NCBI RefSeq assembly: GCF_014489115.1
Contig: NZ_JACTAH010000002.1
Coordinates: forward strand, 1,408,586-1,472,585
Source of the DNA: Thauera sedimentorum
GTDB taxonomy: Bacteria > Pseudomonadota > Gammaproteobacteria > Burkholderiales > Rhodocyclaceae
DNA length: 64,000 nt
Direction of reading: 5' to 3'
The notes beneath the pieces were generated by a model. That model was not told where the DNA came from, did no database searches, and worked only from the letters and a program-made list of their open reading frames with translations. Below are positions 1 through 64,000 of the stretch, one piece after another. Numbering within the stretch: position 1 is the first letter of the stretch; every line of letters starts with the position of its first letter. The translations under genes and the position numbers were made by a program.

Positions 1-15
1 CTTCGGAGACCAACA

Positions 16-867
16 ATGACGACGCGCAAACCCGGCTCTTCGTTCCGTATCGCCGCACTGGCCTGCGGGGTGATCCTGGCAAGCGGCTGTGCGAGCACGC
101 CGCGCAACCCGGACGATCCGCTGGAGGGCTATAACCGGGCGATGTTCGCCTTCAACGAGAACCTGGACAAGGCCTTGGTCAAGCCGGTCGCGCAGGCCTA
201 TGACTACGTGACGCCCAAGCCCGTGCAGACGGGTGTGGGCAACTTCTTCGGCAACCTAGCCGATCCGTGGATCGGGCTGAACAACATGCTGCAGGGCAAG
301 CCGGCGGAGGCCTTCTCCGACTGGATGCGCTTCATGGTGAACTCGGTGTTCGGCATCTTCGGTTTGCTCGACATTGCCAGCGAAGCGCGCTTGCCCAAGC
401 ATGACGAGGACTTTGGCCAGACCCTGGCGGTATGGGGCGTGGGCGAGGGACCGTACTTCGTGGTGCCGTTCTTCGGGCCGCGCACGGTGCGCGACGCCGC
501 GGTGCTGCCAGTTGACCTTGTCGGCGACAAGGTCTGGCGCGCCGGCCATGTGCCGACCCGTAATGCCATCAGGGTGCTGGACATCACCCATGCCCGCGCC
601 ACCTTGCTAGGTGCCGACCGCACGCTGGAAGAGAGTACCTTCGACAAGTACGCTTACCTGCGCGACTTCTACCTGCAGCAGCGTCGTTACAAGGTGCATG
701 ACGGGAACCCGCCGGTCGAGTACGAGGATTTCAACGGCGCCTCGCTTCCTGGGCAGTCCCCTCGCCTGGTCGATATGGCCGCCGTTGCCGCGATCGCGCG
801 GCTGGAGCTGGTAGATCCCATGGCCGTCGGCGCCGTCGAAACGGCGCCCGTGCCCAACCACGAGTGA
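16..867 (+). CDS. mlaA: MlaA (VacJ) outer-membrane lipoprotein
   Basis: This protein is the outer-membrane component of the Mla system, which removes phospholipids from the outer leaflet of the outer membrane and hands them to MlaC. The 283-residue product has a lipoprotein signal with lipobox Leu-Ala-Ser-Gly-Cys at residues 21-25, followed by the family's characteristic core (DPLEGYNRAMFAFN, later VPFFGPRTVRDA). A GGAG ribosome-binding site sits just before the ATG at the very start of the window. mlaC follows after 7 bases and mlaB after that, so this is the downstream half of an mla operon whose ATPase, permease and MlaD genes would lie to the left. The family call is secure; the upstream genes are inferred. 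Confidence 0.95.
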   Translation: MTTRKPGSSFRIAALACGVILASGCASTPRNPDDPLEGYNRAMFAFNENLDKALVKPVAQAYDYVTPKPVQTGVGNFFGNLADPWIGLNNMLQGKPAEAFSDWMRFMVNSVFGIFGLLDIASEARLPKHDEDFGQTLAVWGVGEGPYFVVPFFGPRTVRDAAVLPVDLVGDKVWRAGHVPTRNAIRVLDITHARATLLGADRTLEESTFDKYAYLRDFYLQQRRYKVHDGNPPVEYEDFNGASLPGQSPRLVDMAAVAAIARLELVDPMAVGAVETAPVPNHE

Positions 868-874
868 ATCGACG

Positions 875-1492
875 ATGAAGAAGCTTTTCCTTGGTTTCTG
901 TCTGCTGTTGGGTGCGCTGCTGCCGGCCCACGCCGCGCTGACGCCGCCCGACCAGCTGGTGCGCACCGTGACCGACGATGTCCTGGAAATCGTCCGCCAG
1001 GATCAGGACATCCAGCGCGGCAATGCCGACAGGGCGATCGCCCTGGTCGAGGAGAAGGTGTTGCCGCACTTCAACTTCCGCCGCATGACCATGTTGGCGG
1101 TGGGGCGCGACTGGCGTCAGGCCACCCCGGAACAACAGGCGCGCCTGGTCGATTCTTTCCGTACTCTGCTGGTGCGCACCTACTCGAACGCCCTGACACA
1201 ATACCGCGACCAGACCATCGACTTCCGCCCGCTGCGCGCCGCGCCGTCCGACACGACGGTGCAGGTTCGCACCGAGGTGCGTCAGTCCGGGGCGCAGCCC
1301 ATCGCCATCGACTACGTCCTCGAGCGCACCGATGCCGGCTGGAAGGTGTTCGACGTCATCGTCGCCGGCGTCAGCCTGGTGACCAACTACCGCGGCACTT
1401 TCTCCCAGGAGATCCGCAGCAGCGGGATCGACGGCCTGATCGACGCCCTCGAACGCCGCAACGGCGAACTGGCTGGAAGCGCGGCGCGCTGA
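875..1492 (+). CDS. mlaC: MlaC periplasmic phospholipid shuttle
   Basis: MlaC-family periplasmic carrier that moves phospholipids between MlaA and the inner-membrane MlaFEDB complex. The 205-residue protein begins with a cleavable Sec signal (Lys-Lys, hydrophobic run, Ala-His-Ala cleavage site near residue 20). The rest matches the Tol/Ttg2 toluene-tolerance fold: conserved FNFRRMTMLAVGRDWRQA, a central FRTLLVRTYSNAL segment, and a WKVFDVIVAGVSLVTNYR stretch near the C terminus. It starts 7 bases after mlaA and its stop codon overlaps the mlaB start by one base, indicating translational coupling. Confidence 0.94.
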   Translation: MKKLFLGFCLLLGALLPAHAALTPPDQLVRTVTDDVLEIVRQDQDIQRGNADRAIALVEEKVLPHFNFRRMTMLAVGRDWRQATPEQQARLVDSFRTLLVRTYSNALTQYRDQTIDFRPLRAAPSDTTVQVRTEVRQSGAQPIAIDYVLERTDAGWKVFDVIVAGVSLVTNYRGTFSQEIRSSGIDGLIDALERRNGELAGSAAR

Positions 1493-1776
1493 TGATGAAG
1501 GTGGAGGGCGATCTGCTGCGCCTCGAGGGGCCCTTGACCATGGCTACCGCGGGCGCCTTGCTCGATGCCGGCCGCCGGCAGGTTGCCGCAGCCGACCGGG
1601 TGATCGACCTTAGTGCGGTCAGCACGGCCGACTCTGCGGCCCTGGCGCTGCTGTTCGACTGGCTGCGCACCGCGCGGGCGAACGGCCGTCGGCTGACGGT
1701 CCGCGGCCTGCCTGAAGGGCTGCGCAGCCTGGCAGCGCTGTACGGCGCCGAAGCGCTGCTGCCGCTGGAAGTCTGA
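1492..1776 (+). CDS. mlaB: STAS-domain protein MlaB
   Basis: Small cytoplasmic STAS-domain protein of 94 residues. In the Mla complex, MlaB binds the MlaF ATPase and stabilises it. The sequence shows a typical STAS pattern: an N-terminal strand pair (LLRLEGPLTMATAG), a central IDLSAVSTADSAALALLFDWL segment carrying the Asp-Ser phosphoacceptor-like motif, and a final helix. Its start overlaps the mlaC stop (TGATG); a second ATG three bases further on is an equally possible start. The family is short and variable, so the assignment rests partly on context. Confidence 0.85.
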   Translation: MMKVEGDLLRLEGPLTMATAGALLDAGRRQVAAADRVIDLSAVSTADSAALALLFDWLRTARANGRRLTVRGLPEGLRSLAALYGAEALLPLEV

Positions 1777-1788
1777 GTCCGGCCCCGC

Positions 1789-2677
<889 letters not shown>

Positions 2678-2685
<8 letters not shown>

Positions 2686-3448
2686 GGCGCGCCTGGTCGG
2701 ATTCCGTACCCTGCTGTACAAGGAGGTGCTGCGCTTCTGGAAGGTGAGCTTCCAGACCGTGGCCGCGCCGGTGCTCAACGCGGTGCTCTTCCTGCTGATC
2801 TTCTCGCACGTGCTCGACCGCCATGTCACGGTCTATGGCGACATCGCCTACACCACCTTCCTGGTGCCGGGCCTGATCATGATGTCGCTGCTGCAGAACG
2901 CCTTCGCCAACAGCTCGTCCTCGCTGATCCAGAGCAAGATCACCGGCAACATCATCTTCGTGCTGCTGCCGCCGCTCTCTTACCGAGAGTTCTACGCCGC
3001 CTACGTGATCGCCTCGGTGGCGCGCGGACTGTTCGTCGGCGTCGGCGTGCTGCTGGTGTCGCTGCCCTTCGTCGATCTGCCCTTCGCCCACCCGCTGTGG
3101 ATCCTCGCCTTCGCGCTGATGGGCGGGGCCATCCTCGGTTCGCTGGGCATGATCGCCGGCATCTGGGCGGACAAGTTCGACCAGCTCGCCGCCTTCCAGA
3201 ACTTCCTCATCCTGCCGCTGACCATGCTCTCCGGCGTGTTCTATTCGCTGCACTCCCTGCCGCAGCTGTGGCAGGACATCTCCCACGTCAACCCGTTCTT
3301 CTTCATGATCGACGGTTTCCGCTACGGCTTCTTCGGCCAGTCGGACGTCTCGCCATGGTTGAGCCTGGCGGTGGTGGGCGTATCCTTGCTCCTTCTCGCG
3401 GCCCTGACCCTGGCGATGCTCGCCCGGGGCTACAAGCTGCGGGCCTGA
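2678..3448 (+). CDS. ABC-2 type exporter, permease subunit (YadH-like)
   Basis: Inner-membrane permease partner of the preceding ATPase, 256 residues from a GTG start that overlaps the ATPase stop by 8 bases. An in-frame upstream ATG at 2537 would give 47 residues of low-complexity sequence lying inside the ATPase gene and is rejected. The protein has about six hydrophobic segments and the ABC-2 pattern: an N-terminal LLYKEVLRFWK element, a conserved GSLGMIAGIWADKFDQ stretch, then LPLTMLSGVFYSLHSLP before the final helices. Substrate unknown; YadGH-like pairs are mostly uncharacterised. Confidence 0.88.
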
Positions 3449-4981
<1,533 letters not shown>

Positions 4982-4989
4982 GCGCTGAT

Positions 4990-6240
4990 ATGCCCGCAGC
5001 CGCCACGCCGCGCGCGATCGTCGTCGGCGGCGGCCCAGCGGGCTTGATGGCCGCCGAGGTGCTGGCGGCCGGCGGCGTGGCGGTCGACTTGTATGAAGCC
5101 ATGCCGACGGTGGGGCGCAAGTTCCTGCTCGCCGGGCGCGGCGGGCTCAATCTCACCCATTCCGAGGCGCCGGCGGATTTTCTCGCACGCTACGGCGAAC
5201 GCCGCGCGCAGATCGAACCGCTGCTCGCCGCCTTCGGCCCACAGGGCTTGCGCGACTGGGCGCAGGGCCTGGGCGTGGACACCTTCGTCGGCTCCAGCGG
5301 GCGGGTCTTTCCGGTGGGCATGAAGGCCGCGCCCTTGCTGCGCGCCTGGCTGCACCGGCTGCGCGAGGCCGGGGTGCGCATCCATGTGCGCGAGCGCTGG
5401 CAGGGCTGGGACGAGCACGGTGCGCTGCTATTCGACGGCCCGGGCGGGCGTCATGCGGAGCTCGCCAGTGCGGTGGTGTATGCGCTGGGCGGCGGGAGCT
5501 GGGCGCGCTTCGGTGCGGATGCGCGCTGGATCGCACCCTTCACCGCGCGTGGCGTGCCGGTGGCGCCGCTGCGTCCGGCCAACTGCGGCTTCGATGTCGC
5601 CGGCGGCTGGTCGGCGCATCTGCTCGAGCGCCATGCCGGGCAGCCGCTCAAGAACATCGCGCTGTCCTTCGTCGATGCACAGGGCGAAACCCGTAGCCGC
5701 ACCGGCGAGTGCCTGCTGACCCGCAGCGGCCTGGAAGGCAGCCTGATCTATGCGCTGTCGGCGCCGCTGCGCGACGCGCTCGCCGCCCGCGGTGCGCTCG
5801 AGATCCGCCTCGACCTGCTGCCGGCGCGCGAACCCGCCTGGATCGAGGCGCAGCTCGCCCGGCCGCGCGGCAGCCGCTCGATGGGCTCGCATCTGCAGGG
5901 CAAGCTGGGGTTGGGTGGCCTCAAGGCGGCGCTGCTGCACGAGGTGCTGGGTCGCCAGTTGCCGGCCTCTGCCGGCGAACTGGCCGCGGCGATCAAGGCG
6001 CTGCCGCTCACGCTTGCCGCCACCCGGCCGATCGACGAGGCGATCAGCACCGCGGGCGGGGTGGCGTTCGACGCTCTCGATGCGACGCTGATGCTGAAGG
6101 CTCAGCCGGGCCATTTCTGCGCCGGCGAAATGCTGGACTGGGAAGCGCCCACCGGCGGCTATCTGCTCACCGCCTGCTTTGCGCAGGGGGGGGTGGCGGG
6201 CCGGGGCGCGCTGGCCTGGCTGGCCCGGCGCGCCGCCTGA
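4990..6240 (+). CDS. FAD-dependent flavoprotein of the HI0933/BaiN (TIGR03862) type
   Basis: Flavoprotein of about 416 residues with an N-terminal dinucleotide-binding motif (IVVGGGPAGLMAAEVLAAGG) and the family hallmarks VGRKFLLAGRGGLNLTHSE, SSGRVFPVGMKAAPLLRAWL and a C-terminal AGEMLDWEAPTGGYLL segment close to a second FAD contact. No reaction is firmly established for this subgroup. A TTG at 4978 would extend it by four residues and overlap the murA stop; I prefer the ATG. It is the last gene of this co-directional block, since rnk faces it. Confidence 0.85.
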   Translation: MPAAATPRAIVVGGGPAGLMAAEVLAAGGVAVDLYEAMPTVGRKFLLAGRGGLNLTHSEAPADFLARYGERRAQIEPLLAAFGPQGLRDWAQGLGVDTFVGSSGRVFPVGMKAAPLLRAWLHRLREAGVRIHVRERWQGWDEHGALLFDGPGGRHAELASAVVYALGGGSWARFGADARWIAPFTARGVPVAPLRPANCGFDVAGGWSAHLLERHAGQPLKNIALSFVDAQGETRSRTGECLLTRSGLEGSLIYALSAPLRDALAARGALEIRLDLLPAREPAWIEAQLARPRGSRSMGSHLQGKLGLGGLKAALLHEVLGRQLPASAGELAAAIKALPLTLAATRPIDEAISTAGGVAFDALDATLMLKAQPGHFCAGEMLDWEAPTGGYLLTACFAQGGVAGRGALAWLARRAA

Positions 6241-6246
6241 AAGACC

Positions 6247-6639
6247 TCAGGCCTCGGCGGCCGGCTGTTCGACCTCCATCACGCGGATGCGGATGGCCTT
6301 GCCGTCCGGGGTCATCCAGTCGATGCACTGCCCGCGCGACAGGCCAAGCAGCGCGCTGCCGGCGGGGGAGAATACCGACACCTTGCCGCCTTCCTGGCTG
6401 GCCTCGTGCGGATACACCAGGGTCAACGCGTAGTCCTTGCCACTCAATTCCTCGCAGAAACGCACCCGGCTGCCCATGGTGATGACATCGCCGGGCAGAT
6501 CCTCCGCGTCGCGTACGTCGGCACGTGCCAGTTCGTCGCGCAGGCCGTCCAGGTCGCTGCGGCTGCGCGCGTTGGCAGCGTGCAGCAGGCCTTCCAGGCG
6601 GTCGAGGTCGGTCGAGGAAACGATGATTTCGGGCTTCAT
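6247..6639 (-). CDS. rnk: Nucleoside diphosphate kinase regulator Rnk (GreA/GreB C-terminal fold)
   Basis: Protein of 130 residues made of a short helical N terminus and a GreA/GreB-type C-terminal FKBP-like domain ([58 protein letters not shown]). This arrangement is that of Rnk, which binds RNA polymerase but lacks the long cleavage-stimulating coiled coil of the Gre factors. It converges on the flavoprotein gene with only 6 bases between stops and is read away from the his operon. A minus-strand terminator lies about 45 bases upstream of its start. Confidence 0.88.
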
Positions 6640-6683
6640 GGCAGGGTCTCGCTAGGGCTCCATCGGGTCGGGCGCAGGGCTGG

Positions 6684-6724
6684 AAAAAGAAAAAACGGCC
6701 GAACCGCCGCGCGCGGTTCAGCCG
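6684..6724 (-). terminator. Intrinsic terminator, minus strand, between rnk and hisG
   Basis: An 11-bp stem (6696-6706 with 6714-6724) with a 7-base loop is followed, on the minus strand only, by a U-rich run (complement of 6684-6695). One pair is G-U on the minus transcript but would be a C-A mismatch on the plus transcript, confirming the direction. It lies upstream of rnk on the same strand, so it either ends antisense transcription coming back through hisG/hisD or acts as an rnk leader attenuator. Confidence 0.75.
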
Positions 6725-6756
6725 AGGCGTCAAGGCTAACAGAAGCCGTGCCGGGT

Positions 6757-6762
6757 TACAAT
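6757..6762 (+). promoter_or_regulatory. Candidate -10 box (TACAAT) for the his operon
   Basis: TACAAT, five of six matches to the sigma-70 -10 consensus, 31 bases before the GTG of hisG. I see no good -35. It overlaps a possible ATG at 6761, which argues against that ATG as the hisG start. Confidence 0.4.
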
Positions 6763-6793
6763 GAGCGCCTTTTCGCATCGCCGAGGCGCTTTC

Positions 6794-7435
6794 GTGTCCA
6801 GCATCACCCTCGCCCTGTCCAAGGGCCGCATCTTCGAGGAGACCCTGCCGCTGCTCGCCGCGGCCGGTATCGAGCCGACCGACAACCCGGAAAGCTCGCG
6901 CAAGCTCATCATCGGCACCAACCGCCCGGATGTGCGCCTGGTGATCGTACGCGCGACCGACGTGCCGACCTATGTGCAGTACGGCGCGGCCGACCTGGGC
7001 ATCGCCGGCAAGGATGTGCTGCTGGAGCATGGCGGCGCGGGGCTGTACCAGCCGCTGGACCTCAACATCGCGCGCTGCCGGCTGTGCGTGGCGGTGCCCA
7101 AGGGCTTCGACTACGCCGCGGCCAGCAAGCCGGGCGGGCGCATCCGCGTGGCGACCAAGTACATCAACAGCGCCAAGGCCCACTTCGCCGCCAAGGGCAT
7201 GCATGTGGACCTGATCAAGCTCTACGGCTCCATGGAGCTGGCGCCGCTGGTCGGGCTGGCGGACGCCATCGTGGACCTGGTGTCCACCGGCGGCACGCTG
7301 CGCGCCAACAACCTGGAGGAGGTCGAGGACATCATGCCGATCAGCTCGCGCCTGGTCTGCAACCAGGCCTCCCTGAAGCTCAAGCGCGAACTCATCCAGC
7401 CGGTGCTGGATGCCTTTGCCGGAGCGGTCAAATGA
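6794..7435 (+). CDS. hisG: ATP phosphoribosyltransferase HisG, short form
   Basis: HisG condenses ATP with PRPP in the first step of histidine synthesis. At 213 residues this is the short form, lacking the C-terminal regulatory domain; short HisG works as a hetero-octamer with HisZ, which is not in this window. Conserved parts include [34 protein letters not shown] and the PRPP-binding [15 protein letters not shown]. The GTG start has GAGG eight bases upstream; an in-frame ATG at 6761 coincides with a likely -10 box and is disfavoured. The stop overlaps the hisD start (ATGA). Confidence 0.95.
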
Positions 7436-8739
7436 GCGACGCCATCCGCAGGCTGGACGCCCGCGAACCCGAATTCCTGAGCACGCTCGACGCCTTGCTG
7501 GCCTTCGAGTCCGAGGCCGACGAGCGCATCGATGCGGCGGTCACCGAGATCCTGCGCGCGGTGCGTGGCACCGGCGACGCGGCGGTGATCGAGTACACCC
7601 GCCGCTTCGACCACCTGGATGTCGGCTCGATGGCCGAACTGGAACTGCCGCACGCCGAGCTCAAGGCCGCGCTCGACGGGCTCACCGTCGAGCAGCGCGA
7701 GGCCCTGCGCATCGCCGCCGACCGCGTGCGCCAGTACCACGAGCGCCAGAAAATCGACTCCTGGTCCTACCAGGAGGCCGACGGCAGCCGGCTCGGCCAG
7801 CAGGTCACCGCGCTCGACCGTGTGGGCCTCTACGTGCCGGGCGGGCGCGCCTCCTATCCCAGCTCGGTGCTGATGAATGCCATTCCGGCCAAGGTGGCCG
7901 GGGTGGGCGAACTGATCATGGTGGTGCCCACCCCGCGCGGCGAAAGGAATTCCCTGGTACTGGCCGCGGCGGCGATCGCCGGGGTGGACCGGGTGTTTAC
8001 CATCGGCGGCGCGCAGGCGGTGGCCGCGCTGGCCTACGGCACCCAGACCATTCCCCAGGTGGACAAGATCGTCGGCCCGGGCAACGCCTACGTGGCCGAG
8101 GCCAAGCGCCGGGTCTTCGGCACGGTGGGCATCGACATGGTGGCCGGCCCCTCCGAGGTGCTGATCATCTCCGACGGCAGCGGCAATCCGGATTGGGTGG
8201 CGATGGATCTCTTCGCCCAGGCCGAGCACGACGAGCTGGCCCAGTCCATCCTGCTGTGCACCGACGCGGCCTTCATCGACGCGGTGGCCGCTTCCATCGA
8301 TCGCCTGCTGCCGACCATGCCGCGGCACGAGATCATCGCCAAGTCGCTGGCCAATCGCGGTGCGCTGATCCGGGTGGACAACCTCGACCAGGCCTGCGCG
8401 ATCGCCAACCGCATCGCGCCCGAACACCTCGAACTGTCGCTCGCCGAGCCCGAGCCGTGGGTGGCGAAGATCCGCCACGCCGGCGCGATCTTCGTCGGCC
8501 ACCACTCGGTCGAGGCGCTGGGCGACTACTGCGCCGGCCCCAACCACGTGCTGCCGACCATGCGCAGCGCGCGCTTCTCCTCGCCGTTGGGGGTGTACGA
8601 CTTCCAGAAGCGCACCAGCATCGTGCATATCTCGGAAGCCGGCGCGCAGACGCTGGGCAAGGTGGCTTCCATCCTCGCGCATGGCGAAGGGCTGCAGGCC
8701 CACGCGCGCTCCGCGGAGATGCGCCTCAAGAGCTCTTGA
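7432..8739 (+). CDS. hisD: Histidinol dehydrogenase HisD
   Basis: HisD carries out the last two oxidations of the pathway, L-histidinol to L-histidine, with NAD and zinc. The 435-residue sequence is complete: [20 protein letters not shown] (substrate/NAD region), [16 protein letters not shown], zinc-ligand segment [12 protein letters not shown] and catalytic region [13 protein letters not shown]. It starts inside the hisG stop codon. The operon is then interrupted: the next plus-strand his gene is hisB at 10007, with a REP element and the oppositely oriented hisC between. Confidence 0.97.
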
Positions 8740-8748
8740 ATGTCCGGA

Positions 8749-8815
8749 TCGCGGCCAAGGCCGCTCCTACAGTGAAACGGTCACCGGCCGCATGTAGGAG
8801 CGGGCTTGCCCGCGG
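8749..8815. repeat. REP doublet (REPIN-like), copy A, with divergent arms
   Basis: Two inverted REP units: 8749-8770 (TCGCGGCCAAGGCCGCTCCTAC) and 8794-8815 (GTAGGAGCGGGCTTGCCCGCGG), 23 bases apart. Each contains its own small palindrome, GCGGCC-AA-GGCCGC in one and GCGGGC-TT-GCCCGC in the other. The arms differ by changes on both sides of the palindrome that keep it paired. It lies between the stops of hisD and hisC and may also help end both transcripts. Related copies are at 40707-40778 and 61611-61682. Confidence 0.85.
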
Positions 8816-8827
8816 TCAACTCGGCGT

Positions 8828-9898
8828 TTAGCCCAGCAATTCGCCCAGTACCCGCACCAACTGGCCGCACTGCGCGTCGGTACCCACCGTGATGCGCAGG
8901 AACTGGTCGATGCGCGGCGCCTTGAAGTGGCGTACCAGCACCGCGCGGTTGCGCAGCGCCAGGGCGAGTTCGCCGGCGTCGTGCTGCGGATGGCGGGCAA
9001 AGACGAAGTTGGCCGCCGACGGCAGCACTTCGAAGCCCAGCCCGGCAAGGTCCGCGCTCAATTGCTCGCGGGTGGCGATCACCCGGCGACAGCTCTCGCG
9101 GAAATGCGGTTCGTCCTCCACCGAGGCCACCGCCCCGGCAATCGCCATGCGGTCCAGCGGATAGGAGTTGAAGCTGTTCTTGACCCGCTCGAGGCCGGCG
9201 ATCAGGTCCGGGTGGCCAAGCGCATAGCCCACGCGCAGGCCGGCCAGCGAGCGGCTCTTGGAGAAGGTCTGCACCACCAGCAGGTTGGGGTAGCGGTTGA
9301 TCAGCGCGATCGCGCTCTCTCCGCCGAAATCCACGTAGGCCTCGTCGACCACGACGACCGCTTCCGGATTGCCGGCGACGATGCGCTCGATCTCGGCGAG
9401 CGGCAGCGGCCGGCCGGTCGGCGCGTTGGGATTGGCGATGATGATGCCGCCAGCGCGCTCGTCGCCCTGCGGCAGGTAGTCGTCCGCCCGGATCGCGTAG
9501 TGATCGTCCAGCGGAATCAGGCGGTGCGCGATGCCGTACAGCCCGCAATACACCGGGTAGAAGCTGTAGGTGATGTCGGCGAACCACAGCGGGCGTTCAT
9601 GGCGCAGCAGGGCGTGGAAGGCGTGTGCCAGCACTTCGTCCGAGCCGTTGCCGACGAAGACCTGCTGCGGCTCCAGCGAGAAGCGTGCGGCCAGTGCGGC
9701 CTTCAGGCGGTCGGCATTGGGGTCCGGGTACAGGCGCAGGCTGTCGGTCACCTCCATGCGGATGGCCTGCAGCGCCTTGGGCGAGGGGCCGTAGGGATGC
9801 TCGTTGGTGTTGAGCTTGACCAGGTTGTCGATCTTGGGCTGTTCGCCCGGCACGTAGGGGGTCAGGCCGTGAACCACGGCGCTCCAGTAGCGGCTCAT
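8828..9898 (-). CDS. hisC: Histidinol-phosphate aminotransferase HisC (inverted within the his cluster)
   Basis: PLP-dependent class I/II aminotransferase converting imidazole-acetol phosphate to histidinol phosphate. 356 residues. Markers are [12 protein letters not shown] near the N terminus, [41 protein letters not shown] and the PLP-lysine region [21 protein letters not shown]. The ATG at 9898 matches the family N terminus; the long upstream open frame lies antisense to hisB. It is encoded against the rest of the his operon, so it must have its own promoter in the 108 bases shared with hisB. Its 3' end abuts a REP element. Confidence 0.95.
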
Positions 9899-10006
9899 CT
9901 CTAGGGTACAGCTCGTTGGGGACTGTCTGCCCTGCCTGTTGCAGCAGGATTGTGCGGCGATGGTATCATGGCCGCTCCTCATTTCCCTTGTGCCAAGCAC
10001 TGCGCC

Positions 10007-10594
10007 ATGCGGCAAGCCGACGTCACCCGCAACACCCTCGAAACCCGCATCGCGGTCAGCATCGACCTGGACGGTACCGGCAAGGCCGAACTGGCCACCG
10101 GCGTGCCCTTCCTCGATCACATGCTCGACCAGATCGCCCGCCACGGAGCGATCGACCTGACGGTGAAGGCGGAGGGTGATACGCATATCGACGACCACCA
10201 CACGGTGGAAGACGTCGGTATCACCCTGGGGCAGGCCTTTGCCAGCGCGCTGGGCGACAAGAAGGGCATCCGCCGCTACGGCCACGCCTACGTGCCGCTG
10301 GACGAGGCGCTGTCGCGCGTGGTGGTGGACTTCTCCGGCCGTCCGGGGCTGCATTACTTCGTCGATTACACCCGCGCACGGATCGGCAGCTTCGATGTGG
10401 ATCTGGCGCGTGAGTTCTTCCAGGGTTTCGTCAATCACGCCGGCGTGACCCTGCACATCGACAACCTGCGTGGTGACAACGCCCACCACCAGTGCGAGAC
10501 CATCTTCAAGGCCTTCGGCCGCGCGCTGCGCATGGCCGCCGAGCGCGACGAGCGGGCGGCCGGTGCCATTCCCTCCACCAAGGGCGCGCTCTGA
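10007..10594 (+). CDS. hisB: Imidazoleglycerol-phosphate dehydratase HisB
   Basis: Monofunctional HisB of 195 residues, dehydrating imidazole-glycerol phosphate. The two metal-binding repeats are evident: [13 protein letters not shown] with [15 protein letters not shown], and [23 protein letters not shown]. No N-terminal histidinol-phosphatase domain is present, as expected outside enterobacteria. The ATG at 10007 gives the usual [17 protein letters not shown] terminus; an in-frame start at 9950 adds 19 unlike residues. It is divergent from hisC and opens the hisBHAFIE run. Confidence 0.95.
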
Positions 10595-10631
10595 CGCCAG
10601 TCCGAATTCACCAGCAAGCGAGAATCCTGTG

Positions 10632-11270
10632 ATGACCAAAGTGGCCATCATCGACTACGGCATGGGCAACCTGCGTTCGGTTGCCAAGGCGGTCGAGCAC
10701 GTGGCCGGCGGCGAATCCGTTGCCGTGACCTGCGATCCGGACGTGGTGCGGCGAGCCGACCGGGTGGTGTTCCCGGGGCAGGGGGCGATGCCCGACTGCA
10801 TGCGCGAACTCGAGCGCCGCGGCCTGCGTGCGGCGGTGCTGGAGGCGGCCGAGACCAAGCCTTTCCTCGGTATCTGTATCGGTCAGCAGATGCTCTTCGC
10901 CCACAGCGAGGAGGGCGACGTGCCCGGCCTGGGCATCCTGCCCGGCGAGGTCGTGCGCTTCGACGAGGCGCGGATGGTCGGCGCCGACGGGGTCCGCCTG
11001 AAGGTGCCGCACATGGGCTGGAACGAGGTCTGGCAGTCCGCGCCGCATGCCTTGTGGGAAGGTATCCCGGACGGCGAGCGCTTCTACTTCGTGCACAGCT
11101 ATTACGTCGCCCCGGCCGACCGCGCCCTGGTCGCGGCCGAAACCGACTATGGCCTGCGCTTTACCAGTGCGGTGGCGCGGGCTAATATCTTCGCGGTCCA
11201 GTTCCATCCGGAAAAGAGTGCCGCGTCGGGCTTGCAGTTGTTGTCCAATTTCATCCGCTGGGCGCCCTGA
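10632..11270 (+). CDS. hisH: Imidazole glycerol phosphate synthase, glutaminase subunit HisH
   Basis: Class I glutamine amidotransferase subunit that supplies ammonia to HisF. 212 residues, with [14 protein letters not shown] at the N terminus, oxyanion loop [10 protein letters not shown], nucleophile Cys82 in [12 protein letters not shown], and the His-Glu pair in [14 protein letters not shown]. The start at 10632 follows hisB by 37 bases; an upstream in-frame ATG lies within hisB and gives unrelated sequence. Confidence 0.96.
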
Positions 11271-11330
11271 ACGCCGAGGCTTCCGCCCGCTGCGCTCCTT
11301 CCTGCCACTACGACGAATTCCTATCCCGGT

Positions 11331-12080
11331 ATGCTGCTCATTCCCGCCATCGACCTCAAGGACGGCCATTGCGTACGCCTCAAGCAGGGCGAAATGGACG
11401 ACGCCACGGTGTTTTCCGAACAACCGGCCGCGATGGCCCGCCACTGGATCGACCAGGGCGCGCGTCGCCTGCACCTGGTTGACCTCAATGGCGCGTTTGC
11501 CGGCAAACCCAAGAACGAAGCGGCCATCCGCGCGATCTGCGACGAAGTCGGCGACGACATTCCGGTGCAGCTCGGCGGCGGTATCCGCGACCTCGACACC
11601 ATCGAGCGTTATCTCGACAACGGCATCTCCTATGTGATCATCGGCACTGCCGCGGTGAAGAACCCCGGTTTCCTGCACGACGCCTGTGGCGCCTTCCCCG
11701 GCCACATCATCGTCGGCCTCGATGCCAAGGACGGCAAGGTGGCGGTCGATGGATGGTCCAAGATGACCGGCCACGACGTGGTCGACCTGGCCAAGAAGTA
11801 CGAGGACTACGGCGTCGAGGCGGTGATCTACACCGATATCGGCCGCGACGGCATGCTGTCCGGCGTCAATATCGAAGCCACCGTGCGCCTGGCGCAGGCC
11901 CTGCGCATTCCGGTGATCGCCAGCGGCGGCATCGCCAGCCTGGTGGACATCGACGCCCTGTGCGCGGTGGAGTCCGAAGGAGTGGCCGGGGCAATCACCG
12001 GCCGGGCGATCTACGAAGGCACGCTGGACTTTGCCGCCGCCCAGGCGCGGGCCGACACGCTGAACGGCGGCGCTGCCTGA
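11331..12080 (+). CDS. hisA: ProFAR isomerase HisA
   Basis: (Beta/alpha)8-barrel isomerase acting on N'-ProFAR, 249 residues. The catalytic Asp pair is visible in [15 protein letters not shown] (residue 8) and [11 protein letters not shown], with phosphate-binding loops QLGGGIRD and [11 protein letters not shown]. It lies 60 bases after hisH and its last base is the first base of the hisF ATG. Confidence 0.96.
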
Positions 12081-12838
12081 TGCTCGCCAAGCGCATCATC
12101 CCCTGCCTGGACGTCAATGCCGGGCGCGTGGTCAAGGGCGTGAATTTCGTCGAGCTGCGCGATGCCGGCGATCCGGTGGAAATTGCGCGACGCTACGACG
12201 AGCAGGGCGCGGACGAGATCACCTTCCTGGACATCACCGCCAGCTCCGACGCGCGCGACATCATCCTGCACGTGGTCGAGCAGGTGGCCGAGCAGGTCTT
12301 CATTCCGCTCACCGTCGGTGGTGGCGTGCGTACCGTCGATGATGTGCGCCGCCTGCTCAATGCCGGTGCCGACAAGGTCAGCATCAACACCGCGGCGGTG
12401 AACAACCCGCAGATCGTCGCCGACGCCAGCGGCAAGGTCGGCAGCCAGTGCATCGTGGTGGCGATCGACGCCAAGCAGACCGCGCCGGGCAAGTGGGAGG
12501 TGTTCACCCACGGCGGGCGCAACAATACAGGCCTGGACGCCATCGAATGGGCCAAGAAGGTGGAGTCGCTGGGCGCCGGCGAGATCCTGCTGACCAGCAT
12601 GGATCGCGACGGCACCAAGATCGGTTTCGACCTCGGTCTGACCCGTGCGGTGTCGGACGCGGTGCGCGTTCCGGTGATCGCCAGTGGCGGCGTCGGCTCG
12701 CTCGAACACCTGGTCGACGGGGTCACCGAGGGGCGTGCGGACGCGGTGCTGGCCGCCAGCATCTTCCATTTCGGACAACACACGGTGCGCGAAGCCAAGG
12801 AGCTGATGCGCAGCCGGGGCATCGAGGTACGACTGTGA
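12080..12838 (+). CDS. hisF: Imidazole glycerol phosphate synthase, cyclase subunit HisF
   Basis: HisF uses ammonia from HisH to convert PRFAR to imidazole-glycerol phosphate and AICAR. 252 residues with catalytic Asp in [15 protein letters not shown] and a second in [15 protein letters not shown]; phosphate loops [10 protein letters not shown] and [11 protein letters not shown]. The ATG at 12080 overlaps the hisA stop (TGATG), and the hisF stop overlaps the hisI GTG. Confidence 0.96.
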
Positions 12839-13233
12839 GCGCAGCCAACGCACGGTGGCTCAACGAGGTGCAATGGGACGAGCACGGCCTGGTGCCGGTG
12901 ATCGCCCAGGAGGCGGGCAGCGGCGACGTGCTGATGTTCGCCTGGATGAATCGCGAAGCCTTGCAGCGCACCGCGGAGACCGGTGAGGCCGTCTACTGGT
13001 CGCGCTCGCGCCGCAAGCTCTGGCACAAGGGCGAGGAATCCGGCCATGTACAGAAGGTGGTCGAGATCCGCGTCGACTGCGACAATGACGTCGTGCTGCT
13101 GAAGGTGGAGCAGCAGGGCGGCATCGCCTGTCACACCGGGCGTCACAGCTGTTTCTTCCAGAAGTATCTCGCCGAGGGGCGCTGGGAAGTCGTCGAACCC
13201 GTCGTCAAGGACCCGCAGGAGATCTACAAGTGA
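12835..13233 (+). CDS. hisI: Phosphoribosyl-AMP cyclohydrolase HisI
   Basis: Opens the adenine ring of PR-AMP in the third step of histidine synthesis. 132 residues from a GTG overlapping the hisF stop. Conserved parts include [38 protein letters not shown], the metal-binding [10 protein letters not shown], and the zinc-ligand segment [10 protein letters not shown]. HisI and HisE are separate proteins here, not fused as in enterobacteria. The stop overlaps the hisE start by four bases. Confidence 0.95.
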
Positions 13234-13556
13234 TCGACATCGAAGTGCTGCATCGCGTGGCGGCCACCCTGGCCGAACGCAAGAAGGCCGACCCGGACTC
13301 TTCCTACGTCTCCAGTCTGTACACCAAGGGCACCGACGCGATCTGCAAGAAGGTGGCCGAGGAGGCGGCGGAAACCATCATGGCCGCCAAGGACAAGGAC
13401 ATGCTCCACCTGGTGTGGGAGGTGACCGACCTGTGGTTCCACTCCATGGTGCTGCTGGCGCACCACGGCCTGTCGGTGGATGACGTGCTCGCCGAATTCC
13501 GCCGCCGCGAAGGCGTGTCGGGCATCGACGAGAAGAAGTCCCGCACCGCGGTCTGA
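13230..13556 (+). CDS. hisE: Phosphoribosyl-ATP pyrophosphatase HisE
   Basis: MazG-like all-alpha pyrophosphohydrolase that converts PR-ATP to PR-AMP. 108 residues. The metal-binding helix motif appears in [15 protein letters not shown] followed by [19 protein letters not shown]. It starts inside the hisI stop. The next gene, a HIT protein, follows by 10 bases, so his transcription probably continues into the HIT and tat genes. Confidence 0.94.
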
Positions 13557-13566
13557 GGGCCGGGCG

Positions 13567-13914
13567 ATGAGCGACTGCATTTTCTGCCGCATCGTCAGCG
13601 GCGAGATTCCGGCGAAGAAGATCTACGAGGACGACCTCGTGGTCGCCTTCCATGACATCAATCCGATCGCGCCGGTGCATTTCCTGGTGATTCCGAAGGT
13701 GCATGTGGCGTCGATGGCCGAGCTCACCGACGAGCACGAGGCGGTGATGGGGCGGGTGATGACCGTCGCCGGCCGACTTGCGCGGGAACAAGGCGCGACC
13801 GACGGGTTCAGAACTATTATCAACACCGGCAGGGTGGGCAGGCAGGAGGTGTATCATCTGCACGTTCACATCCTCGGTGGGCCGGAAGTCCTTCCGGCAA
13901 TGTTGAAGCGTTAA
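13567..13914 (+). CDS. HIT-family purine nucleotide hydrolase (HinT-like)
   Basis: Histidine-triad protein of 115 residues. It carries the N-terminal [20 protein letters not shown] with two cysteines, [19 protein letters not shown], and the signature HLHVHILGG whose central His forms the nucleotidyl intermediate. HinT-type proteins hydrolyse AMP-lysine and aminoacyl-adenylates. The ATG at 13567 is preferred over an in-frame ATG at 13480 inside hisE. Confidence 0.92.
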
Positions 13915-13924
13915 GGAGAGCGGT

Positions 13925-14161
13925 ATGGGTTCATTCAGCATCTGGCACTGGCTCATCGTGCTGGTCATTGTCCTGCTGGTATTCGGCACCAAGAAGCTGC
14001 GTAACATCGGCCAGGATCTGGGGGGCGCGGTGAAGGGCTTCAAGGACGGCATGAAGGAAGCCGAGGGCTCCGCCGAAGAGGGCAAGCCGCAGCAGAAAAT
14101 CGCCGAAGGCCAGGTGATCGACGCCGAGGCCAAGGAAAAGGTCGAGAAAGCGGGTTCCTGA
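13925..14161 (+). CDS. tatA: Twin-arginine translocase subunit TatA
   Basis: TatA forms the pore-like oligomers of the twin-arginine pathway for folded proteins. 78 residues: short N-terminal membrane helix ([15 protein letters not shown]), the hinge and amphipathic helix [22 protein letters not shown], then a charged tail. A good ribosome-binding site (AAGGAGAG) sits between the HIT stop and this ATG. An intrinsic terminator follows before tatB. Confidence 0.94.
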
Positions 14162-14184
14162 AGTCCGCAATCCGCGCGATCGAC

Positions 14185-14216
14185 AAGGGGCGCCGCGCCA
14201 GTGCGCCCCTTCCTTT
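14185..14216 (+). terminator. Intrinsic terminator between tatA and tatB
   Basis: A perfect 9-bp stem (14185-14193 AAGGGGCGC with 14203-14211 GCGCCCCTT), 9-base loop, then CCTTTT. Placed inside tatABC, it would allow more TatA than TatBC, in line with the higher TatA level the pathway needs. The U-run is short, so partial readthrough is likely. Confidence 0.6.
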
Positions 14217-14261
14217 TGGGTTCGGGGAACCCGCCTGATGGCTGACAACAGGCTCTAGCAC

Positions 14262-14765
14262 ATGTTCGATTTTGGTTTTTCCGAGTTGCTGCTGATCGCC
14301 GTGGTCGCGCTGATCGTGGTAGGTCCGGAGCGTTTGCCGAAGGTGGCCCGCACCGCCGGGCACCTGCTCGGGCGCCTGCAGCGCTATGTGGGCGACGTGA
14401 AGTCCGACATCCAGCGCGAGATGCAGCTCGAGGATCTGAAGAAGCTCCAGCAGCAGGTGGAGCAGCAGGCCCGGGATCTCGAGGGCTCGATTCGCGGCCA
14501 GATGAACAACGTGGAGGCGGATCTCAACAAGACGGCGGCAGAAGTCTCAGAGGCCGTTGCGGTGAGCGCGAAACCGTCCGCGGCCGACGAGCCCGCTCCG
14601 CCGGCCAGCGGCAGCGCCCTGCTCGCGGCCGATGCGGTGCCTGAACGAAAGCAGCAGGAAGGCGAGGCTGACGCGCCGCAGGAAGACGCGACACCCAGCC
14701 CGCAACTCGAACTCGGACTCGACCCGGCGGCCTCGGCCTCCCGTCAGCCCGCGGAGAAGGCATGA
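14262..14765 (+). CDS. tatB: Twin-arginine translocase subunit TatB
   Basis: TatB pairs with TatC as receptor for twin-arginine signal peptides. 167 residues: N-terminal helix MFDFGFSELLLIAVVALIVVGPERLPKVA with the conserved Glu and GPERLP hinge, a long amphipathic helix to about residue 90, then a low-complexity acidic/alanine-rich tail. The stop overlaps the tatC start by four bases. Confidence 0.94.
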   Translation: MFDFGFSELLLIAVVALIVVGPERLPKVARTAGHLLGRLQRYVGDVKSDIQREMQLEDLKKLQQQVEQQARDLEGSIRGQMNNVEADLNKTAAEVSEAVAVSAKPSAADEPAPPASGSALLAADAVPERKQQEGEADAPQEDATPSPQLELGLDPAASASRQPAEKA

Positions 14766-15571
14766 GCACGGCAACCCAGGAAACCTTCATCTCCCATCTG
14801 GTCGAGTTGCGCGACCGCCTGCTGCGGGCGGTCGTTGCGGTGATCGTCGTGTTCGTCTGCCTGATGCCCTGGGCCGGCGACATCTACGACCTGCTGGCGC
14901 TGCCGATGATGAATACCCTGCCGGAAGGGACCAACATGATCGCCACCGGGGTGGTGACGCCCTTCTTCGTGCCGGTCAAGGTCACCCTGATGGTGTCCTT
15001 CGTCATCGCCCTGCCGATCGTGCTCTACCAAGCCTGGTCCTTCATCGCGCCGGGTCTCTATGCGCACGAGCGGCGCATGGCCATTCCGCTGGTGCTCGGC
15101 ACCACGCTGCTGTTCCTCATCGGCATGGCGTTCTGCTACTTCTTCGTGTTCGGCATGGTGTTCTCGTTCATTGCCGAGTTCGCGCCGAAGAGCATCGTGC
15201 CTGCGCCGGACATCGAGCAGTACCTGTCCTTCGTGATGACGCTGTTCCTCGCCTTCGGCCTGACCTTCGAGGTGCCGGTGGTGGTCGTGGTGCTGGCACG
15301 GGCCGGGATCGTCAGCATCGAGAAACTCAGGGAGGCGCGCCCGTACGTGATCGTCGGCGCCTTCGTGATCGCCGCGATCGTCACCCCGCCCGACGTCATT
15401 TCGCAACTGCTGCTGGCGATACCGATGTGCCTGCTCTACGAGTTCGGCATCATGCTGGCGAAGATGGTCCGCAAACCCGCGGTGCCCGCGGTCTACGAGC
15501 CGCCGAGCGAAGATGAGATGGACCGCGAACTCGACCGCATCGAGGCTTCGGAGCGCAGCGACGGCAAGTGA
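14762..15571 (+). CDS. tatC: Twin-arginine translocase subunit TatC
   Basis: Six-helix membrane protein that recognises the twin-arginine motif. 269 residues, beginning with FISHLVELRDRLLRAV (the conserved Glu-Leu-Arg motif), then PLYEQAWSFIAPGLY-like sequence (YQAWSFIAPGLYAHERR) and TFEVPVVVVVL near the C terminus. Last gene of the his-HIT-tat run; it converges on the DegS-like protease gene. Confidence 0.96.
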   Translation: MSTATQETFISHLVELRDRLLRAVVAVIVVFVCLMPWAGDIYDLLALPMMNTLPEGTNMIATGVVTPFFVPVKVTLMVSFVIALPIVLYQAWSFIAPGLYAHERRMAIPLVLGTTLLFLIGMAFCYFFVFGMVFSFIAEFAPKSIVPAPDIEQYLSFVMTLFLAFGLTFEVPVVVVVLARAGIVSIEKLREARPYVIVGAFVIAAIVTPPDVISQLLLAIPMCLLYEFGIMLAKMVRKPAVPAVYEPPSEDEMDRELDRIEASERSDGK

Positions 15572-15586
15572 GGCTTGCACGGCGGT

Positions 15587-15604
15587 GCGCTCCGCGCGGA
15601 GCGC
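15587..15604. other. 18-bp perfect palindrome after tatC
   Basis: GCGCTCCG-CG-CGGAGCGC, directly after the tatC stop in the 235-base convergent gap before the protease gene. It can form an 8-bp hairpin but no U-run follows on either strand, so it is at most a weak terminator or an RNA 3'-end stabiliser. I see nothing else in the gap. Confidence 0.4.
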
Positions 15605-15806
15605 GCTGTGGGCCTCCGGGCGCATCGCGGCTTCATCGATGAAGGCTCAGCCAGTCCTTGCCTGAGGGCAGGCGAGAAGATCCGTCGGGCAGCCGGCTGG
15701 CCGGCGGCGCCCGCAGCCCTGTCCATTCAAGCTTGAAACGTCGTCGCCGCCCTGCGCAGCGCACCTTGGTCATGGCGCGCGTGCGTCGTGACTACATCAC
15801 GGATGC

Positions 15807-16979
<1,173 letters not shown>

Positions 16980-17049
16980 AATGTGCTTTTGCGACGGTTG
17001 GCCGGAGCGGCCGCCGAAGGGGTGGAACGAAACGATGGACGGAGGCAGG

Positions 17050-17796
17050 ATGCAACTCAGTGCGCTGCGAACACACCTTGACGAATTGCTTGAAGTCTCG
17101 CGCTTACGGGATTATTGCCCAAACGGCCTGCAAGTGGAAGGACGCCCCGAGGTGAGGCGGGTGCTGTGCGGCGTGACCGCCAGCCAGGCACTTCTCGACC
17201 GGGCGGTGGCCGGCGCGTTCGACGCGATCCTGGTGCATCACGGCTATTTCTGGAAGGGTGAGGATGGCCGCGTGACAGGTATCCGCCGCCAGCGCCTGGC
17301 GACCCTTCTGACCCATGACATCAGCCTGCTGGCCTACCATCTTCCGCTGGACGTCCATCCCGAACTCGGCAACAACGCCCAACTCGGCCGGCTGATGGGG
17401 TGGCGTGCGGATGGGCGCTTCGCCGACCAGGATCTCGGTTGGCTGGGGGTCTTGCCGCAGCCCGAACCGGCTTCCCGGATCGCACGGTCGATCGCTGCGC
17501 GCCTCGGACGCGACCCCCTGCTGGTGGGCGACGGCGAGCGCATGGTGCGTCGCGTGGCATGGTGCACCGGCGGCGCCCAGGGCTATTTCGAGCAGGCGAT
17601 CCTGGCCGGGGCCGACCTCTATGTCTCGGGCGAGATCTCCGAGCAGACCGTGCATCTTGCGCGCGAATCCGGTGTGCCTTACCTGGCCGCCGGCCATCAC
17701 GCGACCGAACGCTACGGCGCCCGCGCGCTGGCGCGCTACCTCGTCGACACGCTTGGCCTGGAGGCCGAATTCGTCGATATCGACAATCCTGTCTGA
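17050..17796 (+). CDS. Nif3-like dinuclear metal-center protein (DUF34)
   Basis: NIF3/YbgI-family protein of 248 residues. Metal-binding histidines are visible in ILVHHGYFWKGED, LLAYHLPLDVHPELGNN and the C-terminal YLAAGHHATERYGARAL. Members are often labelled GTP cyclohydrolase I type 2, but a physiological reaction is not agreed. GGAGG four bases upstream favours the ATG at 17050 over an in-frame ATG at 17035. Confidence 0.9.
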   Translation: MQLSALRTHLDELLEVSRLRDYCPNGLQVEGRPEVRRVLCGVTASQALLDRAVAGAFDAILVHHGYFWKGEDGRVTGIRRQRLATLLTHDISLLAYHLPLDVHPELGNNAQLGRLMGWRADGRFADQDLGWLGVLPQPEPASRIARSIAARLGRDPLLVGDGERMVRRVAWCTGGAQGYFEQAILAGADLYVSGEISEQTVHLARESGVPYLAAGHHATERYGARALARYLVDTLGLEAEFVDIDNPV

Positions 17797-17826
17797 GCCT
17801 GCCCGCCACGCGCGGACCTGGCGTGA

Positions 17827-19731
17827 TCAGCCGGCGGCGTCGGCGCCGGGCGCGCGGTAGCGCCCGAGCTGGACCTCCAGCACCGAGGCCAGCATCAGAA
17901 GTTCATCGACCACGCTCAGCGGGAATCCCTGGCGGGTGCCTTCGCGGTTGTCACGCAGCAGCTTCTCCAGGTAGGCCTGGCATTCGACGGTGCGCCAGGT
18001 GCGGACCAGCGTGTCGACCACGTGGGGCATGTCCTCGACGTGATGGGTGGCCAGGCGCGCCTCGTCGTAGTTGTCCCAGGTGACCGTCTTGACGTTGAAG
18101 GTCTTGTTGAGCTGGCGCGACAGCCCGTCGAACTCGGCGCGCATGCCGGCAGCACGGTAGACGTCCAGCAGCTTCAGCCAGGGCTGTACCGCCTGTTGCG
18201 GATTGCCGCGGATGAACTCGGCGAGGGTCTCGGCGGCGCCCTGGACGCGGCCGAAGCTCATCATGATCTCGGCCAGTTCCACTGCGGATTCATGTTCCTC
18301 GATGTTCTCGTCCTCGACGGCGATCGGTGCGACCGACGGGGCCGCCCACTCGTAGGACGGTGTCGGTGGCGCTTCTTCCGTGGGCGGGCGGTCGAGCTGA
18401 ATCGCGCCGCGCGAGGGCTCCAGGCCGCTGGCCGCGCGGGCCTCCTCGGGCCACACGCCCGCGGCGGGCTGGGTTGTTGTCGATAGCGAGGCCGCGCGCG
18501 CTGCGGCCGCATCGCGACGCCGGCGATCCAGCGCCTGAAGTCCCAGGATGGCGGCGACGATGCCGGCGAACAGGGCGAGATAGAGCGGCCAGTCGCTCCT
18601 TGGCGCAGTGCTTGCCGGTACATTGGCCTCGATCGCCGGGGCCGCGGGCTGCTGTGCCGGCGGAGCGGGCGTGGCTTGGGCCGGCATTGCCGCGTCGAGA
18701 CGGTTTGCGCGGTCGATGAGTTCGGCCTGGATGCGTTCGAGCTCGCGGATGCGTTCGAGCAGATCGACCTGAGCCTGGATGCTGCGGTCGATGGCCGCAA
18801 CCAGCTGGCGCTCGCGGGCGCCGGAGTCGGCGCTGGCATCGTAGCGCGGGCCGGCAGGCGCGTCCGCTGTCGCGTCCTCCGCAACATCGACGACCAGCCG
18901 GTCCTCCCGCGGCGCACTGGGCGGTGGCGTCGCGGCGGGGCGGCGTGGCGCAGCAGGCGTCATCTGGGCGGGCTTCCGTTCCGCGGTGCGCGCGGGGCTG
19001 CCTGAGCCTGCCGTCGCGGGGGCGCTCACGCGGGCCGGATCGGGCACCAGCAGCTCGGTGCCCGGGGGGAGCGCTCGGGCGCGTGAATCGCGGTCGGGGA
19101 ACAGTGTGGGGTTGGCGCGGGCGGCGTCGGCGACGAAGCGCTCTCGAATCGCCGGCTCATGCGGATAGAGCGCCGCCGCGAGGCTTTCGAGGGATTCGCC
19201 GGGTGCCGTCGTCCAGGTCTGGTGGCGCGCCGCCTGAGCGGGCTGCGGTGCCGGAGAGGGGGTGCGGGAGGGCTGGGCTTTCGCAGCCGCGGGCGACGGG
19301 GCCGCCGCCGCATCCGCCTGCAGTGTCGGGAGCGCCACCGGAAAAGGGAGCAGCAGGGTGTATTCGCGGCGCAGCCGCGAGGCGCAGACGTTGTCTATCC
19401 CGAGACGCAGAACCGGCTCGTTGACCGGGGTCGGGGCGCTTATGGTGATGATCTTGTCGCCGCGCGAGGATGTGGAGATCCGTGCGCGGGTGACCCATGG
19501 TCCTGCGTCCGCCGCACCGGGGGCGATGCGCAGGCATTCGCCCGCTTCTTCGAGTCTGCCCGCGCCGAGCTGCAGATCGACCCGCAGCGGTTCGCCAAGC
19601 GCCGACAGCGACAGCACCTCTCCGAGCGCGACCGCGTGTACCGTGGGCGACGCCGGGAGCAGCGTGAATGCCGCGGCGAGCGGAAGGAGGATTGGCGTCA
19701 GCTTGTTCTTGGTCTTGGTCATTGTCCGCAT
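17827..19731 (-). CDS. FimV-like LysM inner-membrane protein
   Basis: About 634 residues with the FimV plan: signal peptide ending near AVA, an N-terminal domain beginning LGEVLSLSALGEPLRVDLQL, a LysM-like peptidoglycan-binding segment (TAPGESLESLAAALYP to LLVPDPARV), Pro/Ala-rich linkers, a coiled coil (IDRSIQAQVDLLERIRELERIQAELIDRA), one membrane helix (YLALFAGIVAAILGLQAL) and a cytoplasmic helical C terminus. FimV proteins organise polar type IV pilus and type II secretion machinery. No pilus operon is adjacent. ATG 19731 or 19722 are both possible starts; the long upstream frame is not coding. Confidence 0.82.
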   Translation of the reverse strand: MRTMTKTKNKLTPILLPLAAAFTLLPASPTVHAVALGEVLSLSALGEPLRVDLQLGAGRLEEAGECLRIAPGAADAGPWVTRARISTSSRGDKIITISAPTPVNEPVLRLGIDNVCASRLRREYTLLLPFPVALPTLQADAAAAPSPAAAKAQPSRTPSPAPQPAQAARHQTWTTAPGESLESLAAALYPHEPAIRERFVADAARANPTLFPDRDSRARALPPGTELLVPDPARVSAPATAGSGSPARTAERKPAQMTPAAPRRPAATPPPSAPREDRLVVDVAEDATADAPAGPRYDASADSGARERQLVAAIDRSIQAQVDLLERIRELERIQAELIDRANRLDAAMPAQATPAPPAQQPAAPAIEANVPASTAPRSDWPLYLALFAGIVAAILGLQALDRRRRDAAAARAASLSTTTQPAAGVWPEEARAASGLEPSRGAIQLDRPPTEEAPPTPSYEWAAPSVAPIAVEDENIEEHESAVELAEIMMSFGRVQGAAETLAEFIRGNPQQAVQPWLKLLDVYRAAGMRAEFDGLSRQLNKTFNVKTVTWDNYDEARLATHHVEDMPHVVDTLVRTWRTVECQAYLEKLLRDNREGTRQGFPLSVVDELLMLASVLEVQLGRYRAPGADAAG

Positions 19732-19935
19732 CGCGGGTTGCTGAGCGGCACCGGGCGGTGGCGATGCCGATATTGTCGGCCATTCTAGTGGCTGTCGCGG
19801 GGCTTCGCATCCGGGCGTGTGCATAATTTCACTGCTTTCGCATCCTCCGCCCGCCTCTCGGACCGGACGGCCATCCGTCACGCGCGCCGAAATCGCGGTA
19901 AGATCGTCGGCACCATACGTTACCGTACGTGAAGC

Positions 19936-20490
19936 ATGCCGCTTTCTGCCCCCAAATCCCCGCGGCAGCGGGTCCATACACGGCGTATCGAGGTCGAGGG
20001 TTTCCGCCGCGACGACGGCTTGCTGGAGCTCGAGGCCTGTCTGCGCGACGTGAAGGATCTCGACTATCCGATCGCCTCGGGCGTCCGTCGGGCCGGCGAT
20101 CCGGTGCACGAGATGCGCGTGCGGATCACCATCGATGCCGCCTTCAACATTCTCGATGCCGAGGCGTGCTCCGACTGGGTGCCGTACCCGGGCGGGTGCG
20201 ACACCATCGGGCCGGCCTACCGGCAACTGATCGGCCTGAACCTCGTGCGTGGCTTTCGCCGGACCGTGGGCGAGATGTTCGCCGATGTGCGGGGCTGCTC
20301 GCATGTCACCGAGCTCTTGCTGAGCCTGCCCACCGCGGCGATCCAGACCTTCGCCACCTTTCGTCGCGACAACGAGGACAACGGCGAGAAGCCTTTTCAG
20401 CTCGACCGCTGCCACGCGCTGGACACCGGCAGCGAAACGGTGCGCCGCTACTATCCGAAGTGGTACCGCACGCCGGGGGGCGGGGGCTGA
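19936..20490 (+). CDS. DUF2889 family protein
   Basis: Protein of 184 residues recognised as DUF2889: [78 protein letters not shown] core, and a C-terminal [22 protein letters not shown] helix. No signal peptide or membrane segment. Function is not established. It stands alone between the divergent FimV-like gene and sucC. Confidence 0.82.
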
Positions 20491-20558
20491 CGGCAGGGGC
20501 CTCGTCCGTCTCTGTGCTGCACTGCGGGCAAGGTCCGGTTGCACTGCGCAAATCCGGT

Positions 20559-20564
20559 TATAAT
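20559..20564 (+). promoter_or_regulatory. Candidate -10 box (TATAAT) for sucCD
   Basis: Perfect TATAAT in the 269-base gap before sucC. The nearest -35-like hexamer, TTGCAC at 20539-20544, is only 14 bases away, so the promoter may depend on an activator or a different -35. It implies a leader of about 190 bases. Confidence 0.45.
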
Positions 20565-20759
20565 CCTGCGGTCCTGCCGTGCGTCCGGATGTTTTTTGGC
20601 GTGCGCGGAGGGGCCGGGGCCGGCCATCGGCGGTCGCTCCGCAAGCGGTGTCTGCGCCGGGCGAGGGAGGCTGGCGCGCATCGTGGAGCCTCGCTCCGAA
20701 ACGACCCATCAACCTGTTCGCGGGCGTGTTCGCTTCGCGACTTCGATCGAAGGGCAATC

Positions 20760-21920
20760 ATGAAGATTCATGAGTATCAGGCAAAAGAACTGCTGAGGAA
20801 GTACGGCGTGGTGACGCCGCGCGGCAAGGCGTGTTTCAGCGTCGATGAAGCAGTCGCAGCAGCCGAAGAGCTGGGCGGCAAGATCTGGGTGGTGAAGGCC
20901 CAGATTCACGCCGGTGGGCGTGGCAAGGGCGGCGGCGTGAAGCTCGCCCGCTCCATGGACGAAGTGCGTCAGCTGGCCGGCGAGATCCTCGGCATGCAGC
21001 TGGTGACCCACCAGACCGGCCCCGAGGGCCAGAAGGTGCGTCGTCTGCTGATCGAGGAAGGCGCCGACATCAAGAAGGAATACTACGTTGCGGCGCTGAC
21101 CGACCGTGCGACCCAGAAGGTGGCGATGATGGCCTCCTCCGAGGGCGGCATGGACATCGAGGAAGTCGCGCACAACACCCCCGAGAAGATCATCAAGGTG
21201 TTCGTCGATCCGCTGGTCGGCCTCACCGACGCGCAGGCCACCGAGCTGGCCCAGGGCATCGGCGTTCCCGAAGGCTCCATGGCCCAGGCGGTCGACACGC
21301 TGAAGAAGCTGTACACCTGCTACATGGAAACCGATGCCTCGCTGGCCGAGATCAACCCACTGATCCTCGAAGGCAACGGCAACATCAAGGCGCTGGACGC
21401 CAAGTTCAACTTCGACTCCAACGCCCTCTACCGTCACCCGGAAATCGTCGAGTACCGCGACCTGGACGAAGAGGATGCCGACGAGATCGAAGCCTCCAAG
21501 TTCGACCTGGCCTACATCAGCCTGGACGGCAACATCGGCTGCCTGGTGAACGGTGCCGGCCTGGCCATGGCCACCATGGACACCATCAAGCTGTTCGGCG
21601 CCGAGCCGGCCAACTTCCTGGACGTGGGCGGCGGTGCGACCACCGAGAAGGTCACCGAAGCCTTCAAGATCATGCTCAAGAACCCCAAGGTCAAGGGCAT
21701 CCTGGTGAACATCTTCGGCGGCATCATGCGCTGCGACACCATCGCCACCGGCGTGGTCGCGGCCGCGCGCGAAGTGCATCTCTCCGTCCCGCTCGTGGTG
21801 CGCATGAAGGGCACCAACGAAGACCTCGGCAAGAAAATCCTCGCCGAGTCGGGCCTGCCGATCATCTCCGCCGACACCATGGCGGAAGCCGCGACCAAGA
21901 TCGTCGCCGCTGTTCAGTAA
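20760..21920 (+). CDS. sucC: Succinate--CoA ligase (ADP-forming) beta subunit
   Basis: Beta subunit of succinyl-CoA synthetase in the TCA cycle; carries the ATP-grasp nucleotide site. 386 residues with [45 protein letters not shown] and [23 protein letters not shown] six bases before the ATG is the ribosome-binding site; the open frame extending upstream to 19929 is not coding. sucD follows after 12 bases. Confidence 0.98.
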
Positions 21921-21932
21921 GGAGAGTTGCGA

Positions 21933-22826
21933 ATGTCCATCCTGATCAACAAAGACACCAAGGTCATCACCCAGGGCATCACCGGGAAGACCGGCCAGTT
22001 CCACACCGAGAAGTGCCAGGAGTACGCCAACGGCAAGAACTGCTTCGTTGCCGGCGTGAACCCCAAGAAGGCCGGTGAGAGCATCTTCAACATCCCCATC
22101 TACGCCTCCGTCAAGGAAGCGGCTGCGGAAACCGGCGCCACCGTGTCGGTGATCTACGTGCCGCCCGCCGGCGCCGCTGCGGCGATCTGGGAAGCCTGCG
22201 AGGCCGACCTCGACCTGGCGATCTGCATCACCGAAGGCATTCCGGTGCGCGACATGCTGGAAGTGCGCAACAAGATGAAGCAGAAGGTTGCCAAGGGCGG
22301 CAAGGAAACCTTGCTGCTGGGCCCCAACTGCCCCGGCCTGATCACGCCCGACGAGATCAAGATCGGCATCATGCCCGGCCACATCCACAAGAAGGGCCGC
22401 ATCGGCGTGGTGTCGCGTTCCGGCACCCTGACCTATGAAGCCGTGGCGCAGCTGACCGAGATCGGCCTGGGCCAGTCTTCCGCGGTCGGTATCGGCGGCG
22501 ACCCGATCAACGGTCTGAAGCACATCGACGTGATGCGCATGTTCAACGACGATCCGGACACCGACGCGGTGATCATGATCGGCGAGATCGGCGGTCCGGA
22601 CGAAGCCGAAGCCGCGCTGTGGTGCAAGGACAACATGAAGAAGCCGGTGGTCGGCTTCATCGCCGGTGTCACCGCTCCGGCCGGCAAGCGCATGGGCCAC
22701 GCCGGTGCGCTGATCTCCGGTGGCGCGGACACCGCCGATGCCAAGCTCGCCATCATGGAAGAGTGCGGTTTCAAGGTGACCCGCAACCCGTCCGAGATGG
22801 GCAAGCTGCTCAAGGCCATGCTCTGA
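21933..22826 (+). CDS. sucD: Succinate--CoA ligase (ADP-forming) alpha subunit
   Basis: Alpha subunit that binds CoA and is phosphorylated on His. 297 residues: VITQGITGKTGQFHTEKCQEY (CoA-binding Rossmann), LGPNCPGLITP, and the phospho-His loop MGHAGALISGG. ATG 21933 with GGAG upstream is preferred over a TTG two codons earlier. A strong terminator follows. Confidence 0.98.
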   Translation: MSILINKDTKVITQGITGKTGQFHTEKCQEYANGKNCFVAGVNPKKAGESIFNIPIYASVKEAAAETGATVSVIYVPPAGAAAAIWEACEADLDLAICITEGIPVRDMLEVRNKMKQKVAKGGKETLLLGPNCPGLITPDEIKIGIMPGHIHKKGRIGVVSRSGTLTYEAVAQLTEIGLGQSSAVGIGGDPINGLKHIDVMRMFNDDPDTDAVIMIGEIGGPDEAEAALWCKDNMKKPVVGFIAGVTAPAGKRMGHAGALISGGADTADAKLAIMEECGFKVTRNPSEMGKLLKAML

Positions 22827-22848
22827 TCGGTCGAGAGCGATCCGCACG

Positions 22849-22882
22849 AAAAGCGCCGGCTGGTCCGGCGCTTTTTCTTTTT
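22849..22882 (+). terminator. Intrinsic terminator of sucCD
   Basis: Perfect 8-bp stem AGCGCCGG/CCGGCGCT (22852-22859 with 22865-22872), 5-base loop, flanked by A-run and followed by TTTTCTTTTT. Lies 25 bases after the sucD stop. Confidence 0.88.
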
Positions 22883-22927
22883 CGCAGGCAATGCCGTTTC
22901 TCCCAAGGGACAGCGCCTGCGGCACGC

Positions 22928-22936
22928 TGCTAGAAT
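22928..22936 (+). promoter_or_regulatory. Candidate extended -10 (TGCTAGAAT) for the PP2C gene
   Basis: TG-n-TAGAAT, an extended -10 with five of six matches, 70 bases before the chosen PP2C start and just after the sucD terminator. No clear -35. Confidence 0.4.
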
Positions 22937-23005
22937 GCTCCGATCCCCGCAGCGGCCGGTGCTGCAGGGGTCTTGCGAGAGGAGCCGGGTTGCCGGGAGT
23001 GCCGG

Positions 23006-23779
23006 ATGCAAGCTTCGTCCCTTGCCGTGCGCTGGGCTGCGCTCAGTGACATCGGTCTGCAGCGAGCACGCAACGAGGATGCCTTCCTCGTCGTGCCCGA
23101 GCGCTCGTACGCGGTCTTGTCCGACGGGATGGGTGGGCATCGGGGTGGAGATGTTGCGGCGCGCATCGTCATCGATACCGTACGGGATGAGCTGTGCCGG
23201 CGTCCGGTGGGCAGTGGTGCCGAGGCGTCCGCATCGGCCCTGAGGGCGGCGGTGCTCGCCGCCAACGACGCGGTGCTTGCCGCGGCAGCCGAGGACCGGG
23301 GCTTGACCGGCATGGGCGCGACCGTGGTGGCTGCAAGCCTGTGTGCCGACGGTCTGGTATTCGCCAACGTGGGCGACTCGCGGCTGTACCGCTACCGCGA
23401 AGGCCGGCTCGAGCAGCTCACGCATGACCACACCATGTTGCAGGAGCTTGTCGACGGCGGCATGATTAGCCCGGAGCAGGCCCTGCGGACGCCGTTTCGT
23501 GGCATGCTCACGCGGGCGCTCGGGGTGGAGCCCGAGGTGCTGGTCGACGTGCGACAGACGGACCTCCGGCCGGGCGACATGCTGCTGATGTGCTCGGACG
23601 GCCTGACCGACATGGTCGACGATGACGAGATTGCCGTCATGCTGGCGGCCGGGGGCGATGTCGACGATCGCGCCGCAGCGCTGGTGGCCTATGCGAACGC
23701 GGGAGGAGGGCGCGACAATATCACTGTCGTGCTGGCCGCCGTGGCGGATGACGAAGCGGTAGCCGACGTGGGCGGCTAG
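23006..23779 (+). CDS. PP2C-type serine/threonine protein phosphatase
   Basis: PPM/PP2C phosphatase of about 257 residues. Metal-binding and catalytic motifs are intact: RNEDAFL, VLSDGMGGHRGG, FANVGDSRLYRYREG, LLMCSDGLTDMVDDDE and GGGRDNITVVL. It should dephosphorylate Ser/Thr-phosphoproteins; the next gene encodes an FHA phosphothreonine reader, but no kinase is in the window. An in-frame TTG at 22973 would add 11 residues; the ATG with GGGAG upstream is preferred. Confidence 0.92.
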   Translation: MQASSLAVRWAALSDIGLQRARNEDAFLVVPERSYAVLSDGMGGHRGGDVAARIVIDTVRDELCRRPVGSGAEASASALRAAVLAANDAVLAAAAEDRGLTGMGATVVAASLCADGLVFANVGDSRLYRYREGRLEQLTHDHTMLQELVDGGMISPEQALRTPFRGMLTRALGVEPEVLVDVRQTDLRPGDMLLMCSDGLTDMVDDDEIAVMLAAGGDVDDRAAALVAYANAGGGRDNITVVLAAVADDEAVADVGG

Positions 23780-23805
23780 CGGAACGAACGAATGGGTGAG
23801 AGGCA

Positions 23806-24525
23806 ATGCCGAAGTTGATCCTCAGTATGGACGGTCTGGTGCTCAAGGAGGTGATCCTCAAGAAGGAGCGGACGACCATCGGGCGCAAGGCGGACAACGA
23901 CATCCAGATCGACAACCTCGCCATCAGCGGCCATCACGCGGTCATCGTCTGCATCCTCAACGACGCCTTCCTCGAGGATCTGAACAGCACCAACGGCACT
24001 TACGTGAACAGCCAGCAGATCAAGAAGCATGTGCTGAAGAATCACGACGTGATCGAGCTGGGCAAGTACCGCCTGAAGTTCCTGGTCGATGCCGCACCGT
24101 CCGGTGCGGGAGCGGTCGACCTGGTGGATACCGGCGCGCTGCGCGCGGCGGGGGCGCCCGAGGTCGAAGCGCTTGCGGCCTCCTCGCCGGAGCGTTCGCA
24201 GACCCGTACCCAGCATTTCCCGCCTGAGTCGCTCGACGCCATGGAGACCCCTTCTGCACTCCCCGAGGGGGCCTTGCAGGTGCTCAGCGGTGCCAATGCG
24301 GGGCGGGAGCTGGCGCTGACCAAGTCCCTGACGACGCTGGGCAAGCCGGGCAACCAGGTGGCGGTGATCACCCGGCGGCCGCATGGCTACTACATCACCC
24401 ATGTCGAAGGGGCGAGCTTTCCCATGGTCAATGGACAGACCCTGGACGCCCAGGCGCACCGGCTCGAGGATCACGACATCATCGAGATCGCCGGCATCAA
24501 GATGGAGTTCTTCCTGCGCGCTTGA
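23806..24525 (+). CDS. FHA-domain protein with a second, degenerate FHA fold
   Basis: 239 residues. The first FHA domain (about residues 5-95) is canonical: TTIGRKADNDIQIDN, SGHHAVI and LEDLNSTNGTYVN, the residues that read phosphothreonine. A Pro/Ala/Ser linker leads to a second FHA-like half (about 150-239: LQVLSGANAGRELAL, TTLGKPGNQVAVITRR, DHDIIEIAGIKMEFFL) that lacks the Arg-Ser-Asn binding residues and is probably structural. It follows the PP2C gene by 26 bases. Confidence 0.9.
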   Translation: MPKLILSMDGLVLKEVILKKERTTIGRKADNDIQIDNLAISGHHAVIVCILNDAFLEDLNSTNGTYVNSQQIKKHVLKNHDVIELGKYRLKFLVDAAPSGAGAVDLVDTGALRAAGAPEVEALAASSPERSQTRTQHFPPESLDAMETPSALPEGALQVLSGANAGRELALTKSLTTLGKPGNQVAVITRRPHGYYITHVEGASFPMVNGQTLDAQAHRLEDHDIIEIAGIKMEFFLRA

Positions 24526-24655
24526 GCTTTGCGGGCGCAGATGCCCGCAGGCGTGACTTTGTGCAACCCGTCCAGGCACTGCGGGTGTTAGGCTTCGCGC
24601 AGGTGTGGCGTACAGCCTTTCGACCGGCCGAGAGCCGGCTGGTGGAATTCCCTGA

Positions 24656-25423
24656 ATGAAGTTAACGGTACTAGGCTGCAGTGGCGGCATCGGTGGTGCG
24701 AGGTCGCGGACGACCAGTTTCCTGGTCGACGACGACATCCTGCTCGACTGCGGTACCGGTGTCGGCGATCTGGAGCTCGATGCGCTGCGGGCTGTCGACC
24801 ACGTCTTCGTCACCCACGCCCATCTTGATCACATCGCCTCCATCCCCCTGCTGATCGATTCGGTGGGCGAGTCGCGGCGTTTTCCGCTCACCGTATACGG
24901 ATCGCCGGAAACCTTGCGCATCCTGCGCTCGCACATTTTCAACTGGCTGATCTGGCCGGACTTCACCGCCATTCCCAACCGTCACCGGCCTTTCCTGCGC
25001 TTGCAGCCGGTCAAGGTGGGCGAGTGCGTGCGCCTGGGCGAGCGTGCGATTACCGCGCTGCCGGCCCATCACACCGTGCCCGCGCTCGGCTACTGCCTGG
25101 ACAGCGGGGCCGGCAAGCTGGTCTATACCGGCGACACGACCTACTGCAAACCGCTGATCGCCGCGCTCAACCAGACGCGCAACCTGCGTCACCTGATCGT
25201 CGAGACGGCCTTCCCGGACGAGCAGCACGGGCTGGCGCTGGCATCCCGCCATCTGTCGCCCAGCCTGCTGGGCGCCATGCTCGACGAACTCGAGGTGTCG
25301 CCCCAGGTGTACATCAGCCATCTCAAGCCGGGTGTCGGCGAGCGCATCATGGCGCAGATCGCCTGTTACGCCGGGCGCCTTCGTCCCCGGGCGCTGGTCC
25401 ACGGAGAGATCCTCGAGTTCTGA
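24656..25423 (+). CDS. Metallo-beta-lactamase-fold hydrolase (class II cyclic-nucleotide phosphodiesterase-like)
   Basis: 255-residue metallo-beta-lactamase-fold protein. The metal site is seen in VTHAHLDHIAS, LPAHHTVPALGY, VYTGDTTYCKP and a C-terminal YISHLKPG. The layout (fold starting at residue 1, LDCGTGVGDLELDAL, domain order) resembles class II 3',5'-cyclic-nucleotide phosphodiesterases, but substrate specificity cannot be read from the sequence. It sits 130 bases after the FHA gene and 77 before the GAF-GspE gene. Confidence 0.82.
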   Translation: MKLTVLGCSGGIGGARSRTTSFLVDDDILLDCGTGVGDLELDALRAVDHVFVTHAHLDHIASIPLLIDSVGESRRFPLTVYGSPETLRILRSHIFNWLIWPDFTAIPNRHRPFLRLQPVKVGECVRLGERAITALPAHHTVPALGYCLDSGAGKLVYTGDTTYCKPLIAALNQTRNLRHLIVETAFPDEQHGLALASRHLSPSLLGAMLDELEVSPQVYISHLKPGVGERIMAQIACYAGRLRPRALVHGEILEF

Positions 25424-25464
25424 GGCGAATCCGTGTAGCCCGTGCAGCGACATGCGCCAGGCCC

Positions 25465-25470
25465 TAGAAT
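25465..25470 (+). promoter_or_regulatory. Candidate -10 box (TAGAAT) before the GAF-GspE gene
   Basis: TAGAAT 30 bases before the ATG, in the short gap after the hydrolase gene. No recognisable -35. Confidence 0.3.
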
Positions 25471-25500
25471 CCAGCGTATGTCGATTCTTCCAAGGCGGGC

Positions 25501-27858
25501 ATGCGCATGAACGCTTCACCCGGAAAACCCGCTGCCAGCGACGTGGCCGGCCGGCTGGCCTTCTTCAAGGGCTTGCAGGCGGTCACCAACCGTATTCATT
25601 CGACCCTCGATGCGGACCAGATCGTCTTTGAACTCGCTGACGACATCTGTGCGCTGTTCGATGCCGAACGCCTGACCATCTACACGCTGGATGAGGGTGG
25701 CAATGCCATCGTCACCAAGGTGAAGACCGGCCTGCGGGCCATACAGCGCATCAAGCTGCCGATAGACGAAACCAGCATCGCCGGCTATGTGGCCTTGCGC
25801 CGCGTGCTGGTCAATATCGCCGACGTCTATGACGAGGCCGAGCTACGTGCGCTGTCGCCCAGCCTGAGCTTCCGCAAGGAGGTCGACGAGCGCAGTGGCT
25901 TCCGCACGCGGCAGATGCTGGCGGCGCCGGTCATCGAACCGGAGAGCGGCCAGCTCGAAGGCGTGATCCAGCTGATCAACGCTGCCGGCGGGCGCTTTTC
26001 CGCCGTGGCGGAGGAGGGCCTGCTGGGCCTGGCGCAGACCCTGGGCGTGGCCTTCGCCAAGCACCGCAGCGCGCCCGCGGCCCTGCGCTCGCGTTTCGAT
26101 GCGCTGGTGGCGGATGGCCGCATCACCGCCGAGGAACTCGGCGAATCCACCCGGCTCGCGCGTGAGCAGGGCGCCAGCACCGAGCGGGTGCTGATCGATG
26201 CGCTCGGTCTCTCGCATGCGGAGCTGGGTGAGGCGGCGGCCCGCTTCTACGGCGTGCCTTACGAGCCCTTCCGCGCCGACCGCGTCAAGCCGATGGACCT
26301 GTTGCGCAACATCAAGCGCGAATACGTCCAGCAGAGCCACTGGCTGCCTTTGGAGGAAACCACCGAGGGCGTCGTGGTGATGACCGTCGACCCGGAGCAG
26401 GTCCGCTCCTCGCGCGTCGTCCATAACGTGTTCCCGCGCGCGCGGCTGGCATTCCGGGTCACCACGCGCGATGAGTTCGAACGCACGGTCAACCAGTTCT
26501 TCGAACCTTCGCTCGACATGGGCTCGGTGGACGACCTGCTGTCCGACCTGTCCGAGGAGGAGTACGAGAGCTCGGTTCACGACGACGTCAATGCGGCTGC
26601 CGACAACGAGCTGGTCAAGCTGGTCAACAAGATCATCATCGATGCCCACCGCCAGGGGGCTTCCGACATCCACATCGAGCCGCGGCCGGGCAAGGAGAAG
26701 ACCCTGGTGCGCTTCCGCCGCGACGGCGTGCTGCTGCCCTACATCGAGGTGCCGGCGAGCTACCGCAATCCGCTGGTCACGCGCATCAAGATCATGTGCG
26801 ACCTGGACATCTCCGAGCGCCGCCGTCCGCAGGACGGCAAGATCAAGTTCCGCAAGTACGCCCCGCTCGACATCGAGCTGCGGGTGGCGACACTACCCAC
26901 CGCGGGCGGCATCGAAGACGTGGTGATGCGCATCCTCGGCAACAGCGAACCGATTCCGCTCGACCGGCTCGGCCTGTCGGCGCGCAACCTGGCGCGCCTG
27001 CGCGAGGTGATCGCCAGTCCGCACGGCATCTTCTTCGTCTGCGGGCCGACCGGTTCGGGCAAGACCACCACGCTGCATTCGGTGCTCGGCCACATCAACA
27101 CGCCGGAAACCAAGATCTGGACGGCGGAGGACCCGGTGGAGATCACCCAGAAGGGGCTGCGCCAGGTTCAGGTGAACCGCAAGGCCGGGCTGGATTTCGC
27201 CACGCTGATGCGCGCCTTCCTGCGTGCCGATCCGGACGTCATCATGGTCGGCGAGATGCGCGACGAGGAGACTGCCTCGGTCGGCATCGAGGCTTCGCTC
27301 ACCGGCCACCTCGTCCTGTCCACGCTGCACACCAACAGCGCGCCGGAGTCCATCGTCCGCCTGCTCGACATGGGCATGGACCCCTTCAACTTCGCCGACG
27401 CGCTGCTCGGCGTGCTGGCCCAGCGCCTCGCCCGCCGGCTGTGCACCAGCTGTCGCCAGGCCTACCACCCGGACGAGACCGAGATCGACCATCTGCTCGA
27501 CGAGTACTGTGCGGACATGGACCTCGTCCCCGCCTTCCGCGCCGACCCGGCCGCCGCGCGCGCAGCCTTGCTCGCCGAGTGGAAGGCCAATTGGGCCGAC
27601 GCGCAGGGACGCTTCACCCTGTACCGTGCGGTGGGCTGCCAGGAGTGCAACAAGGGCTACCGCGGCCGTGTCGGGCTGCATGAGCTGATGATCGCCTCGG
27701 ATGAGATCCGCCGCCTGATACAGGAGCGCAGCAGGGTCGCGGCGCTGCGCGCCGAGGCCCTGGTCGAGGGCATGCGTACGCTGCGCCAGGACGGTATCGA
27801 GAAGGTCCTCGCCGGCATCCTCGACATGGTCCAGGTGCGCAAGGTCTGTGCGCGCTGA
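25501..27858 (+). CDS. GspE/PilB-family ATPase with an N-terminal GAF domain
   Basis: 785-residue AAA-type secretion ATPase. A GAF domain occupies about residues 15-190 (FELADDICALFDAERLTIYTLDE and following), then a MshEN/T2SSE N-terminal domain (about 200-340), then the GspE ATPase core (about 360-700): GASDIHIEP, Walker A GPTGSGKT with Lys521, the Asp box, Walker B FLRADPDVIMVGEMRD and the zinc-type CTSC...CQEC pairs. GspE ATPases power type II secretion or type IV pili; no other such genes are nearby, and the GAF domain suggests ligand or protein control. Two close ATGs (25501, 25507) are possible. Confidence 0.9.
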   Translation: MRMNASPGKPAASDVAGRLAFFKGLQAVTNRIHSTLDADQIVFELADDICALFDAERLTIYTLDEGGNAIVTKVKTGLRAIQRIKLPIDETSIAGYVALRRVLVNIADVYDEAELRALSPSLSFRKEVDERSGFRTRQMLAAPVIEPESGQLEGVIQLINAAGGRFSAVAEEGLLGLAQTLGVAFAKHRSAPAALRSRFDALVADGRITAEELGESTRLAREQGASTERVLIDALGLSHAELGEAAARFYGVPYEPFRADRVKPMDLLRNIKREYVQQSHWLPLEETTEGVVVMTVDPEQVRSSRVVHNVFPRARLAFRVTTRDEFERTVNQFFEPSLDMGSVDDLLSDLSEEEYESSVHDDVNAAADNELVKLVNKIIIDAHRQGASDIHIEPRPGKEKTLVRFRRDGVLLPYIEVPASYRNPLVTRIKIMCDLDISERRRPQDGKIKFRKYAPLDIELRVATLPTAGGIEDVVMRILGNSEPIPLDRLGLSARNLARLREVIASPHGIFFVCGPTGSGKTTTLHSVLGHINTPETKIWTAEDPVEITQKGLRQVQVNRKAGLDFATLMRAFLRADPDVIMVGEMRDEETASVGIEASLTGHLVLSTLHTNSAPESIVRLLDMGMDPFNFADALLGVLAQRLARRLCTSCRQAYHPDETEIDHLLDEYCADMDLVPAFRADPAAARAALLAEWKANWADAQGRFTLYRAVGCQECNKGYRGRVGLHELMIASDEIRRLIQERSRVAALRAEALVEGMRTLRQDGIEKVLAGILDMVQVRKVCAR

Positions 27859-27891
27859 GCGCCGCTTGCCGGCCTGAACCGAGCTTCAGGC

Positions 27892-27897
27892 TAGAAT
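27892..27897 (+). promoter_or_regulatory. Candidate -10 box (TAGAAT) for rpe-gph
   Basis: TAGAAT 33 bases before the rpe ATG. A TTGCCG at 27866-27871 would be a -35 at 20-base spacing, which is long, so support is modest. Confidence 0.35.
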
Positions 27898-27930
27898 CCC
27901 CGGCTGAAGATCCACTGGAGTGTTCCCGCC

Positions 27931-28626
27931 ATGTTCCGTATCGCCCCCAGCCTGCTGTCCGCCGACTTTGCCCGCCTGGGCGAGGAAGTGCGCAATGTCG
28001 TCGCCGCCGGTGCCGACTGGATCCACTTCGACGTGATGGACAACCACTACGTGCCCAACCTCACCGTCGGTCCGCTGGTCTGCGAGGCGATCCGTCCGCA
28101 CACCAGCGCGCCGATCGACGTGCACCTGATGGTCAAGCCGGTCGATCGCATCATCCCTGACTTCGCCAAGGCCGGTGCCAACGTGATCACCTTCCACCCG
28201 GAAGCCTCCGAGCATGTCGACCGCACGCTGGGCCTGATCCGCGAGTCCGGCTGTCAGGCCGGGCTGGTGTTCAATCCGGCCACCCCGCTGACCTGGATGG
28301 ACCACGTCATGGACCAGCTCGACGTGGTGCTGCTGATGAGCGTGAACCCGGGTTTCGGCGGGCAGAAATTCATCCCCGGCACGCTCGCCAAGCTGCGCGC
28401 GGCGCGCGACAAGATCGACGCCTACGAGGCCAGGAGCGGGCGACGCATCCTGCTGGAGATCGACGGCGGGGTGAAGGTGGACAACATCGCCGAGATCGCC
28501 GCCGCCGGGGCGGATACCTTCGTCGCCGGTTCGGCGGTGTTCGGCGCCGGCCGCGCCGAGGACCCGAACCGCTACGACTCGGTGATCGCCGCGCTGCGCG
28601 CCAAGCTGGCGGACACGGGCCGATGA
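27931..28626 (+). CDS. rpe: Ribulose-phosphate 3-epimerase
   Basis: Interconverts ribulose 5-phosphate and xylulose 5-phosphate in the pentose phosphate/Calvin pathways. 231 residues, TIM barrel with [36 protein letters not shown] (metal-binding His/Asp), [26 protein letters not shown] and [11 protein letters not shown]. The stop overlaps the gph start by four bases. Confidence 0.97.
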
Positions 28627-29300
28627 GCGGCGTGCGCTACCCGGCCGAGGCGGTGCTGTTCGATCTGGACGGCACCCTGCTCGACACCATCGCCGACCTG
28701 GCCGAAGGGGCCAACCGCATGCTGGCCGAACTCGGCCGCCCGCTGCGCACGCTGGACGAGGTGCACAGCTTCGTCGGCAAGGGCATCCCCAACCTGGTGC
28801 GCCGCTGCCTCACCGAGAATACCCAGGCCACCGAGGCCGAGATCGACGCCGCGCTGCCGGTCTTCCGCCGCCACTATGCCGAGGTGAACGGCCGGGCAAC
28901 GCGCATCTACCCCGGCGTCCTCGAAACGCTGGCGGCCTTGCGCGAACAGGGCCGGCGCCTGGCGGTGGTCACCAACAAGGCCGAGGCCTTCACCCTGCCG
29001 CTGCTCGAACGCATGGGGATTGCCGGCCACTTCGACGCGGTGGTCAGCGGAGATACCCTGCCGGTCAAGAAGCCCGACCCGGCGGTGCTGTTCCACGCCT
29101 GCCGGCTGCTCGGCGTGGATGCCGGGCGGACGGTGATGATCGGCGACTCGGCCAACGACGCGCTGGCCGCGCGCGGCGCGGGCATGCCGGTGCTGCTGGT
29201 GACCTACGGATACAGCGAGGGTATGCCCGTGGACAGCATCGATTGCGATGGGCTACTATCGAACGCACGCGAGGCGCTGGACCGTCTGCAAGCCTTGTAG
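28623..29300 (+). CDS. gph: Phosphoglycolate phosphatase Gph
   Basis: HAD-superfamily phosphatase removing phosphoglycolate (made by DNA repair or RuBisCO oxygenation). 225 residues: catalytic [10 protein letters not shown], Thr motif VVTNKAEAF, and the acidic motif [16 protein letters not shown]. rpe-gph-trpE order is common in proteobacteria. Its TAG stop lies in the loop of a hairpin. Confidence 0.94.
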
Positions 29301-29310
29301 CACAAGGCTT
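29290..29310 (+). other. Perfect 8-bp hairpin spanning the gph stop codon
   Basis: AAGCCTTG-TAGCA-CAAGGCTT, with the TAG stop in the loop. No U-run follows, so it is a doubtful terminator. The remaining 236 bases to trpE show no tryptophan-rich leader peptide and no clear attenuator. Confidence 0.45.
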
Positions 29311-29546
29311 CCGGCCCGTTTCGCACATCCTCCTCACACCCGCCAGATCGAATCGTGACTCACACAGACCGGGCTTCGGACAGCATCAGGGTTCCCGACC
29401 ACGCCGCCTGCCAGGGCCGGCGGTGCTGGCGCTGGTGGCCTGCGGGCCGATAATCGCACCCACCCGCAGCGGGTGACCGGGGCCGACCCGGTGCCGCACC
29501 CGCAACCAACGCCTGTCCGTACCGCACCGTATTCCGTGGAGTCTCC

Positions 29547-31022
<1,476 letters not shown>

Positions 31023-31069
31023 ACAGTGGCCCAGCCGGGGTGCGGCCACGCCCCGCAACGGAGAACGGC

Positions 31070-32434
31070 ATGAACGAGGAAACGCACGTCTTCTACCGCA
31101 ACCCCTTCACCGTCTACCCGGTGATCGCGCGCGGCGAGGGCGCCTACCTGTTCGACAAGAAGGGCAAGCGTTACATGGACGCCTGTGGCGGCGCGGTGGT
31201 CTCCGCCCTCGGCCACGGCGTGCCCAAGGTGGTCGAGGCCCTCAAGGCGCAGCTGGACAGCGTCGAGTTCGCCCATACCAGCCAGTTCACCAACACCCCG
31301 CAGGAGGAACTGGCCGAGTTGCTGGCCGACCTGTCGCCGGGCGGGCTCAACCATGCCTATTTCGTTTCCGGCGGTTCGGAGGCGGTGGAGTCCGCCATCA
31401 AGATGGCGCGCGCCTACTGGGTGCAGATGGGGCGGCCGGAAAAGTGGATGGTGATCGGCCGCGAGCAGAGCTATCACGGCAACACCCTGGGCGCGCTGGC
31501 CGCCGGCGGCAACCGCTGGCGCCGTGCGCTGTACGAGCCCATGCTCTACCAGCGTCCGCGCGTGTCGCCCTGTTACTGCTACCGCTGTCCCTTCGACAAG
31601 GACCCGGCGCACTGCGCGCTGGAGTGCGCCGACGACCTCGAACGCGCCATCCTCGAAGTCGGCCCGGAGAAGGTCTCCGCCTTCATCGCCGAACCCATCG
31701 TCGGCGCCACCGCCGGCGCCCTGGTGCCGCACGAGAACTACTTCCGCCGCATCCGCGAGATCTGCGACCGCTACGACGTGCTGCTGATCGCCGACGAGGT
31801 GATGACCGGCCTGGGCCGCTGCGGCACCTGGTTCGCGATCAAGCAGTTCGGCGTGGTGCCGGACATGATCTGTCTGGCCAAGGGCCTGGCCGCCGGTTAT
31901 GTGCCGATTGGCGCCACCCTGGTGCACAACCACATCGTCGACACCTTCCACAACCGCCGCAACGTCTTCCAGCACGGCCATACCTACATGGGCCATCCGC
32001 TGGCCGCAGCGGCCGGGGTGGCGGTGATCAAGTACATGCAGCAGCACAAGCTGGTCGAGCGCAGCAAGAAGATGGGCGATGAGCTGATGAGCCGCCTGCG
32101 CGAAGCCCTGCACGACCACCCGCACGTGGGCGACATCCGCGGGCGCGGGCTGTTCTGCGGCATCGAGTTCGTGCTCGACCGCGCAAGCAAGACGCCGTTC
32201 GAGCCCGAGCTCGGCTTCCATCGCATCCTCGGCGAGACCGCCTTCGCCAACGGCCTGATCATCTATCCGATGGGCGGCACGCTGGACGGGCGGCGCGGCG
32301 ACCACGTGCTGATCGCACCGCCCTTCGTCATCACCAAGGCGCAGATCGGCCGCCTGGTGGAACTGCTGGTGAAGTCGATCGACGCCACCGTGGACCGGCT
32401 GCGCGACCGCATCGCCGCCGCCGCGCTGCCATGA
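31070..32434 (+). CDS. Class III PLP-dependent aminotransferase, inside the trp operon
   Basis: 454-residue fold-type I aminotransferase of class III (acetylornithine/omega-aminotransferase family). Seen are YMDACGGAVVSALGHG, YFVSGGSEAVESAIKMARAYW, the LLIADEVMTGLGRCGTWF Asp motif, the PLP-lysine region MICLAKGLAAGYVPIGATL and a Cys-rich segment near residues 167-185 (PCYCYRCPFDKDPAHC) found in one branch of the class. The natural amine is unknown. The start is 47 bases after trpE; the stop overlaps the next gene by four bases, so the two enzymes are translationally coupled and presumably act together. Confidence 0.9.
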   Translation: MNEETHVFYRNPFTVYPVIARGEGAYLFDKKGKRYMDACGGAVVSALGHGVPKVVEALKAQLDSVEFAHTSQFTNTPQEELAELLADLSPGGLNHAYFVSGGSEAVESAIKMARAYWVQMGRPEKWMVIGREQSYHGNTLGALAAGGNRWRRALYEPMLYQRPRVSPCYCYRCPFDKDPAHCALECADDLERAILEVGPEKVSAFIAEPIVGATAGALVPHENYFRRIREICDRYDVLLIADEVMTGLGRCGTWFAIKQFGVVPDMICLAKGLAAGYVPIGATLVHNHIVDTFHNRRNVFQHGHTYMGHPLAAAAGVAVIKYMQQHKLVERSKKMGDELMSRLREALHDHPHVGDIRGRGLFCGIEFVLDRASKTPFEPELGFHRILGETAFANGLIIYPMGGTLDGRRGDHVLIAPPFVITKAQIGRLVELLVKSIDATVDRLRDRIAAAALP

Positions 32435-33255
32435 GTGCGCCGGTCGCCATCACCGTCGCGCCCAACGGCGCCCGCCGCGGGAAGGGCGACCATGCGGCGA
32501 TTCCGCTCACCCTGGCCGAGATCGTTGCCGAGGCGTGTGCCTGCCGCGCCGCGGGAGCGTCCATCCTGCACCTGCATGTACGCGAAGCCGACGGCCGCCA
32601 TAGCCTGGACGCGGGGCGCTACCGCGAGACCATGGCCGCGGTGCGCGAGGCCTGCGACATCGTGCTGCAGCCGACCACCGAGCGGGTCGGCATCTTCGCC
32701 CCGGCCGACATGATGCGCGTGCAGCGCGCGCTGGCGCCGGAGATGATCACCTTCAACCTGCAGGAACTGCTCGAGCCCGACGGCCCGGAGCAGGTGGCCG
32801 CGGTGCGCGACTTTCTCGCCGAGACCGCGGCGGCCGGCACGGTGCCGCAGTACATCGTGTACAGCCCCGAGCAACTGGCCGTGCTGCGCCGCTGGTGGGA
32901 AGACGGCTGGCTGCCGCAGGCCGAACCCTACGTGCTGGTGGTGCTGGGCCGTTACGCGGACAGCGTCAGCCGCCCGGCGGACATCCTCAGCTACCTGCCC
33001 TTCCTGCCCGAGCGATGGCGATGGGGCGTGTGCGCCTTCGGGCGCGAGGAACTGGCCTGCGTGGTGCAGGCCGCGCTGGCCGGCGGACACTGCCGGGTGG
33101 GTTTCGAGAACAACCTCACCGCCGTCGACGGCACGCCGCTGGCCGGCAACGCCGAGCAGGTCGGCCGCCTGGCCGGCATCCTCGGCCAACTCGGCTTCGC
33201 CGTGGCCGACCCGGCCGCGGTACGACAGACATTCGGCATCGCCCGCGGGCGATGA
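32431..33255 (+). CDS. Beta-keto acid cleavage enzyme (BKACE, DUF849; Kce-like)
   Basis: 274-residue TIM-barrel metalloenzyme of the DUF849/BKACE family, whose founding member Kce converts 3-keto-5-aminohexanoate plus acetyl-CoA to acetoacetate plus an acyl-CoA. Zinc ligands are present as His47 and His49 ([11 protein letters not shown]) and Glu226 (GFENNL), close to Kce positions 46, 48 and 230. The family uses many beta-keto acids, so the substrate is not predictable from the name. It is coupled to the aminotransferase upstream and followed by trpG after 16 bases. Confidence 0.9.
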
Positions 33256-33271
33256 ACGCAAGGAAGCAATC

Positions 33272-33853
33272 ATGCTGCTGATGATCGACAACTACGACAG
33301 CTTCACCTACAACCTGGTGCAGTACTTCGGCGAACTCGGCGAGAAGGTCAAGGTGTTCCGCAACGACGAGATCACCGTGGAGCAGATCGGCCTGATGAAG
33401 CCCGACCACCTGGTGATCTCCCCGGGGCCGTGCTCGCCGGCCGAAGCCGGCATCTCGGTGGCGGCGATCCGCGAGTTCGCCGGCAAGATCCCCATCCTCG
33501 GCGTGTGCCTCGGCCACCAGAGCATCGGCGCGGCCTTCGGCGGCAAGATCGTCCATGCCCAGCGCCTGATGCACGGCAAGACCTCGCCGGTGCATCACAA
33601 TGATGTCGGCGTGTTCCGCGGCCTGCCCAATCCGCTGACCTGCACGCGCTACCACTCGCTGGCCATCGAGCGCGCCAGCCTGCCGGAGTGCCTGGAGGTC
33701 ACCGCGTGGACCGAGGACGGCGAGATCATGGGCGTGCGCCACAAGACGCTGGCGGTCGAGGGCGTGCAGTTTCACCCCGAGTCCATCCTCACCGAACACG
33801 GCCACGACCTGCTGAAGAACTTCCTCGAACAGACCCGGGAGACCGTGCAATGA
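33272..33853 (+). CDS. trpG: Anthranilate synthase component II TrpG (glutamine amidotransferase)
   Basis: 193-residue class I amidotransferase giving ammonia to TrpE and probably also to PabB. The triad is Cys79 ([10 protein letters not shown]) with His-Glu in [14 protein letters not shown] terminus [19 protein letters not shown] is typical of TrpG/PabA. The stop overlaps the trpD start by four bases. Confidence 0.95.
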
Positions 33854-34890
33854 CGATCACCGCCCAACAGGCCCTGCAGCGCACCATCGACCATCGCGAG
33901 ATCTTCTACGACGAGATGCTCTCGCTGATGCGCCAGATCATGGCCGGCGAGATCTCTCCGCTGATGACCGCCGCCATCCTCACCGGCCTGCGGGTCAAGA
34001 AGGAGACCATCGGCGAGATCACCGCCGCGGCGACGGTGATGCGCGAGCTCTCGGTCAAGGTGCATGTGGCGCCGCCGCACGATCATTTCCTCGACGTGGT
34101 CGGCACCGGCGGCGACGGCTCGCACACCTTCAACATCTCCACCGCCACCATCTTCGTGGCCGCCGCCGCCGGCGCGCGGGTGGCCAAGCACGGCGGGCGC
34201 AGCGTGTCGTCCAAGTCGGGCGCGGCCGACGTGCTCGAGTCGCTCGGGGTCAATCTGAATCTCTCGCCCGAGCAGATCGCCGCCTGCGTGGAAGAGACCG
34301 GCGTGGGCTTCATGTTCGCCCCCAACCACCACAGCGCGATGAAGAACGTCGCCCCGGTGCGCCGCGAGATGGGCGTGCGCACCATCTTCAACATCCTGGG
34401 GCCGCTGACCAACCCGGCCGGCGCGCCCAACACCCTGATGGGCGTGTTCCACTCCGACCTGGTCGGCATCCAGGCGCGCGTGATGCAGCGCCTGGGCGCC
34501 AACCATGTGCTGGTGGTGCACGGCCTGGACGGCATGGACGAGGTCAGCCTGGGTGCGGCCACCATGGTGGGCGAGCTCAAGGACGGCGAAGTGCGCGAGT
34601 ACCAGATCCACCCCGAGGACTACGATCTGGCCATGGCCGGCACCCGCAACCTGCGGGTGGAGGACGCCGACGAGTCGCGCCAGGTGCTGATCGGCGCGCT
34701 GGAGAACAAACCCGGTCCGGCGCGCGAGATCGTCATCTTCAACGCCGGGGTGGCCTTGTACACCGCCAATCTGGCGGACTCCATCGGCAGCGGCATCCTG
34801 CGCGCGCGCGAGGCGGTGGCCAGCGGCGCGGCGCGCGCCAAGCTGGACGAATTCGTGCGCTTCACCCAGCAGTTCGGGAGTGCCTCGTGA
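33850..34890 (+). CDS. trpD: Anthranilate phosphoribosyltransferase TrpD
   Basis: Transfers the phosphoribosyl group of PRPP to anthranilate. 346 residues: [14 protein letters not shown] (PRPP loop), [58 protein letters not shown] and [13 protein letters not shown]. Start 33850 overlaps the trpG stop; the end overlaps trpC by four bases. Confidence 0.97.
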
Positions 34891-35675
34891 GCGACATCCT
34901 CAATCGCATCAACGCGGTCAAGCGCGAAGAGGTCGAAGCGGGCAGGGCGGCGATGCCGCAGGCCGAGGTCGAACGCGCCGCGCGCGCCCAGCCCGCGGCG
35001 CGCGATTTCGTCGGCGCCCTGCGCGCCAAGATCGCCGCCGGCCGTCCCGCTGTGATCGCCGAGGTCAAGAAGGCCAGCCCCTCCAAGGGCGTGCTGCGCG
35101 AGGACTTCCGCCCCGCCGAGATCGCCGCCTCGTACGAGGCCGCCGGCGCGGCCTGCCTGTCGGTGCTCACCGACCGCCAGTTCTTCCAGGGCTCGCCGGA
35201 CTACCTGCAGGCCGCCCGTGCCGCCTGCGCGTTGCCGGTGCTGCGCAAGGACTTCCTGATCGATCCCTGGCAGGTGTTCGAGGCCCGCGCGATGGGCGCC
35301 GACGCCATCCTGCTGATCGCCGCCTCGCTGAGCCTGGAAGAGATGCAGGAGATGGAGCGCATCGCCCATGAGCTCGGCATGGGCGTGCTGGTCGAGGTGC
35401 ATGACGGCGCCGAGCTCGACCTCGCGCTGCAGCTGCGCACCCCGCTGCTCGGCATCAACAACCGCAACCTGCGCACTTTCGAGGTCTCGCTGGAGACCAC
35501 GCTGGACCTGCTCGCGCGCATCCCGCCGTCGCGCATCGTGGTGACCGAGTCCGGCATCCTGCGCGCTGGCGACGTCGCGCTGATGCGCGCCAACGGCGTC
35601 AACGCCTTCTTGGTCGGCGAGGCCTTCATGCGCGCCGACGATCCGGGCGAGGGCCTGCGCGCCCTGTTCGGCTAA
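34887..35675 (+). CDS. trpC: Indole-3-glycerol phosphate synthase TrpC
   Basis: Closes the indole ring from CdRP. 262 residues, TIM barrel with [20 protein letters not shown] (catalytic Lys region), [41 protein letters not shown] and [11 protein letters not shown]. Separate from TrpF, which with trpBA must lie elsewhere. Confidence 0.97.
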
Positions 35676-35681
35676 GGGCGC

Positions 35682-38600
35682 ATGGCCGGGCAGCCGACGG
35701 CCACCCCGACCGCCGCGCGCCGCATTCGGCGCGTCGCGCCGAAGGTCCTTGCCGGGCTGCTCCTGTTCTTCCTCGCGGCGCTGCTGTGGCTGCTGGCCAC
35801 CCAGTCCGGTTTGCGCGCCGCGCTGGGCCTGGCTGCCTGGGCGAGCGGCGGGCGGCTGACGGTCAGCGCGCCCGAGGGGCGCTTGATCGGCCCGCTCTCC
35901 ATCGGCACGCTCGGCCTGGAAGACGCGGGTCTGCGCGTCGCCGCGGAGCGGCTTGAACTCGACTGGCAGCCGCGCGAGCTGCTCGCCGGCCGCCTGCAGG
36001 TCGACCGGCTCGCCATGGCCGCCCTGCGCGTCGCCACCGCACCCGGCGACCCGCAAGCGGCGAGCCCCGCATCACCGCCGGATAGCTTGCGTCTGCCGCT
36101 CGCGGTCGCGCTGCCCAAACTGCAGGTCGAGCTGCTGGCCGTCGAACCGTGGACCGCGGCGGATGACGGGCGGGCGCCGTTCGAGCTGCGCCAGCTTCGT
36201 GCTGCGGCGCACAGCGACGGCCGCCTGCACCGTATCGACCACCTGGAGCTGTCCCTGCCCGAGTCGAAGGTAGGCGTGGAGCGGCTCACCCTGGCCGCCG
36301 ACGCGCCCTTTGCTCTGGGCGGCGAAGGCGGGCTGGAGGGGGCCATCCAGGGGCGCGCCTTCACTGCCCGCTTCACGCTCGCCGGCGACCTGCTCGCTCC
36401 GCTGCTGCGGCTCGATGCCGAGGGCGAGGGGCTGAGCGGCCACGCCGAGGCGCTGGCTGCGCCCTTCGATGCGGTGCCGCTGCGCCGCCTGCAACTGGCG
36501 CTCGGCGAGCTGGACCCGGCGGCCTTCGTCGATGGTGCCCCCCGGGCGGCCTTGCGGCTCAGCGCCGAGTTGCGCGGCGAGGCTTCCGCGGAATCCGGCG
36601 GGGAGTGGACGCTGGGCGGGCCGCTGCAGATCGACAACGCCCAACCGGGGCGCATCGACGAAGGGCGCCTGCCCTTCACCCGCATCGCCGGAACGCTGGG
36701 CTGGCAGGCGAGGGGGGCGCGGGTCGACGATCTGGCGGTTGCGCTGCCGGGCGAGGGACGTCTGAGTGGTTCCCTGGCCTGGCAGGCAGATGAGGTGCCG
36801 GGCGCCGAAGCGGCTGCGGCGCTGCTGCCGGGCCGCGTGCAGGCCGCGCTGTTGCTTTCCGCCATCGACCCGGCCTTGCTGAACGAGAGCTGGCCGGCGC
36901 TGCGGCTCTCCGGCCGCATCGAGGCCGAGTCGGCGGGCAGCTTGCAAACTGCGAATGCCGAACTCGACGCGGACGGCGCGACGCTGAACGCGGACCTCCG
37001 CCTCGATCGCGCCGAGCCTTCCGCGCCGGCCTTCGAGCTGCAGGCCGCGCTGCGCGGCCTGCCCTGGCGCCGCCTCTCGACCGATGCGCCGGAGGGGGTG
37101 CTGGGCATGGACCTGGGCGCGCAAGGCAGATGGTCCGACGCGCCACAGGCTGCGCTCACCCTGCGCCTGGCCGACAGCCGGCTGGCCGGCAAGGCGCTGG
37201 GCGGAGGCGGCCGGCTGGCGCTGGCCGGTGAGCGCGTGCATGACGTGGATCTCGGATTCGAGGTCGGCGGCAACCGCATCCTTCTCGCCGGTGCCTGGGG
37301 GCAGGCGGGCGACCGCCTGCGCCTCGTGCTAGACGCGCCGCAGCTGGCCGAGCTGGGACTCGGGCTGGGTGGTCGTGCGGGCGGGGAAGTGGAGCTCTCC
37401 GGGAGCCTCGCCGAGCCGGCCGGCGCATTCACGGTGTTCGCCGAAAACCTGCTGCTGCCGGGCGGCCTTCGCCTGGCCGGAGCGAACGGTCAGGGGCGGC
37501 TGGAGGCCGGGCTGGACGGACCGTTCCGGCTGGCCCTGGGGCTGTCGGGCGTGGGCGGCGCCGAGGCCGCGGACGGCGCGGCGTGGGTGGACGCCGGACA
37601 GCTTGTGGTGGAGGGTAGCCGTGCCGCGCACCGCATCGAGCTCTCCGCGCAAGCCGGCGAGGACAGCCTGCAGGCCGGCCTGGCCGGTGGCTTCGCTGGC
37701 GACGCGCTGCATTGGCAGGGGCGGCTCATGCAGTTGCAGACCGCCGGGCGCTTCCCAGCACGGCTGGTCGAGGCGGTCGCGCTGCAGGCAGGGCCGGGGC
37801 GGGTGGAACTGGCCCCGGCGCGCATCGACGCCGGCGAGCAGGGCAGCATCCGTCTGGCGCACACCCTGTGGACGCCTCAGCGCGCGGAGTTTCGCGGGTC
37901 GCTGTCGGGCCTGGCCTTCGGCCTGCATACCCGCGCGGACGGCCGCCCGCGGCGCGGGCCCGGCCCGCTGGTGCTGGGGGCCGAATGGGATGTCCGCCTG
38001 GCCGATACCGCGGAGGGCGAGCTGCGCGTGTTCCGCGAGGCCGGCGACCTGCAGGTGAGCGGCGAGATCCGCACCCGCCTCGGCCTGGAGCATCTGGAAG
38101 CCTGGCTGACCGCGCGCGACAACCGCCTGGCGCTGGCGGTCGATGCGCGGGGCAGCGAACTGGGCACGCTCACCGGTTCTTTGACTGCTCTGGCCGAACG
38201 TACGCCGGAGGGCGGCTGGCGCCTGGTGCCGGACGGCGCCCTGCTGGGTTCCGCGCATCTGGCGATGCCGTCGATCGCCTGGATGGGCCGCCTGCTGCAG
38301 GAAAACGTCGAGACCGCCGGACGCCTCGCCGCGGACTTCACGGTGTCGGGCACGCCGGCCGACCCCTTGGCCAGCGGGCGGGTGAGCGGCAGCGAGATCG
38401 TGCTCGCCCTGGTCGACCAGGGCCTGCACCTGTCCGGCGGCGAACTGCTGGCCGAGTTCGACCGCGACCGCCTGCGCCTCACCCGTCTGGACTTCGTGTC
38501 GCCCAACCGCGTGCGCCCGCGCGACCCGCGCCCGCCGGTGGACGCGCTCACCGCCACCCCGGGCACGCTCGGTGCGCAAGGCGAGATCGCGCTCGACAGC

Positions 38601-39605
38601 GGCGTAGGGCGTTTCGATTTCCGTGCCGAGCGCCTGCCGCTGCTGCAGCGCCCCGACCGCTGGCTCATCCTCTCGGGCGAGGGCGAGGCGCGTTCGACAT
38701 GGAGCACGCTCGCGCTCAAGGCAGACCTGCGCGCCGATGCCGGCTACGTGGAACTGGCCGACACGCCGCCGCCCAGCCTGTCGGACGACGTGGTGGTGCT
38801 CGGCCGCGAAGCGCCTGCCGGCGGCGGACTGGGGGTGGATGCCGACATCCGCGTGTCGCTCGGCGAGCAACTCTATCTGTCGGCGCTCGGCCTCGATACA
38901 CGGCTCACTGGCGAACTACGCCTGCGCCGCAGTGCAGGGCGGCCGCTGTCGGCCACCGGCACCATCGCCACCGCGGGCGGCAGCTTCCGCGGCTACGGCC
39001 AGCAACTGAGCATCGAGCGCGGGCTGATCAACTTTCAGGGCGCGCTCGACAACCCGGGGCTGAACGTGGTCGCGCTGCGCAAGGGGCTTGCGGTGGAGGC
39101 CGGGGTGGCGATCGGCGGCAGCGCGCGCCGGCCGCAGGTGCGGCTGGTGTCCGACCCGCCGGTGCCGGACCCGGAGAAGCTGTCGTGGATCGTGCTGGGC
39201 CGCGCGCCGGATGCCGGGGCCGGCGCGGATCTCGGCCTGCTGCTGCCGGCCGCGCAAGCCCTGCTCGGCGGCCCGGGCGGCGGCATGACCGAGCAGCTCT
39301 CGCGCAGCCTGGGCTTCGACGAGTTCAGCATTGGCCAGGGCGAGGTCGGCGGCGCGTCGCGCCGCGCCACCAGCCGGGTGGTCGGCAGCGGTACCGCGGT
39401 GGAGGGCGACAGCACGCTGGGCGGGCAGGTGCTGACCGTGGGCAAGCGCCTGTCCAGCGACCTCTACCTGTCCTTCGAGCAGAGCCTGGGCGGGGCGGAG
39501 AGCCTGGTCAAGCTGACCTATCAGCTCAGCCGCCGGGTGTCGCTGGTGGCACGCGGCGGTACCGACAACGCGATCGACGCCTATTACACATTTTCATTCC
39601 GCTAG
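35682..39605 (+). CDS. tamB: TamB-type translocation and assembly protein (DUF490)
   Basis: Very large (1307 residues) AsmA/TamB-family protein that spans the periplasm as a long beta-structured groove and is linked to outer-membrane protein insertion and phospholipid transport. Seen are a single N-terminal anchor (KVLAGLLLFFLAALLWLLA), more than a thousand residues of repetitive beta-strand sequence, and a C-terminal DUF490/TamB domain (about 960-1307) ending in a porin-like YYTFSFR. Its usual partner TamA is not next to it: trpC ends 6 bases before the start. Confidence 0.92.
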   Translation: MAGQPTATPTAARRIRRVAPKVLAGLLLFFLAALLWLLATQSGLRAALGLAAWASGGRLTVSAPEGRLIGPLSIGTLGLEDAGLRVAAERLELDWQPRELLAGRLQVDRLAMAALRVATAPGDPQAASPASPPDSLRLPLAVALPKLQVELLAVEPWTAADDGRAPFELRQLRAAAHSDGRLHRIDHLELSLPESKVGVERLTLAADAPFALGGEGGLEGAIQGRAFTARFTLAGDLLAPLLRLDAEGEGLSGHAEALAAPFDAVPLRRLQLALGELDPAAFVDGAPRAALRLSAELRGEASAESGGEWTLGGPLQIDNAQPGRIDEGRLPFTRIAGTLGWQARGARVDDLAVALPGEGRLSGSLAWQADEVPGAEAAAALLPGRVQAALLLSAIDPALLNESWPALRLSGRIEAESAGSLQTANAELDADGATLNADLRLDRAEPSAPAFELQAALRGLPWRRLSTDAPEGVLGMDLGAQGRWSDAPQAALTLRLADSRLAGKALGGGGRLALAGERVHDVDLGFEVGGNRILLAGAWGQAGDRLRLVLDAPQLAELGLGLGGRAGGEVELSGSLAEPAGAFTVFAENLLLPGGLRLAGANGQGRLEAGLDGPFRLALGLSGVGGAEAADGAAWVDAGQLVVEGSRAAHRIELSAQAGEDSLQAGLAGGFAGDALHWQGRLMQLQTAGRFPARLVEAVALQAGPGRVELAPARIDAGEQGSIRLAHTLWTPQRAEFRGSLSGLAFGLHTRADGRPRRGPGPLVLGAEWDVRLADTAEGELRVFREAGDLQVSGEIRTRLGLEHLEAWLTARDNRLALAVDARGSELGTLTGSLTALAERTPEGGWRLVPDGALLGSAHLAMPSIAWMGRLLQENVETAGRLAADFTVSGTPADPLASGRVSGSEIVLALVDQGLHLSGGELLAEFDRDRLRLTRLDFVSPNRVRPRDPRPPVDALTATPGTLGAQGEIALDSGVGRFDFRAERLPLLQRPDRWLILSGEGEARSTWSTLALKADLRADAGYVELADTPPPSLSDDVVVLGREAPAGGGLGVDADIRVSLGEQLYLSALGLDTRLTGELRLRRSAGRPLSATGTIATAGGSFRGYGQQLSIERGLINFQGALDNPGLNVVALRKGLAVEAGVAIGGSARRPQVRLVSDPPVPDPEKLSWIVLGRAPDAGAGADLGLLLPAAQALLGGPGGGMTEQLSRSLGFDEFSIGQGEVGGASRRATSRVVGSGTAVEGDSTLGGQVLTVGKRLSSDLYLSFEQSLGGAESLVKLTYQLSRRVSLVARGGTDNAIDAYYTFSFR

Positions 39606-39614
39606 GGCGGAATG
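39595..39614 (+). other. Perfect 8-bp hairpin spanning the tamB stop codon
   Basis: CATTCCGC-TAGG-GCGGAATG, with the TAG stop in the loop. No U-run follows, so it may stabilise the mRNA 3' end or be a weak terminator. Confidence 0.45.
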
Positions 39615-39677
39615 CTTGGGCAGTGCCGCGGTCACACGGACGCAAGACATAACATACCCGACAGAGGAGGACCGGCC

Positions 39678-40238
<561 letters not shown>

Positions 40239-40289
40239 AGCCCGGCAGCATGCGGCGGGGCGGGCGGGAGACGCCGGCGCCGTATCCGG

Positions 40290-40295
40290 TAGAAT
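40290..40295 (+). promoter_or_regulatory. Candidate -10 box (TAGAAT) for the FKBP gene
   Basis: TAGAAT 38 bases before the FKBP start, in the gap after msrA. No clear -35. Confidence 0.35.
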
Positions 40296-40333
40296 CGCGC
40301 CTTCCAATCACCGACAGCAGAGCAGGAGCATCC

Positions 40334-40678
40334 ATGTCCCAGACCACCACCGCCAGCGGCCTCGTGATCGAAGAGCTGGAAGTCGGCAGCGGCGAAGCCG
40401 CCGCCAAGGGCCACACCGTCACCGTGCATTACACGGGCTGGCTGACCGACGGCAAGAAGTTCGATTCCAGCAAGGATCGCAACGACCCCTTCGAATTCCC
40501 GCTCGGCGCCGGCTACGTGATCCGTGGCTGGGACGAGGGCGTGCAGGGCATGCTGGTGGGCGGCAAGCGCAAGCTGACCATCCCGCCGGAACTGGGCTAC
40601 GGCGCACGCGGCGCCGGCGGCGTGATCCCGCCGAATGCCACCCTGGTGTTCGAGGTGGAACTGCTCGGCGTGCGCTGA
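40334..40678 (+). CDS. FKBP-type peptidyl-prolyl cis-trans isomerase
   Basis: Single-domain FKBP of 114 residues with no signal peptide, so cytoplasmic. Conserved core: [82 protein letters not shown] precedes the ATG. A REP element begins 28 bases after its stop. Confidence 0.95.
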
Positions 40679-40706
40679 GCGAAACAGGCCGACGCCAGGT
40701 CGGCAT

Positions 40707-40774
40707 GTAGGAGCGGCCTTGGCCGCGATGCGGCCTTCGGGGAAACGGCGACCGCATTGCGGCCAAGGCCGCTC

Positions 40775-40778
<4 letters not shown>
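40707..40778. repeat. REPIN copy B
   Basis: Two 27-base inverted arms (40707-40733 and 40752-40778) differing at one position, separated by 18 bases. The outer end is GTAGGAGC, each arm containing GCGGCC-TT-GGCCGC. It lies between the convergent FKBP and recQ genes, and the recQ stop codon is inside its right arm. Same 27-18-27 layout as the copy at 61611-61682. Confidence 0.92.
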
Positions 40779-42601
<1,823 letters not shown>

Positions 42602-42641
42602 CGGCGCTATTCTACTTGGCCGCCGCCGGGCTCGCTGCGCG

Positions 42642-42659
42642 GACCGGCCGGGGCCGGTC
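42642..42659. other. 18-bp palindrome between recQ and the small gene
   Basis: GACCGGCC-GG-GGCCGGTC, 41 bases upstream of the recQ start and 23 before the candidate -35 of the small gene. It could be an operator for either divergent promoter. GC-rich context makes chance palindromes more likely. Confidence 0.35.
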
Positions 42660-42681
42660 GCCGGCATGGCGAGTGCGGCAC

Positions 42682-42710
42682 TTGACCGCGGCGGCGGGGG
42701 CGCCGATATT
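42682..42710 (+). promoter_or_regulatory. Candidate sigma-70 promoter for the 89-residue protein and signalling genes
   Basis: -35 TTGACC (42682-42687, five of six), 17-base spacer, -10 GATATT (42705-42710, four of six). The predicted transcript would have a leader of about 40 bases ending in a strong GGAGGAGG ribosome-binding site. Confidence 0.55.
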
Positions 42711-42754
42711 CACGTTGTATCGGCTGCACGAGCACATGCAGGAGGAGGAACGTG

Positions 42755-43024
42755 ATGCCGAAGACCGACACCAGCAGACTGTTCGCCGCCTATCCGCATC
42801 TGGCGGAGATCGGCGAAAAATGGGGCTCCCGGGAATGCCGCAAGTTGATAAACGGCTTGATGAACGACACCCGCAGTGGCGGGCGGAGCGGTTTTCCGCC
42901 CGAACACGCCTCGACCATCATGATGTTGCTGCTCGAGCACGACCGCGAGTTCCCGGACTTCGACGAGAGTGCGACGACGAGCTGGTGGGAGCGGGACCAG
43001 GGCCGCAAGGGCGTTCAGGACTGA
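42755..43024 (+). CDS. Small uncharacterised protein (89 residues)
   Basis: I do not recognise the family. The start is well supported: GGAGGAGGAA ends five bases before, and a candidate promoter lies upstream. The protein is soluble and mixed-charge, with no signal peptide or membrane helix: a helical N terminus (FAAYPHLAEIGEKWGSRECRKLINGLMNDTR), a glycine/arginine turn, HASTIMMLLLEHDREFPDF and an acidic-aromatic end ESATTSWWERDQG. It is followed after 42 bases by the REC-EAL gene, so a role in that signalling group is possible. Only context suggests it. Confidence 0.75.
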   Translation: MPKTDTSRLFAAYPHLAEIGEKWGSRECRKLINGLMNDTRSGGRSGFPPEHASTIMMLLLEHDREFPDFDESATTSWWERDQGRKGVQD

Positions 43025-43066
43025 CCTGGCAGCGCACATGCTGCCGCGTGACCGCAGGTTGCTTCG

Positions 43067-45283
43067 ATGAGTGACGAGCTGATCGAGTTTTCCGCCGAAG
43101 CGCCGGCGGATGCGCCGGCACGTGTCCGGCAGGGCTGGAAGGTGCTGATCGTCGACGACGACGAGGACGTGCACCGCAGCACGGAACTCGGCCTTGCCGG
43201 CGTCGAGGTGGTCGGGCGCCCGCTGCAGTTCCTGCACGCCTATTCCGCCGCCGAGGCGCGCGAGTGTTTCGCGCACGAAACCGACCTCGCGGTGATCCTG
43301 CTCGACGTGGTGATGGAAACCCAGGACGCCGGCCTGGCCCTGGTCGACGAGGTGCGCAACCGCTACGGGCTGCACGAGGCGCGCATCATCCTGCGTACCG
43401 GCCAGCCGGGCTATGCGCCCGAGCTCGAAGCCATCCGCGACTACGACATCAACGACTACAAGAACAAGTCCGAACTCTCCCGCGGCCGGCTGTTCGCCGC
43501 GCTCACCGCCGCGATACGCACCTACCAGCAGCTGCACATCATCAATGCCGGCCGCGCCGGTCTGGCCAAGATCGTTCACGGCAGCGCGGCCCTGTTGCGC
43601 ACCGAGGGGCTGGCCGAGTTTGCCGCCGGGGTGATCACCCAGATCGCCGGCCTGCTCGGTTTGCAGCCCGAGGGCCTGGTGTGCGCCCGCAGCGACGGGG
43701 ATGACGGAGCGGTGGTGGTGGCCGCCGCAGGCCGCTTCCAGCCGGCGATTGGCCGGGCGCTGGACACGCTGCAGGAGGCGTCGGTGCGCGTAATGCTCGA
43801 GCGTGCCTTGCGCGAACGCGCCGCGGTGAGCGGCGAGGGGCGCGGCATGGCGCTGTACTTCGGCGGGCAGGGCGGGCGCAGCCTGGCGGCATGGGTGGAT
43901 GCCGGGTGCGCCGACGAGAACAGCCTGGACCCCGGCCTGCTCGAGGTGTTCTGCACCAATGTGGCGATGTGCCTGGACAACGCCGGCCTGGTCGAGCGCT
44001 TGAGCGCCTACTCCTATTACGACCAGCTGCTCCACCTGCCGAACCGGCGTCATCTGGTCGAGCAGCTCGACGCCTGCCTGGCGCGTGGCGCGGGCAGGCG
44101 CGGCCTGTTGGCGGTGCTGGACATCGACCACTTCGGCGAGATCAACGGCGCCTTCGGCCACCGCTACGGCGACCGCCTGCTGAACGCCGCGGCCCTGCGC
44201 CTGGTCGGGGGCTGCCCGGACGCGCTGGTGGCGCGGGTGGGCAGCGACATCTTCGCGGTGCTGTGGCGCGAGGCCCCGCCGCCGGCGGACGGCCTGCGCT
44301 ACCTGTTCGACGAGGCGCTGACCGTCGACGGCGAACCCATCACCGTGTCGGTGACCGGCGGCACCGTGGCGCTGGCCGATGTGGCGGGGGACGGCAACGA
44401 GGCGCTGGAGGCGGCTTTCCTGGCGCTCAAGCACGCCAAGCAGGGCATGCGCGGCAGCCTGGCCGCCTACAGCGCGCAGATGGGCGACGCCATCCGCGAC
44501 CGCGTACATCTGCTCAACCGCCTGCGCGAGGCCTTTGCCACCGAGCAACTGTTCCTCGCCTTCCAGCCGCAGGTCGACCTGGCCAGCGGGCGCTGCGTGG
44601 GGGCCGAGGCCCTGCTGCGCTGGCGCACCGCCGAGGGCGAGATGATCCCGCCCGACCGCTTCATCCCGCTCGCCGAGCAGTCCGGGCTGATCGTCGCGCT
44701 GGGCGAATGGGTGATGCGCCAGGCCTGCCGCGAGGCGGTGGCGCTCGCCGCGCGCGGCCGCGGCGACCTGCGCATCGCGGTCAACGTCTCGCTCACCCAG
44801 TTCCGCGATCCGCGCTTCATCGACCGCCTGCGCGCCGTGCTGGCCGAAACCGGCGCTTCGCCGGCGCAGATCGAGCTGGAGATCACCGAGTCGGTGGCCA
44901 TGGGCGAGGGCGCCCGCATCGTCGAGCTGTTCGGCCGCATCCGTGAGATGGGGCTGGAACTGGCGATCGACGATTTCGGTACCGGCTACTCCTCGCTCAG
45001 CCAGTTGCAGCGCATGAATGTTGACCGGCTGAAGATCGACCGTGCCTTCGTGCAGGCGCTCGGGCAGGAGGCGCGCGGCAGCGAGATCGCCGCGCTGGTC
45101 TGCGGCCTCGGCGGCCGCCTCGGCATCGAACTGATCGCCGAGGGCATCGAGGAGGCGGCACAGCAGGCGCATCTGCACGAGATGGGGTGCCAGCTCGGCC
45201 AGGGCTACCTGTTTGCCCGGCCGATGCCGGCGGCCGAATGGCATGCCTGGCTGGATGCACATGGCGACGCGGCGGGCCGCTGA
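43067..45283 (+). CDS. Response regulator REC-DUF3369-GGDEF(degenerate)-EAL, probable c-di-GMP phosphodiesterase
   Basis: 738 residues. A receiver domain (about 20-140) has phosphoacceptor Asp80 in VILLDVVM; then DUF3369 (about 150-300); a GGDEF-like domain (about 315-450) whose signature reads GSDIF at 392-396, missing the catalytic Glu, so no cyclase activity is expected; and an EAL domain (about 470-720) with the intact motif at Glu514 (GAEALLRW), QPQVDLASG, TPAQIELEITES-type Asn/Glu motif, and DDFGTGYSSLSQL. It should hydrolyse c-di-GMP under control of a kinase, plausibly the histidine kinase two genes downstream. Confidence 0.92.
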   Translation: MSDELIEFSAEAPADAPARVRQGWKVLIVDDDEDVHRSTELGLAGVEVVGRPLQFLHAYSAAEARECFAHETDLAVILLDVVMETQDAGLALVDEVRNRYGLHEARIILRTGQPGYAPELEAIRDYDINDYKNKSELSRGRLFAALTAAIRTYQQLHIINAGRAGLAKIVHGSAALLRTEGLAEFAAGVITQIAGLLGLQPEGLVCARSDGDDGAVVVAAAGRFQPAIGRALDTLQEASVRVMLERALRERAAVSGEGRGMALYFGGQGGRSLAAWVDAGCADENSLDPGLLEVFCTNVAMCLDNAGLVERLSAYSYYDQLLHLPNRRHLVEQLDACLARGAGRRGLLAVLDIDHFGEINGAFGHRYGDRLLNAAALRLVGGCPDALVARVGSDIFAVLWREAPPPADGLRYLFDEALTVDGEPITVSVTGGTVALADVAGDGNEALEAAFLALKHAKQGMRGSLAAYSAQMGDAIRDRVHLLNRLREAFATEQLFLAFQPQVDLASGRCVGAEALLRWRTAEGEMIPPDRFIPLAEQSGLIVALGEWVMRQACREAVALAARGRGDLRIAVNVSLTQFRDPRFIDRLRAVLAETGASPAQIELEITESVAMGEGARIVELFGRIREMGLELAIDDFGTGYSSLSQLQRMNVDRLKIDRAFVQALGQEARGSEIAALVCGLGGRLGIELIAEGIEEAAQQAHLHEMGCQLGQGYLFARPMPAAEWHAWLDAHGDAAGR

Positions 45284-46400
45284 GCGCTTCTCCCTTGCAC
45301 TGCTTCCGCTGCTCGCCGCGTGGGCGCTGCTGGCCTGCGCGCCGCCCGAGCCGGTGCGCATCGGCTTCGTCGGCGGCCTGTCCGGCCGGGTGGCCGACCT
45401 GGGCAGCGAAGGCAAGGACGGCGCCCAGCTTGCGATCGAGCAGGCCAATGCGGCCGACGGCCTGGCCGGACGGCGCATCGAACTGCTGGTGCGCGACGAT
45501 GCCCAGGACGCGGAGACGGCGCGGCGGGCGATGCGCGAGCTGATCGATGCCGGTGTCGAGGTGATCGTCGGGCCGATGACCAGCGCGATGGCCGAGGTGG
45601 TGATCCCGCTGGCCGACGAAGCCGGGGTGACGCTGATCTCGCCCACGGTGACCAGCTCCCGCTTCTCCGGGCGCGACGACCACTTCTTCCGGGTGATCTC
45701 CGCCACCACCGAGTACGCCCGCGCCGCGGCAGGCTTCCTGGCGGGCGAACGCGGGGCACGGCGCGCGGCGCTGATCATCGACCAGGGCAATCTCGCCTAC
45801 ACCGCCGACTGGGCCGAGCAGTTCGGCGCCGCCTTCGCCGAGGGCGGCGGCGCGGTGCTGCGGGTGGAGCGCTTCAGCTCGGGCGAGGAAGCGAGCCTGC
45901 TGCCGCAGGTGGCGCGCATGCTCGAAGCGCGGCCCGATGCCCTGGTGGTGGTGGCCGGCGCGGTGGATGCCGCGCGCATCGTGCAGCTGTTGCGCCAGCG
46001 CGCCGCCCAGCTCGATCTGCTGATCGCCGACTGGGCGGCGACCGAGCGTTTCGTCGAGCTCGGCGGCGCGGCGGCCGAGGGCGTGTTCGCCCCGCAGTAT
46101 TTCGACCGCGAGGACCAGGCCGAGCGCTTCCGCGCCTTCCGCGCCGCCTACGAGGAACGCTTCGGCGCCTCGCCCGGCTTTGCCAGCGTGGCCGGCTACG
46201 ATGCCGCCAATGTCGCGCTCGCGGCGGTGGCCGGACGCTCGGGCGCCAGCGTGAAGGCCCGTCTGCTGGCGCAGGGGCGCTTCGAGGGCGTGCAGCGGTC
46301 CATTGTCTTCGACCGCTACGGCGACTCCTCCCGCCCGATTCACCTGACCGTGGTGCGTGAGGGCCGCTTCATGCCGGCCAGTGGGGGAGGCGGCCGGTGA
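45261..46400 (+). CDS. Periplasmic solute-binding lipoprotein, branched-chain amino acid/amide type
   Basis: 379 residues with a signal peptide and lipobox Leu-Leu-Ala-Cys near residue 26, then a type I periplasmic-binding fold (IGFVGGLSGRVADLGSEGKDGAQLAIEQAN, ELLVRDDAQDAETARRAM, VIVGPMTSAMAEVVIPLADEAGV, ASVAGYDAANVALAAV). Such proteins usually feed an ABC importer, but no permease or ATPase genes are present. It overlaps the preceding regulator gene by 23 bases and the kinase gene by four, suggesting a sensory role: ligand binding reported to the kinase. Confidence 0.88.
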   Translation: MATRRAAERFSLALLPLLAAWALLACAPPEPVRIGFVGGLSGRVADLGSEGKDGAQLAIEQANAADGLAGRRIELLVRDDAQDAETARRAMRELIDAGVEVIVGPMTSAMAEVVIPLADEAGVTLISPTVTSSRFSGRDDHFFRVISATTEYARAAAGFLAGERGARRAALIIDQGNLAYTADWAEQFGAAFAEGGGAVLRVERFSSGEEASLLPQVARMLEARPDALVVVAGAVDAARIVQLLRQRAAQLDLLIADWAATERFVELGGAAAEGVFAPQYFDREDQAERFRAFRAAYEERFGASPGFASVAGYDAANVALAAVAGRSGASVKARLLAQGRFEGVQRSIVFDRYGDSSRPIHLTVVREGRFMPASGGGGR

Positions 46401-49135
46401 GACCGCAGCCCCTGGCGCGCCTGCTTTTCCTCCGTTCCCTGCTGGTGGCCACCGCGACCTTTGCGGTGGTCTATCCGATGGTCATCTACTGGCTGATGCC
46501 GCAGGCGACCCGCGAGATCGAGCAGCGCCAGATCCAGCTCGGCAACGCCATCGTCGGCCAGGTCCAGGCCCACCTCGCCGGCCCCGCCTTCGCGCTGGAA
46601 GGCATCTCCCGCGCGCTGGTGGCCGAGCGCGGGCTGGCGCCGCAGTATGTCTATGCGCTGCTCGACGGCTTCCTCGAGCAGCCGGGCAGTTTCTCCTCGC
46701 TCTATCTGGTCGACCGCTCCGGGCGGGTGGTTGCCGTGGGCCTGCCGCCGGCACGCCGCGGCCTGCGCGCAGACCTGCTGGGGCTGGACCTGTCCGCCCA
46801 CCCCTTGTGGCGTACCGCGCGCGAATCCACCGAAACCCACTGGACGGACACCTTCCTGTCCACCGTGGACGGCGGCTTCACCGTCGCCGCGGCGCGGCGG
46901 GCCGGCGCCTTCACCCTGATCGGCGAGCTGGCCTTCGACCCGCTCGTCGGCCGCCTGAAAGCGGTGTCCGCCGACGGCGACCTGCGCACCCTGCTGCTCG
47001 ACCGGCGCGGACGGGCACTGGCCGACTCGCACGACGAACTGCGTGCGCGCCTGCAGGACTTCGGCAACCACGACTTCGTGCGCTCGCCGCAGAGCTTTGC
47101 CGACCAGGTGGTGCGTTTCGGCTTCGAAGGCGAGGCGATGCTGGGCACCGTGGCGCGGGTGCCGGATCTCGGCTGGCGGGTGCTGGTGATGCGTTCCGAA
47201 GCCAGCGCCTACCGTCCGGCGCGCACCGCCAGCCTGATCCTGCTCGGCGGGCTTGCCGCGGCGGTGGGCATCGGCCTGCTCGGCGCAGCGGTCCAGGCGC
47301 GCTATTTCGGCCGGCAGTTCGCGCGCCTGTCGGCCTTTGCGGGCGAGGTCGGCGAAGGCCGTTACGGGCTGGCGTGGACCCCGGCGCGGGTCAGCGAGAT
47401 CAACGACCTGGCGGTGGCGGTCGAGCGCATGGGCGAGACCGTGCAGGGTCGCGAGGCGGCGCTGGCGGCCAGCCGCGCGGCCTACCGCGAGATGGTGGAG
47501 AGCACCACCGAGCTGGTGGTCAGGCTGGACGCCGGCTGGAACGTGACCTACGCCAACCCGGCGGCCTGCCGGTTGCTGGGCGTGAGCGAGGCGGAGATGA
47601 TCGGCCAGCCCATGGGGCGCTGGCTGTGCTTCGACGACGAGCGCTGGCAGCACGAGCTGTTCGGCCGCCTGTCGGCCGGCGCCGAGAGCGTTGCGTTCGA
47701 GTGCCCGATGGTCGACGCCGCGGGCAAGACCCATCATGTGGCGTGGACCCTGGTGGTGGCCCACGACGAAGGCGGCGTGCGCCGTTATGGCGCCATCGGG
47801 CGCGACATCACCGACCGCTGGCAGGCGGGCGAGGCGCTGGCGCGCAGCGAGGCGCGGCTGCGCGCCACGCTGGATTCGGCGACCACGGTGGCCATCCAGT
47901 GGTACGACGCGGCCGGGCGGGTGCTGTACTGGAACCCCGGTTCGGCACTGCTCTACGGTTACGGGGCGGAAGAGGCGCTGGGGCGTACGCTGGAGGCGCT
48001 GGGGGTGCTGCCGGCCGATCGCATGCGGGCCTTCCGCGACATGCTGGCACGGCTGGACGTGGACGGCGGCACCGAAGCCCCGGTCGAGCTGCCGGTGCGC
48101 AACAGGGCCGGCGAGACGCGGCATATCCTGATGACCGCGTTCTCCATTCCGGCGCGCGAGGGCGGACGCTACTTCGTGTGCATGGACATCGACATCAGCG
48201 AACGGCGCGAGGCGGGCGAACGCCTGCGCGAGCTCAACGAGACCCTGGAGCTGCGGGTGGCCGAACGTACCGCTGCGCTCGAGCGCTCCAACAGCGAACT
48301 GGCGGCGGCCCTGGACCACCTGCGCATGACCCAGGACGAGCTGCTGCGCGCCGAGAAGCTGGCCGCGCTCGGCGCGCTGGTGGCCGGCGTCGCCCACGAG
48401 CTGTCCACCCCGCTGGGCAACGGCCTGATGGCGGCCAACACCGTGGCCGACCACACCCGCGCGCTCAGGCGCGAGCTCGAAGGCGGGCTCAAGCGCTCCT
48501 CGCTGGAGCAGTACCTGGGCGATACCGAGGCCGGCACGGCCATCATCGAGCGCAATCTGCAGCGCGCCGCCGAACTGGTGGCCAGTTTCCGCCAGGTGGC
48601 GGTGGACCAGGCCAGCTCGCAGCGCCGCCAGTTCGCCCTCGGCGAGGTGGTGGACGAACTGGCGCTGACCCTGCGCCCCTCCTTCAAGCGCCAGCCCTGG
48701 AAGCTGGAAACCGACGTGGAGCCCGGCCTGCTGCTCGACAGCTATCCGGGGCCGCTCGGCCAGGTGCTCACCAACCTGGTCAACAACGCCATCGTGCACG
48801 GTTTTGCCGGGCGAGACAGCGGCACGGTGACCGTGCGCGGGCGGGCCGACGGCGAGGACGCGGTGCTGATCGAGGTGTGCGATGACGGCCGCGGGATCAG
48901 CGCCGAGCACCGCCGGCGCATCTTCGATCCCTTCTTCACCACCCGGCTGGGGCAGGGCGGCAGCGGGCTGGGCCTGCACATCGTGCACAGCCTGGTGAGC
49001 AACCTGCTGGGCGGCACGGTGGAGGTGGACAGCCGTCCCGGCGAGGGGACGCGCATGCGGGTGCGGATTCCGCGCCGCGCACCCGAAAACCAGGACTCAG
49101 AGACTGCGGATACGGCCGATCAGCGCGGTGGTTGA
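46397..49135 (+). CDS. Membrane sensor histidine kinase with two PAS domains
   Basis: 912 residues from a GTG overlapping the previous stop. Order: membrane helix (about 10-32), large periplasmic cache-like sensor region, second helix (about 275-302, [20 protein letters not shown]), HAMP-like linker, PAS 1 (about 365-480), PAS 2 (about 490-610), coiled coil, HisKA with phospho-His667 ([12 protein letters not shown]), and HATPase with N-box [17 protein letters not shown] and [13 protein letters not shown]. It has no receiver domain; the nearest candidate partner is the REC-EAL protein. The 3' end overlaps the convergent rfaE2 gene by 39 bases. Confidence 0.93.
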
Positions 49136-49585
49136 GCGCTCGTGGCGGAAGGGGATGGAATGCACGCTGCCGCCCCAGCCGCGTACCTCGGCGGCGCCGA
49201 CGATGCGTTCGGGCGCCCAGTCGCCGCCCTTGACCAGCACGTCCGGCCGGCAGGCGAGGATGCGTGCCAGCGGGGTGTCCTCGTCGAACCAGGTGACCAA
49301 GTCCACGCAGTCCAGCGCGGCCATCACCGCCAGGCGGTCTTCCAGCGGATTCACCGGGCGGTCCTCACCCTTGCCCAGTCGGCGCACCGAGGCGTCGGTG
49401 TTGAGCGCCACCACCATGGCCGCGCCCAGCGCGCGGGCCTGCGCCAGATAGGTCACATGGCCGCGGTGCAGGATGTCGAAGCAGCCGTTGGTGAACACCA
49501 GCGGGCGGGGCAGCGTGGCCACGCGCTCGGCAAGCGCCTCGGGCGGACAGATCTTGTCTTCGAAGGCGGGGTGGGGGTAGTCCAT
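49097..49585 (-). CDS. rfaE2: D-glycero-beta-D-manno-heptose 1-phosphate adenylyltransferase (HldE C-terminal/RfaE2)
   Basis: 162-residue nucleotidyltransferase with [24 protein letters not shown] (HxGH motif), [18 protein letters not shown] and [14 protein letters not shown]. It makes ADP-heptose for lipopolysaccharide inner core. The kinase half (RfaE1) is a separate gene outside this window. ATG 49585 gives the normal N terminus; the upstream frame runs into the transporter gene. It lies 46 bases downstream of the Na/Pi cotransporter gene on the same strand. Confidence 0.93.
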
Positions 49586-49631
49586 GGTCGGGGAGCGGGC
49601 GGCGTCGGAAGGCGGGGATTGTAGCAGCGCC

Positions 49632-51338
49632 TCAGGCCGGCTCGGCGCCTTCGGCGGGTTCCCCGTCGGGCTTCTCGTCCCTGGGCGGCGCGATGCCAGC
49701 ATCCAGGGCCGACAGGTGGCGGGCGGCCTTGGCGGTCTGTTCGGCCGCGCGGCGCAGCAGGCTGGCGTGGCGCAGCAGTTGCTGCATGTCCGGAATGCTC
49801 AGCTGGGCGTGGGCGCCGGCCACCAGCAGGGCTTCCTTGAGGCGGGCGTAGGCGTCCTCGGCGGTGTGCAGGGCGGCTTCCACCCGCTCTTCGGCGTAGG
49901 CCGGGGCGGCCGGGTCTGCGGCGGCGGAGAGCGCGGCGAGCGCCTGTGAGAAGGCGGATTCGGCCGCGGTCAGGTGAGCGGCCACGGTGGCCAGGCCCGG
50001 GGCCAGGGTGGCGGCCTGCAGGCTGCCGTCGACCGCGTTCTCCTGGTACTGCAGCACGCGCAGGCTGCGGGCCAGTTCCTCGACCAGCGTGGGCGGCAGG
50101 ATGGCCGCGTTGAGCCGGCCCGCGTACTCGGCGATGCTGTGCGACAGGGCTTCGAGCACTTCGCGCTGTTCGCGGATGGCGTCCTCGCCGGCCGGCCGGG
50201 TCGAGGCGGCCTGCAGGCAGGCGGCCGCCAGCGCCTGGGTGCGGCCCAGCTCCATGCGCAGCGCACGCAGGGCCAGATCCGGCACGGTCGCGGCGTTGGC
50301 GTCCAGGTAGCGCGGGCGGGCGCGTTCTTCCTCTCGGCTGGTGAAGCGGCGCGACAGCGTGCGCAGCAGCCAGCCGCTGGCGGGCACCATGAGCAGCACG
50401 CCGAGCACGTTGAACACCGTGTGGAACATGGCGATGGTCACCGCCGGGCTGGCCGGCTGGTCGAGCCAGTCGCGCAGCACGCCGAGGAAGCCGATCAGCA
50501 GCGGCAGCAGGGCGAGCGCCACCGCGCCGGTGATCAGGTTGAAGAATACGTGCGAGGCAGCCAGCCGGCGGGCGTTGGAGGTGGCGCCCACCGCCGACAG
50601 GATGGCGGTGAAGGTGGTGCCGATGTTGGTGCCGATCACCATCGCGCAGGCCGCCTCGATGCTCATCAGCCCGCCGGATGCGGCGGTGATGACGATGGCG
50701 ATCACCGCGCCCGAGGCCTGCATCAGCACGGTCATCAGGGTGCCGATGCCGACCAGCAGCAGGTAACCGAGCAGGTCCTGGCCGACGTACTGACCGATGT
50801 CCATCTCGGCGCCGAAGGACGAGAAGGTGTCCTTGAGCACGTCGATGCCGAGGAAGAGCACGCCGAAGCCGGCCAGCGCCTGGCCCAGCGAGCGCGGGCG
50901 CTGGCCGCGGGCGATGAGCATGGTGGCGGCGCCGATGCCGACGAAGGGCAGGGCGAAGGCGTCGATCTTGAAGCTGAAGCCCAGCCAGGCCACCAGCCAG
51001 GCGTTCATCGTGGTGCCGACGTTGGAGCCGAAGATCACCCACAGTGCGTTGCCGAGCGACAGCAGGCCGGTGTTGACGAAGCCGATGCTGGCCACCGTGA
51101 CCGCCGACGAGGACTGGACCAGGGTGGTGATCAGCATGCCGGCGGCCAGCCCCTTGAGCGGGGTCGAGGTGGAGCGCTGCAGCAACTCCTCCAGCGCGCG
51201 GCCCGCCGCCAGCTTCAGGCCGTCGGTGAGCAGGTGCATGCCGAGCAGGAACAGGCCCACGCCGCCGAAGGCGCCGGCGAGGATGGAGAACAGGGAGGGC
51301 GCGACGGTGTCCAGGGGCAACTCCTCGGCAAGAGACAT
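49632..51338 (-). CDS. Na/phosphate cotransporter (NptA/YjbB type) with C-terminal PhoU-like helices
   Basis: 568 residues. The N-terminal 340 or so form two inverted membrane repeats, each with the family signature: [11 protein letters not shown] with [15 protein letters not shown], and [16 protein letters not shown] with [10 protein letters not shown]. The remaining roughly 220 residues are soluble and helical, resembling PhoU. Such proteins move phosphate with sodium, often as exporters that relieve phosphate excess. No pho box is apparent in the 226 bases upstream. Confidence 0.92.
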
Positions 51339-51564
51339 TCAGGCGCGCGGCGCGCGGGCGGGCCTGCTTGCCGAAAGAGTAATACGCAACGGGGGCAGCG
51401 AAAAGCGCGGTGTGCCGCTCAGAAGGTGTGAAGAAATCGTAGCGAACGGGGCTGTGGCAAGGCGCGCGGCGCACAGCGGCCGAGACATATCAGATGGATA
51501 GGCGAGGAAGCGGGCACCGCGCAACGCCGCCATCGGCCCGCGCAGTAGATTCATCCACACATTC

Positions 51565-52497
51565 TCAGTTGTGGTGTTCTGCCCGCCACTGCGCCAGGGC
51601 GGTGAGCGCGTCGTCCAGGTCGGTGATCACCCGCACGCCGTTCAGCCGCCGGTTCTTGCCCTGCACCGCCGCCCCGCCCGCCCACAGCGCGATGCCGGGC
51701 GGCAGCAGTTCGCGCAGCGCGTTCAGCCCGTCCACCGCCTGGCGCTGCGGATAGGCGGCGCTGAAGGACAGGGCCACCACGTCGAAGGTGCCGGCTTCGG
51801 CCGCGCTGCGGATGTCGCTCATCGGCGTCTGGGTGCCGAGGGAGACGCAGGCGGCGCCTTCGGGCACCAGGGTGGCCTCGGCCATCAGCAGGCCGAGGGC
51901 GTGCTGCTCGTCCGGGAAGGTGGTGAGCAGGATGCGCGGCCGGCCCCCCGCCACCGCCTGCGAGCCGATCGCGCTGCGCAGCACGTTCTGCACCTGCTCG
52001 GTGTACAGGTGCTCCTCAGGCACGTCGATCTCGCCGCGCAGCCAGGCATGGCCGATGCAGTCGTTGAGCGGGGCCACGGTGTCGGCAACGAAGCGCTGCA
52101 GGCCCTGCTTGAGCAGGAGTTGGTAGAGCGCGGCGCGCAGTTCGTTGCTGCGATGCAGGCGCACCAGTTGCAGCAGGGCGGCCTCGCGTTCGCTGCGCTG
52201 CGGATCGACCTCGCCCGGGCCGGCGGCGTCGAGCAGGGTCGCCAGCTCGTCGGTACTCAGCCGCACGATGGTCGATGGCCGCCTGCCCTGGTCCATCAGC
52301 CGGCGCATCAGGCGCAGCTTCTCCACCTGTGCAGACGGATAGAGGCGCTCGCCGTGGGCGTCGCGCAAGGGCGCGGGAAACCCGTAGCGGCGTTCCCAGA
52401 CCCGCAGGGTGTCCTTGGCGATGCCGGTGTCGCGTTCGACCGCGGCGATCCCCAGGGCCTGTGCGGCGGAGTTTGTGTCAAGAGCGGAGTTTGGCAT
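51565..52497 (-). CDS. MerR-family regulator with B12-binding domain (CarH/LitR-type photoreceptor)
   Basis: 310 residues. N-terminal MerR helix-turn-helix (IAAVERDTGIAKDTLRVWERRYGFP ... ERLYPSAQVEKLRLMRRLM), then a helical bundle and a cobalamin-binding Rossmann domain. The CarH ligand set is intact: Trp152, Glu162-His163 (ten and eleven residues on, as W131/E141/H142 in Thermus CarH) and His199 in DEQHALG (the E-x-H-x-x-G motif, CarH H177). CarH proteins bind DNA in the dark as adenosylcobalamin tetramers and release it in light. The ATG at 52497 touches an operator palindrome; a TTG at 52521 would place that operator inside the gene and is rejected. Divergent from folE2. Confidence 0.9.
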   Translation of the reverse strand: MPNSALDTNSAAQALGIAAVERDTGIAKDTLRVWERRYGFPAPLRDAHGERLYPSAQVEKLRLMRRLMDQGRRPSTIVRLSTDELATLLDAAGPGEVDPQRSEREAALLQLVRLHRSNELRAALYQLLLKQGLQRFVADTVAPLNDCIGHAWLRGEIDVPEEHLYTEQVQNVLRSAIGSQAVAGGRPRILLTTFPDEQHALGLLMAEATLVPEGAACVSLGTQTPMSDIRSAAEAGTFDVVALSFSAAYPQRQAVDGLNALRELLPPGIALWAGGAAVQGKNRRLNGVRVITDLDDALTALAQWRAEHHN

Positions 52498-52511
52498 TTG
52501 TCCTGGACAAA
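52497..52511. promoter_or_regulatory. Operator palindrome 1 (TTTGTCC-T-GGACAAA)
   Basis: Perfect 7-1-7 inverted repeat adjoining the MerR-family start codon and ending three bases before the folE2 -35. Binding here would block leader extension of the regulator gene and crowd the folE2 promoter. Confidence 0.75.
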
Positions 52512-52514
52512 ACG

Positions 52515-52543
52515 TTGACAACGGATTTCGTTGAAACTATCTT
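52515..52543 (+). promoter_or_regulatory. Promoter of the folE2 operon
   Basis: Perfect -35 TTGACA (52515-52520), 17-base spacer, -10 TATCTT (52538-52543, four of six). The implied leader before folE2 is about 200 bases. Operator 1 lies just upstream of the -35 and operator 2 just downstream of the start site. Confidence 0.7.
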
Positions 52544-52567
52544 AGGTTCGTCAGCGTGATTTGTCTA
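52539..52567 (-). promoter_or_regulatory. Promoter of the MerR/B12 regulator gene
   Basis: -35 TAGACA (complement of 52562-52567, five of six), 17-base spacer, -10 TAAGAT (complement of 52539-52544, four of six). Its -10 overlaps that of the folE2 promoter on the other strand, and its -35 lies within operator 2, so autoregulation is likely. Confidence 0.6.
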
Positions 52568-52574
52568 GGACAGT
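52560..52574. promoter_or_regulatory. Operator palindrome 2 (TTTGTCT-A-GGACAGT)
   Basis: Imperfect copy of the same palindrome (12 of 14 arm positions match TTTGTCC/GGACAAA). Its centre is 63 bp from that of operator 1. It covers the -35 of the regulator promoter and the early transcribed region of folE2. Confidence 0.65.
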
Positions 52575-52720
52575 GTCGGATTCTGTCGAGGGCGGCCAGG
52601 TTTTCCGCATCTGCGCAGCATCCGACCCGTTAGTCCCTGCCAGTTCCCGTGCATTCCTGCGGCGCCCGGTTCCATTTCGAGGGCGTGGACAAAGAGTGCA
52701 AAGCCTGTACCTGCCCCTGG

Positions 52721-52735
52721 ATTGTCCAGGACAAA
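52721..52735. promoter_or_regulatory. Operator palindrome 3 (ATTGTCC-A-GGACAAA)
   Basis: Third copy, 15 bases upstream of the folE2 start and 5 bases before its GGAG ribosome-binding site; the inner six bases of each arm (TTGTCC/GGACAA) pair perfectly. A lone half-site GGACAAA occurs at 52687-52693. It may act as a roadblock or mark a second promoter that I could not identify. Confidence 0.65.
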
Positions 52736-52749
52736 TAACCGGAGATGTC

Positions 52750-53550
52750 ATGAACGCGCCAGAGTCCATTTTCCTTCCCGACATCCAGGCCACCCGCGAC
52801 CACCGTGCGCTGGCGATCCAGCAGGTCGGCATCCGCGGGCTGCGCTATCCGCTGGTACTGCGCCGCGCGGACGGCGAGGCGGCGGGCACGGTCGCCACCC
52901 TGGCGCTGACCGTGGGCCTGCCGGCCGATCAGAAGGGCACGCACATGTCGCGCTTCGTCGAACTGATGGAAGCAGACCGCGGCGCGCTGGACCTGTCGGG
53001 CCTGCGGGCGATGTTTTCCGAGATGCTCGCCCGCCTCGATGCCGACGCGGGACGGCTCGAGGCCGCCTTCCCCTGGTTCATCCGCAAGCGCGCTCCGGTG
53101 TCCGGCGTGGAGAGCCTGCTCGACATCGACGCCGCGCTGCGCGTGGAGCAATGCGCCGGCGGCCGGCCGCAGACCACGCTGCGGGTGGTGGTGCCGGTGA
53201 CCAGCCTGTGTCCGTGCTCCAAGGAGATCTCCGCCTACGGGGCGCACAACCAGCGCTCGAAGATCACCCTGGAGGTGACGCTGCGCGAGGACATGAGCTT
53301 CGAGGAGCTGGTGCGCATCGCCGAGGAGGAAGCTTCCTGCGAACTGTTCGGCCTGCTCAAGCGCCCGGACGAGAAGTGGGTGACCGAGCGCGCCTATGAC
53401 AACCCGAAGTTCGTCGAAGACCTGGTGCGCGACATCGCCCTGCGCCTGCGCGCGGAGCCGCGCATCGCCGCCTGGCAGGTGGCCTCCGAGAACTTCGAGT
53501 CCATCCACAACCATTCCGCCTGGGCCACCGTGTCCGGCGCGAACGACTGA
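52750..53550 (+). CDS. folE2: GTP cyclohydrolase FolE2 (type IB)
   Basis: Converts GTP to dihydroneopterin triphosphate, entry to folate and pterin synthesis; type IB enzymes are less zinc-dependent than FolE. 266 residues: DHRALAIQQVGIRGLRYPL, the catalytic VPVTSLCPCSKEISAYGAHNQRS with the metal Cys, DMSFEELVRIAEEEASCELFGLLKRPDEK and ENFESIHNHSAWA. GGAG precedes the ATG by five bases. First gene of the operon opposite the B12 regulator and preceded by three operators. Confidence 0.95.
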   Translation: MNAPESIFLPDIQATRDHRALAIQQVGIRGLRYPLVLRRADGEAAGTVATLALTVGLPADQKGTHMSRFVELMEADRGALDLSGLRAMFSEMLARLDADAGRLEAAFPWFIRKRAPVSGVESLLDIDAALRVEQCAGGRPQTTLRVVVPVTSLCPCSKEISAYGAHNQRSKITLEVTLREDMSFEELVRIAEEEASCELFGLLKRPDEKWVTERAYDNPKFVEDLVRDIALRLRAEPRIAAWQVASENFESIHNHSAWATVSGAND

Positions 53551-53568
53551 TCACCAGTGGGGGCAAGC

Positions 53569-54900
53569 ATGAAGATGGGCGAACTGGACGGAATCGTCAC
53601 CGGCGGCCGCCGGCGGATCGCGGTGGTCGGCTCGGGCATCGCCGGCCTGGCCAGCGCGCTGCTGCTCTCGCGTCGCGAGCGCGTCACCCTGTACGAGGCC
53701 GACGGGCGCCTGGGCGGGCACAGCAACACCGTGGACATCGAGGTCGAAGGGCGCCGGCTGGCGGTCGATACCGGCTTCCTGGTGTTCAACCGGCGAACCT
53801 ACCCTGAGCTGTGCGCGCTGTTCGCCATGCTCGGGGTGGAGGCGGTGGAGAGCGAGATGTCCTTCTCGGTGAGCCTTGCGGAGCCGGAACTGGAGTGGGC
53901 GGGTTCCGATCTCGGCACCCTGTTCGCGCAGCCGCGCAACCTGCTGCGCCCGGCCTTCCTCGGCATGCTGAAGGACATCATGCGCTTCAACGCCGCGGCC
54001 ACCCGGGCCGCTGCCGGCACCGAAGCGGTGCCCGACATGGCCTTGGGCGATTACCTCGACCGCCATCGCTACGGCGCCGCCTTCCGTCACTGGTATCTGC
54101 TGCCGATGGCGGCTGCGATCTGGTCCTGCCCCACGCGCACCATGCTCGACTACCCCTTCGCCACCTTTGCGCGCTTCTGCCACAACCACGGCCTGCTGCA
54201 GATATTCGACCGCCCGCAGTGGATGACGGTGCGTGGTGGCGCGCGCGAGTACGTGCGCCGCATAGCCGCCCAGCTCGACGACGTGCGCACCGCCACCCCG
54301 GTGCTGGGCGTGGAACGTGGCGCCGACGGCGTACGCCTGCACACGCGTGGCGGCGGTGAGTTGTACGACGAGGTGGTGTTCGCCTGTCACAGCGACCAGG
54401 CGCTGCGCATCCTCGGTGAGGCCGCGAGCGCCGAGGAGCGCGCGATCCTGGGTGCGGTGCGCTACCAGGACAACCGCGCGGTGCTGCATACCGACCCCGC
54501 GTTGCTGCCGCGTCGGCCCAAGGTGTGGTCGGCCTGGAACTACCTGGCCGGGCGGGGCGAGGCGGCAGAACGGCCGGTGTCGGTGAGCTACCTGCTCAAC
54601 CGCCTGCAGCCGCTGGGCGTGGACACCCCGGTGGTGGTCTCGCTCAATCCCTTCGACGAGCCTGCCGCGGACAAGGTGCTGCGCACCATCGACTACGCCC
54701 ACCCGGTGTTCGACAGTGCGGCCATCGCCGCGCAGGCCCGGCTGCATGAGATCCAGGGCGTGCGGCGCACCTGGTTTGCCGGCGCATGGACCGGCTACGG
54801 CTTCCACGAGGACGGCCTCAGGTCCGCGCTGGCGGTGGCCGGCGCACTTGGCGCCGGCATTCCCTGGCGGGCGGAAGAGCGCGAGAAGGTGGCGTCATGA
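53569..54900 (+). CDS. FAD-dependent amine-oxidase-like protein (COG2907)
   Basis: 443-residue flavoprotein with the N-terminal FAD motif IAVVGSGIAGLASALLLSRRERVTLYEADGRLGGHSNTV and C-terminal WFAGAWTGYGFHEDGLRSALAVAGAL. The COG2907 family travels with DUF1365 and Cfa-type methyltransferase genes; homologues are in light- or singlet-oxygen-induced regulons and have been linked to unusual fatty-acid synthesis. ATG 53569 is preferred over a GTG at 53557. The stop overlaps the DUF1365 start. Confidence 0.9.
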   Translation: MKMGELDGIVTGGRRRIAVVGSGIAGLASALLLSRRERVTLYEADGRLGGHSNTVDIEVEGRRLAVDTGFLVFNRRTYPELCALFAMLGVEAVESEMSFSVSLAEPELEWAGSDLGTLFAQPRNLLRPAFLGMLKDIMRFNAAATRAAAGTEAVPDMALGDYLDRHRYGAAFRHWYLLPMAAAIWSCPTRTMLDYPFATFARFCHNHGLLQIFDRPQWMTVRGGAREYVRRIAAQLDDVRTATPVLGVERGADGVRLHTRGGGELYDEVVFACHSDQALRILGEAASAEERAILGAVRYQDNRAVLHTDPALLPRRPKVWSAWNYLAGRGEAAERPVSVSYLLNRLQPLGVDTPVVVSLNPFDEPAADKVLRTIDYAHPVFDSAAIAAQARLHEIQGVRRTWFAGAWTGYGFHEDGLRSALAVAGALGAGIPWRAEEREKVAS

Positions 54901-55685
54901 ACGTGGCCCGCTACCGTCCGTCGCTTGACCCCGCGGTGTGCTTCGGTGCGGTGATGCATGAACGCGCGGGCGAGGCCCGCAACCGCTTCGTCTATCGCCT
55001 GGCCTTCCTGCGCGTGCCCCTGTCCGGCTGGGACGCGCTCAAGGTGCCGCTGCTCGCGGTGGACCGGCCGGGCATCTTCAGCCTGCGCGCCGCCGATCAT
55101 GGCGCGCGCGACGGCAGCCCGTTGCTGCCGTGGATACGCGAACTGCTCGCCGCCCACGGGCTGGCGGCCACCTGCGACGGCGAGGTGGTGCTGCAGACCA
55201 TGCCGCGCCTGTTCGGCTACGTGTTCAATCCGGTCAGCTTCTGGTTCTGCCACGATCGCGACGGCCGCCTGCGGGTGGTGCTGGCCGAGGTCAGCAACAC
55301 CTTCGGCGAACGCCACAACTACCTGGTGCATCACCACGATCTGCGCCCGATCGAGTTCGGCGACGAGCTCTCCGCGCGCAAGGTCTTCCACGTCTCGCCC
55401 TTCTTCCCGGTGCGCGGCGAATACCGCTTCCGCTTCGCCTCGGCGGGCGAGGTGCATTCGGTACGGATCGACTACTGGGACGGTGGCGAATGCCGCCTGG
55501 CCACCCGGGTCGGTGGACGTGCGCAGCCGCTGTCGGGCACGTCCATGACGCGCTGGCTGGCCCAGTTCCCCCTGATGACGCTGGGCGTGACCGCCCGCAT
55601 CCACTGGCAGGCGCTGCGGCTGTGGCGCAAGCGCGCCGCCTTTTTCCGCAAGCCCCTGCCACCGCTCGAGGAAACCACGCGATGA
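54897..55685 (+). CDS. DUF1365 protein
   Basis: 262 residues with the family sequence: CFGAVMHERAGEARNRFVYRLAFLRVPL, TMPRLFGYVFNPVSFWFCHDRDG, AEVSNTFGERHNYLVH and ARKVFHVSPFFPVRGEYRFRF. Biochemical function is unsettled; DUF1365 genes almost always sit between COG2907 and cfa-like genes. It overlaps both neighbours by four bases. Confidence 0.9.
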   Translation: MNVARYRPSLDPAVCFGAVMHERAGEARNRFVYRLAFLRVPLSGWDALKVPLLAVDRPGIFSLRAADHGARDGSPLLPWIRELLAAHGLAATCDGEVVLQTMPRLFGYVFNPVSFWFCHDRDGRLRVVLAEVSNTFGERHNYLVHHHDLRPIEFGDELSARKVFHVSPFFPVRGEYRFRFASAGEVHSVRIDYWDGGECRLATRVGGRAQPLSGTSMTRWLAQFPLMTLGVTARIHWQALRLWRKRAAFFRKPLPPLEETTR

Positions 55686-56926
55686 ATGCCCTGGACACCA
55701 CCCTGGCGCGCGAACTGCCGCGCCCCGATCTGCACCTGCTCGCGCGCCAGCCGCGCGCCACCCGCCTGGCGCTGGAGATGCTGCACCGCCTGGATGGCGG
55801 CGCGCTGGCGCTGGAACTGCCGGACGGCGCCACGCTGCGCCTCGGTCATGGCCCGCTCGCGGCCCACTGGCGGGTGCGTGAGCACGCGGTGTTCGACGCC
55901 GTGCTGGCGCGCGGCGACATCGGCCTGGGCGAGACCTGGATGGAAGGCGGGTGGGACACCGACCAGCTCACCGGCCTGCTCGGCCTACTGGCCGCCAACC
56001 GCGCGCAGCTCGGCCAGGCGGTGTACGGCCGGCGCTGGCGCCTGCTCACCCACCGGCTCGGCCACCTGCTGCGCGCCAACACCCGTAGCGGCGCGCGGCG
56101 CAACATCGAGGCGCACTACGACCTGGGCAACGACTTCTACGCCCTGTGGCTGGACCCGACCATGAGCTATTCGGCCGCGCTCTTCGCCACGCCGGACGAA
56201 GCGCTGGAGGATGCCCAGCGCCGCAAGTACCGCCGCGTGCTGCAACGCCTGGGTGCGCGCCCCGGGCAGACCATCCTGGAGGTCGGCTGCGGCTGGGGCG
56301 GCTTTGCCGAGGTGGCGGCCACCGAGTTCGGCTGCAAGGTGCTCGGCCTGACCCTGTCGCCGGCGCAGCTCGAATGGGCGCGTGCGCGCGCCGAACGCGG
56401 CGGCTGGCAGGCCATGGCGAACTTCGAGCTGTGCGACTACCGCGACGTGCGCGGCCAGTACGACCACATCGTCTCCATCGAGATGATCGAGGCGGTCGGC
56501 GAGCGCTTCTGGCCGGTGTATTTCGAGCGCCTCGCCGGCCTGCTGCGCCCCGGCGGGGGCTGCGTGGTCCAGGCCATCACCATCGCCGACGAGCTGTTCG
56601 CGCGCTACCGGCGCGGCACCGACTTCATCCAGCAGTACATCTTCCCCGGCGGCATGCTGCCCTCGCCGCAGGCCATCGAGCGCCAGGCCGCGGGCGCGGG
56701 ACTCGCGGTGGCGGACGACTTCGCCTTCGGCGGCGATTACGCGCGCACCCTGCGGCACTGGCACGAGGCCTTCGTCGCACGTATCGGCGAGGTGCGCGCG
56801 CAAGGCTATTCCGAGCGCTTCGTGCGCATGTGGCGCTTCTACCTGTCCTACTGCGAGGCGGGCTTCCTGTGCGGCGACATCGACGTGCGCCATGTCGAGC
56901 TGCGCCACGCGCGGAGTGCCGGGTGA
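55682..56926 (+). CDS. Cyclopropane-fatty-acyl-phospholipid synthase family methyltransferase
   Basis: 414 residues. SAM-dependent enzyme acting on unsaturated acyl chains of membrane phospholipids: NIEAHYDLGNDFYALWLDPTMSYSAALF, the SAM loop ILEVGCGWGGFAEVAA, IVSIEMIEAVGERFWPVYF and FIFPGGMLPS-like QQYIFPGGMLPS. In COG2907-DUF1365 clusters the homologue may make methylated or furan fatty acids rather than cyclopropanes, so the exact product is open. Stop and next start overlap (TGATG). Confidence 0.92.
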   Translation: MNALDTTLARELPRPDLHLLARQPRATRLALEMLHRLDGGALALELPDGATLRLGHGPLAAHWRVREHAVFDAVLARGDIGLGETWMEGGWDTDQLTGLLGLLAANRAQLGQAVYGRRWRLLTHRLGHLLRANTRSGARRNIEAHYDLGNDFYALWLDPTMSYSAALFATPDEALEDAQRRKYRRVLQRLGARPGQTILEVGCGWGGFAEVAATEFGCKVLGLTLSPAQLEWARARAERGGWQAMANFELCDYRDVRGQYDHIVSIEMIEAVGERFWPVYFERLAGLLRPGGGCVVQAITIADELFARYRRGTDFIQQYIFPGGMLPSPQAIERQAAGAGLAVADDFAFGGDYARTLRHWHEAFVARIGEVRAQGYSERFVRMWRFYLSYCEAGFLCGDIDVRHVELRHARSAG

Positions 56927-57462
56927 TGCGCCGCGCCCGCAGCATCCTGCTGGTCTGCGCGCTGCTGTTCGTGCCGGCGGCCGGCGCCTCGCAAGGCCTG
57001 CCGGCGGAGACGCTCGCCTATGCGCCGCAGATGCGTCCCCTGGGCGCCGGGCCGATGCGCTGGTTCGGCCTGCGCCTGTACGACGCCGAGCTGTGGGTGA
57101 GCGGCGAGGGCTACGCGCCGCAGCGCCCCCACGCGCTCGCCCTGCGCTACCAGCGCGCGATCGACGCCGGGCGCCTGGTCGACACCAGCATCGACGAGAT
57201 GCGCCGCCTCGGCGCCGGCGACGAGACGCGCCTGGCGCGCTGGCGGGAAGAACTGGCGCGCGCCTTCCCCTCGGTGCAGCCGGACGAGCGCATCGTCGGT
57301 CTGCACCTGCCGGGCCGCGGGGCGGTTTTCTGGCACCAGGGGCGGCTGACCGCCGAGATCGACGACGCCGAACTGGCGCGCCACTTCTTCGCCATCTGGC
57401 TGGACGAGCGCACCCGCGAGCCCGCGCTGCGCGCCCGCCTGCTCGGTGAGGCCGCGCCGTGA
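56926..57462 (+). CDS. Chalcone isomerase-like periplasmic protein
   Basis: 178 residues with a cleavable signal peptide (about 1-21) and the bacterial chalcone-isomerase-like fold: MRWFGLRLYDAELWVSGEG, LALRYQRAIDAGRLVDTSIDEMRRLG, GLHLPGRGAVFWHQG and FFAIWLDERTREPALRARLLG. Bacterial members lack the flavonoid catalytic residues and are thought to bind fatty acids. Overlaps the following MFS gene by four bases. Confidence 0.82.
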   Translation: MRRARSILLVCALLFVPAAGASQGLPAETLAYAPQMRPLGAGPMRWFGLRLYDAELWVSGEGYAPQRPHALALRYQRAIDAGRLVDTSIDEMRRLGAGDETRLARWREELARAFPSVQPDERIVGLHLPGRGAVFWHQGRLTAEIDDAELARHFFAIWLDERTREPALRARLLGEAAP

Positions 57463-58745
57463 GCGGCCGCCTCGCCCTGGCCCTGGACGCGCCCACCCGC
57501 GGCGGCCTGCTGGCCTACGGCGCGCTCGGCCTGCCGCTGGCCTTCGCCGCGCTGCCGATCTACGTGCATGTGCCCAAGCTCTATGCCGACGGCCTCGGCC
57601 TGCCGTTGGCCGCGGTCGGTGCGGTGCTGCTCGCGGTGCGCGTGGTCGATGGCCTCACCGATCCGCTGCTCGGCTGGGCGAGCGACCGCTGGGCGAGCCG
57701 GCCGCAGTGGGTGATCGGCGCGCTGCCGGCGCTGGCGCTGGGGCTGATGGCCTTGCTCGCCCCGCCGGCCGGCGCCGGCCTGGCCTGGTTGGCGCTCGCC
57801 CTGGTGGCGGTCACCCTGGCCTGGTCGGCGGCCAGCATCGCCTATCACGCCTGGGGCGCGGAGCTGCAGGCCAGTACGCACGAGCGCACCCGGATCACCG
57901 CGGTGCGCGAAGGCTTTGCGCTGGCCGGGGTGATGCTCGCCGCGGCCCTGCCGTCCATGCTGGCGGCCGACGAAGTGGCGGGCCTGGCGCGCCTGGCCTG
58001 GCTGTTTCCGCTGCTGCTCGCCCTGTTTGCCGGCTGGACCCTGCTGCGCGCGCCGCGCGCACCCCGCCAGCCTGCGCGCCAGGCGCTGTGGGCCGGGCTG
58101 GCGGCCGCGCTCGCGCACCGGCCGTTCCGTCGCCTGCTCACGGTGTTCGCGGCCAATGGCATCGCCGCGGCGATCCCCTCGGTGTGCGTGCTGTTCTTCG
58201 TCGCCGACGTGCTGCAGGCGGAGTCCTCTGCCGGCCTGTTCCTGGTGATCTACTTCGCCGCCGGCGCGGCCAGCCTGCCCGCGTGGGTGGCGCTCGCCGC
58301 GCGTGTCGGCAAGCGGCGCGCCTGGGGCGCGGCCATGGTGCTGGCGATGGCGGTGTTCGTCTGGGCCTGGACCCTGGAGGGCGGGCAGACCGTCGCCTTC
58401 GCGCTGATCTGCCTGTTGTCCGGCGCGGCACTCGGTGCGGACCTCGCCCTGCCGCCGGCCATGCTGGCCGACCAGCTGGCGCGCTATGCCGGGCGCGGCG
58501 CTTCGCCCGCGGGGGCGTGGTTCGGCTGGTGGAACCTGGTCACCAAGGCCAACCTGGCGCTCGCCGCCGGGCTGGCGCTGCCGCTGCTCGGCTGGCTGGG
58601 CTATGAACCCGGCGCGCGCGACGCCGCCGCGCTGGGCGCGCTGGCGGCGGTGTATGCCCTGCTGCCGGTGGTGCTCAAGGGCGGCGCGCTGGCCCTGCTG
58701 CTCGCCTGGCGCGGTGAACTGGAATCCGAGGGAGAAATGCGATGA
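57459..58745 (+). CDS. MFS transporter (GPH/MFS_2 type)
   Basis: 428 residues, about 12 membrane helices, GTG start overlapping the previous stop. The loop DGLTDPLLGWASDRW between helices 2 and 3 is the MFS signature, in the form seen in the glycoside-pentoside-hexuronide/lysophospholipid symporter branch. In this cluster a lipid-related cargo is plausible, but the substrate is not determinable from sequence. Confidence 0.87.
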   Translation: MSGRLALALDAPTRGGLLAYGALGLPLAFAALPIYVHVPKLYADGLGLPLAAVGAVLLAVRVVDGLTDPLLGWASDRWASRPQWVIGALPALALGLMALLAPPAGAGLAWLALALVAVTLAWSAASIAYHAWGAELQASTHERTRITAVREGFALAGVMLAAALPSMLAADEVAGLARLAWLFPLLLALFAGWTLLRAPRAPRQPARQALWAGLAAALAHRPFRRLLTVFAANGIAAAIPSVCVLFFVADVLQAESSAGLFLVIYFAAGAASLPAWVALAARVGKRRAWGAAMVLAMAVFVWAWTLEGGQTVAFALICLLSGAALGADLALPPAMLADQLARYAGRGASPAGAWFGWWNLVTKANLALAAGLALPLLGWLGYEPGARDAAALGALAAVYALLPVVLKGGALALLLAWRGELESEGEMR

Positions 58746-59275
58746 GACGACTGCTGGCGATGTTCGCGCTGCTGGCCGCCCTGAGCGGCTGCGCGACGGT
58801 GGAGGTGGGAGAGTACGCAATGGAGAAGCCGACGCTCGATCTGCGCGAGTATTTCAACGGCACCCTGGACGCCCATGGCATCTTCCAGGACCGCAAGGGC
58901 CGGGTGGTGAAGCGCTTCCATGTGCTGATCGAGGCGCGCTGGGAGGGCGACACCGGCACCCTGGACGAACACTTCACCTATTCGGACGGCAGCACCCAGC
59001 GCCGGGTGTGGACCCTCACCCGCCAGCCCGACGGCAGCTACCTCGGGCGCGCCGACGACGTGGTCGGCGAGGCGGTGGGCGAGCTCGCCGGCAATGCGCT
59101 GCGCTGGCGTTACGTGCTGGCCCTGCCGGTGGACGGCAAGGTGTATCACGTCGATTTCGACGACTGGATGTTCCTGATGGACGAGCGCGTCATGCTCAAC
59201 CGTTCGGTGATGAGCAAGTGGGGCTTCCGCCTGGGCGAGGTTACGCTGTCCTTCTACAAACGGCCGGAACGATGA
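58742..59275 (+). CDS. DUF3833 lipoprotein
   Basis: 177 residues. Signal with lipobox Leu-Ser-Gly-Cys near residues 15-18, then the DUF3833 body: LREYFNGTLDAHGIFQDRKGRVVKRFHVLIEARW, HFTYSDGSTQRRVWTL, DWMFLMDERVMLNRSVMSKWGFRLGEVTLSF. Function unknown; it recurs in COG2907/cfa clusters. Overlaps neighbours by four bases on each side. Confidence 0.88.
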   Translation: MRRLLAMFALLAALSGCATVEVGEYAMEKPTLDLREYFNGTLDAHGIFQDRKGRVVKRFHVLIEARWEGDTGTLDEHFTYSDGSTQRRVWTLTRQPDGSYLGRADDVVGEAVGELAGNALRWRYVLALPVDGKVYHVDFDDWMFLMDERVMLNRSVMSKWGFRLGEVTLSFYKRPER

Positions 59276-60072
59276 GCCTGAACACGCCGATCACCGACTG
59301 GCAGGGCCGGCGGGTGTGGCTGGTGGGGGCGTCCTCGGGCATCGGCGCCGAGCTCGCCCGCCAGCTCGCCGGCCGTGGCGCGCGCCTGGCGTTGAGCGCG
59401 CGCAATGCGGAAGGCCTGCGCGCGGTGGCAGAAGATTGCCTGCGTGCCGGCGCCGCGGACGTCCGGGTGGAGCCGGCCGACGTGACCCACAGCGGCGACC
59501 TGGCGCAGGTGCGCGACCGCCTGCTGGCCGCCTGGGGCGGCATCGACCTGGCGGTGCTCAACGCCGGCACCTACCGGCCGCTGCGCGCCTGGGAGCTGTC
59601 GCCCGAGACGGTGCGCGAGACATTGTCCGTGAACCTGCTCGGCGTCATGGACGGCGCAGCGGCGCTGGTGCCGGCGCTGCTGGCGCAGGCCGAACAAGGT
59701 CAGCCGGCGGCGCTGGCCATCGTCGGCAGCGTGGCGGGCTATGGCGGGCTGCCGCGCGCCGCGGCCTACGGGCCGTCCAAGGCGGCGCTGATCAACCTGG
59801 CCGAGTCGCTCTACCTCGACCTCGCGCCGCGCGGCGTGTCGGTGTTCCTGGTCAGCCCCGGCTTCGTCGCCACCCCGCTGACCGCGCAGAACGACTTCCA
59901 CATGCCGGCGCTGCAGACCCCGCGCCAGGCCGTCGAGGCCATGCTGCGCGGTTTCTCCGCGGGGCGTTTCGAGATCCACTTCCCGCGGCGTTTCTCGCTG
60001 GTGCTGAAGGCCCTGCGCCTGCTGCCCTACCGGCTCTACTTCGGCCTGGTGCGCCGGGCCACCGGCGCATGA
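59272..60072 (+). CDS. Short-chain dehydrogenase/reductase (SDR)
   Basis: 266 residues of the classical SDR type: NAD(P) loop VWLVGASSGIGAELARQLAGRG, LAVLNAGTY, catalytic Ser in VGSVAGYGGLPRAAAYGPSKAAL with the Tyr-x-x-x-Lys pair, and VSPGFVATPLT. Likely a lipid-modifying reductase from context. Coupled to both neighbours. Confidence 0.9.
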   Translation: MSLNTPITDWQGRRVWLVGASSGIGAELARQLAGRGARLALSARNAEGLRAVAEDCLRAGAADVRVEPADVTHSGDLAQVRDRLLAAWGGIDLAVLNAGTYRPLRAWELSPETVRETLSVNLLGVMDGAAALVPALLAQAEQGQPAALAIVGSVAGYGGLPRAAAYGPSKAALINLAESLYLDLAPRGVSVFLVSPGFVATPLTAQNDFHMPALQTPRQAVEAMLRGFSAGRFEIHFPRRFSLVLKALRLLPYRLYFGLVRRATGA

Positions 60073-60527
60073 GCATGGCGCCCGATCCGGTCGACAAGGC
60101 GCTCGACGCGGGCCTGGACCGCCTGGTCGCCTTCTACGAGACGCTGACGCCAGCCTCGCTCGCGGAGCTTGCGGCCGTGTATGCGCCGGATGCGCGCTTC
60201 AAGGACCCGTTCAACGAGGTCGCAGGCCTTGCGGCCATCGAACGTATCTTCCGTCACATGTTCGGGCAGGTCGAGGCGCCGCAATTTAGCGTCACCACGC
60301 GCCTGCGCGACGGCCGCCAGGCGATGCTGGGCTGGACCTTCGCCTTCGGTCCGCCGGCGCGGCGCATCGTCGTGCGCGGGGTCAGCCATCTGCACCTGGA
60401 CGAGCGGGGCAGGGTGGTGGAGCACCGCGACTACTGGGATGCCGCCGAGGAGCTGTACGCCAAGCTGCCGCTGATCGGCGCGCTGATGCGCTGGCTGCGC
60501 CGCCGCCTGGCCGCACCGCAGTCATGA
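60069..60527 (+). CDS. NTF2-like/SnoaL-fold protein
   Basis: 152 residues of the nuclear-transport-factor-2-like fold: [47 protein letters not shown] and [39 protein letters not shown]. Members are small enzymes or binding proteins; here it is the last of the folE2 operon and its function is not known. Confidence 0.85.
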
Positions 60528-60585
60528 GCCGGTCGCCGCGACGTGCGATAATCCGCGCCCAGTCCATCCGCATCGGTTCGCTCTC

Positions 60586-61593
60586 ATGAAGATCCTCGTC
60601 ACCGGCGCCGCCGGCTTCATCGGCATGCACACCTCCGAACGCCTGCTCGCCCGCGGCGACGAGGTGGTCGGCCTGGACAACCTCAACGATTACTACGACC
60701 CCACGCTGAAGGAGGCGCGCTTGGCGCGGCTCACGCCCCACGCCAATTTCCGCTTCGTCAAGCTGGACGTGGCCGACCGCGCCGGCATGGAGCGCCTGTT
60801 CGCCGAGGAGGGCTTCGACCGCGTGATCCACCTGGCCGCACAGGCCGGCGTGCGCTATTCGCTGCAGAACCCGCACGCCTACGTGGACAGCAACCTGGTC
60901 GGCTTCATGAACATCCTGGAAGGCTGCCGCCACGGCAAGGTGGGCCACCTGGTGTATGCCAGCAGCTCCAGCGTGTATGGCGGCAACACCAAGATGCCGT
61001 TCTCCGAGCACGACAGCGTAGACCACCCGGTGAGCCTGTACGCCGCGACCAAGAAGGCCAACGAGCTGATGGCGCACACCTACAGCCACCTCTACGGCCT
61101 GCCCACCACCGGCCTGCGCTTCTTCACGGTGTACGGCCCCTGGGGCCGCCCGGACATGGCGCTGTTCCTGTTTACCAAGGCCATGCTCGAAGGCCGCCCT
61201 ATCGACGTGTTCAACCACGGCCGCATGCGGCGCGACTTCACCTTCATCGACGACATCGTCGAAGGCGTGCTGCGCACGCTGGACCATGTCGCGGAAGCCG
61301 ACCCCGGCTTCGATGCCGACCGTCCGGACCCGGGCCGCAGCGACGCGCCCTACCGCGTGTTCAACATCGGCAACCACAACCCGGTGGAGCTGATGGCCTT
61401 CATCGAGGCCATCGAGGATGCGCTCGGCCGCAAGGCGGAAAAGAACTTCCTGCCGCTGCAGGACGGCGACGTGCCCGCCACCTACGCCGACACCGCGGAG
61501 CTCAATGCGTGGACCGGCTTCGCGCCGGCCACCCCGGTGCCCGAGGGTGTGGCGCGCTTCGTACAGTGGTACCGCGAGTACTACAAGGTCTGA
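60586..61593 (+). CDS. NAD-dependent epimerase, UDP-glucuronate 4-epimerase-like
   Basis: 335 residues of the extended SDR family: [63 protein letters not shown], catalytic Tyr-Ala-Ala-Thr-Lys, and [28 protein letters not shown]. This matches the UDP-glucuronate 4-epimerase (CapI/LspL) group that supplies UDP-galacturonate for surface polysaccharide. It stands alone, with no glycan cluster around it. Confidence 0.92.
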
Positions 61594-61610
61594 CCCACGC
61601 CTCCGCGGCT

Positions 61611-61682
61611 GTAGGAGCGGCCTTGGCCGCGATGCGGCGGCCGTGTCCTTGCAGGCCGCATCGCGGCCAAGGCCGCTCCTAC
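61611..61682. repeat. REPIN copy C
   Basis: Two 27-base arms (61611-61637 and 61656-61682) that are perfect inverted copies, separated by 18 bases. Outer ends GTAGGAGC; left arm nearly identical to copy B. It lies between the convergent epimerase and LolA-like genes. Confidence 0.93.
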
Positions 61683-61725
61683 ATGCGGTTTCTCCGGAGC
61701 GGTGCCGAATGGCGGCTGCCGGGTG

Positions 61726-62490
61726 TCAGCCCAGGCGGCGCAAATACTCGCGGGTGAACATGCGCTCCGGCAGGTCGCGCAGGTTCATGGCCTCGTAGCT
61801 CATCTCCGAGGTTTCGCCGGCCTTCAGCGCGTCTTCCATGACCAGCCGGGTGGGGCGCAGCTGCCCGGCCATTTCCTGGAAGTCCAGGTAGCGGCAGGTT
61901 TTCAGCAGCCGGCCGGAGAGCGCGTAGAACTCGGCCTTCACCGGCCAGGCATTGTCCTCCCGCACCCAGTACTTCACCCGCGCGTAGGTGACGCCGCGGT
62001 CGGCGGCGACCAGGTCGAGCACGTGGCAGGGGGCGCCGTCGACCGACTCGCTGCCGAGCAGGGCGGGGGTGTAGTCGCCGGCAAAATTGGCCCGCGCCAG
62101 GTCGCCGTTGGCCACCTGGCCGGTGAGCCGCTGGGCGAGCGACAGGCGTACCGGCTGCGACACCGAGGGCATGAAGATCCACAGGTCGCGGCCGCGCATC
62201 AGCAACGCCTGGCCGCGCTCGGAGGCCGGCTCCATGGTGAGTACGATGGTGTTCTCGTTGCCGCGCGACAGCACGCGGTACTTGCGCATGTCGCCGGCCT
62301 CGCCGTTGCTGAAGTTGCGCACCGTGATGTCGGTCTGGAAGCTCTCCTGCGGAAAGCGGATCGCGTCGGCGCGGGCCACCAGTTCGCGGGCAAGGCCGGA
62401 TTCCTCCGCCGACCAGGCCAGCCGCGGGGCGGCGAGCCCCAGGGCGACCAGCGACAGGAAGTGGCGCCGGTTTCGTGAGCTTTTCGTCAT
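61726..62490 (-). CDS. Outer-membrane lipoprotein-sorting protein (LolA-like)
   Basis: 254 residues with an N-terminal signal containing an Arg-Arg pair (about 1-27) and a LolA/LppX-like beta fold: ITVRNFSNGEAGDMRKYRVLSRG, RGRDLWIFMPSVSQPVRLSLAQRLTGQVANGDLARANF and AEFYALSGRLLKTCRYLDF. This periplasmic type often accompanies MacB/FtsX or RND-like lipid exporters. It is divergent from an ABC ATPase with 60 bases between starts, so both may serve one export system. Confidence 0.88.
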   Translation of the reverse strand: MTKSSRNRRHFLSLVALGLAAPRLAWSAEESGLARELVARADAIRFPQESFQTDITVRNFSNGEAGDMRKYRVLSRGNENTIVLTMEPASERGQALLMRGRDLWIFMPSVSQPVRLSLAQRLTGQVANGDLARANFAGDYTPALLGSESVDGAPCHVLDLVAADRGVTYARVKYWVREDNAWPVKAEFYALSGRLLKTCRYLDFQEMAGQLRPTRLVMEDALKAGETSEMSYEAMNLRDLPERMFTREYLRRLG

Positions 62491-62550
62491 GGGTACTGTC
62501 CTCCCGGCTGCTATGCTTATGGCAGTCTCATCACCAGTCTGGCTGGCGAA

Positions 62551-63297
62551 ATGGCGATCGTACAGGTGGAAAACGTCGGAAAGAGCTACCTTCTGGGCGA
62601 GCAGGAGGTGCAGGCGCTCACCGATATCAATCTGGCGGTGGAGCCCGGGGTGTTCCTTGCGATCGCCGGCCCGTCGGGTAGTGGCAAGTCTACCCTGCTC
62701 AACATCATCGGGTGCATCGACACGCCGTCTTCCGGCCGCGTGCTGATCGACGGGCGCGACGTCTCCGGGCAGACCCCGGACCAGCTCGCCGAGCTGCGGG
62801 CGCGCACCATCGGCTTCATCTTCCAGTCCTTCAACCTGCTGCCGGTGCTCTCCGCCGAGGAGAACGTCGAATACCCGCTGCTGCAACTGCGCGAGCTGTC
62901 GCGCGCCGAGCGCGCCGAGCGGGTGCAGCACTACCTGGCGATGGTCGGCCTGTCGAAGTACGCCACCCACCGTCCCAACCAGCTCTCGGGCGGGCAGCGC
63001 CAGCGGGTGGCGATCGCCCGCGCGCTGGCCACCCATTCCAAGGTGGTGCTGGCCGACGAGCCCACCGCCAACCTCGACCGCAAGACCGGCGAGGGCATCC
63101 TGCGGCTGATGAAGGAGATCAACCGCAAGTCCGGCACCACCTTCATCTTTTCCACCCACGACCGGCGGGTGATGAACATGGCCGACCGTCTGGTGCGCAT
63201 CGAGGATGGGCAGATCACCGCCCTGGGCATGCGCGCGGGCGACAGGTGGCGGTTCGTCCAGGACCGTCGCCCTGCCGGCGAAGACCCGGAAATCTGA
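62551..63297 (+). CDS. ABC transporter ATP-binding protein (LolD/MacB type)
   Basis: 248 residues: Walker A GPSGSGKSTLLN, Q-loop FIFQSFNLLPVLSAEENVEYPLL, signature QLSGGQRQRVAIARAL, Walker B VVLADEPTANLD, H-loop FSTHDRRVM. This is the FtsE/LolD/MacB branch that drives FtsX-type permeases by mechanotransmission. The permease is not in the window and is expected to the right. Confidence 0.94.
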   Translation: MAIVQVENVGKSYLLGEQEVQALTDINLAVEPGVFLAIAGPSGSGKSTLLNIIGCIDTPSSGRVLIDGRDVSGQTPDQLAELRARTIGFIFQSFNLLPVLSAEENVEYPLLQLRELSRAERAERVQHYLAMVGLSKYATHRPNQLSGGQRQRVAIARALATHSKVVLADEPTANLDRKTGEGILRLMKEINRKSGTTFIFSTHDRRVMNMADRLVRIEDGQITALGMRAGDRWRFVQDRRPAGEDPEI

Positions 63298-63312
63298 CGG
63301 AGCGATTCCCTC

Positions 63313-64000
63313 ATGCGATCCAAGCGCCTGCTGCCCTTCCTGCTTGCCCTGGGCCTGAGCACCGCGGCCGCGGCCGCCGACGAGCTCGACGACCTGTTCG
63401 ACCTGGATGCCGACCCCGCCGCGCCGGCCGACGCGGCCGGCGGCTTGCGGCTGGGGGGCTACGCGGATTTCGGCGCGGCCTACACCTGGCCGGACGAATC
63501 CCACTGGTCCAAGCTGCGCGCGCGGCTGGAGCTCGGCCTCAGCGGACGCCTGGGCGAGCGCAGCCGCTACAAGCTCTCCGCGCGGGCCGACGTGGATGGC
63601 GCCTACTGGCTGGAGGACGACTACTACCACCGCCGGGTGCGGCGCGACCAGCGCACGGACTTCATGATCCGCGAGGCCTACGCCGACTTCGGCGCGGGCG
63701 ACTGGGAGTTCCGCCTCGGGCGTCAGCACGTGGTGTGGGGCGAGATGGTCGGCCTGTTCTTCGCCGACGTGGTCTCGGCGCGCGACCTGCGCGAATTCTT
63801 CCTGCCCGAGTTCGAGGCCCTGCGCACGCCGCAGTGGGCGGTGCGGGCCGAGCACTTCGGCAGCGACACGCATTTCGAGCTGTTGTGGATTCCGGCGCCG
63901 AGCTACGACGAAATCGGCGAGCCGGGCGCTGATTTCTATCCGTTCGCGCTGCCGGCCGGCACCCGGGTGAAGGACCGCAAACCCTCCTCCGGGTTGTCGA
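63313..64000 (+). CDS. Outer-membrane beta-barrel-like protein (DUF1302-like), truncated by window end
   Basis: The reading frame from the ATG at 63313 runs open to the end of the window (229 codons so far). It has a signal peptide (about residues 1-22), an acidic linker, then alternating strand sequence with many aromatic residues (LRLGGYADFGAAYTW, YKLSARADVDGAYWLEDDYY, FRLGRQHVVWGEMVGLFFADVVSARDLREFFLPEFE). The latter segment resembles DUF1302-type outer-membrane proteins. It starts 15 bases after the ATPase gene, so it is probably part of the same exporter operon. Confidence 0.8.
   Translation, partial: MRSKRLLPFLLALGLSTAAAAADELDDLFDLDADPAAPADAAGGLRLGGYADFGAAYTWPDESHWSKLRARLELGLSGRLGERSRYKLSARADVDGAYWLEDDYYHRRVRRDQRTDFMIREAYADFGAGDWEFRLGRQHVVWGEMVGLFFADVVSARDLREFFLPEFEALRTPQWAVRAEHFGSDTHFELLWIPAPSYDEIGEPGADFYPFALPAGTRVKDRKPSSGLS

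Follow-up and report, generated by a model that had tools for sequence, protein, structure and literature searches.

Paired palindromes as probable operators of a CarH-type B12-binding regulator in Thauera sedimentorum and related bacteria

Analysis of the DNA between a merR-B12 gene of the CarH/LitR type and the divergent folE2 gene of Thauera sedimentorum identified palindromes of the form TTTGTCC-N-GGACAAA, which very probably act as operators linked to the CarH-type regulator, since they lie upstream of nearly all near homologues of the regulator gene and their presence tracks that gene. Both the operator role and the link to this kind of regulator are well supported by sequence comparison. 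The fuller reading, in which the adjacent protein is an AdoCbl-binding MerR light-sensing repressor that would occupy the palindromes in the dark and release them in the light, is considered likely. The computational evidence comprises the sites, their conservation, their co-occurrence with the regulator, their spacing, the promoter-like geometry around them and the CarH signatures of the protein. Throughout, the window denotes the whole 64,000-nucleotide stretch analysed, and published work is cited for its accessible portions.

Sites, promoters and regulator in the window

A scan of the window for TTTGTCC-N-GGACAAA at up to three mismatches returned S1, S2 and S3 only (Table 1), where 0.58 matches were expected; 2 of 100 shuffled windows reached three matches at this stringency. 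The initial annotation had described three palindromes of one 7-1-7 form with no further full copy in the window. Their coordinates and the lack of other copies were confirmed, and S1 is perfect and S3 nearly so, but S2 is not the same palindrome, as only four of its seven arm pairs are complementary in the source genome; its position is nevertheless the place of a good palindrome in orthologues. S1 is the sole perfect copy genome-wide, and the one-mismatch copies are S3 and one on contig C1, which has a three-mismatch partner 75 bp away and forms the only further site pair in the source genome. The half-site GGACAAA reported at 52687-52693 does exist. As a fourth element it was rejected: it is missing at that place in all three same-genus relatives checked (L017, L018, L019) and was therefore treated as chance.

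Table 1. Features of the regulator-folE2 region, in window coordinates.
Feature	Position	Strand	Remarks
merR-B12 (carH/litR-type) regulator gene	51565..52497	-	310 aa; ATG 52497-52495
Operator site 1 (S1)	52497-52511	.	TTTGTCCTGGACAAA; perfect; motif scan; conserved in homologues
Forward -35 TTGACA, predicted folE2-operon promoter	52515..52520	+	first T 11 bp from T of S1 half TGGACA
Forward -10 TATCTT, predicted	52538..52543	+	N17 from -35
-10 TAAGAT of divergent merR promoter, predicted	52539..52544	-	base pairs common with forward -10
Operator site 2 (S2)	52560-52574	.	TTTGTCTAGGACAGT; degenerate, three mismatches; motif scan
-35 TAGACA of merR promoter, predicted	52562..52567	-	inner half of S2; N17 from minus-strand -10
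Operator site 3 (S3)	52721-52735	.	ATTGTCCAGGACAAA; one mismatch; in folE2 leader; motif scan
folE2, type I GTP cyclohydrolase	52750..53550	+	PF02649, E 1.9e-85
FAD amine oxidase-like, DUF1365, cyclopropane-fatty-acid-synthase-like methyltransferase, chalcone-isomerase-like, MFS transporter	53557..58745	+	Pfam

The first base of the merR-B12 start codon falls within S1, which ends 3 bp upstream of the forward -35; the AGGA of this site could serve as the ribosome-binding site of merR-B12. The interval between S1 and S2 holds TTGACA-N17-TATCTT, and S2 follows closely after the predicted forward start. Among 107 homologous regions with a pair at 62-77 bp, a minus-strand TAnnnT occurs at the exact position of the shared -10 in 87, and the inner half of S2 fits TnnACA in 85, its first base being T in 105. 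From this we infer a divergent promoter pair with one common -10. On the forward side, folE2 and the genes at 53557..58745 are likely one operon, judging from their close packing. Beyond the Pfam-named genes, a DUF3833-like and then an SDR-like gene were recognised by reading the translation only, and the gene set of 53557-60527 resembles the light-induced Pseudomonas cluster in the portion of PMC9758184 available.

The window regulator scores above the Pfam cut-offs for MerR_1 and B12-binding_2, with B12-binding at E 4.2e-6, below its own cut-off, and aligns with Thermus CarH (5c8d) over residues 14-298 (E 2.7e-28). It has the order of a CarH/LitR protein, a MerR HTH followed by B12-binding domains, and both CarH signatures, the Wx9EH motif at residue 152 (WLRGEIDVPEEH) and the [E/D]xHxxG cobalamin motif, as ExHxxG, at residue 197 (EQHALG). 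Both signatures occur in all 107 regulators of the paired spacing classes; they are no special mark of site-bearing loci, being present in 157 of 161 of these vs 34 of 38 site-less loci. One database source labels a 70% identical homologue 'HTH-type transcriptional repressor CarH [Thauera sp. GDN1]'. Clear orthologues were found in four of the six genomes of the genus, source genome counted, and the nearest named relatives belong to Thauera, Azoarcus, Aromatoleum and Zoogloea. By analogy with the family, the window regulator may be expected to bind AdoCbl, to form an oligomer in the dark and to dissociate in the light. Residues K28, D29, T30 and E50 were commoner in site-bearing than in site-less regulators; since the ancestry of the two sets is not the same, no conclusion on specificity residues was drawn.

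Conservation, co-occurrence and spacing of the sites

Homologue sets were drawn from the family and from named genomes, and their 142 loci were reduced to 124 non-redundant upstream regions by leaving out two loci with short upstream DNA and collapsing duplicates and near-copies. The site was present at up to one, two and three mismatches in 103, 119 and 123 of these regions, against means of 0, 0.46 and 5.8 regions (maxima 0, 8 and 58 of 124) for arm-permuted palindromes. The initial annotation had pointed to related genomes as the place to look for the motif upstream of merR-B12 homologues, and there it was indeed found, in 119 of 124 regions at up to two mismatches. A wider set of 213 regions with more distant loci gave 161 with a site at up to two mismatches, 14 at three only and 38 with none; this set was limited to loci with 150 bp or more of upstream DNA and to a single locus for each distinct protein string, so a truncated copy counts as distinct and at least one genome appears twice (G462, as L214 and L294). 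Of the 38 site-less regulators, 25 are less than 45% identical and 13 are not, and no shared palindrome stood out in front of them.

Presence of the motif was closely associated with presence of the gene. Exact TTGTCYWGGACAA occurred in 57 of the 59 family genomes bearing the regulator (matches up to E 1e-40) vs 11 of the 91 without it, with a Fisher p of 1.7e-27 that ignores ancestry, and the motif tracked the regulator gene exactly in 17 of the 21 genera containing both kinds of genome. Nine of the 11 regulator-less genomes were seen in a usable context (G105 and G139 left out). Three matches lie inside dTDP-sugar epimerase-like coding sequence and one by an rmlA-like gene, as read from translations with no family search; G057 has recurrent copies, G061 a site next to folE2 at a contig end, and G008, G050 and G132 have copies without explanation. 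At L193, L199 and L200, in genomes without the regulator, exact TTGTCCWGGACAA stands within dTDP-4-dehydrorhamnose epimerase-like sequence (FVQDNHS), and such coding copies are a trap for motif scans.

The spacing of S1 and S2 is strongly restricted. Among 123 pairs at 35-100 bp, 94 are spaced by 62-64 bp and 22 by 72-77 bp (116 of 123), while 65-71 bp never occurs; the remainder lie at 42 bp (three, one genome twice), 52 bp (one), 58 bp (two) and 86 bp (one). These counts take the first two sites at up to three mismatches or with a score above 10, so pairs with a weak member may be missed. The 63 bp first given for the window was confirmed, and the accompanying remark on helical turns is better borne out than could be expected. 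Phase coherence was R 0.90 at 10.5 bp and greatest at a period of 11.0 bp (R 0.92), falling to R 0.56 over the distinct spacing values alone, with 52 and 58 bp out of phase; the spacing data do not discriminate between a tetramer on both sites, RNA polymerase contact and a gained repeat unit. On a tree of the 107 regulators whose loci have a 62-64 or 72-77 bp pair, some of its branches being long (e.g. L207), at least five changes between spacing classes were counted, three of them forced by well-supported branches.

S2 follows 22 bp after the start of the -10 in 56 of 64 short-class and 17 of 20 long-class regions, and the -35 begins 18 bp from the start of S1 in 48 of 64 short-class and 29 bp in 15 of 20 long-class regions. 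Since the distance from -10 to S2 is constant and that from S1 to -35 varies, the promoter keeps its place relative to S2, and it is S1 that shifts by one turn. The site matrix was built from sites chosen by mismatch, which inflates column conservation, and a promoter-anchored count served as a check on this. In the 112 of 213 regions with exactly one TTGAC-N18-TAnnnT, the outer S1 half TGTC stands at -16 in 69 and at -27 in 18, the S2 TGTC at +47 in 82, and GACA at +54 in 94 and at -9 in 69, the median at other offsets being 0.

At least three sites are present in 53 of the 213 regions. Distances from S2 to S3 cluster around 150, 160 and 170 bp (R 0.64 at 10.5 bp, 36 thinned cases), which hints at S3 as a further phased site, although the leaders concerned are related. 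The same palindrome was also seen at two distant MerR-B12 homologues of 32-35% identity, L214 (G462) and L217 (G392), as pairs 42 bp or four helical turns apart; the search for further members of this group covered the order of G392, three genomes only.

Relation to known operators and alternative explanations

According to the published accounts, in the parts accessible, CarH operators are tandem 11-bp nnnnTnnACAn repeats including a promoter element, and dark Thermus CarH binds three contiguous 11-bp repeats (PMC9304148, PMC8156234). The initial annotation had compared a tetramer holding two separate sites with CarH in the dark, a likeness that the contiguous Thermus repeats contradict. Its statement that the arms differ from TGTACA-type sites is right for the window sites, but the arms are not foreign to CarH, as the half-site TGGACA fits TnnACA. 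In the 63-bp class, window included, a step of 11 bp, as known for CarH repeats, separates the T of this S1 half from the first T of TTGACA. The CarH-like DNA-reading head is probably conserved, to judge from these half-sites.

The palindromes could then belong to an ordinary CarH direct-repeat operator, in which a tandem 11-bp TnnACA array (half of S1 plus the -35, with an extra unit in some species) is read, the dyad is incidental and the step from 63 to 74 bp reflects one repeat gained or lost. Scored at S1 and S2, two units in register were indeed found in the 63-bp class (S1 half in 50 of 66, -35 in 38 of 66), a further in-register TnnACA is present in 6 of 14 regions with 74-bp spacing, though all six are one clade, the best-fitting spacing period is 11.0 bp, and the published layout likewise has the -35 inside one of the repeats (PMC9304148). 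However, the -35 fit stands 12 bp from the S1 half in the 64-bp class (8 of 16) and 23 bp in the 75-bp class (3 of 4), and at S2 a second TnnACA in 11-bp register occurs in less than 20% of regions in every class. The outer halves of S1 and S2, which fit neither a repeat register nor a promoter element, show conservation of about the same strength as the inner ones (outer TGTC of S1 in 85 of 112 regions, outer GACA of S2 in 94 of 112), so that conservation appears to speak against direct repeats without need of the dyad. We regard the direct-repeat explanation as unlikely but credible.

Three further explanations carry less weight. S1 could be an activator-like or RNA-polymerase-contact site, the 11-bp steps phasing the regulator with polymerase and not S1 with S2; it does lie just upstream of the -35 and shifts by 11 bp while the distance from promoter to S2 stays constant. 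Activators such as CRP behave alike, their positions changing in steps of a turn upstream of the promoter. According to the accessible part of PMC5241685, a MerR relative in Vibrio cholerae can suppress genes or enhance them. Against this stand the repressor positions of S2, downstream of the start, and of the half-sites resembling a -35, as well as the description of PmlR2, CarH and CarA as repressors in the available text of PMC9758184 and PMC8156234, and we hold an activating S1 to be improbable. That a regulator other than the MerR-B12 protein acts on the palindromes is more improbable still: the copies in 11 of 91 genomes without MerR-B12 would suit it, and the operator role is itself deduced from sequence, but the co-occurrence (57 of 59 vs 11 of 91, with 17 of 21 mixed genera exact) and the presence of sites next to the regulator gene in 119 of 124 regions argue otherwise. 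Chance palindromes in an intergenic region, for which the weakness of S2 in the window and the shuffled windows with three matches could be cited, have a negligible probability given the conservation and fixed geometry across homologues, and were rejected on the 119 of 124 upstream regions with a site and the promoter-anchored positions of the half-sites.

For the preferred reading, operators of a light-sensing CarH-type repressor, we infer binding of the palindromes by the regulator, activity of both promoters and cooperation on the same face, with dark repression and light release taken from the family. In the dark, the AdoCbl-loaded regulator would occupy S1 and S2 from one and the same side of the helix. 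S1 would abut the -35 of the folE2 operon and cover the translation start region of merR, and S2 would lie just past the folE2-operon start and contain the -35 of the divergent merR promoter, so that with both sites occupied the two promoters, sharing one -10, would be shut. Light would break the Co-C bond and take the oligomer apart, the sites would be emptied, and the regulator together with a light-stress operon (FolE2, FAD enzyme, fatty-acid modifying enzyme) would be expressed. At other loci, photolyases/cryptochromes, DUF3429, lipocalin and Aer-like chemoreceptors would be controlled by copies of these sites.

That one tetramer holds S1 and S2 together is a hypothesis; RNA polymerase contact or the gain of an 11-bp repeat unit would also yield 11-bp steps. 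In its most specific form, which we put forward tentatively and hold to be somewhat doubtful, a CarH-type repressor would clamp the phased palindromes so that a loop, six or seven turns long (four turns in the two distant relatives), encloses back-to-back promoters with a shared -10. Each palindrome would block one promoter from upstream and stand as a roadblock downstream of the other, and both would be opened by light. If true, the reading of a dyad by a dimer would be a way of binding DNA undescribed for AdoCbl-dependent CarH in the accessible parts of the literature found. The natural series of 62-64 and 72-77 bp spacings is a ready-made test of distant-site bridging by CarH proteins, and such a compact, light-released divergent switch could be a possible optogenetic part.

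CarH of Thermus thermophilus, Bacillus megaterium and Myxococcales resembles the window regulator in architecture and in both AdoCbl signatures, and its TnnACA half-site and 11-bp -35 register are shared by the 63-bp class (PMC9304148, PMC8156234, in part). In contrast, CarH operators as described there consist of three to four 11-bp repeats in direct succession and lie at carotenoid genes, whereas near-perfect 15-bp palindromes in phased pairs are found here. In the accessible account of the Pseudomonas class II LitR proteins PplR1/PmlR2, two sites likewise bracket a sigma-70-like promoter, at the -35 and between start and ATG, with a PmlR2 footprint of about -54 to +37, and the light-induced genes form a similar set (photolyase, FAD enzyme, fatty-acid enzyme, folE) (PMC9758184). 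Their operator T(G/A)TACA-N12-TGTA(C/T)A differs in sequence and internal layout from the palindromes, and the window sites do not conform to it. TGTACA-N12-TGTACA at zero to one mismatch was absent from 16 class-level homologue regions, where all matches had two to three mismatches, and a scan of 369 genomes for TGTACA-type pairs gave a tandem repeat in G711 only, which says nothing on the Pseudomonas spacing. PmlR2 is moreover thought, in the same source, to be AdoCbl-independent and to answer to a LOV protein (PMC9758184), whereas the paired-class proteins keep both AdoCbl signatures.

The CarA operator of Myxococcus xanthus also has a perfect inverted repeat upstream of the -35; that repeat decays in related bacteria and was not regarded as the element recognised, and for Cystobacter/Myxococcus inverted repeats were suggested not to be what the protein reads (PMC9304148, accessible text), whereas the dyad is the most conserved feature here. 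Class III LitR of Burkholderia multivorans, also a betaproteobacterial LitR homologue, is said in the available part of PMC6739363 to need a chromophore other than B12. Neither the motif TTTGTCC-N-GGACAAA in several spellings nor an operator for a betaproteobacterial AdoCbl-type CarH was found in the literature searched, a search mostly without subscription papers and hence not proof of novelty. Judged by the literature found, the conserved dyad, the phased pair, the half-sites doubling as -35 elements and the predicted regulon are apparently new.

Predicted regulon away from merR

A sequence-defined operator for a large betaproteobacterial group of B12 light sensors would make their regulons readable from genomes. 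Sites away from merR were viewed in 25 contexts of regulator-bearing genomes, namely the C1 locus of the source genome and 24 picked by hand among the matches listed, and 16 of the 25 had nameable flanking genes. Assigned mostly by Pfam, these encode photolyases/cryptochromes (L171, L174, L179, L181), an FAD enzyme (L203), DUF2189 (L204), PAS or 4HB chemoreceptors (L087, L175, L182, L191) and PAS-LytTR regulators (L166, L169). Reading of the translation was used for some members of the other groups: DUF3429 (L174 and L184 so read, and L181), lipocalin (L179 so read, and L175), SDR (L203 so read, and L179) and fasciclin proteins (L183 so read, and L167 and L170). L168 reads as DUF3429-like, L178 is an epimerase-like coding match, and L172, L173, L176, L177, L180, L189 and L190 are contexts without a gene name.

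On this basis the predicted regulon would comprise photolyases, DUF3429, lipocalin, FolE2 and Aer-like chemoreceptors. CarH targets carotenoid genes in the accessible literature, whereas folE2, photolyase and chemoreceptor genes are the predicted targets here, with no carotenoid gene among those named, as seen without a dedicated search. A half-site resembling a -35 with an N17 -10 was noted at seven sites, in 5 of 23 loci away from merR, a count with no shuffled control; for the rest of this 23-locus scan, six had a promoter-like element elsewhere and 12 had none above the cut.

The second site pair of the source genome (L087; G000:C1:1067203 and 1067278, 75 bp apart) precedes an Aer-like PAS chemoreceptor gene and follows genes that read as chromate transporters. 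Sites in G090 (L175) and G047 (L182) likewise have a PAS chemoreceptor as neighbour, and one in G096 (L191) has a 4HB chemoreceptor. Light control of the Aer-like chemoreceptors is thereby predicted, which would be a link from a B12 photoreceptor to taxis. In G038 (L166) and G095 (L169), PAS-LytTR regulators stand next to perfect copies of the site, a neighbourhood that suggests a regulatory cascade.
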